From positions 1 to 48,134 of the forward strand of contig JAETNS010000019.1 in assembly GCA_021772015.1 (NCBI GenBank): DNA of 48,134 nt, given 5' to 3'. The position numbers and the translations under genes were made by a program. The DNA comes from Prevotellaceae bacterium (lineage in GTDB: Bacteria > Bacteroidota > Bacteroidia > Bacteroidales > Muribaculaceae). How positions within the stretch are numbered: position 1 is the first letter of the stretch; every line of letters begins with the position of its first letter. A model generated the notes under the pieces. The model was not told where the DNA came from and made no database searches. It was given only the letters and a program-made list of their open reading frames with translations. Shown here piece after piece: positions 1-48,134 of the stretch.

Positions 1-52
1 CAACCGTCATGCCACGTCCCTGAAGTCTGTTTGACCTGAAACCTGCTTGATA

Positions 53-991
53 ATGAGTCTATCCTCTATAAGACAGAAGATAAAACCGTGGATGCTCCCA
101 ATCGCAATGATCATCGGGCTGATTTTCCACGAATACATCCATTATATTTCATTCCTCTCGAAATACCTGATCTTCATAATGTTGTTGATCACTTACTGCA
201 GAGTGAGGATCAATGATTTCCATGTAGGGGCATACATATGGTGGTTATTGGCGGTGCAAATCCTCGGAGCTATTGTGGTATATCTGGTTATATCACCATT
301 CAGCCGGGAAGTTGCTCAAGGAGCATTCATATGTATATTCTGCCCGACAGCAACCGCCGCCCCGGTGATAACAGGAATGCTGGGGGGCTCGGTTTCAAAA
401 GTGGCCACCTACTCTCTTTTCAGCCACGTCACTGTCGCATGTCTGGCACCTGCGTTGCTGTCCTACATGGCCCCTGAAGGAGAAATAGCCTTTTTCGATT
501 CGGTAGTCTCCATAAGTTGCAGCGTATTGCCACTCATCCTCGGCCCTCTGGTGCTGGCATTGCTTATGCGGCGGTTCTCACCCAAAACCCATTCCGCCAT
601 CGCCACCCATCAGGGGCTGTCTTTCTATATCTGGGCCGTCGCACTGATTATCGTGGTGGGAAATTCTGTAAGCTTCCTGCTCAGGCAGCCGGCAGACAAG
701 TTGTCCGAAATACTAATGCTAGGAGCAATCTCATTGGTCGCATGCCTACTGCTGTTCCTCATCGGCAGGCACATCGGGGGACTTTTCGGAGACAAAATAT
801 CCGGCGCTCAAAGTCTTGGCCAGAAAAACACAGTGCTGGCCATCTGGCTCGCCCTGACATTCCTTGACCCGATAGTATCGGCCGCCCCGGCAGCCTATGT
901 CGCATGGCATAACACAGTCAATTCATATCAGATATACCGCATGGAGAAAAGCAAACGCATCGGGAAGGAGAAAACACAAAAAGGAATCTGA
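53..991 (+). CDS. SBF/BASS-family (bile acid:sodium symporter-like) transporter
   Basis: A 312-residue polytopic membrane protein made almost entirely of hydrophobic helices. A small-residue, proline-containing motif near residues 97-113 (CPTATAAPVITGMLGG) and a second near the C-terminus (GQKNTVLAIWLALTF, then DP and a P-AYV-WHN stretch) resemble the two crossover motifs of the SBF/BASS fold, which couples sodium to organic-anion uptake. The substrate cannot be read from sequence; bacterial members include transporters for bile acids and for keto acids or pantoate. A TTG at 47 is in frame two codons upstream, but the ATG at 53 is the better start. A Crp/Fnr regulator follows on the same strand about 100 bases downstream and may control it. 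Confidence 0.8.
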   Translation: MSLSSIRQKIKPWMLPIAMIIGLIFHEYIHYISFLSKYLIFIMLLITYCRVRINDFHVGAYIWWLLAVQILGAIVVYLVISPFSREVAQGAFICIFCPTATAAPVITGMLGGSVSKVATYSLFSHVTVACLAPALLSYMAPEGEIAFFDSVVSISCSVLPLILGPLVLALLMRRFSPKTHSAIATHQGLSFYIWAVALIIVVGNSVSFLLRQPADKLSEILMLGAISLVACLLLFLIGRHIGGLFGDKISGAQSLGQKNTVLAIWLALTFLDPIVSAAPAAYVAWHNTVNSYQIYRMEKSKRIGKEKTQKGI

Positions 992-1093
992 CCGGCAGGG
1001 TAACTTTCCCTCTACCGAATTTGTTTAAACTAATGATATGACGTACATCGGGCATATCCCGTTTCACATTAAATCCTATTAAATAGCCAAAAG

Positions 1094-1771
1094 ATGGACA
1101 GCATGTTCCAGACACTGATGCAGATGCCTCTATTCCACGGTGTCTCATATAACAAACTTTCCGAAATACTCGGCAAACACAGGTTTCATTTTCTTAAATA
1201 TGCCGACAAAGAAAAAATAATCTCTGCCGGCGATCCCTGTACCCATTTGTCAACTGTCGTCTCGGGTAAAGCAAGAGCCACCGTCAGCAGCCCTGACCTT
1301 CGCATCAAAGTCTCGCAGACACTGCAAGCACCTCAGCCCATATATCCCGACTTCATTTTTGGCAAAACCACCAGTTATCCCGCTTCTGTCGTGGCGGACG
1401 GCACCTGCGGCATAATGCAGATTGAAAAGAAAGACTATATCGAAATAATCAACTCCGACAGCGTCTTTCTCTTCAACTTCTTGAACATACTGTCAATGAA
1501 TGCCCAACTCTCTACAGACGGGGTCCTCGCGCTAACTTCAGGCGATCTTCGTAAACGTATTGCCTACTGGATCGTGGCCCTCACACAAAGGAACGGACAG
1601 GATATAACAATGGAATGCCGGCAACGCGATCTTTATTCAGTTTTCGGAGTACCGCGCCAATCTCTGACGGCTGCTCTTGATGACATGAAAGCCGCAGGCA
1701 TTATCGACTATACACCCTCCCTTATCATTATACATGACCGTCGTCTCCTGCTTGATCTTTTGGAGTCTTGA
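1094..1771 (+). CDS. Crp/Fnr-family transcriptional regulator
   Basis: 225 residues with the usual two-domain layout. Residues about 10-130 form a cyclic-nucleotide-binding-like beta barrel (GDPCTHLSTVVSGKARA). The C-terminus carries a winged helix-turn-helix whose recognition helix is around residues 184-206 (LYSVFGVPRQSLTAALDDMKAAGII). The phosphate-binding cassette expected of true cAMP binders is not evident, and there is no N-terminal cysteine cluster of the FNR type, so the effector is unknown. The gene lies behind the SBF transporter on the same strand. A short CGGG/CCCG hairpin (about 1048-1060) lies in the gap. Confidence 0.85.
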   Translation: MDSMFQTLMQMPLFHGVSYNKLSEILGKHRFHFLKYADKEKIISAGDPCTHLSTVVSGKARATVSSPDLRIKVSQTLQAPQPIYPDFIFGKTTSYPASVVADGTCGIMQIEKKDYIEIINSDSVFLFNFLNILSMNAQLSTDGVLALTSGDLRKRIAYWIVALTQRNGQDITMECRQRDLYSVFGVPRQSLTAALDDMKAAGIIDYTPSLIIIHDRRLLLDLLES

Positions 1772-1948
1772 AAAAGACATAAATAGCAGAACAAGCCGAC
1801 AATACTCGTCAATATAGATAATTATAACCTATATAATACTCTATATTTATCTATATTCATCTTCATATAACATACTGATAATCAACGAATACATATCGCA
1901 ATATGCCTATATTTATCTATATTAGCATAATATCGCCGCATTACACTC
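1772..1948. repeat. A+T-rich spacer with three copies of TATCTATATT
   Basis: No coding frame was found here. The decamer TATCTATATT occurs at 1848-1857 and 1914-1923 in direct orientation and at 1811-1820 in inverted orientation. The two direct copies sit inside an identical 17-mer (CTATATTTATCTATATT at 1841-1857 and 1907-1923). The array ends just upstream of the promoter at 1949-1979, so it could be a set of operator or UP-element-like sites. Confidence 0.5.
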
Positions 1949-1979
1949 TTGACAAAGCCGACTTTCTGTTATAATTTTG
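1949..1979 (+). promoter_or_regulatory. Bacteroidetes-type promoter of the putative ncRNA
   Basis: TTGAC at 1949-1953 and TAATTTTG at 1972-1979, with 20 bases between the TTG and the -7 element, match the -33/-7 Bacteroidetes vegetative promoter. Transcription would start near 1984-1988, just before a run of hairpins. Confidence 0.75.
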
Positions 1980-1985
1980 CAATGT

Positions 1986-2227
1986 GAAATTTTTCAGACA
2001 CCTCGGCTCGACCGAGTGTCTGTATAGGATTAAAGACAAAAGGATTTGTTTGATTTATTTTAAGGAATTAGTTTTTAGGGTTAGTATTGGTGATCCGGAG
2101 CTTAATCTCCGAATCACGCTTCAAAGAAGATAATAATCGTGTTTTATGTTAGGTTTGTTATCCATCGGCTGACAATGCCGAGGAAAAACTAAAGGACTGG
2201 TCCGCGAGGGTCGGTCCTTAGTTTTTT
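1986..2227 (+). ncRNA. Putative structured small RNA (about 240 nt), family not assigned
   Basis: No protein is encoded, yet this stretch is bounded by a good promoter and a strong terminator and is rich in hairpins: 1995-2022 (CAGACA paired with TGTCTG plus CTCGG/CCGAG), 2090-2117 (GTGAT-C-CGGAG paired with CTCCG-A-ATCAC), 2165-2181 (TCGGC/GCCGA), and the terminator at 2188-2227. The size and the housekeeping-strength promoter would suit a stable RNA such as 6S RNA or a Bacteroidales-specific motif, but I could not match the sequence to a known family. The alternative is a terminated 5' leader (attenuator) of the OmpA-family gene downstream, although that gene appears to have its own -7 element at 2288-2295. 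Confidence 0.6.
2188..2227 (+). terminator. Intrinsic terminator of the putative ncRNA
   Basis: The stem starts ACTAA, has a single bulged A, and continues GGACTGGTCC against GGGTCGGTCC and TTAGT, closing on a GCGA tetraloop. Six T residues follow at 2222-2227. Confidence 0.85.
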
Positions 2228-2287
2228 AATCTTCAAACGTTAACATGACCTTTGTGAACCAAAAAAAAGACAATTGTGTTTATCTGA

Positions 2288-2295
2288 TAACTTTG
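2288..2295 (+). promoter_or_regulatory. -7 element (TAACTTTG) upstream of the OmpA-family gene
   Basis: TAACTTTG matches the TAnnTTTG consensus and lies about 80 bases before the ATG at 2378. It implies a leader of about 75 nt. No TTG is visible at the expected -33 distance, so the call rests on the -7 element. Confidence 0.5.
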
Positions 2296-2377
2296 CTTAA
2301 AACAATTTAGTCCGTAAAAACAATCGACTGATTCAATCAACAGCTCTATGAATTGTAGAACCAAAAACTTACGAGTG

Positions 2378-3586
2378 ATGAAAAAAACAACTATTTTTGC
2401 CACGGCAACTCTCTGTTGCGGCCTTCTGGCATCATTCAATGCCAATGCACAGGACGCGGTAGTTGTCGAAGAAGAGAGCATCAGTGTGGTAGATGTCACC
2501 AACTGCAAGACAAATTACGCCGTTAACGGCAGCGACAACTGGTTTATCCAGATCGGTGCCGGCATCGATGTGCCTTTGTTTGAGAACGAGCTCGCCGTCG
2601 GCGACCCCAAACGCCATATCACAGCCACTTACAACGGGGCTGTAGGACGTTGGTTCTCACCATACATGGCATTCCGCATCAGCGCATACGGAGGAGCATG
2701 GCATTGGGACAATGTCTCATATTCAAAGGCCAAATTCGCCAATGTCAACTTCGATTTCATGTGGGACATGTGTAACTCGCTCGGAGGTGTCAATCCCGAC
2801 CGTCCCGTAAGTGTCATACCATTCGTGGGTATCGGAGGCACATATGTATGGAACATCCAGTCTGAAGGCACCAACGTTCCCCGCGAAGGAAAATCACGCA
2901 ACCGCCAGTGGGCTCTCCCTGTATCCGCCGGTCTTCAGTTCCGCTTCCGCCTTTGCCGTTATTGCGACTTCTTCCTTGAAGGCCGCGCTTCATTCTACGG
3001 CGACAATGTCAACGGCGCAGCCATTGATGCTCCTGTCGACATAAACATCCAGGCTATCGGTGGTTTCTCGTTCAACCTCGGCGGAGTGAACTACCAGGCT
3101 TACAACGCATGCAAGGACCAGGCATACATCGCATCCCTCAACAACCAGGTCAACGACTTGCGAGGCGAGCTTGCTACTACAGCTGCCGCACTGGCTGCCG
3201 CACAAGCACAGCTTCCCTGCCCGGAAGTCACTCAGCCTGACTGCCCCGAAGTAACTGCCGCACCTCTCATGTCGACAGTACGATTCACTATCAATTCCGC
3301 GAAGATCTCTGACGAAGAAATGGTCAATGTCTACAACACGGCAGAGTACCTCAAGAGCAATCCCGACGTGAAAGTCCTTATCAAGGGATACGCAGACAAA
3401 GACACCGGCAGCTCGGAATACAACCAGAAGCTCTCCGAGCGCCGCGCTCAAGCAGTCTACGACGTTCTGACCAAGACTTACGGAATCAACGCCAGCCGTC
3501 TCTCCATCGACGCTGAAGGCAGCAGCCAGCAGCCCTACACCACCAACGACTGGAACCGTATCGTGATCTTCGTCCCCGGCAACTGA
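2378..3586 (+). CDS. OmpA-family outer membrane porin/peptidoglycan anchor
   Basis: 402 residues from the ATG at 2378. This start gives a clean signal peptide (MKKTTIFATATLCCGLLASF, cleavage near NANAQ), whereas the in-frame ATG at 2348 would add ten polar residues ahead of it. Residues about 50-240 are an aromatic-rich beta-barrel domain. A short Ala/Gln segment and a proline/cysteine linker (PCPEVTQPDCPEV) follow. The C-terminal hundred residues are an OmpA domain that binds peptidoglycan (VLIKGYADKDTGSSEYN, then LSERRAQAVYDVL). It probably stabilises the envelope and contributes a major surface protein. A strong hairpin terminator follows at 3682-3726. Confidence 0.92.
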   Translation: MKKTTIFATATLCCGLLASFNANAQDAVVVEEESISVVDVTNCKTNYAVNGSDNWFIQIGAGIDVPLFENELAVGDPKRHITATYNGAVGRWFSPYMAFRISAYGGAWHWDNVSYSKAKFANVNFDFMWDMCNSLGGVNPDRPVSVIPFVGIGGTYVWNIQSEGTNVPREGKSRNRQWALPVSAGLQFRFRLCRYCDFFLEGRASFYGDNVNGAAIDAPVDINIQAIGGFSFNLGGVNYQAYNACKDQAYIASLNNQVNDLRGELATTAAALAAAQAQLPCPEVTQPDCPEVTAAPLMSTVRFTINSAKISDEEMVNVYNTAEYLKSNPDVKVLIKGYADKDTGSSEYNQKLSERRAQAVYDVLTKTYGINASRLSIDAEGSSQQPYTTNDWNRIVIFVPGN

Positions 3587-3681
3587 TGCCACACAAAATC
3601 AAGAAATTGCCTAAAATTTTCCCAAAAGATTCTTAGACAATCTCCAAGACAACATCAACCTGATACATAAGACATCATATA

Positions 3682-3726
3682 GCGACGCTGTGCCGAAGTG
3701 ATATTGACACAGCGTCGCGTTTTTTG
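3682..3726 (+). terminator. Terminator after the OmpA-family gene
   Basis: GCGACGCTGTG at 3682-3692 pairs perfectly with CACAGCGTCGC at 3708-3718, and GTTTTTTG follows. Confidence 0.9.
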
Positions 3727-3761
3727 TCCATAATGGCGAGGGAGCTGTCAGAAAAAAAATG

Positions 3762-3769
3762 TAACTTTG
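3762..3769 (+). promoter_or_regulatory. -7 element placing the start of transcription at the DAHP synthase start codon
   Basis: TAACTTTG ends only seven bases before the ATG at 3777. Transcription would start at or within a few bases of the start codon, giving a leaderless or nearly leaderless mRNA. No convincing -33 TTG was seen. Confidence 0.6.
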
Positions 3770-3776
3770 TACCGCA

Positions 3777-4910
3777 ATGAATTCGAATTTCATAGATTGT
3801 CCATCAAAAGTCACAGCCAAAGACAGCTTTTTTCCAGAACTGCAGCCGGCCATAAATATCATAACGACCAACGGCACCGTGATCATAGCCGGCCCTTGCA
3901 GCGCGGAAAGCCGCAGCCAAGTGACAGGCACAGCGAGGGAACTCGCCGATATCGGAGTCGCGGCGTTCCGTGCCGGAGTCTGGAAACCACGTACACACCC
4001 CGGATGTTTCGAGGGGAAAGGAGAGGAGGCCCTGAATTGGCTTGTGGAGGCAAAAGAAGAAACCGGGCTTCCTGTCGCGACAGAAGTCGCATCCGGCGAG
4101 CATCTTGTTAAAGCTCTTGATCTTGGAATCGATATCTTGTGGCTTGGAGCAAGGACGACCACCAATCCGTTCGCCGTACAGGAAATCGCCGACACTGCGA
4201 ACAATTGGGCCAAAGACCATCATATCGACATAACGTCGTTGCGTTTTCTGGTAAAAAACCCGGCGAATCAGGATCTTGAACTTTGGATAGGGGCCATACA
4301 GCGTCTTTACAACGCCGGCATACGCAAAATCTCAGCAATCCACCGGGGATTCAGTTCTTATGGCAATCAATTTTACAGGAATCCGCCGCAATGGCAGATC
4401 CCGATGGAATTGCGTAGACGGATCGGCCACCATTTACAAATTCTGTCAGATCCGAGCCATATAGGAGGGAAACGCGAGCTTGTCGAGCCGATTGCCCGCC
4501 AGGCAATGGAAAGGGGTTTTGACGGTCTTATAATCGAATGTCATCCTCACCCTGAAAAGGCGTTGAGCGACAAAGCCCAACAGATCACCCCCGAAGAACT
4601 GCGGGATCTGTTAACCCGTCTCCGCAAACCACAGGAAGATGTGACCGGAACAGAGCTTACAGCCTTGCGGAATCAGATCGACCAGATCGACGACGAACTG
4701 ATGTCATTGATCCAGCGACGCATGGAGGTCGCCCGTGAAATCGGGGAATTCAAAAAAGCCCATTCAATGGCGGTGGTGCAACCGGAACGATATGAGAGCC
4801 TGATGACACGCCGCATGTCTGATGCCGTTACCCTTGGAATATCCCCGGATTTTGTACGCGCCATTCTTGCCGCGATACACGAAGAGTCTGTCAGGCAACA
4901 GTTGTCATGA
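3777..4910 (+). CDS. Bifunctional DAHP synthase / chorismate mutase
   Basis: 377 residues. Residues about 25-285 form the DAHP synthase barrel that condenses phosphoenolpyruvate and erythrose 4-phosphate, the first step of aromatic biosynthesis. Visible signatures are IIAGPCSAES, AGVWKPRT (substrate-binding Lys-Pro-Arg) and the C-terminal SDPSHIGGKR and IECHPHPEKALSD segments. Residues about 295-377 form an AroQ-type all-helical chorismate mutase domain (LRNQIDQIDDELMSLIQRRMEVAREIGEFK) that produces prephenate. This fusion is common in Bacteroidetes and lets prephenate feed back on the pathway entry. No other Met occurs before the catalytic core, which supports the start at 3777 even though the transcript has almost no leader. 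Confidence 0.95.
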   Translation: MNSNFIDCPSKVTAKDSFFPELQPAINIITTNGTVIIAGPCSAESRSQVTGTARELADIGVAAFRAGVWKPRTHPGCFEGKGEEALNWLVEAKEETGLPVATEVASGEHLVKALDLGIDILWLGARTTTNPFAVQEIADTANNWAKDHHIDITSLRFLVKNPANQDLELWIGAIQRLYNAGIRKISAIHRGFSSYGNQFYRNPPQWQIPMELRRRIGHHLQILSDPSHIGGKRELVEPIARQAMERGFDGLIIECHPHPEKALSDKAQQITPEELRDLLTRLRKPQEDVTGTELTALRNQIDQIDDELMSLIQRRMEVAREIGEFKKAHSMAVVQPERYESLMTRRMSDAVTLGISPDFVRAILAAIHEESVRQQLS

Positions 4911-4949
4911 GCACCGATGATTAGCTCATTATCAGCTCATTAAAGCCCC

Positions 4950-5690
4950 TTAAAAGGCAGAGTCATTGAAAACCCGGCCTGACAGTTTAGCCGCATGCCT
5001 GCGATAATCCTTTGAGTCAAGATACTGCTCCAGAATCGCGCAATGCTTATGGTTATGCATGTCTGTCCCGACAAAGTCCACCATGTCACTGTCAATAAGG
5101 TGTTCGGCCATCTGTTTCACCTCTTTACCATAATTCCCGGCGAGGCTAAGCATGTTGACCTGAAAAAGAGTGCCCGCGTCGTGTAGCTGACGGTAACGCT
5201 CTTTTTTAGGAAAGTAATACACATATCGTTCAGGATGGGCGAGAATCGGCTTGTAACCCCTCATCTTCAGGTCAAACAACATTTTGTCGAGATTCCATGC
5301 CTCTTGGATAAATGAATTCTCAACCAACAGATAATTGTTCGGCATGGGATTGACAAGACCTTTTTCGAGTTGCGCGGCAAAAAACGCGTCGAGACGGTAC
5401 TCCGCGGAGTGGAGCAATTCTATATTTATGCCCCTTTGCCGGACTGTGTCCTGCAGTTTGTCAAAAGCAGGTTGTATAGATGATGGAGTGTTCTCGAAAG
5501 TATCCTGCGTCACATGAGGGGTCGCAATGATCCGTTCAATGCCCCACTCCTTTTCATGAGCCACAAGATCAGCACCGCCGTCAGCGTCACGCTGACCGTC
5601 ATCGATACCCGGGATGAGATGACAATGAATGTCGGTATGGAAAAAAAGTTCTGGCCGACCGGCCGGTTTTTTCCTGAAGAAATTAAACAT
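4950..5690 (-). CDS. CpsB/YwqE-type PHP-domain tyrosine-protein phosphatase
   Basis: 246 residues from the ATG at 5688-5690 (MFNFFRKKP). A longer frame to 5759 exists, but its extension does not look like protein. The metal-binding PHP signature HTDIHCHLIPGIDDG is near the N-terminus, with later histidines in ATPHVT, LAHPERY and VGTDMHN. Family members are manganese-dependent phosphatases that remove phosphate from BY-kinases controlling capsule or exopolysaccharide chain length. Here the gene stands alone, with no kinase or capsule locus beside it. It converges on the DAHP synthase gene with a 39-base gap. Confidence 0.88.
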   Translation of the reverse strand: MFNFFRKKPAGRPELFFHTDIHCHLIPGIDDGQRDADGGADLVAHEKEWGIERIIATPHVTQDTFENTPSSIQPAFDKLQDTVRQRGINIELLHSAEYRLDAFFAAQLEKGLVNPMPNNYLLVENSFIQEAWNLDKMLFDLKMRGYKPILAHPERYVYYFPKKERYRQLHDAGTLFQVNMLSLAGNYGKEVKQMAEHLIDSDMVDFVGTDMHNHKHCAILEQYLDSKDYRRHAAKLSGRVFNDSAF

Positions 5691-5793
5691 CTCTAACTTC
5701 TTTAAGCTTAAGGATTTATGTAAGACGCTAATATGCTCCCCCTGCCTTTTCCGATTCACGAGAACACAGGCGGGAATTATCGATTGGCAATTG

Positions 5794-5801
5794 CAAAGTT
5801 A
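5794..5801 (-). promoter_or_regulatory. -7 element for the cpsB-like gene
   Basis: On the minus strand this reads TAACTTTG, matching TAnnTTTG. It would give a leader of roughly 95-100 nt before the ATG at 5690. It lies in the 226-base divergent region shared with the carboxyltransferase gene. Confidence 0.5.
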
Positions 5802-5853
5802 CGCAGAATTTCCGAAATTTTCACTATATCGACGCTATTTTTCGCCAGACTTG

Positions 5854-5883
5854 TTGAAAATTCAAAAAAAATCATTAAGTTTG
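5854..5883 (+). promoter_or_regulatory. Promoter of the biotin-dependent carboxyltransferase gene
   Basis: TTG at 5854-5856 and TAAGTTTG at 5876-5883 with 19 bases between them fit the Bacteroidetes -33/-7 pattern. The start codon is about 30 bases downstream. Confidence 0.7.
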
Positions 5884-5916
5884 CATGTAGTTTTATACCA
5901 TAAAGAGCTATCAACT

Positions 5917-7815
5917 ATGGAGAAGAAGTTAAAAATCAGGGACTTAACCCTGCGCGACGGCCAGCAGTCATTATTTGCGACCCGTCTGAGACAGCAAGAC
6001 ATCGACCCTCTGCTTCCCCTTTACAAGGATGCGGGTTTCTACATCATGGAAGTATGGGGCGGCGCCGTGCCCGACTCGGTGATGCGGTATCTCGACGAAT
6101 CCCCTTGGGAGCGCCTGCGCACCATCTCCAAAGCCATAGGCGGGAAATCTCTCCTGTCGGCTCTCTCCCGCGGACGTAACCTGTTCGGCTACGTTCCTTA
6201 TCCCGACACAGTGCTTGAAGGATTCTATAAAGAAGCCATAAAGAACGGCCTCAACATCATGCGTATCTTCGATGCGCTCAACGACATCGACAATGTAAAG
6301 GAGTCAATACGGCTTATTAATGAACTTGGCGGCATCGCTGACGCTGCCGTATGCTACACCGTTGATCCAAAAGAGGAGGCTCCGGCCGAAGCTCCCAAAA
6401 AGAAAGGCTTCTTCGGCTCACTCTTCGGGAAGAAAGAGGAAACTCCCGCCGCCCCCAAGAAGATCTTCACAGACGAGTACTTCGTCAATCTCGCCGTCGA
6501 GATGGAGCGTCTCGGAGCAAAGATCATCACGCTCAAAGACATGGCCGGTCTGGTGAATCCCTCGCGCGCCGCTTCTATCATCGGCAAACTGAAAGCCGCA
6601 GTGAAAGTACCTGTGGACTTCCATACCCATTGTACCCCCGGCTATGGACTGGCATCATCGCTGATGGCCATTCTCAACGGAGTCGACATCCTCGACACCA
6701 ACATCTGGTGGTTCGGCGAAGGCTCAGCTGCTCCCGCTATCGAGTTGGTCTACATATTCTGCAAGAAACTCGGCATTGAAGTCGATGTCAATATGGAGAA
6801 GGTTGGCGAGATCCGCGAACGCCTTGAAGGCATACGCCACAATCTGGCCGACTTCGACCTCAACAAAGACAAGTTCCCCAAGAAGTTCGATCCCCTCAAA
6901 GACACCCTTCCCGCCGAAGTCGACGCTCTGTTTGACAAAGCCATCGCCGCCGCGAAAGCCGGCAACGAAGAAGAACTTCTCGAGGCATGCCACGCCATCG
7001 AAGCTCATTTCGGATTCCCCAAACCCAATCTCCTTGTCAAGGAGGCAGAGGTTCCCGGCGGTATGTATTCCAACATGGTGGCCCAGCTCAAAGCCCTCCA
7101 GGCAAGCGACCTGCTTGACGACGCAATGCGCCTGATCCCGAAAGTTCGCCGCGACGCAGGGTTAGTTCCCCTTGTCACCCCCACCAGCCAGATCGTGGGC
7201 TCCCAGGCAGTACTCCTCGCCATGGACCGCCGCAAAGGCAACCCCGACTACACTCAGGCCAACAACCAGTTCATATCTCTCGTCAAAGGGGAATATGGCC
7301 ACACACCCGTAGCCGTGGATCCCGCTTTCCGCGAAAAGATCACCGGTGACGCTGCCGAGAAGCCATACGACGTTTCCTCTTACAAGAAGCCCGCCAATCC
7401 CGAAGTCGCCGACCTCGGAGGAGTGCCTCTTGCATCCAACGCCGAAGAATATCTGCTTCTCGAGCTTCTTCCCAATGTGGCCAACAAATTCCTCCGCAAT
7501 CGCCGCGAAGAGGAATACAAAGCAAAACAACCCGCCGAGGCTCCCAAGGCAGAAAAAACCGAGGCTCCCGCCAAGGCTTCTGTCGAAGATGAACCGATCA
7601 CCGGCGAAGTGTTCCGCGCCCCGATGGGTGGCCGCATCATCGAGATCAATGTCAAGCCCGGCGACAAAGTCAAAAAAGGCCAGATCATGATGGTTTACGA
7701 GGCAATGAAGATGGAGAACGATCTCGAAGCCGATCGCGACCTGACCGTAAAACGTATCTTTGTCGCTCCCGACGAAGTTGTCGGTACAGACGCTGCCCTT
7801 ATCGAATTTGAATAA
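5917..7815 (+). CDS. Pyruvate carboxylase subunit B / oxaloacetate decarboxylase alpha-like protein
   Basis: 632 residues from the ATG at 5917; the frame runs open further upstream, but homology begins here (IRDLTLRDGQQSL). The N-terminal TIM-barrel carboxyltransferase carries the catalytic KDMAGL lysine (K207) and the metal site HTHCTPGYG. A PYC/OADA conserved domain follows. The C-terminal biotinyl domain has the AMKM biotinylation lysine (K598) after an Ala/Pro/Lys linker. It transfers a carboxyl group between biotin and pyruvate/oxaloacetate. The partner subunits are not in this window. Residues about 152-182 are a Lys/Pro/Ala-rich insertion between the CYTVDP strand and the next barrel helix, which family members normally lack. 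Confidence 0.88.
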   Translation: MEKKLKIRDLTLRDGQQSLFATRLRQQDIDPLLPLYKDAGFYIMEVWGGAVPDSVMRYLDESPWERLRTISKAIGGKSLLSALSRGRNLFGYVPYPDTVLEGFYKEAIKNGLNIMRIFDALNDIDNVKESIRLINELGGIADAAVCYTVDPKEEAPAEAPKKKGFFGSLFGKKEETPAAPKKIFTDEYFVNLAVEMERLGAKIITLKDMAGLVNPSRAASIIGKLKAAVKVPVDFHTHCTPGYGLASSLMAILNGVDILDTNIWWFGEGSAAPAIELVYIFCKKLGIEVDVNMEKVGEIRERLEGIRHNLADFDLNKDKFPKKFDPLKDTLPAEVDALFDKAIAAAKAGNEEELLEACHAIEAHFGFPKPNLLVKEAEVPGGMYSNMVAQLKALQASDLLDDAMRLIPKVRRDAGLVPLVTPTSQIVGSQAVLLAMDRRKGNPDYTQANNQFISLVKGEYGHTPVAVDPAFREKITGDAAEKPYDVSSYKKPANPEVADLGGVPLASNAEEYLLLELLPNVANKFLRNRREEEYKAKQPAEAPKAEKTEAPAKASVEDEPITGEVFRAPMGGRIIEINVKPGDKVKKGQIMMVYEAMKMENDLEADRDLTVKRIFVAPDEVVGTDAALIEFE

Positions 7816-7848
7816 GCCTTCCTGTCGAAAGACAAGGTAAAGTAAAAT

Positions 7849-7900
7849 AATCAATCGCGCCACATAAGTTGTGATCACAACTTATGTGGCGCGGTTGATT
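7849..7900. terminator. Bidirectional terminator, 52-base near-perfect palindrome
   Basis: Bases 7849-7874 pair with 7875-7900 with a single G-T wobble and no spacer beyond the turn. T-rich sequence flanks both sides (TTTT on the plus strand, and T-rich on the minus from 7841-7850). It lies between two genes that end at 7815 and 7930 and serves both. Confidence 0.9.
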
Positions 7901-7929
7901 TTACAGGATCTCATTGCTGACAATATATC

Positions 7930-8703
7930 TCAGTGTCGGAGACCGAATATTCTGCCCAATCCATGCTTGAAACCCTTGAAACGCCGGATCTTACGCCGCC
8001 ATTTCAAAAGCGAGTAAATCGATTTCTCCAGATCAAAACCTCTAAGATCGGAATATGGTCGCAACACCGGCAGGAATTCTTCAGGTCTAAGTCCTATCTG
8101 AGAAAAAGACCTCATCGACTCTTCGATGTCAGGGATCTTTCCTGTCGACATCCTGTTTATATCAATCAATGTCAGCTGATAACGGTCATCCGTAGCGCGC
8201 CTTGAATAAATCAGATTACCGGGATTATAATCCAGAGGGAGGAATCCTTTGGTGTGGAGTTCATAAGTGAATACTCCCAACGCATCGCATAAATCCCGTT
8301 TTTTGTCCGCGTCAATATCCGGCGAATATATGTCGACTATCAATCCCCCATTCACAAAAAGAGAAACGAACACCCCCTCTTGAAACAGTCCTCCTTTACG
8401 TGTTTCAGCATAAGCCACAGGGACGGCAGTGGCTATTCCCGCGTTGATCAGAGCCAAAGCGTTGTCATATGCCTTGCGGGCCTTGCTGGAACGCAACCCC
8501 GTGTATAATATCCGATGATACAGACTGCGGGGCTTGTATCGCTTCACCACAAACACAAGCCCGTCACATGAGACAGTCTCGATAATGTTTCTTCTGTTAC
8601 GGTGAATGATCTCCGCCGGGCATTCCGCTGAAATCATGTCACGGATAGTCCGCTCATGAGCCATGAATCCGGCATTAATCTCCACTTTAGTCTTGCAAGC
8701 CAT
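7930..8703 (-). CDS. Kdo/heptose kinase-like (InaA/WaaP-type) lipopolysaccharide kinase
   Basis: 257 residues from the ATG at 8701-8703. A small atypical protein kinase fold is visible: an ATP-anchoring lysine region (GLVFVVKRYKP), the catalytic loop LPLDYNPGNLIYSRR (Asp, then Asn), and LIDINR in place of the DFG metal-binding motif. Family members phosphorylate Kdo or heptose in the lipopolysaccharide inner core in the cytoplasm. It is the last gene of the glycosyltransferase cluster and overlaps the upstream gene's end by 17 bases, so the two are translationally coupled. The sugar it phosphorylates is inferred from context only. Confidence 0.8.
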   Translation of the reverse strand: MACKTKVEINAGFMAHERTIRDMISAECPAEIIHRNRRNIIETVSCDGLVFVVKRYKPRSLYHRILYTGLRSSKARKAYDNALALINAGIATAVPVAYAETRKGGLFQEGVFVSLFVNGGLIVDIYSPDIDADKKRDLCDALGVFTYELHTKGFLPLDYNPGNLIYSRRATDDRYQLTLIDINRMSTGKIPDIEESMRSFSQIGLRPEEFLPVLRPYSDLRGFDLEKSIYSLLKWRRKIRRFKGFKHGLGRIFGLRH

Positions 8704-9481
8704 CTTTATGCGATTTGTTATTAAAAGCCTCTTCCTGCCTGGCCATAGTGGCGATCTTATACTGAGCCTCCAATATACCCCACAGCAATCCCGCACGCCC
8801 GTCACGCCAGCCGCCCTTCAGTACGAATGAACGGAAAAAGCGGCCGAACGGCTTGAAGATATAACTTGGCAACCCATATCGCCGACATCCCCGCCGTTTC
8901 AGCTCCTGATCGGTATAGCGGTCAAGCTTCTCAAGACGTGACGCGACATCATTTTTCTCAAGATGTATCAATGCGAGATCTTTACGGTCTGCAGGAATAG
9001 CCACAACCTTCCCTTTGACTTGCGGAGTCGCATGGATAACGGGCGGCCACCATATCCTATCTTTTTTTGCGAAACGGATGACATAGTCGGGATAGAGACA
9101 ATGCATTTCCCGCCCCATGAAAGAGTTGACACGCGGGATCTTCAAGGCATCCGGAGCATCGGCTTTGGAGATCAGATCATACAGGTGATCCCTCAACGCG
9201 GCAGGCACCTCTTCGTCTGCGTCGACAATCAACACCCAGGGATTATCCCCACCCTGTATAGCAGCGTTTCTCGCAGGCTCACATATCCCACATGGCTCAA
9301 AATCAATAATTTTCGCCCCATATTCCCGTGCGATATCCCGGGTACGGTCTGTGCTGCGCATGTCAACCACGACGATCTCGTCGAAGCCTTTCAAAGACTC
9401 GAGCACTCCGGGTAAATATGCTTCGGCATTATATGTATTCATGACAGCGGATATCCGCTCTCGCGCCGGTCTGGTGTTCAT
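8687..9481 (-). CDS. Family 2 glycosyltransferase, lipopolysaccharide core type (WaaE/KdtX-like)
   Basis: 264 residues of GT-A fold. The nucleotide-sugar half shows ISAVMNTYNAEAYLPGVLESL and the acidic metal site LIVDADEE. The arrangement of IKIPRVNSFMGREM-like, WWPPVIHA and GRRFFRSFV-like segments (here GRFFRSFVLKGGWRDG) is characteristic of the small WaaE/KdtX group, which adds glucose or a similar hexose to the inner core. It overlaps the upstream glycosyltransferase by four bases (ATGA) and the downstream kinase by 17 bases. The acceptor is inferred. Confidence 0.87.
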   Translation of the reverse strand: MNTRPARERISAVMNTYNAEAYLPGVLESLKGFDEIVVVDMRSTDRTRDIAREYGAKIIDFEPCGICEPARNAAIQGGDNPWVLIVDADEEVPAALRDHLYDLISKADAPDALKIPRVNSFMGREMHCLYPDYVIRFAKKDRIWWPPVIHATPQVKGKVVAIPADRKDLALIHLEKNDVASRLEKLDRYTDQELKRRGCRRYGLPSYIFKPFGRFFRSFVLKGGWRDGRAGLLWGILEAQYKIATMARQEEAFNNKSHKDGLQD

Positions 9482-10650
9482 GACAAAACCTCCATTAATT
9501 CATTCACTGATCTTTGTATGCTGAAAGCCTTGCTGCGTTCAAGAGACACCGCAGACATACGTCTACAGGTCTCGCCATCAGTGGCCAGTTTCTCCAGATT
9601 GTAAGCCAGAGCCTGTATGTCACCCGTCGGGAACAGCAATCCGGATTTCCCGTTCTCAAGAATCTCAGCAGGGCCGCTCGGACAGTCTGAAGCCACGACA
9701 GGCACACCCAATCCCATTCCTTCCACCAACACCAAACCGAAACCCTCATACTTGGAAGACAGCACAAGCGCGATGCTCTGTCTTATCAATGGATAAGGAT
9801 TCTCGATAAAACCTGTCAGTATGACCGAATCCTGCAGACCCAGCTCTTCGACAAGTCCTGACAACATCTCTTTGTCGCGGCCTTTGCCGACCAACACCAG
9901 CGATGGTACAGACGAGCATTCCGTATGCTTCCGAAACTCCGCATAGGCTTTTATCAATGTCTCATTGTCTTTCTGCGACTCTTCGAGCCGGGCGACAGAT
10001 ATGAAATAACGTGATGGGAGCTTCATCCCGGGCGGCATATTCCCCCGCCGTTCAATATCCTCGAAATCATAGCCATTGTATATCCTGACGAATTTCTCTT
10101 GCAATGATGGGAAAAGCCTGCGTCCTTCCTCGAGCATCGTGTCAGAAACCACCACAATTCTGGAATATCGGCTCATTCCGTCCATCTGTCGGCGGCAATG
10201 CCGCTCCGACCGCCGTAGATTCTCGGCAATACTGAAATGATAGAATCCGACCACCGGCTTTCCGTGATCCCTGATCAGGGAATAAAACGTGGAGTCAAAA
10301 TCCACAATCGCGTCATGCGATGACACCAGCCGGTCAAGCCTGCGTCCAAGCAGCCTCCTCCTTATCAGGTTGACCACAGTCTCGTCGAAAATCTTCTCAT
10401 ACAACGGCAACTTGCGGGAAAGTTTACGCTGCCGCGATCTTACCAGAAACCTCTCCCCTATTATATGGACTACTTTTACCTCCGGAGAAATACGCGAAAG
10501 AAACACTTCACGATCTCCCATCGAGACTCCGATTCCTAATGTCACTTCATATCTCGAATAATCAATATTATTGAGATACTCGACCAAGGCGGTATCTATC
10601 CCCCCGTCAAGGAAACGGCTAAGCAAAAACAACAACCGTTTTTTTTTCAT
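9478..10650 (-). CDS. Family 4 glycosyltransferase
   Basis: 390 residues of GT-B fold. The N-terminal Rossmann half starts LLFLLSRFLDGGIDTALVEYL. The C-terminal donor half has YFISVARLEESQKDNETLI, VLVGKGRDKE and the retaining E-x7-E motif SSKYEGFGLVLVEGMGLGVPVVASD, followed by SGLLFPTGD. It probably transfers a sugar from a nucleotide donor to a lipopolysaccharide core or surface glycan at the inner membrane. It overlaps both neighbours by four bases, which places it firmly in one operon with them. Confidence 0.9.
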   Translation of the reverse strand: MKKKRLLFLLSRFLDGGIDTALVEYLNNIDYSRYEVTLGIGVSMGDREVFLSRISPEVKVVHIIGERFLVRSRQRKLSRKLPLYEKIFDETVVNLIRRRLLGRRLDRLVSSHDAIVDFDSTFYSLIRDHGKPVVGFYHFSIAENLRRSERHCRRQMDGMSRYSRIVVVSDTMLEEGRRLFPSLQEKFVRIYNGYDFEDIERRGNMPPGMKLPSRYFISVARLEESQKDNETLIKAYAEFRKHTECSSVPSLVLVGKGRDKEMLSGLVEELGLQDSVILTGFIENPYPLIRQSIALVLSSKYEGFGLVLVEGMGLGVPVVASDCPSGPAEILENGKSGLLFPTGDIQALAYNLEKLATDGETCRRMSAVSLERSKAFSIQRSVNELMEVLS

Positions 10651-11612
10651 GATTGAAGACGCGTGATGTTGAAAAATTTATCGATCTCATACCATAAGAT
10701 CAAACGCATACGGCGGCCGTACGCTCCGGGTGACAATCCGTCGATCAGGGCCGTGATCTCATCTTTCCGCTCATTCATCAGATGAGGATATGCCCGCAGA
10801 CGCTTCAGTGTGCGCCCTGCAAGCATGGCGCGTCCCGCCGATCCCAACTCGAGAAAATCCGCGACCTCCTGCATTACAGGGATTCCCTCGGAAAAATACA
10901 GCCCCGCCTTGGATGCTCCCGGCGACACTTTCTTGTCATGCTGACGAAAATAATTGAGTTTTTGCCGAATCTCAACAGCTCCACCGTTACGGGCCAATCT
11001 GACCCAGAACAGCCAGTCTCCACAATAACGCATTTTCATTTGCCGCGACGTTATCCCTGGAGCTTTATCACGTCGGAACACCACCATTGAAGCGTTGTAC
11101 ACATCGGCGGTCCACAATAGTTTCTTCCTCACAAGGTCCTCTCCGGCGTAGAATTCTTTCTCCGGGGCATTTCTCGGGTAACGGTCCCAGTCCATCCCGG
11201 GAATATCCTTACCGAAGGCATCCACCATATGCGAGCCTGAAAATGCCATTACGGCATCCGGTGTGTTTTCAAGTTCAGGAACCAGAGTTTCCAGGAAACG
11301 GGGATCCGCGAAATCATCGCTCTCCGCGATCCATACATACTTTCCCCTGGCAAGAGACAGACCTCGCGCCCATTGCACGAAAGTACTGCCTGAATTATGC
11401 TCGTTCAACACCAATTCCGACACTTTGGGATGACTTGCGTATGATTCGAGGATCTTACGACTTTCGTCGGTCGAGCAATCATCAAGCAAAATCAGCTCAA
11501 AATCAGAAAATGTCTGCGCCAACACGCTCTCGATGCGCTGTCTCAGATATGGCGCATGATTGTAGTTGGGCACTATGACAGAAACAAGGGGGAAGGTGTC
11601 TGTGACGCACAT
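10647..11612 (-). CDS. Family 2 glycosyltransferase
   Basis: 321 residues. The GT-A signature runs PLVSVIVPNYNHAPYLRQRI, then LLDDCSTDESRKIL and the metal-binding ESDD of KYVWIAESDDFADPRFLE. The remaining half includes a lysine/arginine-rich acceptor region. It is the first gene of the leftward four-gene cluster and is joined to the next by a four-base stop-start overlap. The family is clear; donor and acceptor sugars are not. With the WaaE-like and kinase genes behind it, a role in lipopolysaccharide core assembly is the likeliest reading. Confidence 0.88.
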   Translation of the reverse strand: MCVTDTFPLVSVIVPNYNHAPYLRQRIESVLAQTFSDFELILLDDCSTDESRKILESYASHPKVSELVLNEHNSGSTFVQWARGLSLARGKYVWIAESDDFADPRFLETLVPELENTPDAVMAFSGSHMVDAFGKDIPGMDWDRYPRNAPEKEFYAGEDLVRKKLLWTADVYNASMVVFRRDKAPGITSRQMKMRYCGDWLFWVRLARNGGAVEIRQKLNYFRQHDKKVSPGASKAGLYFSEGIPVMQEVADFLELGSAGRAMLAGRTLKRLRAYPHLMNERKDEITALIDGLSPGAYGRRMRLILWYEIDKFFNITRLQS

Positions 11613-11638
11613 GGAATGCGAATTGAGTAATTATACTG

Positions 11639-11646
11639 CAAATTTA
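11639..11646 (-). promoter_or_regulatory. -7 element for the glycosyltransferase operon
   Basis: The minus strand reads TAAATTTG, 27 bases before the ATG at 11612. No clear -33 TTG was found. Confidence 0.45.
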
Positions 11647-11729
11647 ACTCTTTTCGCGCGAATTATCTTCCATCGCCCCGATTAAAAATCAACCGCCGCA
11701 AAAAACATTCGTTCCTGACACAGAACTCA

Positions 11730-12854
11730 TCACACCGGGATAACCATCATCGGGACATCTGCCCGGAAGAGAATCTTGTGGGCTATCGACGGATTGAATA
11801 CCCTTGCGAAGACATTGCGTTTCTTGTTGGGTACGCATATCAGGTTGAACGGAGTTTCCTGTATTATAGACTTGAAATCGTCAATCAATGTGTCAAGGCG
11901 GATGGTACGCATGTCAAAACCACATCTGGGGAAATGCTCGCGGCAATAGTTCAGCAGATTGAGCTGCGCCTTCCCGGTTTTCGGATCCGAAGGATTCTCC
12001 CTTCGCCCTGGAATATGTATCAGCATGACATCAAGAGTCTGACGGGGAAACAGGCGGTACAGGGTATCGAGCGCGATCATGTCCTCCTGGTCGAGATTGC
12101 AAATGAACGCCACCCTGCCAAGGCTGACAAGCTCTTTGACATCAACGCTCTCCGGCACAGTGAAAGCCGGTATACGGCACGAGTCCAAAACTTCGGCGGT
12201 AACACTCCCGATAAGTTCTGCTTCCTTCTTCTCGGCCCCTCGGGTGCCCATTACAATGAGCTGCGGGGAGTTTTCCCTGGCATATCCGAGAATAGCCTCT
12301 TCAGGGATTCCTTCCATCACGATGGTGGAGAATTTGACAGCAGGAATCTCTCCAGCCTTTATCCAGCCGCGTATTTTGGAGGCGTATTCCTCCATAAGCT
12401 TTTTTGTCTCGCCCTCAATGACCTGCGTCTCCTCCATGTCAGCAAGTCCGTAATCATAAGTGTCGGTTAGTTGTATGGCAGGCGGCGCATCAGGAGCGAT
12501 AAATGAATGCAAAAGCTGTATAGAACAACCCAGTCTCGCCGCGATCCCGAATGCGAGCCTGGCGGCATTGTCGGAATGAGGAGAAAAATCAGTCGGCAAC
12601 AACACAGTGCCACCCTCTTTTGAGCCACCTTCTGAAGGAGGCATGTCAAATATCTCTATATTCTCTATTATCCTCAGCGCGAGAGCCAGATCTGATTCTT
12701 TTATGCGGATCCTGACCCCGGCCGAGACGGCAGGCGATGCGAGATTGACATTGTTTAGCTCCACATAAATGCCTTCCCTTTCAAGCAGATTCTTTAACGG
12801 GAGGGCCTTCTCATAAGTGTGGATGGCGATGGTTATAAGGCGGTTGGGTGTCAT
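11730..12854 (-). CDS. DUF2007-like domain fused to tandem universal stress protein domains
   Basis: 374 residues from the ATG at 12852-12854 (an in-frame ATG ten codons upstream is less likely). Residues 1-70 resemble the DUF2007 'signal-transducing' domain (HTYEKALPLKNLLEREGIYVELNN, then IRIKESDLALALRII). A Gly/Ser linker leads to USP domain 1, about residues 82-235, with the nucleotide-binding motif GTRG-x9-GS. USP domain 2, about 240-374, lacks that motif, so probably only one half binds ATP. USPs act in stress and growth-arrest responses in the cytoplasm; the ligand of the N-terminal domain is unknown. It is preceded by the terminator of the small DNA-binding protein gene. Confidence 0.82.
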   Translation of the reverse strand: MTPNRLITIAIHTYEKALPLKNLLEREGIYVELNNVNLASPAVSAGVRIRIKESDLALALRIIENIEIFDMPPSEGGSKEGGTVLLPTDFSPHSDNAARLAFGIAARLGCSIQLLHSFIAPDAPPAIQLTDTYDYGLADMEETQVIEGETKKLMEEYASKIRGWIKAGEIPAVKFSTIVMEGIPEEAILGYARENSPQLIVMGTRGAEKKEAELIGSVTAEVLDSCRIPAFTVPESVDVKELVSLGRVAFICNLDQEDMIALDTLYRLFPRQTLDVMLIHIPGRRENPSDPKTGKAQLNLLNYCREHFPRCGFDMRTIRLDTLIDDFKSIIQETPFNLICVPNKKRNVFARVFNPSIAHKILFRADVPMMVIPV

Positions 12855-12906
12855 TTGAGTGGTTCTGATACATATCTCGGCCAAGATCGGCCCGTCTTAA
12901 AAAACA

Positions 12907-12953
12907 ATCTATGACGCGCCGGGCTGTTGGTAGCTGACAGACGCGTCATAGAT
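12907..12953 (-). terminator. Terminator of the small DNA-binding protein gene
   Basis: ATCTATGACGCG (12907-12918) and CGCGTCATAGAT (12942-12953) form a 12-base stem. On the minus strand it is followed by TGTTTTTT. Confidence 0.85.
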
Positions 12954-12981
12954 AAAAGTCTTTGATGAGGCGAAAAGTTTA

Positions 12982-13248
12982 TTACTTCTCTTTCTTCTTC
13001 TCTTCCTCCTGCAGGATTTCAACCGCCATGTCATAGATTGTGGTATCGTCGAGGACTACGATTCCCCCGTCGGGACCCGGTTCAATATGCAACCCGCAAT
13101 TCTTGCCGAATTCGTAGTTTGTGCCACCGAAATAATTTCGGATTGTCTGAGGCGTTGTGTTGAGCTTATCGGCAATGCGGGTAACAGCGCCATCGGGCAG
13201 TGCGTCTTTGATACGACGGAGATCATTGAAGGATATTGTCTTAGTCAT
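12982..13248 (-). CDS. Small helix-turn-helix DNA-binding protein
   Basis: 88 residues from the ATG at 13246-13248 (MTKTISFNDLRRIKDALP). The longer frame to 13320 adds an unlikely extension. Residues about 22-45 read as a helix-turn-helix (VTRIADKLNTTPQTIRNYFGG), and the C-terminus is acidic and then lysine/glutamate-rich. Small proteins of this shape are widespread in Bacteroidales and are usually annotated only as DNA-binding. It stands alone with its own terminator. The target is unknown. Confidence 0.75.
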   Translation of the reverse strand: MTKTISFNDLRRIKDALPDGAVTRIADKLNTTPQTIRNYFGGTNYEFGKNCGLHIEPGPDGGIVVLDDTTIYDMAVEILQEEEKKKEK

Positions 13249-13418
13249 GCGCGTATGATTTTTGGGTTTGTAAATGCTGAAATCAAGGGTCAGAGAGGAA
13301 TTTGCCCTAAATTTATACACTTAATTCGGATTCTCCAAATTTTTACAGTATGTTATAAAACATATCCTACAGCTTTTATCTGTTAATCTTGCAAAAGTCA
13401 ACCATTTATCATTCTGCA

Positions 13419-14240
13419 TCATATTCGCTCGACATCGGAAGCCTTCACCCACGCTCGTTCACCATGACCGACAAGTACCTCATACCACATTCCCTCGCCG
13501 GGATTTGATATTGAATCTATAATCTCCACTTTCGTTCCCTCATGCAAGAGGAAAGCCTGCTCCGACTGGTTACGGGCCTCACGCGGAGATGTCGAAAGCT
13601 GCGAGGATGGAGGCAGGATGATCGCATAATTATCAGAATTGACATTGTTGGCCGCCGCGAAAGAGACAACTACCGCAATAACGGTGACCGCGAAAACCAC
13701 AAGCCCTCCAAAAAAACTTGCCTTCTTGACAGCAACGGCCGAGGAAAAGAGATAAGCGGCGACAGCTCCAAGAAACACGGCAAACAACAGTAATGCTATC
13801 ATCGCCCAAGTGTCGGGATGGAACATACCGACAGTCCCTTTCCATATCGAATCCAGATAGGAACCACTGTCAATCTGCTTGTCTGTTATCTTGGAATTGA
13901 CGAAGTCAAGGTTAGCCCGCGCGTCGGCATTCGTCGGATCGAGTTTCAACGCCCGCTCGTAATTGATAATAGCCTTACCGAGATTCCCCTGACGGTAATA
14001 AGCGTTGCCAAGGTTGTAAAACAACTCGCTCGAACTCCCTTCCCTCTTCAGAGCCTCAAGATACAACGATTCAGCCATCACAAAATTATCCGCGCTGTAG
14101 GCGGAATCCGCGCGCTGCAAAACGATTTTGACAGGAATGCCACCGGTCGTTTTTTTTGGAGCCACACTGTCTGAAGATGCCTGGGCGGCGACATCAATGA
14201 GGGATACGAACAGGAGTAATATGCAGGAAATGAATTTCAT
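13419..14240 (-). CDS. batE: BatE: TPR and SH3-like membrane protein of the Bat operon
   Basis: 273 residues. An N-terminal signal peptide is followed by TPR repeats at about residues 40-115 (ELFYNLGNAYYRQGNLGKAIINYERALKLDP). Two membrane helices follow near 142-165 and 173-198. The C-terminus is an SH3-like domain (GTKVEIIDSISNPGEGMWYEVLVG). It is the last gene of the operon, nine bases after batD. In Bacteroides the Bat proteins form complexes associated with aerotolerance; the molecular role of BatE is not settled. Confidence 0.88.
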   Translation of the reverse strand: MKFISCILLLFVSLIDVAAQASSDSVAPKKTTGGIPVKIVLQRADSAYSADNFVMAESLYLEALKREGSSSELFYNLGNAYYRQGNLGKAIINYERALKLDPTNADARANLDFVNSKITDKQIDSGSYLDSIWKGTVGMFHPDTWAMIALLLFAVFLGAVAAYLFSSAVAVKKASFFGGLVVFAVTVIAVVVSFAAANNVNSDNYAIILPPSSQLSTSPREARNQSEQAFLLHEGTKVEIIDSISNPGEGMWYEVLVGHGERAWVKASDVERI

Positions 14241-14249
14241 CTGTATGAT

Positions 14250-16109
14250 TTACTTGCGTTTGCTAATGTTGCTTTTTTCAAGTTCATTGATGGAAGAGGT
14301 CGCCTCATTGTAGACAGCCTCAACTGAAGCCTCCGAAGAGGAGTCCGGTGTATAACGCGCCATCTCGCATTGGTCGAGTACAGAAATCAACCTGTCGGAG
14401 ATATCTTCCGCGACACCCCGGCCAGATAATGTCTCCTGGATATTCTGACGGGTAAGCTGCGAGACAGGCATCGACAGTTTGTCACTGAGATATCCCCACA
14501 TGGCCTTCAACATGGACTCATAGAATTGTTCGGGTTGACGGGCTCTCATGAACTTCTCGGCCTCACGCAATCGCTTGCGGGCGACCTTATTAGCCCTGGC
14601 GTTGCGACGGCCGGCGACATCGGCATTCAATCTCGCCTGCCTGCCGTATATTATCGCTGCAAGGAGAAGGACAACAACCATAACGGCCGCGATCGTCCAG
14701 TACCACCAGCTAAAGATTATCGGGTCATGTGTCTTCGACAGACTTTTCGCTCCGGTCTTTATATGGAGGATGTCGGTGTTTTTGGCCTCAATCTCCCTTT
14801 GTTCCGCGCTTATGGTGGTGCCGCTTCCTTTGGCGACCTCCATCGTGTAGCCGGGAGCGGTCAATGTCACATACGCGCGCTTGGAGGGATCAAAATAGAC
14901 AAACTTCTGATCGGGAATCTTGAATGTGCCGACACTTTGCGGCACCAGAGTATAATCGACCATCATCGTACCCGTGACCGTAGATCCACTTACACGTGTA
15001 CGGGAGTCTGTTTTCGGGGTGAATTGCTCGAACTCATCCGGGATCTCCGGTTTCGGCTCATGAACATATTTTATGTTGCCTGTCCCGGTGACAATGTATT
15101 CGAGCGAAGCGGCTTCCCCGGTTTTCAGCTTGTCGGGAGCCAGACGGCTCTCAAACGTGAATTGTCCGACCGCGTTGTCAAATCCTGCGGGACGAGGCTC
15201 CGGAAGCGGTGTAATGTTTACAGAAGAGGTATAAGGCTGAAGGTGGACCTCCTTCTCAACCGGACGGCCCGAAACGAACCAGCCATTGCTTACCCTCTCG
15301 ATCTGCACGACACTAAGGTCATACTTCCCTGAATTTATGGTCAGCTTGCCAGATTTCTGGGGAAAAATTATGCATTTCTTCAACACCGCCGTCACATAAT
15401 TCTGACCATTGTAATTCTCGACGGCATTGAGAGCCGCCTGTGTGTCAACCTCCTCTATGAGGAATCCGTCGAATGTAGGCGGAGAGGTCATCATAAAGGA
15501 GTTTATACGCTGGAATTTGGTATACAGCTTTATCGTGCATTCTATCGCTTCCTGCTCATAGGCATGGCTCTTGTTTAGGATGATCCTTACAAAGATGTCA
15601 TCCTTGGAAATAGGTCTTGAAGTGTCATCCTGTGATGAAAGATCATCTACATGGACGCTTTGTTGCTGCGGGACATTTCCGTAACCATAGCCATACCCGC
15701 CCTGTTGCGACTGGGGAGCTTTGTCGGCAGGAAGCACAGCGAACTTGGCAGCTTGCGAGGTCAGCTTCTTGCCATCGACAACTATGGAAGCCGCAGGGAT
15801 GGAGAACGTACCCTCTTTTTCCGCGCGATACACGAAAGTATATTCAACAGTGCTTGACGATGAAGCTTGCCCGTTGATTATCTGATAACTTTGCGACGTG
15901 CTGACTCCCGGTTGCGGATTGAGCAGCTTGCATCCGTTTATCGGTGGAGCATTCAGGCTGGTGCCTTCCCCGTTTGAAAGGCGATAAGTGACCGCAAAAC
16001 GGTTGCCTACGATGACATTTCTTGGAGGAATGACCTGAAAAGAGGTCTGTGCCGCCATCGTCATGCAGCATAGCAATGTCACTGTCAATATCAAAAACAA
16101 CTTTTTCAT
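14250..16109 (-). CDS. batD: BatD: oxygen-tolerance protein of the Bat operon
   Basis: 619 residues. A signal peptide (MKKLFLILTVTLLCC, cleaved near MAAQ) leads into a long periplasmic part made of repeated beta-sandwich modules, typical of BatD. A single membrane helix lies near residues 468-490 (IIFSWWYWTIAAVMVVVLLLAAII), and a basic cytoplasmic tail carries a helical segment of about 120 residues. It is probably the scaffold that meets the vWA proteins BatA and BatB in the periplasm. It starts 47 bases after batC. Confidence 0.92.
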   Translation of the reverse strand: MKKLFLILTVTLLCCMTMAAQTSFQVIPPRNVIVGNRFAVTYRLSNGEGTSLNAPPINGCKLLNPQPGVSTSQSYQIINGQASSSSTVEYTFVYRAEKEGTFSIPAASIVVDGKKLTSQAAKFAVLPADKAPQSQQGGYGYGYGNVPQQQSVHVDDLSSQDDTSRPISKDDIFVRIILNKSHAYEQEAIECTIKLYTKFQRINSFMMTSPPTFDGFLIEEVDTQAALNAVENYNGQNYVTAVLKKCIIFPQKSGKLTINSGKYDLSVVQIERVSNGWFVSGRPVEKEVHLQPYTSSVNITPLPEPRPAGFDNAVGQFTFESRLAPDKLKTGEAASLEYIVTGTGNIKYVHEPKPEIPDEFEQFTPKTDSRTRVSGSTVTGTMMVDYTLVPQSVGTFKIPDQKFVYFDPSKRAYVTLTAPGYTMEVAKGSGTTISAEQREIEAKNTDILHIKTGAKSLSKTHDPIIFSWWYWTIAAVMVVVLLLAAIIYGRQARLNADVAGRRNARANKVARKRLREAEKFMRARQPEQFYESMLKAMWGYLSDKLSMPVSQLTRQNIQETLSGRGVAEDISDRLISVLDQCEMARYTPDSSSEASVEAVYNEATSSINELEKSNISKRK

Positions 16110-16156
16110 CGCCGTTTCAGAAATATCTCATTGTTAAATAGTTGTAATTATCTTTG

Positions 16157-16975
16157 TCACCAAGGCTTACCTGTCTGGCGTTGGCGCGACTGTTTTTCCT
16201 GGCCTTGCTTCATCTGCTCGACCTTCATTCGCGTGGCCGACTCCTTGTCATCCATCGCCTTGAGGATCTGCGCCGCGCTCTGCTCGCTCAAGCCTCCTTG
16301 CTGTTGTTGCTGCTGTTGCTGTTGTTGTTGCTGCTGATCCTTGTCCTGCTGATCTTTGTTTTGATCCTGCTGGTCTCGGTTCTGCTGCTGTTGCTGCTGA
16401 TCCTGATTCTGATCCTGGTTGTTATCTTGATCCTTGTTATCATCTTTGTTCTGGTCTTGCTGTTGCTTTTTCAATTGCGCAAGTCGCAGATTCTCACGTG
16501 CCTGATTGTTTTCAGGATTGCGACGCAAGGCATGTTTGTACATTTCAATTGCCGACGCATAATCCTCACTCTTGTAGGCAATATTGCCACGATCATAGAA
16601 GGATTGTTCCGCAAGGAGGATATCGGAATTGGCAGCAGTCTGTTCAAGGATAGCATCAGCCTGCTTCACAAGAGAATCACCCTTGTTAACGAGATCCTCT
16701 CCACGCTGTTTCAGATACGATGACGCGAGATTGAACCGGGCGCGTCCGTTATCGGGATTCTCGCCAAGAGCCTTCTTGAAATTGACCTCCGCCTCTGCGT
16801 AACGCTGTTTGTCGAAGAGGCTTTTTCCCTCTTTCATATAGTTACGCTCACGCTTGGTTGATGGGCGCGCTCCGGCAGATTGGTCTTCTCTGGATGAACA
16901 CCCGACGGTTGCCATCACAAAGAAAACGGCACATGCTGATATGGATAATATCTTCAAGAACTGTTTCATTTCCAC
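16157..16975 (-). CDS. batC: BatC: TPR protein with glutamine-rich tail, probable lipoprotein
   Basis: 272 residues. The N-terminus looks like a lipoprotein signal with a candidate lipidated Cys26 (FFVMATVGCSS). Two TPR blocks follow (SLFDKQRYAEAEVNFKKALGENP and YASAIEMYKHALRRNPENNQA). The following segment is almost pure Gln/Asp/Lys/Asn and includes a 13-glutamine run encoded by mixed CAA/CAG at 16298-16336. A short basic tail ends the protein. BatC is reported to pair with BatB and BatE through its TPRs. The Q-rich region is probably disordered and is a plausible slippage site. Confidence 0.88.
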   Translation of the reverse strand: MEMKQFLKILSISACAVFFVMATVGCSSREDQSAGARPSTKRERNYMKEGKSLFDKQRYAEAEVNFKKALGENPDNGRARFNLASSYLKQRGEDLVNKGDSLVKQADAILEQTAANSDILLAEQSFYDRGNIAYKSEDYASAIEMYKHALRRNPENNQARENLRLAQLKKQQQDQNKDDNKDQDNNQDQNQDQQQQQQNRDQQDQNKDQQDKDQQQQQQQQQQQQQGGLSEQSAAQILKAMDDKESATRMKVEQMKQGQEKQSRQRQTGKPW

Positions 16976-17012
16976 AATTCCTTATTGACTTTGATTAAAG
17001 AGAATATAAACC

Positions 17013-18089
17013 TCATCTGTCTCCCTTTTTCAGACTACCGCCTCCATTGGCCGCGATTTTCTGATGGGAAAAGAATGTATATCGTTTGAGCCATCCGATC
17101 TTTGTCGGCAAGATTACCGCATCGATCACAAGCAGGATAAGGGCAATCCAGACAAACAGCGGGAATTGCTCCGCACTCGCTTTATAGGATACATGCTGCA
17201 GGTCGCTCTTTTTGATCTTGTCGAGCTGATCAACAAGATTCGTCAGGGCTTTGGAGGAGGAGCCATTGATATAAACGCCACCTCCGGCCTCGGCGATCTC
17301 CTTGGCCATCTTCTCATTAAGGAAAGTGGTCACAGGCGCGCCTGTCTCATCTTTGAGGAAATCACCATTGCGGTTAACAGGTATCGGAGCCCCCTTCATA
17401 GAGCCCACCCCCATGACATCTACTTCGATACCGAGACTTTTAGCGTATTTGGCCATCTCGACAGCGTCCCCCTCATGGTTCTCGCCATCTGTGATAACGA
17501 TAATAGCCTTGTTTATATCCTCAGCGGGAGAGAAGGAGTTGATCGCCATGTTTATGGCAGTTCCGATCGCTGTTCCTTGCGTCGGGACCATCTCTGTCGA
17601 TATCTCGTCAAGATACATCCTCGCCGACACGAAATCCGTAGTGATAGGAAGCTGCGTGTAGGCTTCTCCGGCGAAAACGATAAGACCGACTTTGTCATTG
17701 CCGAGCTTGTCTATGAGATTGCCCAACAGATATTTCGCCCTGTCAAGACGGGAAATGCCACGGGTGTCATCTGTCGAGGACGCGAGCATGGAGCGGGAGA
17801 CATCGAAGGCGATCATGACCTCTATACCTTCTGTCGACTCTACCTCCTCCTTCTCGCCGGCCCTCGGACGCGCCACGGCGATCACAAGTGCGGCAAACGC
17901 GAGAAGTTCCAAGGTTATCTTTATCGCCGGCTTGTATTTTGAAGCCTCCGGCATAAGATGCTCCAGATGGCGCGGATTTCCATAACGGCGCAGTTTTATC
18001 CTGCGCGCCACACGCGACCAATACCATAACCCGAAAATCACCGGTATGAGCAGGAGCAGATATAATAATGTGGGATATGCGAACGACAT
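17013..18089 (-). CDS. batB: BatB: membrane-anchored von Willebrand factor A protein
   Basis: 358 residues. Two helices near the N-terminus (residues about 5-25 and 58-76) and one near the C-terminus flank a vWA domain whose metal site (MIDAS) begins DVSRSM and includes the later TQGTAIG and VITDGENHEG segments. The vWA domain is periplasmic and would bind a partner through a divalent metal. It follows batA after seven bases and precedes batC. Confidence 0.92.
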   Translation of the reverse strand: MSFAYPTLLYLLLLIPVIFGLWYWSRVARRIKLRRYGNPRHLEHLMPEASKYKPAIKITLELLAFAALVIAVARPRAGEKEEVESTEGIEVMIAFDVSRSMLASSTDDTRGISRLDRAKYLLGNLIDKLGNDKVGLIVFAGEAYTQLPITTDFVSARMYLDEISTEMVPTQGTAIGTAINMAINSFSPAEDINKAIIVITDGENHEGDAVEMAKYAKSLGIEVDVMGVGSMKGAPIPVNRNGDFLKDETGAPVTTFLNEKMAKEIAEAGGGVYINGSSSKALTNLVDQLDKIKKSDLQHVSYKASAEQFPLFVWIALILLVIDAVILPTKIGWLKRYTFFSHQKIAANGGGSLKKGDR

Positions 18090-18096
18090 GACTTGA

Positions 18097-19083
18097 TTAT
18101 GGAATAGTACGGAGCCAAGTCTGGCGGATTACGAGTTCGAGCAAAAACAGCACCAGCGCGGCAAGCGCCCAAGGCAGGTAGCAATCCTCCGTGTGGGAGA
18201 AATGTTTCACATCGAGTTCGGTCTTCTCCAGCTGGTCAATTTCAGAGAAAATATCCTGCAGTACACGGTTTCCCGTGGCCCGGAAGTATTTTCCCCCTGT
18301 TATGTCTGCTATTTGTTTTAACGTAGCCTCATCAATCACCACCGGCTGCGGCTGATATTCGATCCGGCCAAACATGTTGTACATCGGATACAAAGCAGTC
18401 CCGTTTGTTCCGATACCGATAGTGTATACCTTGATTCCGAGTTTCTTGGCGATCTCGGCGGCAGTCAACGGAGCGACTATGCCTGTATTGTTGGAGCCGT
18501 CGGTAAGGAGGATGACACTTTTGGATTTCGCTTTTCCGTCTTTGATACGGTTTATTGATGTCGCGAGACCGTCGCCGATAGCGGTGCCGTCCTCAAGCAT
18601 TTCACGGTTCAGGGCTGTCACATAGTTGGCGAGAGTCGCGCGATCAGTGGTCATAGGCACACCGGTGAATGCTTCCCCGGCGAAGACAACCAGCCCCATA
18701 TTGTCATTCTCACGGCCGTTTATGAAGTTTGCGGCTATCTTTTTTGCGGCTTCAAGCCTGTCAGGCTTGAAGTCTCGGGCAAGCATTGAGGAAGAGATAT
18801 CGAGGGCGATGACCATGTCGGTGCCTTCTGTCTTGGAAGTCCGCCAGGCATCTCGCGTCTGCGGACGCGCCAGGCACACTACCAGACATCCTATCGCGAG
18901 CAATCTAAGGAGATACATCGCGTAAAGGCCATACTGGCGCGCGGGCCTCCCCAGCGTACGGAATGGCCCCGTGGTGGATATCTGCAAGGAAGGATGAGTG
19001 CTACGTCGCCGCCAGATCCACCACCCCGCCAGGGGCAGGCAGACCAGCAACAGCCATAACATTCCGGGATTTGCGAATTGCAT
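18097..19083 (-). CDS. batA: BatA: membrane-anchored von Willebrand factor A protein
   Basis: 328 residues with the same plan as BatB: N-terminal helices, a vWA domain with MIDAS motif DISSSM, a threonine-bearing loop (EDGTAIGDGL) and LLTDGSNNTG, and a C-terminal membrane helix (LPWALAALVLFLLELVI). BatA and BatB are taken to hetero-oligomerise. The gene lies 32 bases behind the DUF4381-like gene. Confidence 0.92.
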   Translation of the reverse strand: MQFANPGMLWLLLVCLPLAGWWIWRRRSTHPSLQISTTGPFRTLGRPARQYGLYAMYLLRLLAIGCLVVCLARPQTRDAWRTSKTEGTDMVIALDISSSMLARDFKPDRLEAAKKIAANFINGRENDNMGLVVFAGEAFTGVPMTTDRATLANYVTALNREMLEDGTAIGDGLATSINRIKDGKAKSKSVILLTDGSNNTGIVAPLTAAEIAKKLGIKVYTIGIGTNGTALYPMYNMFGRIEYQPQPVVIDEATLKQIADITGGKYFRATGNRVLQDIFSEIDQLEKTELDVKHFSHTEDCYLPWALAALVLFLLELVIRQTWLRTIP

Positions 19084-19104
19084 CTTGATAAGTTTTCTAA
19101 ATTG

Positions 19105-19118
19105 TAAGTAACTGGTCA
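19105..19118. repeat. Copy of the TAAGTAACTGGTCA motif
   Basis: TAAGTAACTGGTCA overlaps the stop codon of the upstream operon gene and sits in the gap before batA. It matches 14 bases of the motif repeated in the efflux operon (copies at 36784-36800, 41743-41759 and 41794-41810). It may be coincidental here. Confidence 0.35.
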
Positions 19119-20093
19119 GACAGTTTTGATTGACGAACCGTCGGCAGGATCACCCTCCCCGGGCAGCGTCTCCACAGGTTTTGTCTCCTCAACGAACTGC
19201 ACTGCCTCCGACATCGCCCGGTGGTTGTCATCGGGAAGAGGTCTGACCTTGGCGAATTTGACAAAATCAGCTATCTCAAGGATACGCTTCATTCGCTCAT
19301 TCGGCATCCTGGTAGTCTCGTTCTCATTCAACACTCTGGTTATCTGCTGGGTTGTCATCTCCATCGCATTGATTCCAAAACGGCCCTGTAGGTAATCGCG
19401 CAGAATGTCTGTCAGACGGGTGTAATACTCCTTCTCCTGACCGTTCTGCCAGAGATTCCTCTCCCGCAGACTCTCAAGCCGCTGCATGGCAAGTTGATAA
19501 GGCGGCACAGGCTTTTTCTTCGGCATTAGCGGAACCTCCACTTTCTTGGTCATTATCAGATAACCGCATATACCGGCTGCGATGATCAACAGTCCGGCAA
19601 GAATCCACTGCCAGTAGTCTGTCAGCCAGTCGGGAAGGAAGTCATACCACCGGGTCTCGAAATCCATCGCCGGAGCAATCGGATTTATATCCTCCATATC
19701 GCTGACATCCACCGGATTCACTTTCAATGTGATAGGTTGGGTACGCAATGTGTCGGGCCCGTTGACCATCATGAAGGGAGGGATAGTATAGACTCCCGAA
19801 TCGAAAGACTGCACTATCAACGCCCTTTTCATCTCGACAATCCCGTTGCCAAGATCTGTGGTGTCGCCATAAACCCAGTCAATGATCTCGACCTCGGTGG
19901 GCATAGCGTTCTTGTCAACAAGGATATCCGCAACCGCCCCTGCCTTGTCCACGATATCGAAACGTATCGCGGTCTGATAACCCATCGTTATTTGCGAAGA
20001 GTCGACCGAGGCTTTCAGAGACCTGGCGGACAATGGTACTGTCAAAGACAGCACAGCAGACAGGAACAATATGTTTATGAGCCTTTTAAGCAT
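19116..20093 (-). CDS. Bat-operon single-pass membrane protein (DUF4381-like)
   Basis: 325 residues. A signal peptide (MLKRLINILFLSAVLSLTVP) is followed by a beta-rich periplasmic part to about residue 150, a membrane helix at about 162-182 (WILAGLLIIAAGICGYLIM) and a cytoplasmic alpha-helical region (ERNLWQNGQEKEYYTRLTDILRDYLQGRFG). The last segment resembles the conserved part of DUF4381 proteins found between DUF58 and vWA genes. The biochemical function is unknown. It probably links the cytoplasmic DUF58/MoxR machinery to the membrane vWA proteins. Confidence 0.8.
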   Translation of the reverse strand: MLKRLINILFLSAVLSLTVPLSARSLKASVDSSQITMGYQTAIRFDIVDKAGAVADILVDKNAMPTEVEIIDWVYGDTTDLGNGIVEMKRALIVQSFDSGVYTIPPFMMVNGPDTLRTQPITLKVNPVDVSDMEDINPIAPAMDFETRWYDFLPDWLTDYWQWILAGLLIIAAGICGYLIMTKKVEVPLMPKKKPVPPYQLAMQRLESLRERNLWQNGQEKEYYTRLTDILRDYLQGRFGINAMEMTTQQITRVLNENETTRMPNERMKRILEIADFVKFAKVRPLPDDNHRAMSEAVQFVEETKPVETLPGEGDPADGSSIKTV

Positions 20094-20171
20094 CAGACAA
20101 ACTTGTTAGATTTCGAGTATGCCCTTATAGACCGCATACTCTTCATTTCTTTAATTTTTGATCGTGGCTGA

Positions 20172-21041
20172 TCAGACACGTTTACGGAAAAGTCCCATGA
20201 GGGCCGTGACAAAATCCTCGTCTGTGGCAACAGAGCATGAGTTGACACGACAACGTTTGAATGTGTCAGTCATGACCTGCTGGCGTTCATACCACCATTT
20301 GTTGTACAAAGCGCGCACCTTTTTGGAAGAGGTGTCAACCCATTGTTCGGCATCGTTCTCGAGATCCTTGACCCTCATCAGTCCGACATCCGGCAACTGG
20401 GCGTCACGTTTGTCATAAACCTGAATCCCATAGACATCATGCTTGTTGGAGGCGATGGACATGGCTTTGTAGTAGTCCTTCTCATCTATGAAGTCGGAGA
20501 TGACAAATGTCGTACAGCGTTTCTTCAGGGCATCTGTGAAATATCTCAACACCATCCCTATGTCGGTGCCGCTATGGTCAGGAGTGAAGTCAATCAGTTC
20601 CCTGATGATAAAAAGGATATGCTTTTTCCCCTTCTTGGGAGGTATGAATTTCTCGATCTTGTCTGAAAAGAAAATCACACCGATCTTATCATTGTTCTGA
20701 ATGGCTGAAAACGCCAGAGTCGCCGCGATTTCCGCTATCATCTCGCGTTTCTCCTCACCCACAGCCCCGAAAAGACGGGAGCCGCTGACATCCACAAGCA
20801 ACATGACTGTCAGCTCGCGCTCCTCCTCATATATTTTGACATAAGGGCGGTTGTGTCGGGCTGTCACATTCCAGTCTATGTCGCGGATATCATCGCCGTA
20901 TTGGTATTCCCTGACTTCGGAGAAGGTCATGCCACGCCCTTTGAACGCCGAATGATACTCTCCGGCGAAGATGTTCTGGGAAAGTCCGCGAGTCTTGATC
21001 TCGATACGCCTGACCTTCTTCAATAGTTCGTTGGCATCCAT
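20172..21041 (-). CDS. DUF58-domain protein of the MoxR-Bat operon
   Basis: 289 residues with no membrane segment. The DUF58 signature is plain: GEYHSAFKGRGMTFSEVREYQYGDDIRDIDWNVTARHNRPYVKIYEEER (split here into its parts GMTFSEVREYQYGDDIR and IDWNVTARH), followed by a vWA-like half beginning MLLVDVSGS. DUF58 proteins always accompany MoxR ATPases and are their likely partners or substrates. It sits 42 bases after moxR. Confidence 0.9.
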   Translation of the reverse strand: MDANELLKKVRRIEIKTRGLSQNIFAGEYHSAFKGRGMTFSEVREYQYGDDIRDIDWNVTARHNRPYVKIYEEERELTVMLLVDVSGSRLFGAVGEEKREMIAEIAATLAFSAIQNNDKIGVIFFSDKIEKFIPPKKGKKHILFIIRELIDFTPDHSGTDIGMVLRYFTDALKKRCTTFVISDFIDEKDYYKAMSIASNKHDVYGIQVYDKRDAQLPDVGLMRVKDLENDAEQWVDTSSKKVRALYNKWWYERQQVMTDTFKRCRVNSCSVATDEDFVTALMGLFRKRV

Positions 21042-21083
21042 CCTGTTTGAAAATTATCTGAATATTCGGTTTCAACGACGGAA

Positions 21084-22079
21084 TCAGGGCACAACCACTT
21101 TGTCGAGAATCTCGGAGATAATCTCGTCGGCCGAAATGTTGTTGGCCTCAGCCTCGTAGGTGAGACCGATACGGTGGCGCATGACATCATGGCAGACGGC
21201 ACGGACATCTTCAGGAATCACATAACCGCGCTGACGCAGGAACGCGTAAGCCTTGGCGGCACGCGCCAATGAGATGGAGGCACGCGGTGATGCTCCGAAC
21301 GATATTATACTCTGGAGTTCGGGCAGCCCGCACTCGGCCGGGAAACGCGTGGCGAAGACAATGTCCACTATATAGCGTTCGATCTTCTCGTCGATATATA
21401 TCTTCTCGACCACCTGCTGCGCGTCAAGGATGTCTTCGGGACGCAGCAACGGACGGACGACAGACCTCTTGTTTGACAGGTTCTGACGGATGATCAGCTT
21501 TTCCTCGTCACGGGTAGGATATCCGATGACCACCTTCAAAAGAAAACGGTCGACCTGTGCCTCCGGGAGAGGGTATGTGCCTTCCTGCTCGATGGGGTTC
21601 TGTGTAGCCATGACCAAGAACGGCTCGTCAAGGGGGAAAGTACGGTCGCCGATCGTCACCTGACGCTCCTGCATTGCCTCAAGCAATGCGGCCTGCACCT
21701 TTGCCGGCGCGCGGTTGATTTCGTCAGCGAGAACGAAATTGGCAAAAATCGGCCCCCTTTTCACTTGAAACTGCTCCGATCTCACGCTGTAGACCATCGT
21801 ACCGGTCACATCGGCGGGCAAAAGGTCGGGAGTGAACTGTATTCGACTGTATTTGGCATCAATCAACTGCGAAAGGGTCTTGATGGCCAAGGTCTTGGCC
21901 AGACCGGGAACTCCCTCCAACAGTACATGCCCGTTGGAGAGAAGGGCGATGAGCAAGGATTCTACGAGATGCTTCTGGCCGACAATCGTCTGGTCCATCC
22001 CCTGCATGATCAGGCTGACGAAATTGTTGCGGCTTGCCACGAGGTCATTAAGCTCTCTGATGTTTACCGTTTCACTCAT
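21084..22079 (-). CDS. MoxR-family AAA+ ATPase
   Basis: 331 residues. Walker A is LEGVPGLAKT, Walker B is VLADEINRAPAKVQAALLEAM, sensor 1 is MATQNPIEQEGTYPLPEAQVDRF, and an AAA lid domain follows with SFGASPRASISLARAAKAYAFL. MoxR proteins are chaperone-like ATPases that activate vWA proteins by metal or conformational loading. As the first gene of the unit it would energise the DUF58/Bat complex. Confidence 0.94.
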   Translation of the reverse strand: MSETVNIRELNDLVASRNNFVSLIMQGMDQTIVGQKHLVESLLIALLSNGHVLLEGVPGLAKTLAIKTLSQLIDAKYSRIQFTPDLLPADVTGTMVYSVRSEQFQVKRGPIFANFVLADEINRAPAKVQAALLEAMQERQVTIGDRTFPLDEPFLVMATQNPIEQEGTYPLPEAQVDRFLLKVVIGYPTRDEEKLIIRQNLSNKRSVVRPLLRPEDILDAQQVVEKIYIDEKIERYIVDIVFATRFPAECGLPELQSIISFGASPRASISLARAAKAYAFLRQRGYVIPEDVRAVCHDVMRHRIGLTYEAEANNISADEIISEILDKVVVP

Positions 22080-22145
22080 AAGTCTTTATATGGTTGTTTA
22101 TTGTTATGCAATTTCTGATAAATGGAGTACAGCATACACAGACGC

Positions 22146-22184
22146 GGCCGACAGACGGTTTGTCATATGTGGGGAGTGTCGGCC
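22146..22184 (-). promoter_or_regulatory. Hairpin in the 5' leader of the moxR-bat operon
   Basis: GGCCGACA (22146-22153) pairs with TGTCGGCC (22177-22184) around a 23-base loop. It lies between the putative promoter (22209-22216) and the moxR start at 22079. No U-tract follows, so it is not a simple terminator. Confidence 0.4.
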
Positions 22185-22208
22185 TGCGACCGGTTGAAGT
22201 TTGCAGTG

Positions 22209-22216
22209 CAAATGTA
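22209..22216 (-). promoter_or_regulatory. -7 element of the moxR-bat operon
   Basis: The minus strand reads TACATTTG, matching TAnnTTTG, and implies a leader of about 120 nt. No -33 TTG at standard spacing was found. Confidence 0.5.
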
Positions 22217-22310
22217 TGGAAACAAAACAGGTAAACGTTAAAACATAGTGTTAAAATTATCTATCAACCGTTTACCTCTTTTAAGATTTAATCATTTTTA
22301 AGCAATCCGC

Positions 22311-23606
22311 TCACTCTGACATCGCTTTATAAGATTCCTTGTCAGCTTTTCTGAGTGACTCCTTGTCAGCAGGGTCAATTCCGTATTTGTCGCGAGGCGG
22401 GATGACGAGCACCATCCCATCTTCGAGATTGTCGGGATCCTTTATTTTGTCTTTGTTCTCGATATAGATGTATACCCAGAATTTGGCATTGCCGTAATGG
22501 CGGCGAGCCATCAAAGAGAGATAGTTGCCCGGCCTGACCGTGTCAGTCACAATTTTTGTGGCAGAAGTCGATGGAACATAGCCGGTCTCCTTGTGTGAAT
22601 CTGATGACGATTTGTCGTCAGCAACCGAATCAGAGTGTATGTCCGTCCGCTCGACAGCATTGTCATTCACTAAAGTTGCACTCTCATCTCCATTAGGGGA
22701 CACTGCTGTCATCCGGGCTATTGAATCGACCTGTCTGACAGCATCATGACGTATAAGTATGCCATCCTCCAATATCTCAACATTCGCAGGCATGCCAAAG
22801 TTCGCATACCTGTATGCCAGATATCCGATCACAAGCCCCAGCAGACAGGCGGCGATGGCGGTAACGATCAGTGTAAGAGTAGTATGCCCCACCCTCTTGA
22901 TTGTCACACGGCTTTCAGGCTCCAGCCTGACAGGTACAGGTGATTCAAGAGACTGCAACCGGGAAATTCCCTGATCGGATTGATTTTCCGAGGCCTCCAT
23001 CTTAGCGGCCTCGTGTGGGATTTCCTGCAGGGGTTTGGGGTCAATACTATCAGGGGATGGGGTTGTAACATCATCCTCGGGGTGAAGTTTGACTGCGGAG
23101 ATTGTGGGCAGAGGATCCTTGACTTTGGATTCGGCCGTATGCCTGAAACGCGCCGGCAACGGAGGCGGCATTGACACTCCGGCTGCGACATCATTTCCGG
23201 CTGCTGACACCTGGCCTGACTCCGGCGATTGTTTCCCTGAAGAGACTGCTTCCTCGCTCTCTGAAGTAACGGAAGCCTTGTCACAATCATGCACCTCAAT
23301 GGTCAAAAGCTCATCATCAGTAACCGAATCAGCCAGTTCGACCGACTCGAACATTGAAAACGGCTCATTGACAAATGCCGACAATGATTCCTCGGGAGCG
23401 AAATCCACAGTCAGATTACCATCGACATCGGATGTCGCTTTGAAAACACCAAGACCGTCAACCTTTACCACACCGTCAGCAGCCAGTCCTTGGGTGACAA
23501 CAACTGAAAATTCCTTGATGAAAGATCCCGCGACATCACTCCCGCAGTTTACCTTTGCGGCCAACCGCGCAATCACTTCCGGCAGGGGAATTGTGTTTGG
23601 ATTCAT
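22311..23606 (-). CDS. HU-like DNA-binding domain fused to a membrane helix and a LysM domain
   Basis: 431 residues. Residues 1-90 form an HU/IHF-like domain (IPLPEVIARLAAKVNCGSD, then GVVKVDGLGVFKATSD). A long acidic, Ser/Pro-rich linker follows to about residue 235. One membrane helix is at about 243-263 (TLTLIVTAIAACLLGLVIGY) after a basic stretch (RVTIKRVG), consistent with a cytoplasmic N-terminus. A periplasmic linker leads to a LysM peptidoglycan-binding domain at about 357-405 (DTVRPGNYLSLMARRHYG, then LEDGMVLVIPP). The layout would tie DNA or another HU partner to the cell wall. It overlaps the preceding HU-like gene by four bases. Confidence 0.85.
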   Translation of the reverse strand: MNPNTIPLPEVIARLAAKVNCGSDVAGSFIKEFSVVVTQGLAADGVVKVDGLGVFKATSDVDGNLTVDFAPEESLSAFVNEPFSMFESVELADSVTDDELLTIEVHDCDKASVTSESEEAVSSGKQSPESGQVSAAGNDVAAGVSMPPPLPARFRHTAESKVKDPLPTISAVKLHPEDDVTTPSPDSIDPKPLQEIPHEAAKMEASENQSDQGISRLQSLESPVPVRLEPESRVTIKRVGHTTLTLIVTAIAACLLGLVIGYLAYRYANFGMPANVEILEDGILIRHDAVRQVDSIARMTAVSPNGDESATLVNDNAVERTDIHSDSVADDKSSSDSHKETGYVPSTSATKIVTDTVRPGNYLSLMARRHYGNAKFWVYIYIENKDKIKDPDNLEDGMVLVIPPRDKYGIDPADKESLRKADKESYKAMSE

Positions 23607-23890
23607 TTATCCGGACCCTCCGCAATCCCGTTTTTAAGTCTTCCTCCAGGAATAAACTCCAACTCAATCACCGGAGGCAGAAGCAACCTTTTACCGGTCG
23701 AAAGGTCGCGGACAACCGTCTCATCCCGTTTAATGCCCTGAAAGGAACCCAATGAAGGGAAAGCGACCCTGTTGAGGTCGCGGCATTCCTCTCCTATGAC
23801 TTCGATAAAACTCTCCAACAGCTTTTCCGCCGTGGAGGTCTCAAGGTTAAGGCGCGAGGCCATTATGCTAACAAACTGTCTGCTCTCCAA
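23603..23890 (-). CDS. Small HU-family (HU/IHF-like) protein
   Basis: 95 residues if translation begins at the TTG at 23888-23890, giving an HU-like N-terminus (ESRQFVSIMASRLNLE). The frame can be extended to an ATG at 23941, but a -7 element (23929-23936) would then lie inside the coding region and only nine bases would separate the start from the preceding terminator, so the shorter form is preferred. The core motif VAFPSLGSFQGIKRDE corresponds to the HU beta-arm base. The C-terminus differs from classical HU. Its stop overlaps the start of the HU-LysM gene, so the two products are probably made together and may dimerise. Confidence 0.72.
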   Translation of the reverse strand: MESRQFVSIMASRLNLETSTAEKLLESFIEVIGEECRDLNRVAFPSLGSFQGIKRDETVVRDLSTGKRLLLPPVIELEFIPGGRLKNGIAEGPDK

Positions 23891-23928
23891 TTTAAAAACA
23901 ATTTCGACCGGTTTAATCGTAAGTTCGA

Positions 23929-23936
23929 CAAAGGTA
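23929..23936 (-). promoter_or_regulatory. -7 element of the HU / HU-LysM gene pair
   Basis: The minus strand reads TACCTTTG. Transcription would start near 23922 and the TTG start at 23890 would have a leader of about 30 nt. No clear -33 element was seen. Confidence 0.45.
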
Positions 23937-23949
23937 AGCATTTTCCATC

Positions 23950-23985
23950 AAAAAACCGCGCCGACTCTTGAAAGAATCGACGCGG
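23950..23985 (-). terminator. Terminator of glutamate dehydrogenase
   Basis: Minus-strand CCGCGTCGA (23985-23977) pairs with TCGGCGCGG (23964-23956), with one G-U wobble, and TTTTTT follows. Confidence 0.85.
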
Positions 23986-24013
23986 CCGCATTTTCAGGTG
24001 ATTAGACTGTATG

Positions 24014-25351
24014 TCAGATTACGCCTTGTTCCATCATCGCAGTGGCGACTTTCATGAAGCCGGCGATATTCGCGCCCTTCATGTAGTTGAGATAGCCATC
24101 TTCCTGCATACCATACTTCTGGCACTGTGTGTGGATGGCAGCCATGATCTGGTGGAGCTTCGCGTCAACCTCCTCGGCGGTCCACTGGAGGTGTTCGGCA
24201 TCCTGGGTCATCTCAAGACCGGAGCAGGCCACGCCACCGGCGTTGACTGCCTTTCCGGGAGCATAATTCACGCGGTTCTCGATGAAGCAGTCGATTGCCT
24301 CCGGGGTACAGCCCATGTTGGAAACTTCCGCAACCAGCTTCACACCATTGGCGACAAGCATTTTGGCATCCTCGCCGTTGACCTCGTTCTGGGTAGCGCA
24401 GGGAAGAGCGATGTCGACTTTCTGCTCCCAGGGCTTCTTGCCGGGGAAGAATGTGGCATTGGGATATTTCTCGGCATAGGGAGCGACGATGTCATTGCCG
24501 GAAGCACGAAGCTCAAGCATGTATTCGATCTTCTCTCCGCTGATACCATCGGGATCATAAACATAACCGTCAGGACCGGAAATGGTGACAACCTTCGCGC
24601 CAAGTTCAGTGGCCTTGGTTGCGGCACCCCATGCGACGTTGCCGAAGCCTGAGATAGCGACAGTCTTCCCCTTGAGGTCTTCGTTCTTGAGAGCCAGCAT
24701 GTTCTGCACAAAGTAAAGTGCGCCGAAACCGGTTGCCTCGGGACGCAGGCGCGAACCGCCGAAATCGAAGCCCTTGCCGGTGAAAGTACCGGTATGCTCG
24801 TCGACGAGTTTCTTGTACATTCCATACATGTAGCCAACCTCGCGGCCGCCAACACCGATGTCACCGGCGGGAACGTCACGGTCAGGACCGAGGTTCTTCC
24901 AGAGGCCAAGGATGAATGCCTGGCAGAAGCGCATGATTTCACGGTCGCTCTTACCACGGGGGGAGAAGTCGGAGCCACCCTTCGCGCCACCCATCGGGAG
25001 GGTTGTGAGGGCGTTTTTGAATGTCTGCTCGAAACCGAGGAATTTCAGGATCGAGAGGTTCACAGACGCGTGGAAACGGATGCCCCCCTTATACGGGCCA
25101 ATGGCATTGTTGAACTGCACGCGATAGCCGATGTTGTTCTGGACCTCACCCTTGTCGTCAAGCCAGGTCACACGGAATGTGACGATCTTGTCAGGCTCCA
25201 CCATGCGCTCGATGATCTTGTTGCGCTCGAATTCAGGATGCTGGTTGTAAACGTCAACTACCGACATGAGGACCTCGCGTACTGCCTGCAGGTACTCCTT
25301 CTCACCCGGATGCTTTGCCTCCAGGGCGTTCATGATATTGTTTATATCCAT
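24014..25351 (-). CDS. gdhA: NADP-type glutamate dehydrogenase
   Basis: 445 residues, the usual length of hexameric bacterial GdhA. Substrate-binding and catalytic segments are visible: YKGGIRFHASVN, the catalytic-lysine region TTLPMGGAKGGSDF, and PAGDIGVGGREVGYMYG. The coenzyme domain begins KTVAISGFGNVAWGAA. It interconverts 2-oxoglutarate plus ammonia and glutamate and is the main ammonia-assimilating enzyme of gut Bacteroidales under high ammonia. A single-gene unit with its own promoter candidate and terminator. Confidence 0.97.
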   Translation of the reverse strand: MDINNIMNALEAKHPGEKEYLQAVREVLMSVVDVYNQHPEFERNKIIERMVEPDKIVTFRVTWLDDKGEVQNNIGYRVQFNNAIGPYKGGIRFHASVNLSILKFLGFEQTFKNALTTLPMGGAKGGSDFSPRGKSDREIMRFCQAFILGLWKNLGPDRDVPAGDIGVGGREVGYMYGMYKKLVDEHTGTFTGKGFDFGGSRLRPEATGFGALYFVQNMLALKNEDLKGKTVAISGFGNVAWGAATKATELGAKVVTISGPDGYVYDPDGISGEKIEYMLELRASGNDIVAPYAEKYPNATFFPGKKPWEQKVDIALPCATQNEVNGEDAKMLVANGVKLVAEVSNMGCTPEAIDCFIENRVNYAPGKAVNAGGVACSGLEMTQDAEHLQWTAEEVDAKLHQIMAAIHTQCQKYGMQEDGYLNYMKGANIAGFMKVATAMMEQGVI

Positions 25352-25475
25352 AGCGTATGTATGAATTGGTTGAACTATCTGTTTATTGTCAGGTTTGAAT
25401 ATAAAATTTTATGCTTTACAGCAATATTTCAAAGCAGTCTTTAAGGTGTTTGGCCATTATCGACTAACACCACCG

Positions 25476-25483
25476 CAAATATA
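25476..25483 (-). promoter_or_regulatory. -7 element of gdhA
   Basis: The minus strand reads TATATTTG. A minus-strand TTG lies at 25505-25507, 21 bases away. It implies a leader of about 120 nt, in which nothing structured was recognised. Confidence 0.5.
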
Positions 25484-25604
25484 GCACATTAAAATTGAAT
25501 TTAGCAAGAAAAAACAGAAAATATTTTCAGCGTTTTCTGACCTGTTTTTACTGCCCCGAATCGTTTTTCCATGATTTTGGCAAGATGTTTGCATTATTGT
25601 TTGT

Positions 25605-25612
25605 TATATTTG
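25605..25612 (+). promoter_or_regulatory. -7 element of the large TPR-protein gene
   Basis: TATATTTG lies 19 bases before the ATG at 25632. The -33 region has no TTG at ideal spacing. Confidence 0.5.
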
Positions 25613-25631
25613 CAAAAACTTTACCCCCTGA

Positions 25632-27887
25632 ATGAAAAAAGAACTCTTCACCGAGATTAAAGACAAAATAAAAAAACGCGTGGCAGAGTCACGTCTCCGC
25701 GAAGCTTTCTCCTTAGCCCGTTCCCTTTCGGAAGGGGGACTGGCATGGGAAATCTCCGACGCGCTCAACGATGCCGAGCTCTCTTACAGGCGGCTTCTTT
25801 CATACGCTGTCGCCGGGGCTGAAGATCCCGGCCGTGATGAGATGACCGCAGATCTGGGCGAAACAATATTGACCATCACAGACAGACTTGACAGAAGCAA
25901 CCTATCCAAGGAGGAGCCTTCTCTCTACTACAATATCGTCAGATATCAGAAAGCAAATCCGGCAGAGACTCTCCCTACGCTTCTTGACAACTATAAAAGA
26001 CAGTGCTCGGAAACATCGCTGCTTGAAATGGTGGCCAGCGGAAGCCATTCAAACAGATACCTCTCCACAACTTCCGAAAGGGAATTACTTGAAAGGAGGA
26101 TATTCAACCTCATATGGACCTCATTCCCCATATCCAGAGGGGAGAAAGAGGCGCTGGAATCTGTCTTGAGCTCAAATATCCTTCCTTCCCATGCCGTCAC
26201 TTTATTCACATGGGCGTTGACGATGGGAGGTCTGGAATTCTATGACCCTGCCCGGCTCGAGCTTTTATGTGAGATGTATACCCAAGGTGACAGCAATACT
26301 TCTGCGGTAGCTTTGATCGGACTGCTGACAATCATGTACCGTTGGCGCGACAGACGTTTTCCACGTCGGCTGCGTGACAGGTTCAATACAGTCAGGGAGC
26401 TGACTTCATGGTCATCCGATCTTAAGACTGCCTATATGGAGCTGACGCGCACCCGCGACACGGATCGAATCTCCGCAAAAATACGCGATGAGATTGTGCC
26501 GGAAATGATGAAACTGCGCCCAGAGTTTGAGCGCAAACTGGCGACTCCGGAGACTGTCACCCCGGAGGAAATGGAGGAGAATCCGGAATGGCAGGAAATG
26601 CTCGACAAGTCAGGGCTGGCCGACCGTCTGAAAGAGATGAGTGAGATCCAGGAAGAGGGAGGAGACATTATGATGGGAACTTTCTCCCATTTGAAACAGT
26701 TCCCGTTTTTCAACGAGATCGCCAACTGGTTCATACCGTTCCACAGCGAACGCAGCGAGTTTGCCGACATTCCCGGAAACGGAGGTCTCCATAAAATAGC
26801 GGGAATGTTCGAGGGGCTGAAATTCCTATGCGACAGTGACAAATACTCGTTGCTGATGTCATTGACACATGTCCCGCAGGCCCAGCGAGACATTGTAATC
26901 AGTCAGCTCAACGCGCAGGCAGACCAGTTCAACGAACTGCGCGCCGCCTCCCTCGACCTGGCTACAGACAGCCGACGCGAACAGATACGCCGCCAGATAC
27001 AGAATCTTTACCGTTTCTTCCGTCTTTTCCGCAGGAAAGGGGAATTTTACAATCCTTTCGGGGAGGTGGTCAATCTCGTCGCGGTTCCCGCATTGGTGGA
27101 TGATGTCAAAGAGCCCGAACTGCTGCTATTGATCGCGGAATTTTATTTTTCCCATAAATACTGGGAGGAAGCTCTGGAGGTATTCAAGACAATTGATTCC
27201 ATTTCAGAGCCATCTGCCTCAATCTACCAGAAAATGGGACATTGCCTCATGAAGCTCGGACGCACATCTGCCGCTCTGTCATGTTTCGAGAGAGCCGACA
27301 TGCTCGACAACCGCAGCGCATGGACAATCGCCCGGTTGGCGAAATGCCACGCATTGCTCGGCAACCATTCATCCGCCCTCCGTGCATGCGAACGGCTGGA
27401 AGAGCTTCGACCCGACCAACCGTCAAACTCGATGGCGATAGGCCGCGCCAACCTTGCTTTAGGCCGCTATACCGAGGCCGTCAATGCTTTTTATAAAGCT
27501 TTCTATCTCGACGAGGAGTCAGGAAAAGCCCTGCGACCTCTGGCCTGGAGCCTGCTGATGGACCGTCAATTCGATCAAAGCCGGAAATATTACGAACGGA
27601 TCCTGACTGATTTTGACCCCAAACCGGAAGATTACCTCAATATGGGACATCTCTCCCTCGCCACAGGCAGATTCCCGGAGGCCCAGAACTTCTACCGTCT
27701 AAGCATCCTTTCGCGGCCAAGACAGGCAGGCAGTTCCGCCCAATCGGGATCAGAGGATGTGCCACGCTCAAGCATCGACAGCTTCATATCCGACATCAAG
27801 GCCGACACCCCGGCCCTGTCACATCTCGGCATATCCCCCACCCTGATCCCCCTCATCATCGACTCGCTCCTCTACTCCCTGTCCTGA
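25632..27887 (+). CDS. Large cytoplasmic TPR-repeat protein of unknown function
   Basis: 751 residues without a signal peptide or membrane helix. The first 350 residues are helical and not assignable to a named domain. TPR-like repeats are clear from about residue 490 to 700 (EPELLLLIAEFYFSHKYWEEALEVFKTI; IYQKMGHCLMKLGRTSAALSCFERA; MAIGRANLALGRYTEAVNAFYKAF; YLNMGHLSLATGRFPEAQNFYRLS, each in part). Such proteins scaffold protein complexes. It is monocistronic or loosely linked to the DUF4293 gene 96 bases downstream, which has its own -7 element. No function is claimed. Confidence 0.8.
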   Translation: MKKELFTEIKDKIKKRVAESRLREAFSLARSLSEGGLAWEISDALNDAELSYRRLLSYAVAGAEDPGRDEMTADLGETILTITDRLDRSNLSKEEPSLYYNIVRYQKANPAETLPTLLDNYKRQCSETSLLEMVASGSHSNRYLSTTSERELLERRIFNLIWTSFPISRGEKEALESVLSSNILPSHAVTLFTWALTMGGLEFYDPARLELLCEMYTQGDSNTSAVALIGLLTIMYRWRDRRFPRRLRDRFNTVRELTSWSSDLKTAYMELTRTRDTDRISAKIRDEIVPEMMKLRPEFERKLATPETVTPEEMEENPEWQEMLDKSGLADRLKEMSEIQEEGGDIMMGTFSHLKQFPFFNEIANWFIPFHSERSEFADIPGNGGLHKIAGMFEGLKFLCDSDKYSLLMSLTHVPQAQRDIVISQLNAQADQFNELRAASLDLATDSRREQIRRQIQNLYRFFRLFRRKGEFYNPFGEVVNLVAVPALVDDVKEPELLLLIAEFYFSHKYWEEALEVFKTIDSISEPSASIYQKMGHCLMKLGRTSAALSCFERADMLDNRSAWTIARLAKCHALLGNHSSALRACERLEELRPDQPSNSMAIGRANLALGRYTEAVNAFYKAFYLDEESGKALRPLAWSLLMDRQFDQSRKYYERILTDFDPKPEDYLNMGHLSLATGRFPEAQNFYRLSILSRPRQAGSSAQSGSEDVPRSSIDSFISDIKADTPALSHLGISPTLIPLIIDSLLYSLS

Positions 27888-27947
27888 CTTTTTCCGGCAG
27901 CAATAAACCGGGACAAGGGATATTGGCCTGATGTCGGGAAAAAATAT

Positions 27948-27955
27948 TAACTTTG
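27948..27955 (+). promoter_or_regulatory. -7 element of the DUF4293 gene
   Basis: TAACTTTG lies 28 bases before the ATG at 27984. A TTG at 27923-27925 is 22 bases upstream, slightly wide. Confidence 0.55.
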
Positions 27956-27983
27956 CATACCAAATCAAAACTGACATAATTCT

Positions 27984-28424
27984 ATGGTAATACAACGTTG
28001 GCAGTCGGTATGGCTGCTTGTGGCCGCGATCCTTGTGGGACTGTTCTGTATCCTGCCTATGGCTTTGATCATCACAGAAGGTCCGGAGGTGATGGATGCC
28101 AATTCCGCCACTTTCATGTACCCGTATGATAACTGGGTGATGCTGGTAGTGGGGATTCTGGTAGCTGTTCTGCTGATAATCAACATCTTCTCTTTCCGCG
28201 ACACCCGCAGGCAGAAGATGATGACCCTCGTGGCGATCGTGCTGATAGCGGTATTGGCGGCCTGCGCCTGCCTTATGGTCTACGGATTCCAGGCCGATGG
28301 AGCGAGAGCTGAATGGATGGGGAGCATCCTTCTCCTCGGGGGAGCGGTAGTTTTCGCCTTGCTGGCATACCGGGGGATTCGTCATGACGAGAAACTCCTG
28401 AAAGCTGCCGACCGCCTGCGCTGA
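27984..28424 (+). CDS. DUF4293-family membrane protein
   Basis: 146 residues with four membrane helices (about 8-28, 50-68, 76-98 and 105-125). The N-terminus VIQRWQSVWLLVAAILVG matches the Bacteroidetes-specific DUF4293 family, whose role is unknown. It has its own promoter and is followed 65 bases later by uvrB. Confidence 0.85.
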   Translation: MVIQRWQSVWLLVAAILVGLFCILPMALIITEGPEVMDANSATFMYPYDNWVMLVVGILVAVLLIINIFSFRDTRRQKMMTLVAIVLIAVLAACACLMVYGFQADGARAEWMGSILLLGGAVVFALLAYRGIRHDEKLLKAADRLR

Positions 28425-28443
28425 CCTCTCTTCAACCGACAAG

Positions 28444-28475
28444 CCGCCGACGGCATGAAAAATACCGTCGTCGGT
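28444..28475 (+). terminator. Hairpin between the DUF4293 gene and uvrB
   Basis: CCGCCGACGG and CCGTCGTCGG form a ten-base stem with one mismatch around an A-rich loop, followed by TTGTTAT. The U-run is weak, so termination would be partial. Confidence 0.4.
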
Positions 28476-28489
28476 TGTTATATACTCTG

Positions 28490-30571
28490 ATGAACTTCAA
28501 ACTCACATCCCAATATAAACCGACAGGCGATCAGCCGGAAGCGATCACCGATCTTGTCAGGGGGGTCAATGACGGCCTTCCGGCTCAGGTGTTGCTCGGA
28601 GTGACCGGTTCGGGCAAGACCTTCACCATGGCCAACGTGATCCAGCAGGTGAAGCGACCAACCCTGATATTGAGCCACAACAAGACTTTGGCGGCACAGT
28701 TATATAGCGAGTTCAAGCAGTTTTTCCCGGAGAACTCCGTGCAATATTTCGTGTCTTATTACGATTACTATCAGCCGGAAGCCTACATCCCGTCGGTCGA
28801 CAAATATATCGAGAAAGACCTCTCGATAAACGACGAGATCGAGAAACTGCGTCTTGCCACAGTGTCGGCCCTTTTGTCGGGACGACGTGATGTTGTGGTC
28901 ATCAGTTCCGTGTCATGCCTTTTCGGCATGGGAAATCCGGAGGATTTCGACGCGAATGTGATAGAGATCAAAGAGGGGCAACGTATATCGCGCAACGCCT
29001 TCCTGCGCCGTCTCGCCGAATCGCTTTACAGCCGCAATGAGATCGAGCTTAACCGAGGGAATTTCCGGGTGAAGGGCGATACTGTCGACATTCGGCTCGC
29101 ATATGAGGAAATCATACTGAGAGTTGTCTTTTTCGGTGACGAGATTGAATCCATATCCACCCTCCATCCCCTTGACAACACACCTTTGGGCCGTCATGAC
29201 CGTTTCCAGATTTATCCGGCAAATCTTTTCGTGACTTCGAAAGAGAGGCTGGCTTCGGCCTTGGCGCAGATGGAACTGGATCTTGGGGAACAGGTCGACT
29301 TCTTCGACAAAGAAGCGAAGCCCCTCGAAGCCAAACGCCTCTACGAGCGCACCACATACGATATAGAGATGATAAGGGAAGTAGGCCACTGCCCGGGCAT
29401 CGAAAACTACAGCCGTTATTTCGACGGCCGCGAGCCTGGCATGCGGCCGTTCTGCCTTCTTGACTACTTCCCTAAAGATTATCTGACAATAATAGATGAG
29501 AGCCACGTGACCGTGCCACAGATCCGGGCTATGTACGGCGGGGATCTTTCCCGCAAACAGAATCTTGTGGATTACGGCTTCCGGCTGCAGTCGGCACTTG
29601 ACAACCGTCCGCTGCGTTTCGAGGAATTTGAACGTCTTACCGGGCAGATAATCTATGTCAGCGCCACCCCGGCGGATTACGAGCTGGAGAAAAGCGAAGG
29701 AGTTGTGGTCGAACAGGTCATCCGTCCCACAGGGCTGCTTGATCCCATGATCGAAGTACAGCCTACCCTACACCAGATCGACCATCTGCTCGAACAGATC
29801 GAACAACGCCGGGAAAGAGGAGAACGTGTGCTTGTGACCACACTTACCAAGCGCATGGCGGAGGAACTGAACGACTACTTCCTAAAGTTGAAAATCAAGA
29901 CCGCCTATATCCATTCCGATGTCGACACCCTCGACCGTATCAAGATACTCGATGATCTCCGCGCCGGTGTCTATGACGTGCTGATAGGAGTGAACCTTCT
30001 GCGTGAAGGCCTTGACTTGCCGGAGGTCTCACTTGTGGCCATCATCGACGCGGATAAAGAAGGATTCCTCCGCTCCCACCGTTCCCTGACACAGACCGTT
30101 GGCCGCGCGGCCCGAAACCTCAACGGCATGGTCATAATGTATGCCGACAAGATGACCGACTCCATGAGACTGACCATAGAGGAGACACATCGCCGCCGGG
30201 AAAAACAGATGGCTTACAACAAGGCTCACGGGATCACTCCGCAGGCAATCGTCAAAGCCCGGTCCGCGCTTGTCGGACTTGACACCGAAGATCTATCACC
30301 GGCAGCGTCACCGCAACGGGCCAACGACCGCAAACGCTCAGCCGCCGCCCAGGCCGCGAAAGTCATCCCGTACGCCAACGAGTACACAAGCAATGTAGAC
30401 ATCGCCGCCGATCCTGTCATTCCGTATATGAGCAAGGGTGAAATCCAGCGTTACATCACAAGAATGCGCACCGAAATGATGCAGGCCGCCAAAAACATGG
30501 AGTTCATGGAGGCGGCGCGTCTGCGTGACGAGATATTGAAAATGGAGAAACTTGCCGCTTCAATGGGATAA
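28490..30571 (+). CDS. uvrB: Excinuclease ABC subunit B
   Basis: 693 residues from the ATG at 28490 (MNFKLTSQYKPTGDQPEAI). Walker A is GVTGSGKTF, the beta-hairpin region is YYDYYQPEAYIP, the helicase motif II is IIDESH, and the motif VI region is QTVGRAARN. A C-terminal UVR domain (MEFMEAARLRDEILKME) contacts UvrC. UvrB verifies DNA damage handed over by UvrA and positions the dual incision in nucleotide excision repair. ygiQ-like follows after 42 bases. Confidence 0.98.
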   Translation: MNFKLTSQYKPTGDQPEAITDLVRGVNDGLPAQVLLGVTGSGKTFTMANVIQQVKRPTLILSHNKTLAAQLYSEFKQFFPENSVQYFVSYYDYYQPEAYIPSVDKYIEKDLSINDEIEKLRLATVSALLSGRRDVVVISSVSCLFGMGNPEDFDANVIEIKEGQRISRNAFLRRLAESLYSRNEIELNRGNFRVKGDTVDIRLAYEEIILRVVFFGDEIESISTLHPLDNTPLGRHDRFQIYPANLFVTSKERLASALAQMELDLGEQVDFFDKEAKPLEAKRLYERTTYDIEMIREVGHCPGIENYSRYFDGREPGMRPFCLLDYFPKDYLTIIDESHVTVPQIRAMYGGDLSRKQNLVDYGFRLQSALDNRPLRFEEFERLTGQIIYVSATPADYELEKSEGVVVEQVIRPTGLLDPMIEVQPTLHQIDHLLEQIEQRRERGERVLVTTLTKRMAEELNDYFLKLKIKTAYIHSDVDTLDRIKILDDLRAGVYDVLIGVNLLREGLDLPEVSLVAIIDADKEGFLRSHRSLTQTVGRAARNLNGMVIMYADKMTDSMRLTIEETHRRREKQMAYNKAHGITPQAIVKARSALVGLDTEDLSPAASPQRANDRKRSAAAQAAKVIPYANEYTSNVDIAADPVIPYMSKGEIQRYITRMRTEMMQAAKNMEFMEAARLRDEILKMEKLAASMG

Positions 30572-30613
30572 AGCCATACATAAAATCCCCCTCTTGGGCC
30601 CTCAACCTGCAAT

Positions 30614-32557
30614 ATGACCAACAAGCCTCGACATAAAGCCACTGTCAACCATACGCCCCCACCCCGTCAGGTAGGTGGCACGGTAATCGACTATCCGCGC
30701 CGTCCATTGACCGACTGGCTGCCTACATCAGTGAAAGAGATGAAAGCCCACGGTTGGGAAGAGGTGGACATTGTCTTGTTTTCAGGAGACGCGTATGTAG
30801 ACCATCCGTCATTCGCCTCGGCGGTACTTGGTCGTATACTTGTGGAGGTCGGAGGATACAAGGTGGCGATCGTGCCACAGCCCAACTGGCAGGATGACCT
30901 GCGCGATTTCCGCAAGTTTGGAAAACCGAGACTGTTTTTCGGGGTATCGGCGGGAGCTATGGACTCGATGGTCAATCACTATACCGCCGCCCGCAGACGG
31001 CGCAGTGATGACGCGTACACCCCCGACGGCCGCCACGGTATGCGTCCCGACTACCCTACGATCGTCTATTCTCGGATTCTTCGCGATCTCTATCCCGACG
31101 TGCCAATAATAGCAGGGGGGATAGAGGCATCCCTACGCCGTCTGTCTCATTATGATTACTGGCAAGACCGCCTGCGTCCGTCTATCCTCGTCGACGCGCC
31201 GGTCGACATGATAATATACGGTATGGGGGAACTGCCGATCCTCGAGCTTGCCCGCCGCCTTGATTCCGGGGAAAAGATCTCCGATATCAGGGATATCCCC
31301 CAGACCGTCATGTTCGAGACGCCTGAAAAGATGAAGGAGACAGTCGGGTCCAATTTCAGCAAAGACAACAGCGATCCTTTTGGTGAGCATATAATACTGA
31401 ATTCCTGGAAAGACTGCAAACGCGACAAGAAACTACAGGCCGCCAATTTCAAACATATCGAGCAACAAAGCAACCGCTTCACCGGCGCTACCCTCTGGCA
31501 ACAGATCGATGACAAGAGGGTGGTCAGGGTCAATCCCATGTACCCCCCCATGACCACCGAGCAGATTGACCGCTCCTTCGATCTGGCCTATACACGCCTG
31601 CCCCATCCCCGTTATCTTGGGAAACGGATCCCGGCATTCGATATGATCCGTTTCTCTGTGAACCTCCACCGAGGGTGTTTCGGGGGATGCGCTTTCTGCA
31701 CAATCTCGGCTCATCAGGGGAAATTCATCGCGTCCAGATCAAAGGAATCGATTCTTAAAGAGGCCCGACAGGTTACGGAGATGCCCGGCTTCAAGGGATA
31801 TATCTCTGATCTCGGAGGGCCGTCAGCCAACATGTACTCCATGGGAGGACGCGACAAAAGCATTTGTGCCAAATGCCTGCGGCCAAGTTGCCTGCATCCG
31901 AAACCATGCCGGAACCTTGATCATGACCATCGCCCGCTGCTCGACATTTACCACGCTGTCGACGCGCTTCCCGGTGTGAAAAAATCATTTATCGGGAGCG
32001 GTGTCAGGTATGACCTCTCCTTGCACAAGTCAGGCAACCCTGAAATAGACGCGGCTTCACGCCGATACAATGAAGAACTGATAACCTCACATGTAAGCGG
32101 ACGGCTCAAAGTCGCGCCCGAACATACCGAAGACCGCGTCCTTGATATTATGAGGAAACCCTCATTCAGCCTTTTTGAGGAGTTCAAGCGTCTTTTCGAC
32201 AGCATGAACAAACGTCATGACCTGCGGCAGCAACTGATTCCATATTTCATATCATCCCATCCCGGATGTCATGAGACCGACATGGCGCAACTCGCAGTCA
32301 AGACAAAACGTCTTGACTTCCATCTGGAGCAGGTACAGGATTTCACTCCCACTCCCATGACTGTCGCGACAGAGATCTATTACACCGGCTACCATCCCTA
32401 CACCCTCGAGAAGATCTACACCCCGATCACTCCGGAAGAAAAACTCGCCCAACGCCAATATTTCTTCTGGTACGACCGCACCTATCGCTCTTCAATAACC
32501 GCGTCACTCAACCGTCTCCACCGGCCCGACCTGCTCCGTGCCCTCTTTTCCCGCTGA
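30614..32557 (+). CDS. YgiQ-family radical SAM protein
   Basis: 647 residues. The N-terminal half holds the family's B12-binding-like region (IVLFSGDAYVDHPSFASAVLGR; IIAGGIEASLRRLSHYDYW in part). The radical SAM cluster is CFGGCAFC (CxxxCxxC), followed by a cysteine-rich insert (CAKCLRPSCLHPKPC) that may hold a second cluster. The C-terminus carries DFTPTPMTVATEIYYTG. The substrate of YgiQ proteins is not known. It converges on the FAD oxidoreductase with a 12-base gap. Confidence 0.93.
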   Translation: MTNKPRHKATVNHTPPPRQVGGTVIDYPRRPLTDWLPTSVKEMKAHGWEEVDIVLFSGDAYVDHPSFASAVLGRILVEVGGYKVAIVPQPNWQDDLRDFRKFGKPRLFFGVSAGAMDSMVNHYTAARRRRSDDAYTPDGRHGMRPDYPTIVYSRILRDLYPDVPIIAGGIEASLRRLSHYDYWQDRLRPSILVDAPVDMIIYGMGELPILELARRLDSGEKISDIRDIPQTVMFETPEKMKETVGSNFSKDNSDPFGEHIILNSWKDCKRDKKLQAANFKHIEQQSNRFTGATLWQQIDDKRVVRVNPMYPPMTTEQIDRSFDLAYTRLPHPRYLGKRIPAFDMIRFSVNLHRGCFGGCAFCTISAHQGKFIASRSKESILKEARQVTEMPGFKGYISDLGGPSANMYSMGGRDKSICAKCLRPSCLHPKPCRNLDHDHRPLLDIYHAVDALPGVKKSFIGSGVRYDLSLHKSGNPEIDAASRRYNEELITSHVSGRLKVAPEHTEDRVLDIMRKPSFSLFEEFKRLFDSMNKRHDLRQQLIPYFISSHPGCHETDMAQLAVKTKRLDFHLEQVQDFTPTPMTVATEIYYTGYHPYTLEKIYTPITPEEKLAQRQYFFWYDRTYRSSITASLNRLHRPDLLRALFSR

Positions 32558-32569
32558 CCCTCCGACTAC

Positions 32570-34099
32570 TTATTTGCTTTCGTGGTAGTCATTCTCCGTG
32601 TTGACATTCCAGACGGAAGATTTATCTTGGCAAGGAATGTCAGACAGGATGGAATCGGCGGCTTCCATCGCGGTAAGCATCGAATGGTCCATATTATTGT
32701 AACGGTGCTGTCCGTTACGCCCGATACAATAGAGATTCTCAATACCGTCCAGGAATTGGCGGATGGCCGGCATACATGAATATGAGCCATAATAAGCAGG
32801 ATATGCCTTCTTCACACGGATCCTGACAGCGTCCTCCACATCCCGACGATCCACAATATCGATTTTCTCAAGCTCATCTATCGCCATGTCTATGAAGTCT
32901 CGGTCAGACATACGCCACAAATCATCCCCCTCCGTACAGAAATATTCCAAGCCGATCCATATTTTGTCCTCATAGTCCTTGACCATGTAAGGAGACCAAT
33001 TGTTGAAAACCTGTATCCGGCCAAGTCTCACATCTCGTTCCTGAACATAGATCCATGTGTCAGGTATACGGTCTCTGAATGTCTCCAGTTTTGTCTCATT
33101 ACGGATCTTCAACTTGTCGACAAGGAGACCGACAGTAATGAAGTCACGATATGGCAGTTGGGAAGCAGCCTTTTGTACCTCTTCAGGAATCTCAATGCCG
33201 TCAATCGCCGCGATCAGGTCTTTCAGAGGCATAGACGACAGGAACACATCGCAATCTACCCTGCGCTTGCCGGCTTCCCCCTCCACTTCTACAGCCACCA
33301 CGCGATTTTCCTCCACAATTACTTTCCTGACGGCAGTGTTCATTTCCAGACAGCCTCCATTTGAGACCATCTTATCAGCGACGATCTCCCAAAGCTGTCC
33401 GGGACCATATTTGGGGTATATGAACTCCTCGATAAGAGAGGTCTCAACCTCTTTCCTGTTTCTTTTCCCAAACATCTGCCGGGACACAACATCCTTCAGC
33501 ACTCCAAGCAACGAAAGCCCCTTGACTCTCTGCGCGCCCCATTCCGCGCCGAGACCCGAAGGATGCACACCCCATACCTTTTCCGTATAGTCCTCGAAAA
33601 ACATGGAGTAAAGGGTCTTGCCGAACCGGTTTATATAAAAATCCTCAAGAGATTTCTCCGGCCGCTTGAAGATCGTGGATTTAATGTAACTGGCCCCAGC
33701 CTTGAGAGTCCTTGAGATTCCAAGATTGCTTAAGGTCTGCCAACTCATCCTGACGGGATAATCGAAAAATCGCCGCAGGTAATATATACGGCTGACCCGA
33801 CGGCGCACAAGCATCGTCTTGTCAGTTATTCGGGGATCTTCATTTACAGGCATGATCGAATCCCACCATTTCATCACCCTGTCGCTCTTGCTGAAAAAAC
33901 GGTGTCCTCCGATATCTATACGGTTCCCTTTATAACGTTCGGTACGGGAAATCCCACCGATCTTGTCACTTTCCTCAAACACGACAGGTGTGGCCCTGCC
34001 GCTTCCGGCAAGCTCATAAGCCGCAGTCAGGCCGGCCGGTCCGGCTCCGGCTATCACTACAACTTTCTTTTTCCCGGCAGTCTGTTCCGATAATTTCAT
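32570..34099 (-). CDS. FAD-dependent amine-oxidase-fold oxidoreductase
   Basis: 509 residues. The dinucleotide-binding fold begins [22 protein letters not shown], with an acidic residue ending the second strand ([15 protein letters not shown]) and the typical GHRFFSKSD segment. The C-terminus contains the second FAD contact ([27 protein letters not shown]). The family includes protoporphyrinogen-oxidase-like, UDP-galactopyranose mutase-like and carotenoid-type enzymes. The closest-looking group is found with polysaccharide genes and is usually left unnamed, so no substrate is claimed. It ends 12 bases from the convergent ygiQ gene. Confidence 0.82.
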
Positions 34100-34118
34100 C
34101 AGCCAATGATTCTTTCCG

Positions 34119-34126
34119 CAAAGGTA
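34119..34126 (-). promoter_or_regulatory. -7 element of the FAD oxidoreductase gene
   Basis: The minus strand reads TACCTTTG, 20 bases before the ATG at 34099, in the short gap after the histidine kinase stop. It implies a leader of about 15 nt. Confidence 0.5.
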
Positions 34127-34140
34127 CGAAATAATGTTTA

Positions 34141-35415
34141 TTATCTATCCGGAAAGTTAATGACAAAACGTGTTAGGCCATCTTCGGGAGATGTAGAAAG
34201 GGAGAAACCGGCATTGTGCGACATGAGCACATCGCGGATCAATGTCAATCCGATACCTTGACCGGTTGGTTTGTCGGTATAAAACGGAGTGAAAATCATC
34301 GGAGACTTTTCCTCTGATATTCCAATTCCGTTGTCAATGAAAGTCAAAGAGGTATCCTTTATTTCTATTGATATCTCGCCATGAAACCCCTCTTCGCTCG
34401 CTTCTCCCTCTTTTCTGACGGCAATGCTCTCGACTGAATTCTTTACTATATTGACAAACACCTGCGACAATAGTCCGGGATCGGCCAAAATCTCATCTGA
34501 CCTCTCCACATCCTCTATGAACCTGATCGTTATCCCTTTCTGGTATGCTATTGATTCAAGGAAACGCCTCTCCGAGGCAAGCAATTCCGAGAGCCGCGCA
34601 GGATGTAGGTCGGCTGGGGGCAACTTGACGACCGCAGCGAATCGGGCGGTAAAGTCTGACAGCTCATCGCTTCTTTTCCAACAGGCTCCAAGCACCTCCC
34701 GCAAATCCGGGTCAGAAATCTCAGGCAATGCGGTGGACAAGGCCGACGAGAATCCGGCCATGGTGTTGTTAACCTCATGAGCCATCACCCGTATCACTTT
34801 CTCATACGCCAGACGTTCAGCAGCTGTAACAGACCGGGTGATATCCTCGGCGAGATAGAACCTGTGTTCCACTCCCCTGTCAATGAAATTCTGGCAGGAA
34901 CATCTGATGGTAGCTCCAGATGAAGTACGGTAATCGCGTGATTTACCAACTTCAAGATCGCGGAGTTTCCCGACTGACAGTCCTAAAGCTACAGCAGATG
35001 GATTCCTCATCACCTCCTCACCGTCAAAATCCGTCACCATAACGCCAATCGGGGATTTCTCTATCAACAGATGCAGGAAATGGGTACGTTCCTCATAACG
35101 GATCCTCTGTTTTTTCAATTTGACAAACATCTCGTTGAACACCCCGGCGATATTGTCGACCTCCGGCTGTCCGACCTTGCGGAGCGAACTGTTCCAATCC
35201 TGGGAACGAAGCATGTCAAGACCTCCTGACAATGTGTTTATCGGCCTCAGCACTTTCCGGTAAAAGATCCACAGGAATGCGCATCCGGCCAATGCGGCAA
35301 CCTCTGTCATATAAAACAACGGATGTCCTGAGTCCACACTTCCGATGGTCAACAAAAGGATCCACGGTAGAAGCTGAAAGACCGCCAGAATTGCAAACAG
35401 ATATCTCAGCTTCAT
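34141..35415 (-). CDS. NtrB/AtoS-type sensor histidine kinase
   Basis: 424 residues. Two N-terminal membrane helices (about 5-24 and 36-52) are separated by only a short periplasmic stretch. A HAMP-like region and a PAS domain (about 112-195) follow. The phosphoacceptor is H213 in [12 protein letters not shown], the N-box is NIVKNSVES, and the G-boxes are DNGIGI and GQGIGL. It would phosphorylate the NtrC-type regulator encoded immediately upstream, with which it overlaps by four bases. The tiny periplasmic loop suggests sensing within the membrane or cytoplasm. Confidence 0.93.
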
Positions 35416-36743
35416 CGCAATCCGAATTTTTCCATTTTACGGTAAAGACTCTGGCGGGTCACACCGAGTTCGGCGGCAGCCTGCGAGATATTCCCGTCAT
35501 GACGTTGCAACGCATCGGCGATTCTCTCGCGCTCGATCTCCTCAAGTGTCCCGGTCGCGGTAGTGACCGTTGCCGTAGAGAGGGGAACTCCTCCCAGCCC
35601 TTCGCTATGTTTAAAGTCATCAGCAGTCAACAGCTTTTTCCCGCTGATCAGCATAGTCCTTTCCACCAGATTCTTCAACTCACGGATATTGCCGGGCCAT
35701 GACCGTCCTGTCAGCCAAGCCTCCGCCTCCGTAGACAAACGAGAGATCTCCACCCCATGCGCTGCCGCTCCTTTCGTCAGGAAAAGACGGGCAAGAGCCG
35801 GAATATCACCGCTACGTTGACGCAACGGCGGCAATTCTATATTGACAAGGCTTATTCGGTAATAAAGATCTTCCCTGAACTCACGGGCCGCGACCATCCG
35901 GGGCAGATCGGCATTGGTCGCGCAGACAACCCTGATATCGACAGATTTTGTGGCACTTGATCCCAACGGCTCGAATTTCTGCTCCTGAAGTACCCGCAAC
36001 AGTTTGACCTGTGAAAAAGGGTCAAGTTCCCCGATCTCGTCAAGAAATATCGTGCCCCCGTCAGCTGCCTCGAATCGTCCCACCCGATCGGCGACAGCAC
36101 CTGTGAATGCACCTTTCTTATGGCCGAACATCTCGCTCTCGAACAGCGAAGAGGATATTCCTCCCAGATTGACCTTGACAAAAGGTTTGTCAGCCCGTCG
36201 GCTGTTTCGATGCAACGCTTCGGCGACAAGCTCCTTGCCGGTGCCGCTTTCCCCGGTAATCAATACAGGAGCATTTGTCGGAGCGATCTTTGCGACAGTC
36301 TCCAAGACAGACTCCAGTTTTGGATCAGATCCGACAATAAAGTCTCTTATCAGACCCGATGCACCCTCAGGCGGACGTTGCATCTCCAACGCGACACTTA
36401 TTCTCTCCAACAAACGCCGGTTGTCCCAAGGCTTTGTTATGAAGTCGAACGCTCCGGCTCTCATTCCCTCCACAGCCAATTCAATGGATCCCCAAGCCGT
36501 CATGAGTATGACAGGGACCGAGGGGAGGAACACTCGGATCTGCCTCAACAGAGTCAACCCCTCTTCTCCCGACGTGAAACGGGAGAAATTCATGTCGAGA
36601 AGCACCAGTGACGGGGCTTTACGCCTGACCTCCTCCATTGCCTCTGCCGGAGAAGAGGCAAAACGGGCCGCATACCCGGCCCTACGGGTCAGAAAAGAAA
36701 GAGAGGAACGGATAGCGGCATCATCGTCAACTATTAGTATCAT
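35412..36743 (-). CDS. Sigma-54-dependent NtrC-family response regulator
   Basis: 443 residues from the ATG at 36741-36743 (MILIVDDDAAIRSSL). The receiver has its acidic pocket at D6-D8 and phosphoacceptor D50. The central AAA+ domain has Walker A GESGTGKE, the sigma-54-contacting GAFTGA loop and Walker B GTIFLDE. The C-terminus is a Fis-type helix-turn-helix (ISQAAAELGVTRQSLYRKM). It activates sigma-54 promoters on phosphorylation by the neighbouring kinase. The position right behind the efflux genes points to that operon as target. The -7-like TAATTTTG at 36749-36756 would give it an almost leaderless private transcript. Confidence 0.94.
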   Translation of the reverse strand: MILIVDDDAAIRSSLSFLTRRAGYAARFASSPAEAMEEVRRKAPSLVLLDMNFSRFTSGEEGLTLLRQIRVFLPSVPVILMTAWGSIELAVEGMRAGAFDFITKPWDNRRLLERISVALEMQRPPEGASGLIRDFIVGSDPKLESVLETVAKIAPTNAPVLITGESGTGKELVAEALHRNSRRADKPFVKVNLGGISSSLFESEMFGHKKGAFTGAVADRVGRFEAADGGTIFLDEIGELDPFSQVKLLRVLQEQKFEPLGSSATKSVDIRVVCATNADLPRMVAAREFREDLYYRISLVNIELPPLRQRSGDIPALARLFLTKGAAAHGVEISRLSTEAEAWLTGRSWPGNIRELKNLVERTMLISGKKLLTADDFKHSEGLGGVPLSTATVTTATGTLEEIERERIADALQRHDGNISQAAAELGVTRQSLYRKMEKFGLR

Positions 36744-36748
36744 GAACG

Positions 36749-36756
36749 CAAAATTA
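36749..36756 (-). promoter_or_regulatory. -7 element candidate for the response regulator gene
   Basis: The minus strand reads TAATTTTG, ending six bases before the start codon at 36743. No -33 TTG was seen, so it may be fortuitous. Confidence 0.35.
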
Positions 36757-36779
36757 ATCAAACAGAAGTAAATGGTAAA

Positions 36780-36800
36780 ATAATTTTGAACAGTTACTTA
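36780..36800. repeat. Efflux-operon intergenic motif, copy B
   Basis: TTTTGAACAGTTACTTA (36784-36800), extended by ATAA to 21 bases, is the exact reverse complement of 41743-41763. It lies between the TolC stop and the response-regulator start. Confidence 0.7.
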
Positions 36801-36823
36801 CCTTATAATACTATCGGCCGGAT

Positions 36824-38311
36824 CTACGAGCCACTGTGGATGACATTACTGAAATCCGCCTCAATAGGAACTCCCTCTTCCATATCCCACAGCGTCAGGC
36901 TGCGTAGCTGATAGTAATAATACCAATAGAGATACAGCTCATTGAGATATTTCAACCGTGCCGAATCCTTGTTTTCCTGAGAATTGTTAAGATCGAGGGC
37001 TGAAAGCCGTCCGATCATGAAAGTCTCGACCGAACTGTCATAACGGCGCGTCGCGATCTCGTCGGCGCGGATAGCCATTCCAAGCTGCGACTGCTGATTG
37101 TTGAATCGTTCGACCAGCACAAACAGGTCCTGACAGAAATCCTGGCGTTCCTTTCTCAACGTGCTTTCGGTCAAGGCCCGCTGGCTCCTGGCTGTCTCGA
37201 CACGGCCTTTCCGTTTCCCCCAGTCAACCAAAGGGATTGAGATGCCGATCTCCACGATCCGGTTGTCACGCAGATTTCTGTATGTCCCTGTCAAAGTGTT
37301 GTCCGACCCGGTGAATCCGACCTGTGCGAACAGGTTTATCTGGCGCATATCCCCCTTAGCCTTCGCCACCTCGTAGTCGGCCTCAAGCTGACGGCGACGG
37401 ATGTTCAAGGCCAAGGGATTATTGGCCAAGGCAAGGTCAAGGGCGTTCTCATATTCAACCTTGGGGGCGGTTCCGTCGGCCGGAGCCACGGGGACAAGTT
37501 CCTCCGTCTCGGGAAGGTCAAGAAACGATCGCAACTGAAACATCGCGCTCTTCACCTCGCTCTTGCCGGACATCAGCGACGAACGGGAGTTGAGCAGGTT
37601 CAATTCTATCTGGAGCAGGTCATTTCCGCTGATACGCCCCATCTCACGCTGCACTTTGGCGGCCTCATACATTTTCTCCGCGTTGTCTACGTTCTGGATG
37701 GCATTGGAGAGGGTTTCACGGGCGGTCAACAAAGTGAAGAAATAACGTATCGCGGTCAAGGCCACCTCCTCCGTGGCCATGACATAGTTGGCTTTGGCTT
37801 CCCGGTAACGGACCGGCCCGATACGGCGGTCCCATTTGACATCATTGACCCCGAACAGCGGCTGGTTGAACTTCAATGCCACAGGGACCGACATATACAG
37901 GTTGCCTGTCTCGCCTGAAAGCTGGCGGATGAAGTCAAGCGACGATGTCAAGGTCAATGTGCCGCCCGTCAGCCATACACGCTGCTCTATATTGAGACTC
38001 CCTTGCAGTTTTAGATTGTCGTCGCTCAGGAAAGTGTATGAGCCATCCTGGTTCTGCCATGAGTTATACCGTTTGTTATACGAAGGAAGTGTCCCGTTGA
38101 ACGTGACTTCCGGTAACAGCTTGGCGCGATAAGTGCGATACTCCCAATATGCCGACCGCAGGGAGTTGGCGGCCACCTCCGCATCGACGCTTCTCTCTCT
38201 GGCCAGGGAGATGGCCTCCCGCAGGGTGATGTTTCTCTCCGAAAACCCTGCGGGAGCCGCCATTCCCGCAACAAGGAGAAGCAGCGATATACGCAATAGA
38301 CCTGAAATCAT
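36824..38311 (-). CDS. TolC-family outer membrane efflux protein
   Basis: 495 residues from the ATG at 38309-38311, which gives a signal peptide (MISGLLRISLLLLVAG). A TTG five codons upstream is less likely. Two OEP repeats of long coiled helices surround a short beta strand pair, with typical segments such as LREAISLARERSVDAEVAANSL and ALANNPLALNIRRRQLEADYEVAKAK. It forms the outer-membrane exit duct for the pump encoded by the four preceding genes. Confidence 0.92.
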   Translation of the reverse strand: MISGLLRISLLLLVAGMAAPAGFSERNITLREAISLARERSVDAEVAANSLRSAYWEYRTYRAKLLPEVTFNGTLPSYNKRYNSWQNQDGSYTFLSDDNLKLQGSLNIEQRVWLTGGTLTLTSSLDFIRQLSGETGNLYMSVPVALKFNQPLFGVNDVKWDRRIGPVRYREAKANYVMATEEVALTAIRYFFTLLTARETLSNAIQNVDNAEKMYEAAKVQREMGRISGNDLLQIELNLLNSRSSLMSGKSEVKSAMFQLRSFLDLPETEELVPVAPADGTAPKVEYENALDLALANNPLALNIRRRQLEADYEVAKAKGDMRQINLFAQVGFTGSDNTLTGTYRNLRDNRIVEIGISIPLVDWGKRKGRVETARSQRALTESTLRKERQDFCQDLFVLVERFNNQQSQLGMAIRADEIATRRYDSSVETFMIGRLSALDLNNSQENKDSARLKYLNELYLYWYYYYQLRSLTLWDMEEGVPIEADFSNVIHSGS

Positions 38312-38374
38312 TATCTTCAAATTCAAATCAAAAGCAATAAGTACATTTTCGGTATCTGCGTAATTGACACAATG

Positions 38375-39043
38375 TCATTTTACAAGATGACCGTCAAAGA
38401 GATGGATGACACGGTCTGTGTCGCGGGCCTGCGCCTCGTTATGCGTGACCATTATTATGGTCTTCCCTTCGCGGTTCAACCCATGAAGCAATTGCATGAC
38501 CTCCTCGCTCATCCGGGAGTCGAGGTTGCCGGTAGGCTCGTCGGCCAGTATGATCGAAGGATTTCCCACTATCGCGCGGGCGATGGCCACACGTTGGGCC
38601 TGTCCTCCCGAAAGCTGGGCGGGGAAATGGGTGACGCGATGTGACAACCCGACTTTCTCCAACGCCTCAACGACTGCTTTCTTACGGTCACGGCTGCCTT
38701 TGCGATAAGTCAGCGGCACCATGACATTGTCCATTACGCTCAATGTCGGGATAAGATGGAAACTCTGGAAGACGAAACCAAGATTCTCATTCCGGAAACG
38801 GGCAAGATCCTTGTCGCGGATCCCTGTCAGATCTTTGCCGAAAAACTCCACCGTGCCGCCTGACGGTCGGTCAAGCAGTCCCATGATGTTCAGGAGGGTC
38901 GATTTCCCGCACCCCGAAGGCCCCATAATGGAAAGGAATTCCCCTTTCCTGACCTCTATGTTGATTCCTTCGAGAGCCTGGGTCTCGATAGTCTTGGTTG
39001 TGTAGACTTTGTTGATGTCTGAAAGTTTTATGATTGTTTCCAT
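38375..39043 (-). CDS. ABC transporter ATPase, MacB/LolD type
   Basis: 222 residues. Walker A is GPSGCGKST, the signature motif is [14 protein letters not shown], Walker B is [12 protein letters not shown], and the H-loop is MVTHNEAQA. The short form without fused membrane segments is typical of MacB-like and lipoprotein-release systems. It drives the two permeases encoded just before it. Confidence 0.95.
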
Positions 39044-39064
39044 TATATTATTACTTTTGTTGAA

Positions 39065-40381
39065 TTATTCTTTACTGCGTAGGGAATCCACAATTTCGAC
39101 GCGGCCGGCATTGATGGCAGGGATAATAGTTCCGACAATCACACAGATGAGTATGACACCGTAGACAATCGCCGATATTATCGCGAAATGCTCGCCGAAA
39201 TGGGTCACCCAGTTATCCACTACATTCAAATGGCCGTTGTTGACATACCCTTCATCCAGACCATTGCGCAGGGCATATTGCCAATAGATCAGGAAGCCGG
39301 CAACACACGCCCCTGTGGCCAACAATATGTTCTCGCCGACCATCATTCCCACAATCCCGCGACGGGTGCATCCGAATGTGCGCCGTATGCCTATTTCCGA
39401 CATCCGTTTGCGGGTCTGGAGCCAGAATGTCCCCACAATGCCCAACACCAGATTTACAAAAAAGAAACCGGCGAGGATATATCTAAGTTTCATCTGGTTA
39501 GGTATGCCAAGAGACATGACCGTCCTTTCGAGAAACCTGTCATATGTCTCGACCGAACGCAGATAGAAATTGCCCGTAGTCAGCTGTTTTACTCCCCATT
39601 GGGCGAGCTGCTCGCATTCACTTTCGATATTAAGATTCTCTTTCATACGGATCACCGCTTTGAAAGCACGCTGTGGCTGATCATCGAAAAGGCCGTCTCC
39701 ATTATAAAACATGGCGCAATATGATCTATAAGGCTTCTGGTGCTTTATTCCTTCCACCACTCCCACGACTGTCATATGTTTTATCTCTCCCTTGGACCCG
39801 CGAAGGAATTTCTTTCCCAACGGGTTTTCACCGGGCCAATACACTTCGCCGAGTTGACGGGTTATGATGACATGTTCACCAAGGGTCATATTTACGTCGG
39901 AAAGTTGCTCGGCTGTGGGTGTCCCGGGGACAGACTTTATCCCCATTGTCTGGAAAAAATCTGTACCGCGATGGAAATAAAATACATTGACGACCCCGGC
40001 CACGCTGTCAACCGCGTCATTGCCACTGCGGAGTTGATCAAGTGTATTGGATTCATTACCGGGCAATCCGAAACCTTTGTCAATCGTGACAGACTCCACT
40101 CCGGGATAATTCCGCAACTTCATAAGCACCGCCTCGACATCGGCGGCATTGACATCAAGGGAATCACGGGAGGCATCGAATCCCGGAGCATCCGGCGACA
40201 AGGATACGATATCGGCAACAAGCAGCCGGTCATGGTCGTAACCCATCGGCATCGATGAATCGGAAATGGCGACGGCCACAGGATCGGCTATGATCCAGGT
40301 AACGATCGAGATTATGATCAGTTCGACGAATATCCAGGCGTTTGCGCGCCTGTTGTTCCATAAGTTTTTTATTTTTGACAT
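39065..40381 (-). CDS. FtsX/MacB-like ABC transporter permease (second)
   Basis: 438 residues. One N-terminal helix (WIFVELIIISIVTWIIAD) precedes a large periplasmic domain of MacB-PCD type. Three C-terminal helices contain the FtsX core, including RKRMSEIGIRRTFGCTRRGIVGMMVGENILL. It shares this architecture with the upstream permease but is clearly divergent from it, so the pump is probably a heterodimer. Confidence 0.9.
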   Translation of the reverse strand: MSKIKNLWNNRRANAWIFVELIIISIVTWIIADPVAVAISDSSMPMGYDHDRLLVADIVSLSPDAPGFDASRDSLDVNAADVEAVLMKLRNYPGVESVTIDKGFGLPGNESNTLDQLRSGNDAVDSVAGVVNVFYFHRGTDFFQTMGIKSVPGTPTAEQLSDVNMTLGEHVIITRQLGEVYWPGENPLGKKFLRGSKGEIKHMTVVGVVEGIKHQKPYRSYCAMFYNGDGLFDDQPQRAFKAVIRMKENLNIESECEQLAQWGVKQLTTGNFYLRSVETYDRFLERTVMSLGIPNQMKLRYILAGFFFVNLVLGIVGTFWLQTRKRMSEIGIRRTFGCTRRGIVGMMVGENILLATGACVAGFLIYWQYALRNGLDEGYVNNGHLNVVDNWVTHFGEHFAIISAIVYGVILICVIVGTIIPAINAGRVEIVDSLRSKE

Positions 40382-40431
40382 TGCTTGAAATGATTTTTAT
40401 TTGTCCGGAAGGAAGAGAGTTACCATGATGA

Positions 40432-41715
40432 TTATCTAAGACATTCCGTGACCTGCTTTCTTACGGAAATCCAGGCAGGGATCATGGCCGACAGCAGATT
40501 GAGAATGACGCATAGCAGGAATGCGGCCGCGAAGACAGCCGGGGCAAAAAGAATGTCGGATGAAAGAGCTGAGGCTGTCGCCGTTGGATTCACCTCCTCG
40601 TTGAGCAAAGTCAACAGTGATCCTGAAGTCGCCCAAAGAGCTGTCCATACGATCATCAAACCGACAACACCTCCTACCATCGTAAGCAAAAGGTTCTCCC
40701 ACAAGACCTGCCCCAGCAATCTCGGGCGGGTGGCTCCGAACGACCGTCTGACTCCAAGTTCGGAGGAGCGCATCTCCATCCGGCTTGAGATAAGCCCGCT
40801 GAGATTAAGTGCCGGGACAACCAGCAAGACAAGGACAACCAGCAGGTTCTGGCGCAATATTGATTTCCACGAGACATAATCCTCGACATTAGATGGGTTG
40901 ACGGCCCATGCGAGATGAGACTTGGGGTAATCGAAGAAATCGACCTCGTATCTTGATTGCGAATTGTTGCGCCGCCGGGCGATTTCCGATATTTCCTTCC
41001 TCAACGCGTCACCGTCAGAAGCCGTAATGGTCACTACCATCGATCCGACAAAAGCCTCCCTGTCGAGATCATACCCTTTCTCTGTGGAATAAGGCATCAT
41101 GACATCGGCATAAGAATCGCTCATAAGCGAACTGCCCGACTCTATGACCCCGACGACACGGAAATCCCGGAAGTTTATCTTCATGGTCTTGCCGACCGCC
41201 CCTGTCTCGCTGCCGAACATGCGCCGGGCCGTACAGTCGGTGATGACTGCCACGCGACGACCCGTCGAAAGATCCTCTTCGGTGAACGGTTTGCCTTCAA
41301 TGAACCGGAATGGATAAATTTTGAAGAACGCGGGGTCGGTCAGGCGCGGTGTAACCTTGATTTCCTGCAATGTTTCGGGATGCTGGAGGTAGATCTGCGG
41401 ATCCCACATCTCATATGTCGCGGATACATTGGTGGCAGTCTTCAACTTGTATAGGTGATCCTTGACCAGTTCATATCCCAGACGGCTTTGCATCAGGCGT
41501 CCGGAAGCAGGCTCTGACCATTGTACGGATCTGAAATAATAGGTCTGCATCCTGTTTGTCTCGGGATAAATCGGAGCGATTTTTACATAATAGATGACAG
41601 CGAACAGGGTCGTAGTCGCGATCGCCAGGGCTGTACCGCTTATGTATATCGCGGAAAACAACTTGTTGGCGAACATCATACGCCATGCCTGTTTGAAATA
41701 GGTTGTGATTGACAT
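40432..41715 (-). CDS. FtsX/MacB-like ABC transporter permease (first)
   Basis: 427 residues from the ATG at 41713-41715 (MSITTYFKQAWRMMFANKL). A TTG at 41757 extends the frame by 14 codons but would place the start inside the repeated motif. One N-terminal helix is followed by a periplasmic PCD domain and three C-terminal helices with the FtsX motif MRSSELGVRRSFGATRPRLLGQVLWENLL. It probably handles substrate in the periplasm for delivery to HlyD-TolC. Confidence 0.9.
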   Translation of the reverse strand: MSITTYFKQAWRMMFANKLFSAIYISGTALAIATTTLFAVIYYVKIAPIYPETNRMQTYYFRSVQWSEPASGRLMQSRLGYELVKDHLYKLKTATNVSATYEMWDPQIYLQHPETLQEIKVTPRLTDPAFFKIYPFRFIEGKPFTEEDLSTGRRVAVITDCTARRMFGSETGAVGKTMKINFRDFRVVGVIESGSSLMSDSYADVMMPYSTEKGYDLDREAFVGSMVVTITASDGDALRKEISEIARRRNNSQSRYEVDFFDYPKSHLAWAVNPSNVEDYVSWKSILRQNLLVVLVLLVVPALNLSGLISSRMEMRSSELGVRRSFGATRPRLLGQVLWENLLLTMVGGVVGLMIVWTALWATSGSLLTLLNEEVNPTATASALSSDILFAPAVFAAAFLLCVILNLLSAMIPAWISVRKQVTECLR

Positions 41716-41742
41716 CGGTTTATTGTTCAATATGTTTTGTGT

Positions 41743-41763
41743 TAAGTAACTGTTCAAAATTAT
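41743..41763. repeat. Efflux-operon intergenic motif, copy C
   Basis: TAAGTAACTGTTCAAAA and four further bases form the exact reverse complement of copy B (36780-36800). It faces copy D (41794-41810) as an inverted repeat with a 34-base spacer. Confidence 0.75.
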
Positions 41764-41793
41764 TATATATTAACTGATCTCATTATTTCAATG

Positions 41794-41810
41794 TTTTGAC
41801 CAGTTACTTA
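41794..41810. repeat. Efflux-operon intergenic motif, copy D
   Basis: TTTTGACCAGTTACTTA overlaps the stop codon of the HlyD-like gene. It differs from copy B at one of 17 bases and forms the other arm of the inverted repeat with copy C. Confidence 0.7.
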
Positions 41811-43061
41811 ATGATTCAGATTGACTCGTTTTGCATCTCCAAATGACGCGGTTGAGGAACTTACGATCTCTTCGCCCGGTTCGATACCGCTTACCACTTC
41901 GACAAAATCATATCCCGCGCTTCCAAGTCTCACGTTACGCCGTTCAAGATGGTCGGCTCCGCGTGGACGTACATATAAGGTATAGATGTTAGGCCCGGAA
42001 TAAAAAGGAAGATTGGGTATCCTGATGACATCTTTCCTCATGCCGTTTGAGATTTTAATATCTGACTTCACTCCGGGACGCAATGAGGACAGACTGTCAT
42101 TGTCAAGTGTGACTGTTACCTCTATCAGGCCGTTGCTTGAGACGGGAGCGATCGTGCTGACAAAACCTTCTGCATGATTGCTGCCGAAGATCACATGGAC
42201 ACGATTTCCGGGATTGATCTCCTGTGCGTTGGCCTCTGTGACAGTCGCGTCGATCCTGTAATGGCCAAGATCGGAAATAACCGCAAGTTGTTGTCCTTGA
42301 CCGACAGTCGCTCCAAGGCGATCGGATATCGAGGTTACTGTGGCCCGGCGTGGCGATCGTATCTCCGCATCGGCCCTTATGCGAGCGGCCTGCGCGAGAT
42401 TATGCTCCTTGATCGAGATCTCAAGCAATTTCGAGTCATTCTCAGACCGCAACATTTTCTCCTCGTTTGAGAGCTGTACTCGGAGCTGTTCAAGCTCAAG
42501 GCGTTGGGTGCGTAACGCCAGTTCGGCTTCCCTGACCCGGTCTGTGGTGCCGCTGCCGATACTGTCGAGGTAACGTTCGTTGGCCAGCTCCACCTCCTGG
42601 CGGCGCAACTTCATGTCTGCCACATTTATCTGCATCCGAAGGTCTGACATGCGTGTCTGATGCGACGCTTTCAAACGTTGGTGGTCGAGACGCATCATGG
42701 CCAGTTCGTCTCGCTCGGCAGCCTCACGGGCCGAAGCCTCTCCGAGGTCAAGTTTCAACAACGGCGCACCCTCCTCGACAATATCGCCGCTATGATGATA
42801 GACTTCAAGTATCTTTGAATTGACCGGCGAGACGATGACCTCCTCGAACGCGGCCACTATCGTCCCGTTGCCGCTGACCGCCGCGTCGATGTCTCCCCGG
42901 TCTGCCGCCGCCAGCCGTATGTCGGCGATATTGACACTCTCCTCGGCCAGCGAGCCGACTGCCACAACGGCTGACATGATCACTACTGCCAGCCCACCCC
43001 ATATCAGGAGTCTTTTGCGCCTGCGTTGTCTTATCTTCTGTTTCGGAATTTCTCTGTCCAT
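41808..43061 (-). CDS. HlyD/MacA-type membrane fusion (adaptor) protein
   Basis: 417 residues. A basic cytoplasmic tip (RQRRRKRLLIWGG) precedes one membrane helix (about 19-38). Split biotinyl-lipoyl halves (VSPVNSKILEVYHHSGDIVEEGAPLLKLD and IRSPRRATVTSISDRLGATVGQGQQLAVISD in part) flank a long coiled-coil hairpin at about 105-230. Beta-barrel and membrane-proximal domains follow. It bridges the inner-membrane ABC permeases and TolC. As the first gene, its upstream region controls the operon. Confidence 0.92.
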   Translation of the reverse strand: MDREIPKQKIRQRRRKRLLIWGGLAVVIMSAVVAVGSLAEESVNIADIRLAAADRGDIDAAVSGNGTIVAAFEEVIVSPVNSKILEVYHHSGDIVEEGAPLLKLDLGEASAREAAERDELAMMRLDHQRLKASHQTRMSDLRMQINVADMKLRRQEVELANERYLDSIGSGTTDRVREAELALRTQRLELEQLRVQLSNEEKMLRSENDSKLLEISIKEHNLAQAARIRADAEIRSPRRATVTSISDRLGATVGQGQQLAVISDLGHYRIDATVTEANAQEINPGNRVHVIFGSNHAEGFVSTIAPVSSNGLIEVTVTLDNDSLSSLRPGVKSDIKISNGMRKDVIRIPNLPFYSGPNIYTLYVRPRGADHLERRNVRLGSAGYDFVEVVSGIEPGEEIVSSSTASFGDAKRVNLNH

Positions 43062-43091
43062 TGAATATTTGATATTTACCCCTCACTAATG

Positions 43092-43107
43092 GTCAAATAT
43101 CATACCA
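43092..43107 (-). promoter_or_regulatory. Sigma-54-like -24/-12 element before the efflux operon
   Basis: The minus strand reads TGGTATGATATTTGAC. It has GG, a ten-base spacing and TTG at -12, but the last consensus base pair is GA instead of GC. Transcription would begin near 43081, about 20 bases before the HlyD start. No TAnnTTTG element was found in this gap on this strand. The linked regulator is sigma-54-dependent. Confidence 0.35.
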
Positions 43108-43179
43108 AAACACAAATCGCCCTATAAACCAGAGAGTTACATCTACAAACCATTGTCCGATAACGTACACTTGGATCTT

Positions 43180-43202
43180 TTTGCGGACAAACTTTGCGGA
43201 CA
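43180..43202. repeat. Tandem TTTGCGGACA sites in the divergent efflux/rplM region
   Basis: TTTGCGGACA occurs at 43180-43189 and 43193-43202. An inverted half-site TTGTCCG lies at 43153-43159. These could bind an activator or repressor of the efflux operon. Confidence 0.45.
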
Positions 43203-43226
43203 GCAGCCGGCATTGCTGACAAAAAT

Positions 43227-43257
43227 TTGCATATCTCACTGATAATTTGTAACTTTG
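43227..43257 (+). promoter_or_regulatory. Promoter of the rplM-rpsI operon
   Basis: TTG at 43227-43229 and TAACTTTG at 43250-43257 are separated by 20 bases, an excellent Bacteroidetes promoter. Transcription should begin near 43263. Confidence 0.85.
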
Positions 43258-43262
43258 CAGTC

Positions 43263-43369
43263 CGATTGCTATCCAAATCTCGTTTTTGGCTTAGGTCGCA
43301 GCCCTCCTTTGGCCGGGATGTCTGTGGCGGAAAGCCATGTAAATCAATTTATTAATCAAACATTAAGAA
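43263..43369 (+). promoter_or_regulatory. Structured leader of rplM, possible ribosomal-protein autoregulation site
   Basis: About 105 bases separate the start of transcription and the GTG start codon. CCAAA/TTTGG (about 43274-43290) and TGGC/GCCA (about 43325-43338) form small hairpins, with complementary GGTCGC and GGC/GCC segments between them. No terminator is present. Confidence 0.4.
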
Positions 43370-43849
43370 GTGGATACTTTAAGCTACAAAACCCTTACCC
43401 CCAATGCCGAGAGCGTAAAGAAGGAATGGGTCCTCATCGATGCCACCGATCAGGTGCTCGGTCGACTCTGCTCTCAGGTGGCCAAAATCCTCCGAGGCAA
43501 AAACAAGCCCAGCTACTCCCCCAACGTGGCTTGCGGCGACAATGTCATCATCATCAACGCCGACAAGGTTGTCCTGACCGGCAAAAAGATGACTGACAGG
43601 ATCTATTACCGCTACACCGGATATCCCGGTGGACAGCGCGAGGAGACCCCCGAGACACTGATGAAGAAGTCGTTCAACAAGCACCTCAAACCGGGTATGC
43701 ACCCCCTCTACATCCATGTAGTCAAGGGCATGCTCCCCAAGAACCGCCTCGGTCGCCAGCTCATCAAGAACCTCCATGTCTACAATGGTTCCAACCATCC
43801 CCACGAGGCTCAGAACCCCAAGGTGATTGACATCAACACTATCAAGTAA
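43370..43849 (+). CDS. rplM: 50S ribosomal protein L13
   Basis: 159 residues beginning at a GTG (MDTLSYKTLTPNAE). Conserved L13 segments are WVLIDATDQVLGRLCSQVAKIL, GDNVIIINADKV, YYRYTGYPGG and HVVKGMLPKNRLGR. It binds 23S rRNA early in large-subunit assembly. It precedes rpsI with a 33-base gap, the conserved L13-S9 pair. Confidence 0.98.
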   Translation: MDTLSYKTLTPNAESVKKEWVLIDATDQVLGRLCSQVAKILRGKNKPSYSPNVACGDNVIIINADKVVLTGKKMTDRIYYRYTGYPGGQREETPETLMKKSFNKHLKPGMHPLYIHVVKGMLPKNRLGRQLIKNLHVYNGSNHPHEAQNPKVIDINTIK

Positions 43850-43882
43850 CATTTGCCAACCTAAACAGAATCCGAAACCTCT

Positions 43883-44281
43883 ATGGAATCAGTTAATGCA
43901 GTAGGCCGCCGTAAGGCCGCCATCGCCCGCGTTATTGTCAAGGAAGGCAACGGCGCAATCACCATCAATTGCAACCACGACCGTCGCCCCCTGGAGAAGT
44001 ACTTCCCCTCATCGATCCTCCAGTACATCGTGCTTCAGCCCCTGAAGACACTCGACTGCGTAGAGAAGTATGACATCGCCGTCAACATCGACGGCGGTGG
44101 CTACAAAGGACAGGCAGAGGCTCTTCGTCTCGCTATCGCCCGCGCCCTGGTGAAGATCAACCCCGAGGACAAGCCCGCACTCCGCGCTGAAGGCTTCATG
44201 ACCCGCGACCCGCGTGTCGTTGAGCGTAAGAAGCCCGGTCAGCCCAAGGCCCGCAAGCGCTTCCAGTTCTCCAAGCGTTAA
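43883..44281 (+). CDS. rpsI: 30S ribosomal protein S9
   Basis: 132 residues. The start VNAVGRRKAAIARVIVKEG, the GGGYKGQAEALRLAIARAL segment and the C-terminal basic tail KKPGQPKARKRFQFSKR are typical; the tail reaches the ribosomal P site. It follows rplM and is followed by an unusual pyrimidine tract and a foldable spacer before rpsB. Confidence 0.98.
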   Translation: MESVNAVGRRKAAIARVIVKEGNGAITINCNHDRRPLEKYFPSSILQYIVLQPLKTLDCVEKYDIAVNIDGGGYKGQAEALRLAIARALVKINPEDKPALRAEGFMTRDPRVVERKKPGQPKARKRFQFSKR

Positions 44282-44283
44282 TA

Positions 44284-44375
44284 TCTTTTTCCTCTTTCTC
44301 TCCTCCTCCCCCTCCAAGTTTAGCATCTAAATCCCGCGGATGGACCCGACGTTCCCTACCCCGGGGTTGTAATCC
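44284..44375 (+). promoter_or_regulatory. Pyrimidine tract and foldable spacer before rpsB
   Basis: Bases 44284-44315 are exclusively C and T (32 in a row) on the coding strand. Bases 44338-44375 can fold as GGAT-GGACCC paired with GGGTT-ATCC. The 124-base gap has no TAnnTTTG promoter, so rpsB is probably read through from rplM or regulated here. Confidence 0.4.
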
Positions 44376-44405
44376 AAAAGAACGTAAACACATCTTTAAC
44401 AAAAA

Positions 44406-45242
44406 ATGGCTACACCCAATTTTGATCAGCTCCTTGAAGCAGGTTGCCACTTCGGTCACCTCAAGCGCAAATGGAACCCCGCGATGGCTCCCTACATCTT
44501 CATGGAGCGCAATGGTATCCACATTCTTGACCTCTACAAGACTGCCGCCAAGCTCGACGAGGCTGCCGCAGCTCTCAAATCGATAGCAAAACAAGGCAAG
44601 AAGGTACTCTTCGTTGCCACCAAAAAACAGGCCAAACAAGTTACCGCAGACAAGGCACAGAGCATCGGCATGCCCTACGTGATCGAGCGCTGGCCCGGCG
44701 GTATGCTTACCAACTTCCCCACCATCCGCAAGGCCGTCAAGAAAATGGCCAACATCGACAAGATGACCAAGGATGGCACATTCGACAACCTCTCCAAGCG
44801 CGAGAAACTCCAGATCTCACGCCAGCGCGCCAAGCTTGAGAAGACACTCGGCTCAATCGCCGACCTCAACCGTCTTCCCTCCGCCCTTTTCGTCGTTGAC
44901 GTGCTCAAAGAGCGCATCGCGGTCGCTGAGGCAAACCGTCTCGGAATCCCCGTCTTCGCAATGGTCGACACCAACTCCGACCCCAACGACGTAGACTTCG
45001 TGATCCCCGCCAATGATGACGCTTCCAAGTCGATCGAGCTTATCCTCGACACTGTTTGCGCCGCAATGGCCGAAGGTCTTGAAGAACGCAAGGCTGAAAA
45101 AGTCGACACCCAGGCCGCAGGCGAAGGAGAAGCTCCCCGCCGCGAACGCCGCCGCGCTGTCCGCCGCAATGAAGGTGACGAGGCTCCCGCAGCTGAAACT
45201 GAAGCTGTAGACGCTCCCGCTGAAGCCGAAGTTGCCGAATAA
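44406..45242 (+). CDS. rpsB: 30S ribosomal protein S2
   Basis: 278 residues. The start FDQLLEAGCHFGHLKRKWNPAM, then YKTAAKLDEAAAAL, WPGGMLTNFPTIRKAV and the C-terminal VDTNSDPNDVDFVIPANDDA are S2 signatures. A tail of about 50 residues is rich in Glu, Ala and Arg (EGEAPRRERRRAVRR) and is presumably disordered; such tails are common in Bacteroidetes S2. tsf follows after a strong hairpin. Confidence 0.98.
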   Translation: MATPNFDQLLEAGCHFGHLKRKWNPAMAPYIFMERNGIHILDLYKTAAKLDEAAAALKSIAKQGKKVLFVATKKQAKQVTADKAQSIGMPYVIERWPGGMLTNFPTIRKAVKKMANIDKMTKDGTFDNLSKREKLQISRQRAKLEKTLGSIADLNRLPSALFVVDVLKERIAVAEANRLGIPVFAMVDTNSDPNDVDFVIPANDDASKSIELILDTVCAAMAEGLEERKAEKVDTQAAGEGEAPRRERRRAVRRNEGDEAPAAETEAVDAPAEAEVAE

Positions 45243-45264
45243 TTCGGGAATATCCCCATCTTAT

Positions 45265-45299
45265 GGACTCAACGGGGAGCCATTCTCCCCGTTGAGTCC
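45265..45299 (+). terminator. Strong U-less hairpin between rpsB and tsf
   Basis: GGACTCAACGGGGAG (45265-45279) pairs perfectly with CTCCCCGTTGAGTCC (45285-45299) around CCATT. It is followed by TAATAAATTT and not a U-tract. It may cause partial termination, RNA processing or mRNA-end stabilisation. Confidence 0.6.
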
Positions 45300-45338
45300 T
45301 AATAAATTTAATTTACAAACAATCTAAAAACTCCAGAT

Positions 45339-46331
45339 ATGGCAGTAACAATGGCAGAAATCACCAAGCTGCGCCACCTCACCTCGGCCGGCCTGATGGA
45401 CTGCAAAAAAGCTCTCGCCGAAACCGACGGCGACATCGAAGCCGCTGTTGAGATCCTCCGCAAGAAAGGACAGGCAGTGGCAGCCAAGCGTGAAGACCGC
45501 GTGGCAGCTGAAGGCTGCGTCCTCGCCAAGAATGAAGGCAATTTCGCCGCTGTCGTGGCTCTTCAATGTGAAACCGACTTCGTGGCAAAGAACGCAGGTT
45601 TCGTGGAACTCACACAGAAGCTCCTCGACCTCGCTGTCGCAAACAAGTGCAAGAGCCTCGACGAACTCAAGGCAGTCACCGTTGATGGCCGCACTGTAGC
45701 TGACCTCGTTGTTGAGGAAGGCGGAAAGACCGGCGAAAAGACCGAACTCGGAGCATACGAATACATCGAAGCTCCCTCCACAACCTCATACAACCACCTC
45801 GGCAACAAACTCGCCACAATCGTAGGATTCAACCTCGAAGGCGTGGATTACCAGGTAGGACGCGACGTAGCAATGCAGGTTGCCTCCATGAACCCTGTGG
45901 CAGTAGACCGCCAGAGTGTTCCCCAGGCAACCATTGATGCAGAATACAACGTCGCCGTGGAGAAGACCAAGGAAGAGCAGGTAAAGAAAGCTGTTGAAGC
46001 CGCCCTCAAGAAAAACGGCATCAACCCCAACCTCGTCGACTCAGAAGATCACATCAACTCCAATATCGCCAAAGGCTGGTTGACAGAGGAAGAAGCAGCA
46101 AAAGCCCGCGTTATCGCAAAAGAAACCGCAGAGGCCAAAGCAGCCAACCTCCCCGAGCAGATGATCAAGAACATCGCCGAGGGACGCGTCAACAAGTTCT
46201 ACAAAGAGAATTGCCTCATGGAGCAGGAATTCATCAAAGACGGCTCCCTCACCATCGGCAAATACCTCGAACAGGCCCAGAAAGGCCTCCTCGTCGTATC
46301 CTTCAAGCGCGTCAACCTCAACGAAGACTAA
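45339..46331 (+). CDS. tsf: Elongation factor Ts
   Basis: 330 residues. The N-terminal UBA-like part is AEITKLRHLTSAGLMDCKKALAE. The EF-Tu-contacting motif TDFVAKN is present. The core subdomains carry the insertions usual in Bacteroidetes, and the C-terminus ends in the YLEQAQKGLLVVSFKRV region. It exchanges GDP for GTP on EF-Tu. An in-frame Met four codons later is a possible alternative start. Confidence 0.98.
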   Translation: MAVTMAEITKLRHLTSAGLMDCKKALAETDGDIEAAVEILRKKGQAVAAKREDRVAAEGCVLAKNEGNFAAVVALQCETDFVAKNAGFVELTQKLLDLAVANKCKSLDELKAVTVDGRTVADLVVEEGGKTGEKTELGAYEYIEAPSTTSYNHLGNKLATIVGFNLEGVDYQVGRDVAMQVASMNPVAVDRQSVPQATIDAEYNVAVEKTKEEQVKKAVEAALKKNGINPNLVDSEDHINSNIAKGWLTEEEAAKARVIAKETAEAKAANLPEQMIKNIAEGRVNKFYKENCLMEQEFIKDGSLTIGKYLEQAQKGLLVVSFKRVNLNED

Positions 46332-46357
46332 TTCCCTGACTATATACTAAACTATAT

Positions 46358-46412
46358 ATTACTCAATGCGGCGTGTCAAATTTCAAAAATTTGACACGCC
46401 GCATTGAGTAAT
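46358..46412. terminator. Perfect 26-base inverted repeat, bidirectional terminator
   Basis: Bases 46358-46383 and 46387-46412 are perfect inverted repeats around a three-base loop. The repeat includes terminal AT-rich flanks on both sides and serves convergent tsf and the membrane-protein gene. Confidence 0.88.
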
Positions 46413-46413
46413 C

Positions 46414-46445
46414 ACCATTATGGCAAAAGATATTGCCATAATGGT
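46414..46445. terminator. Second hairpin of the tandem terminator pair
   Basis: ACCATTATGGCAA (46414-46426) and TTGCCATAATGGT (46433-46445) form a perfect 13-base stem around six bases. It follows the larger hairpin after one base. Confidence 0.65.
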
Positions 46446-46472
46446 TAAATCAGAAAACTATTAAGATAGATC

Positions 46473-47864
46473 CTACTCCAAACGGCATTTGAAAACAGAC
46501 AGGCTCTTTCCAATCATCAATAAAACACCGGGTAAAATCTGTACGGTCAATCGAGCCCAATCTCCCATCGCCCCAAAAACAGCCACAATGTAACCGACCG
46601 ACACGAATAACCACAGAAACCAATTCATAAAATCAAATTTACGATACCTGCTGCAATACAGCCATACCATACACAAGAAATAGACAATCAGAAAATAATT
46701 AAGCAAATTAAAGGTCGGTATAAATATCGTGTAAAATCCGCCCATATAATCATCAATCCAAACATGGCGGCAATCCTTATTATGAGCATTGATATTCATT
46801 AATCCCCGCAACGAAGAGCTATGGGCAACCAATCCTGCCCTATGGTATATGCCCCCCAGTGATTTTCTTGGAGATTTCAGAACAGATGCATTGATCACAT
46901 TATGCATCTCGATAAAACTGGAGTCCCCGCAATGACTGATACCATATATCTCAGACCACATGGAGTCCGTCTCAGTACCATTTGATACAATATATCCACG
47001 AATCAGTTTCCTCAAATCCGGATTCTCAATCAATGTCGTATCCAATAACTCATATGATCTGGCGAAAAAATAATTATTAACAACCGTCACACACGAGATG
47101 CTATCGTATCCATATAACCGCCTGAACTCACTTTTATACATAAAAACCCCGGCCGATACTATTGCCAAACCAAAATATCCCGCCAAAGCCCTTTTAATAA
47201 AAATAGTCTTCCGGGTAAAAAGGATATATCCCCAATAAATCGCCAAAATGACAATCAGATAGACGAACACAGGCTTCAATAAAACAAGCCATAACAAATC
47301 CAAAGTGATCAATAACGGATAACGCCATCCAAAAGGATTTTCCTTATCATAAAGACAATGAAAGAGCAGCCATAACAACATTACAACGAATGTAATAACA
47401 AGACTCTCAGGAATCAAGATACATGCATAATCATAATGAAGTAAGATTGGGAGTACAAGATACACAACCGTGATCATATTTACCCAAAATACGCGTTTTA
47501 CAAAGTTCCGGGCAATATCCCAGAGGAAAATGGCTGACAACAAAAACAGCAATTCCTGAAACACAACTATCATCCATTGATAAAATGTTCCGAAAATCAA
47601 ATGAAACACATATAGCAGCAATGGATAACCCGGCGTACGAAAAGAATCCACAAATCCCTCCCCCTTCGCCGGCAAAGCAGTCAAATAAGACTGAGTATCC
47701 GCGTCAATTACAGGACCATTAAAAAGAATCAACTCGAAAAGCCAAAACAAAATTGAAAGAGCAAATAAAGCGGAAAATCCGAAAAAACGGGTCAGGCGTA
47801 TGTTTTTACTACGAATAAGTGTGACATTGAAAAAATCACAAAATATTTTCTTTAAATCAAACAT
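46473..47864 (-). CDS. GT-C-like polytopic membrane protein, possible glycosyltransferase
   Basis: 463 residues with about ten membrane helices. The first extracytoplasmic loop has the acidic pair and arginine motif of lipid-linked-sugar GT-C enzymes (DADTQSY at 54-60 and RTPGYP at 76-81). A large hydrophilic loop lies at about residues 255-370. The gene is visibly more A+T-rich than its neighbours, suggesting acquisition from elsewhere or relaxed constraint. It lies between the tsf terminators and the 5S rRNA gene, and no partner gene is present. The donor would be a polyprenyl-phosphate sugar if the family call is right. Confidence 0.6.
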   Translation of the reverse strand: MFDLKKIFCDFFNVTLIRSKNIRLTRFFGFSALFALSILFWLFELILFNGPVIDADTQSYLTALPAKGEGFVDSFRTPGYPLLLYVFHLIFGTFYQWMIVVFQELLFLLSAIFLWDIARNFVKRVFWVNMITVVYLVLPILLHYDYACILIPESLVITFVVMLLWLLFHCLYDKENPFGWRYPLLITLDLLWLVLLKPVFVYLIVILAIYWGYILFTRKTIFIKRALAGYFGLAIVSAGVFMYKSEFRRLYGYDSISCVTVVNNYFFARSYELLDTTLIENPDLRKLIRGYIVSNGTETDSMWSEIYGISHCGDSSFIEMHNVINASVLKSPRKSLGGIYHRAGLVAHSSSLRGLMNINAHNKDCRHVWIDDYMGGFYTIFIPTFNLLNYFLIVYFLCMVWLYCSRYRKFDFMNWFLWLFVSVGYIVAVFGAMGDWARLTVQILPGVLLMIGKSLSVFKCRLE

Positions 47865-47974
47865 AACAATTAAGACTAAAAGTATAATATGACCTTTACC
47901 TCTTTCAGGATAATCGGCATTTCATCTCTCCTTAGCTCCTGATGAAATGTAAAGGGGAGGCGGAAAATGGCGAT

Positions 47975-48023
47975 CCCCGGCATCCGAATGGATGCCGGGG
48001 ACCGGGGTGTCCCTCGGAGGGAC
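47975..48023 (-). terminator. Hairpins downstream of the 5S rRNA gene
   Basis: CCCCGGCATCC (47975-47985) and GGATGCCGGGG (47990-48000) form an 11-base stem around GAAT. GTCCCT (48009-48014) and AGGGAC (48018-48023) form a second. Both lie just past the 3' end of 5S rRNA on the minus strand and probably mark processing or termination. A long U-tract is lacking. Confidence 0.55.
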
Positions 48024-48029
48024 CGTAAA

Positions 48030-48134
48030 GGGGGCGGTTACCTACTCTCCCACTTTCGCAGTACCATCGGCGCGGCGGGGTTTAACTTCTCTGTTCGGGA
48101 TGGGAAGAGGTGGAACCCCCGTGCTATGGCCGCC
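48030..48134 (-). rRNA. rrf: 5S ribosomal RNA (5' end cut by the window edge)
   Basis: On the minus strand the conserved 5S segments are read in order: GGCGGCCATAGC, CCACCTCTTCCCATCCCGAAC, AGAGAAGTTAAACCCC, GCCGATGGTACTGC, GTGGGAGAGTAGGTAACCGCC (each in part). The 3' strand of helix I (CCGCCCCC) pairs with the 5' strand, whose first few bases lie beyond the window. It is the tail of an rRNA operon reading leftward. Confidence 0.95.

Follow-up and report, generated by a model that had tools for sequence, protein, structure and literature searches.

The closest described systems are the CCDC81-like HU-TM-SPOR proteins (PF18174 + PF18175 + PF05036), which occur in Bacteroidetes, and the heterodimers of HU and IHF. 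Burroughs et al. 2017 reportedly proposed that the former act in chromosome partition. A link of the chromosome with membrane and wall has reportedly also been suggested for them; for eukaryotic CCDC81, a role as a protein-binding hub and not as a DNA binder has reportedly been put forward. Here we describe a locus in a window of 48,134 nt (contig JAETNS010000019.1, positions 1 to 48,134, of the Prevotellaceae bacterium assembly GCA_021772015.1, Muribaculaceae in GTDB), in which two adjacent genes encode a small HU-like protein and an HU-TM-LysM fusion (Table 1). The two HU domains of the pair, the second of them armless, are ordered as in the CCDC81-like proteins, and the fusion shares with them a linker and a C-terminus of the peptidoglycan-binding type; however, the CCDC81-like system is a single chain with SPOR, whereas the window's system is split over two genes and bears LysM. 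With the HU and IHF heterodimers the pair has the HU fold and the paired paralogues in common, but one of its subunits is anchored in the membrane and the window's fusion half lacks the arm.

Neither PF18174 nor PF18175 matched the pair proteins at E<=1, PF18175 finds three places in the window's genome with none at the pair locus, and Pfam gave no SPOR match in the window's fusion, which has a LysM-type domain instead. The pair is thus a split, LysM-bearing variant of the HU-SPOR membrane proteins, which works like the HU-TM-SPOR proteins yet lies outside that family by domain tests. HU-SPOR fusions of Bacteroidetes had been mentioned in the preliminary description of the locus, and Pfam detects domain 1, domain 2 and SPOR both in the window's own genome (L120:733-1863, G000 contig C6) and in a Bacteroidia relative (L123), so that two such HU systems coexist in this genome. 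A literature search returned no title or abstract opening describing an HU-LysM pair, and in passages of PMC10434189 HU and LysM stand as separate table entries.

Table 1. Features of the HU pair and its downstream neighbors in the window
Feature	Position	Strand	Basis
Small HU-like protein, 95 aa, TTG start	23603..23890	-	ORF list and Pfam match
Overlap of 4 bases, small gene's stop with the fusion's ATG	23603..23606	-	ORF coordinates
HU-TM-LysM fusion, 431 aa, ATG start	22311..23606	-	ORF, profiles, hydropathy, model
Fusion HU domain, residues 1-92, without beta-arm, ending in the conserved VNxPFxxFExVEL stretch	23331..23606	-	Profile alignment, model
Single transmembrane helix, residues 246-264	22815..22871	-	Hydropathy; model helix 245-268
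LysM domain, residues 351-404, then C-terminal helix	22395..22556	-	NCBIfam, model, profile and fold matches
MoxR AAA ATPase, next gene downstream	21084..22079	-	Pfam
DUF58 / vWA / TPR / BatD-like genes after MoxR, Bat-type operon	13419..21041	-	Pfam; genes below 19116 named by eye

Domains and topology of the two proteins

Read from its first ATG, the ORF of the small gene covers 23603-23941 on the minus strand, and the ATG at 23941 adds 17 aa. We consider the TTG at 23890 to be the likely start, because most relatives open with M-D/E/N-x-K at this place. The small protein matches Pfam Bac_DNA_binding (PF00216) with 42.5 bits, above the cut-off of 22.4, and the window's genome has just one other PF00216 match at E<=0.001. 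The fusion starts with its HU domain, continues with ~150 residues of linker, one TM helix and about 85 more residues, and has a LysM domain near the C-terminus; profiles, hydropathy and the model of the LysM region agree with this architecture, which the preliminary description had given, and the ORF coordinates bear out the four-base gene overlap that it also named. The HU domain of the window's fusion scores 15.2 bits against PF00216, which is under the gathering score (22.4), and it is tied to the HU/IHF family because four armed relatives score above the cut-off (61.9-74.6 bits). A fusion-HU profile built from 27 relatives matches an IHF structure at 1.1e-28, and both this profile and that of the small HU rank 2iie_A (integration host factor, 204 residues) first among PDB chains. 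Models from three-row alignments were of low confidence for both the small HU (mean pLDDT 54.8) and the fusion HU (pLDDT about 30-50).

For the LysM domain no Pfam LysM match was found in the window's fusion at E<=1. NCBIfam PRK11198 (LysM) matched at 1.8e-6 but with 28.4 bits against a cut-off of 134, so that no curated cut-off was reached, and one relative scored 16.3 bits for LysM, under the cut-off of 20.9. The structure model is confident in this region (pLDDT about 80-91, residues 351-430), and the best PDB matches of the fusion model are LysM-bearing chains of Kbp, a potassium-binding protein and the nearest solved relative of the window's LysM (probability 1.00; E values of 0.004-0.015, all of them above 0.001). 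HU and LysM in the window's fusion are identified by way of relatives and profiles, LysM also from the structure model.

We next consider the orientation of the fusion. By a hydropathy threshold only, exactly one TM stretch is seen in 158 of the 161 fusions with a detected HU, and in these it separates HU from LysM. The 15 residues before the TM stretch contain more K/R than those after it in 130 of these 158 fusions (family 92/109, order 15/24, f141 23/25; f141 is one family outside the window's class). A single TM stretch with this bias would put HU on the cytoplasmic side and LysM in the periplasm, an orientation that the preliminary description also gave and that we regard as probable. LysM would then be expected to bind peptidoglycan.

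Pairing, one-chain forms and LysM-less relatives

A search with the single fusion sequence recovered relatives from 128 of the 149 genomes that represent the window's family, covering 30 of 30 genera, and from 34 of 149 order genomes, where some are LysM-only matches. With profile A1, its table being read by eye, fusion-level matches were seen in 27 of the 149 order genomes; among 247 genomes drawn from across the phylum, 3 members of the order and 25 of the 29 f141 genomes had them. The A1 tallies at E<=1e-6 (146/149 order, 247/247 phylum) were rejected as fusion counts, being mostly ordinary HU. We likewise rejected the idea that the pair is peculiar to the window's genome, as it is widespread in the family, the order and f141. 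Chance ORFs are ruled out because the fusion is kept in so many family genomes and the adjacency of the two genes is conserved.

The pairing survey took 119 loci from the 128 matching family genomes, 26 from the order and 25 from f141, the last omitting the 4 of 29 f141 genomes without a fusion-level match. Each genome contributed one locus, apart from L246, a second locus of one order genome, which is not a fusion and yet was retained among the 26. A LysM ORF was found in 115 of 119 family loci (the exceptions are L230, L232, L234 and L238) and in all order and f141 loci. In 110/115 family, 22/26 order and 25/25 f141 LysM loci, the gene immediately upstream, in the same orientation, is a small HU; the preliminary description had suggested looking for conserved adjacency of the pair across Bacteroidales. 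The four order loci without a separate upstream small HU are three one-chain proteins and L246; among the five such family loci, four start at a contig edge and L169 is a true miss. L169 encodes a full-armed fusion with no small HU in 1744 bases upstream, either a real loss or an assembly fault. Some overlap of the two genes was observed in 66/109 family, 19/22 order and 23/25 f141 pairs, with starts chosen by rule. We inspected 12 loci without MoxR by eye and observed several kinds of neighbors with the two HU genes still together, and the pairing of small HU and fusion is thus conserved across neighborhoods.

Three order genomes encode one-chain HU-HU-TM-LysM proteins (L242 and L243 in one family, L244 in another). 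Their first HU domain scores 47.7/44.7/29.6 bits with the small-HU profile versus 22.9/19.4/14.4 with the fusion-HU profile, and their second one 52.1/56.6/33.8 bits with the fusion-HU profile versus 13.0/12.6/5.5 with the small-HU profile. In profile-profile comparison, domain 1 of the CCDC81-like proteins (15 rows) matched the small HU with 97.6%, the armless fusion HU with 91.8%, the armed fusion HU with 82.5% and ordinary HU with 59.6%. For domain 2 the values were 97.5% (armless fusion HU), 94.1% (small HU), 93.6% (ordinary HU) and 93.5% (armed fusion HU), margins which are modest, with no preference of the armed fusions and an ordinary-HU control of only 4 rows. Since the pairing is conserved and natural one-chain forms have the same domain order, we infer that the small HU and the fusion HU form a heterodimer. 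The suggestion in the preliminary description that the small protein may dimerize with the fusion's HU domain is well supported by this reasoning. It is conceivable that the small HU is an ordinary homodimeric nucleoid protein, that its adjacency reflects coexpression only and that the fusion HU dimerizes with itself, as the small protein scores as a normal member of the HU family and is one of the genome's two matches; with the pair persisting across several neighborhoods and one-chain forms existing in nature, we hold this to be very improbable.

Two further observations concern HU domains of related architecture. In the family loci L015:1194-1442 and L021 most of the first helices are missing from the small HU, which resembles the shortened first HU domain of the CCDC81-like proteins. 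The armless HU-TM-SPOR proteins of f131 and f138 (L119, L138, L140, L142, L143, L145 and L149, the first five from f131) have an HU domain that is profile-similar to the armless fusion HU (99.1%) and SPOR in place of LysM (PF05036 tested for L138 only). Directly upstream of the protein in L119, the only one examined there, lies a short HU-like ORF, a SPOR counterpart of the split pair.

Among the family genomes, 13 have an HU match but no LysM ORF; 10 of their loci are complete and 3 are cut or masked (L230, L256, L257). These 13 loci are the four named above plus those of nine remaining genomes, and the small HU lies directly upstream in 13 of 13. In the 10 complete loci, all from genera g9 and g24 (L232, L234, L238, L249-L255), LysM is absent and the HU-TM protein stops 9-50 residues past the TM helix, with the small HU upstream and MoxR downstream in every case. 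Two genera of the family thus keep the membrane-anchored HU pair without a wall domain. The absence of LysM from loci that keep the rest argues against a wall tether being the universal function, and a wall link is not required in every lineage.

Beta-arm, charge and the grip on DNA

The arm was scored over 156 pairs, all from LysM loci in which each of the two HU domains has an ORF of its own; the 13 LysM-less loci do not belong to this set. A fusion HU was taken as armed when it fills 15 columns that are gapped in the window's fusion, the columns being defined by that gap, and each partner was scored for a proline at the arm tip. The window's fusion HU is gapped at all 15 columns and its partner has L at the proline column. 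Fusions are armed in 26/109 family, 20/22 order and 25/25 f141 pairs and armless in 83 of the 109 family pairs. The partner has the proline in 71/71 armed pairs and in 12/85 armless pairs, and has lost it in 73/85 armless pairs. In the family, the arm segment of the partner has a mean net charge of +3.9 where the fusion is armed and of -0.5 where it is armless. Fisher's test of arm against proline within the family gave p 9e-17, which was rejected as proof, since the independent events on the MoxR tree are few: over 86 rows the arm state changes twice and the proline seven times, with one or two independent pairs of changes in the same direction, too few for significance. With the arm lost only about twice, the link is not significant as a set of independent events. 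In genus g18, which has both arm states, 5 of the 6 armless pairs shown lack the proline and 2 of 2 armed pairs keep it. Outside the family, arm loss goes with proline loss in G225 and, by eye, in the one-chain G234, while G258 lost the arm and kept the proline.

The net charge is -9 for the window's fusion HU and -2 for its small HU. Mean values for fusion HU and small HU are -7.4 and +2.2 in the family, -2.7 and +5.7 in the order, and -2.4 and -1.5 in f141, and because f141 is negative despite full arms, net charge is a weak guide. In the rows shown, the f141 small HUs (L093-L117) have the arm tip Y-N-P-H-Y or Y-S-P-H-H and not N-P-x-T-G. The ordinary HU of the window's genome (L247, G000 contig C39, 35960-36226, the only other PF00216 match) keeps its arms and has a net charge of +3, but lacks the intercalating proline; it reads N-I-S where N-P-x, seen in L089-L091, is what we take to be the usual HU form. 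A missing proline is for this reason not proof of lost DNA binding.

The conserved core of the system is a membrane-anchored HU pair, whose wall and DNA links differ by lineage. We give about even chances to the reading that the two proteins are the halves of one HU-type heterodimer at the inner membrane, ancestrally a link to the chromosome, with ligand binding that is weakened or changed in the window's lineage. The dimer would lie on the cytoplasmic side of the inner membrane, with the small HU as its soluble half and the N-terminal HU of the single-pass membrane protein as the other; in most lineages, the window's included, the membrane protein also carries a LysM, which in the periplasm would be expected to bind peptidoglycan. 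The armed relatives probably keep the ancestral state, in which the dimer would grip DNA and so connect the chromosome with membrane and wall. The window's lineage has lost the fusion arm, and its partner arm has decayed, so that the grip on DNA may be weakened or another ligand may have taken its place. We counted against this reading the low-confidence models of both HU parts, the LysM-less loci of g9 and g24, the window's LysM under curated cut-offs with Kbp nearest, the negative charge of the fully armed f141 pairs, the small number of arm losses on the MoxR tree, L169 without small HU, and the armed fusion HU (93.5%) being no closer to CCDC81 domain 2 than ordinary HU (93.6%). Of the nucleoid-to-cell-wall tether put forward in the preliminary description, the membrane-anchored HU pair stands, but tethering is not established, as the window's pair is armless, without proline and net negative, and LysM is absent from the complete loci of g9 and g24.

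Alternatively, the pair of the window's lineage may no longer bind DNA at all and may act at the membrane as a hub that binds proteins, a role reportedly proposed for eukaryotic CCDC81. The prevalence of armless fusions in the family and the negative charge of the fusion HU and of the window's partner are consistent with this, as is the HU core, which remains recognizable with its VNxPFxxFE stretch after arm loss. However, the family's small HU is still positive on average, the genome's ordinary HU with its kept arms also lacks the proline, and the armless pair may bind DNA weakly or without bending it. We place the hub somewhat short of even odds. A fuller evolutionary version, in which coordinated loss of both arms would have turned the family's two-chain HU heterodimer of the membrane (and mostly also of the wall) from a DNA clamp into a cytoplasmic membrane hub, with the wall part shed in two genera, and would thus have made it a bacterial counterpart of CCDC81 in its reportedly proposed non-DNA role, we hold a little more tentatively still. 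Chromosome-envelope coupling in Bacteroidota is in our judgement poorly known, and the armed, armless, one-chain and LysM-less natural forms provide a variant series for testing whether HU dimers hold DNA at the envelope and by what steps an HU gives up DNA binding.

The MoxR-Bat neighborhood

MoxR lies downstream of the pair in 80/115 family, 15/26 order and 0/25 f141 LysM loci. These frequencies in family and order, the retention of MoxR in all 10 complete LysM-less loci and the Bat-type operon that follows in the window would fit the pair being an accessory of the membrane MoxR-Bat machinery (MoxR and vWA proteins), with DNA and wall not its main ligands. Yet among the 106 family loci with 1300 or more bases of downstream sequence, 30 have the two HU genes together without MoxR, and so do all 25 f141 loci, although only 6 of the latter extend that far downstream, and we consider an accessory role unlikely, compared with the membrane-anchored heterodimer preferred above. 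PADLOC defense models gave 0 matches at E<=0.01 for 4 proteins, and the Bacteroidota-type promoter pattern has a single match in the window, at 43226 and not near the pair. The genes downstream of the pair at 13419-22079 form a complete-looking MoxR-DUF58-vWA-TPR-BatD operon.
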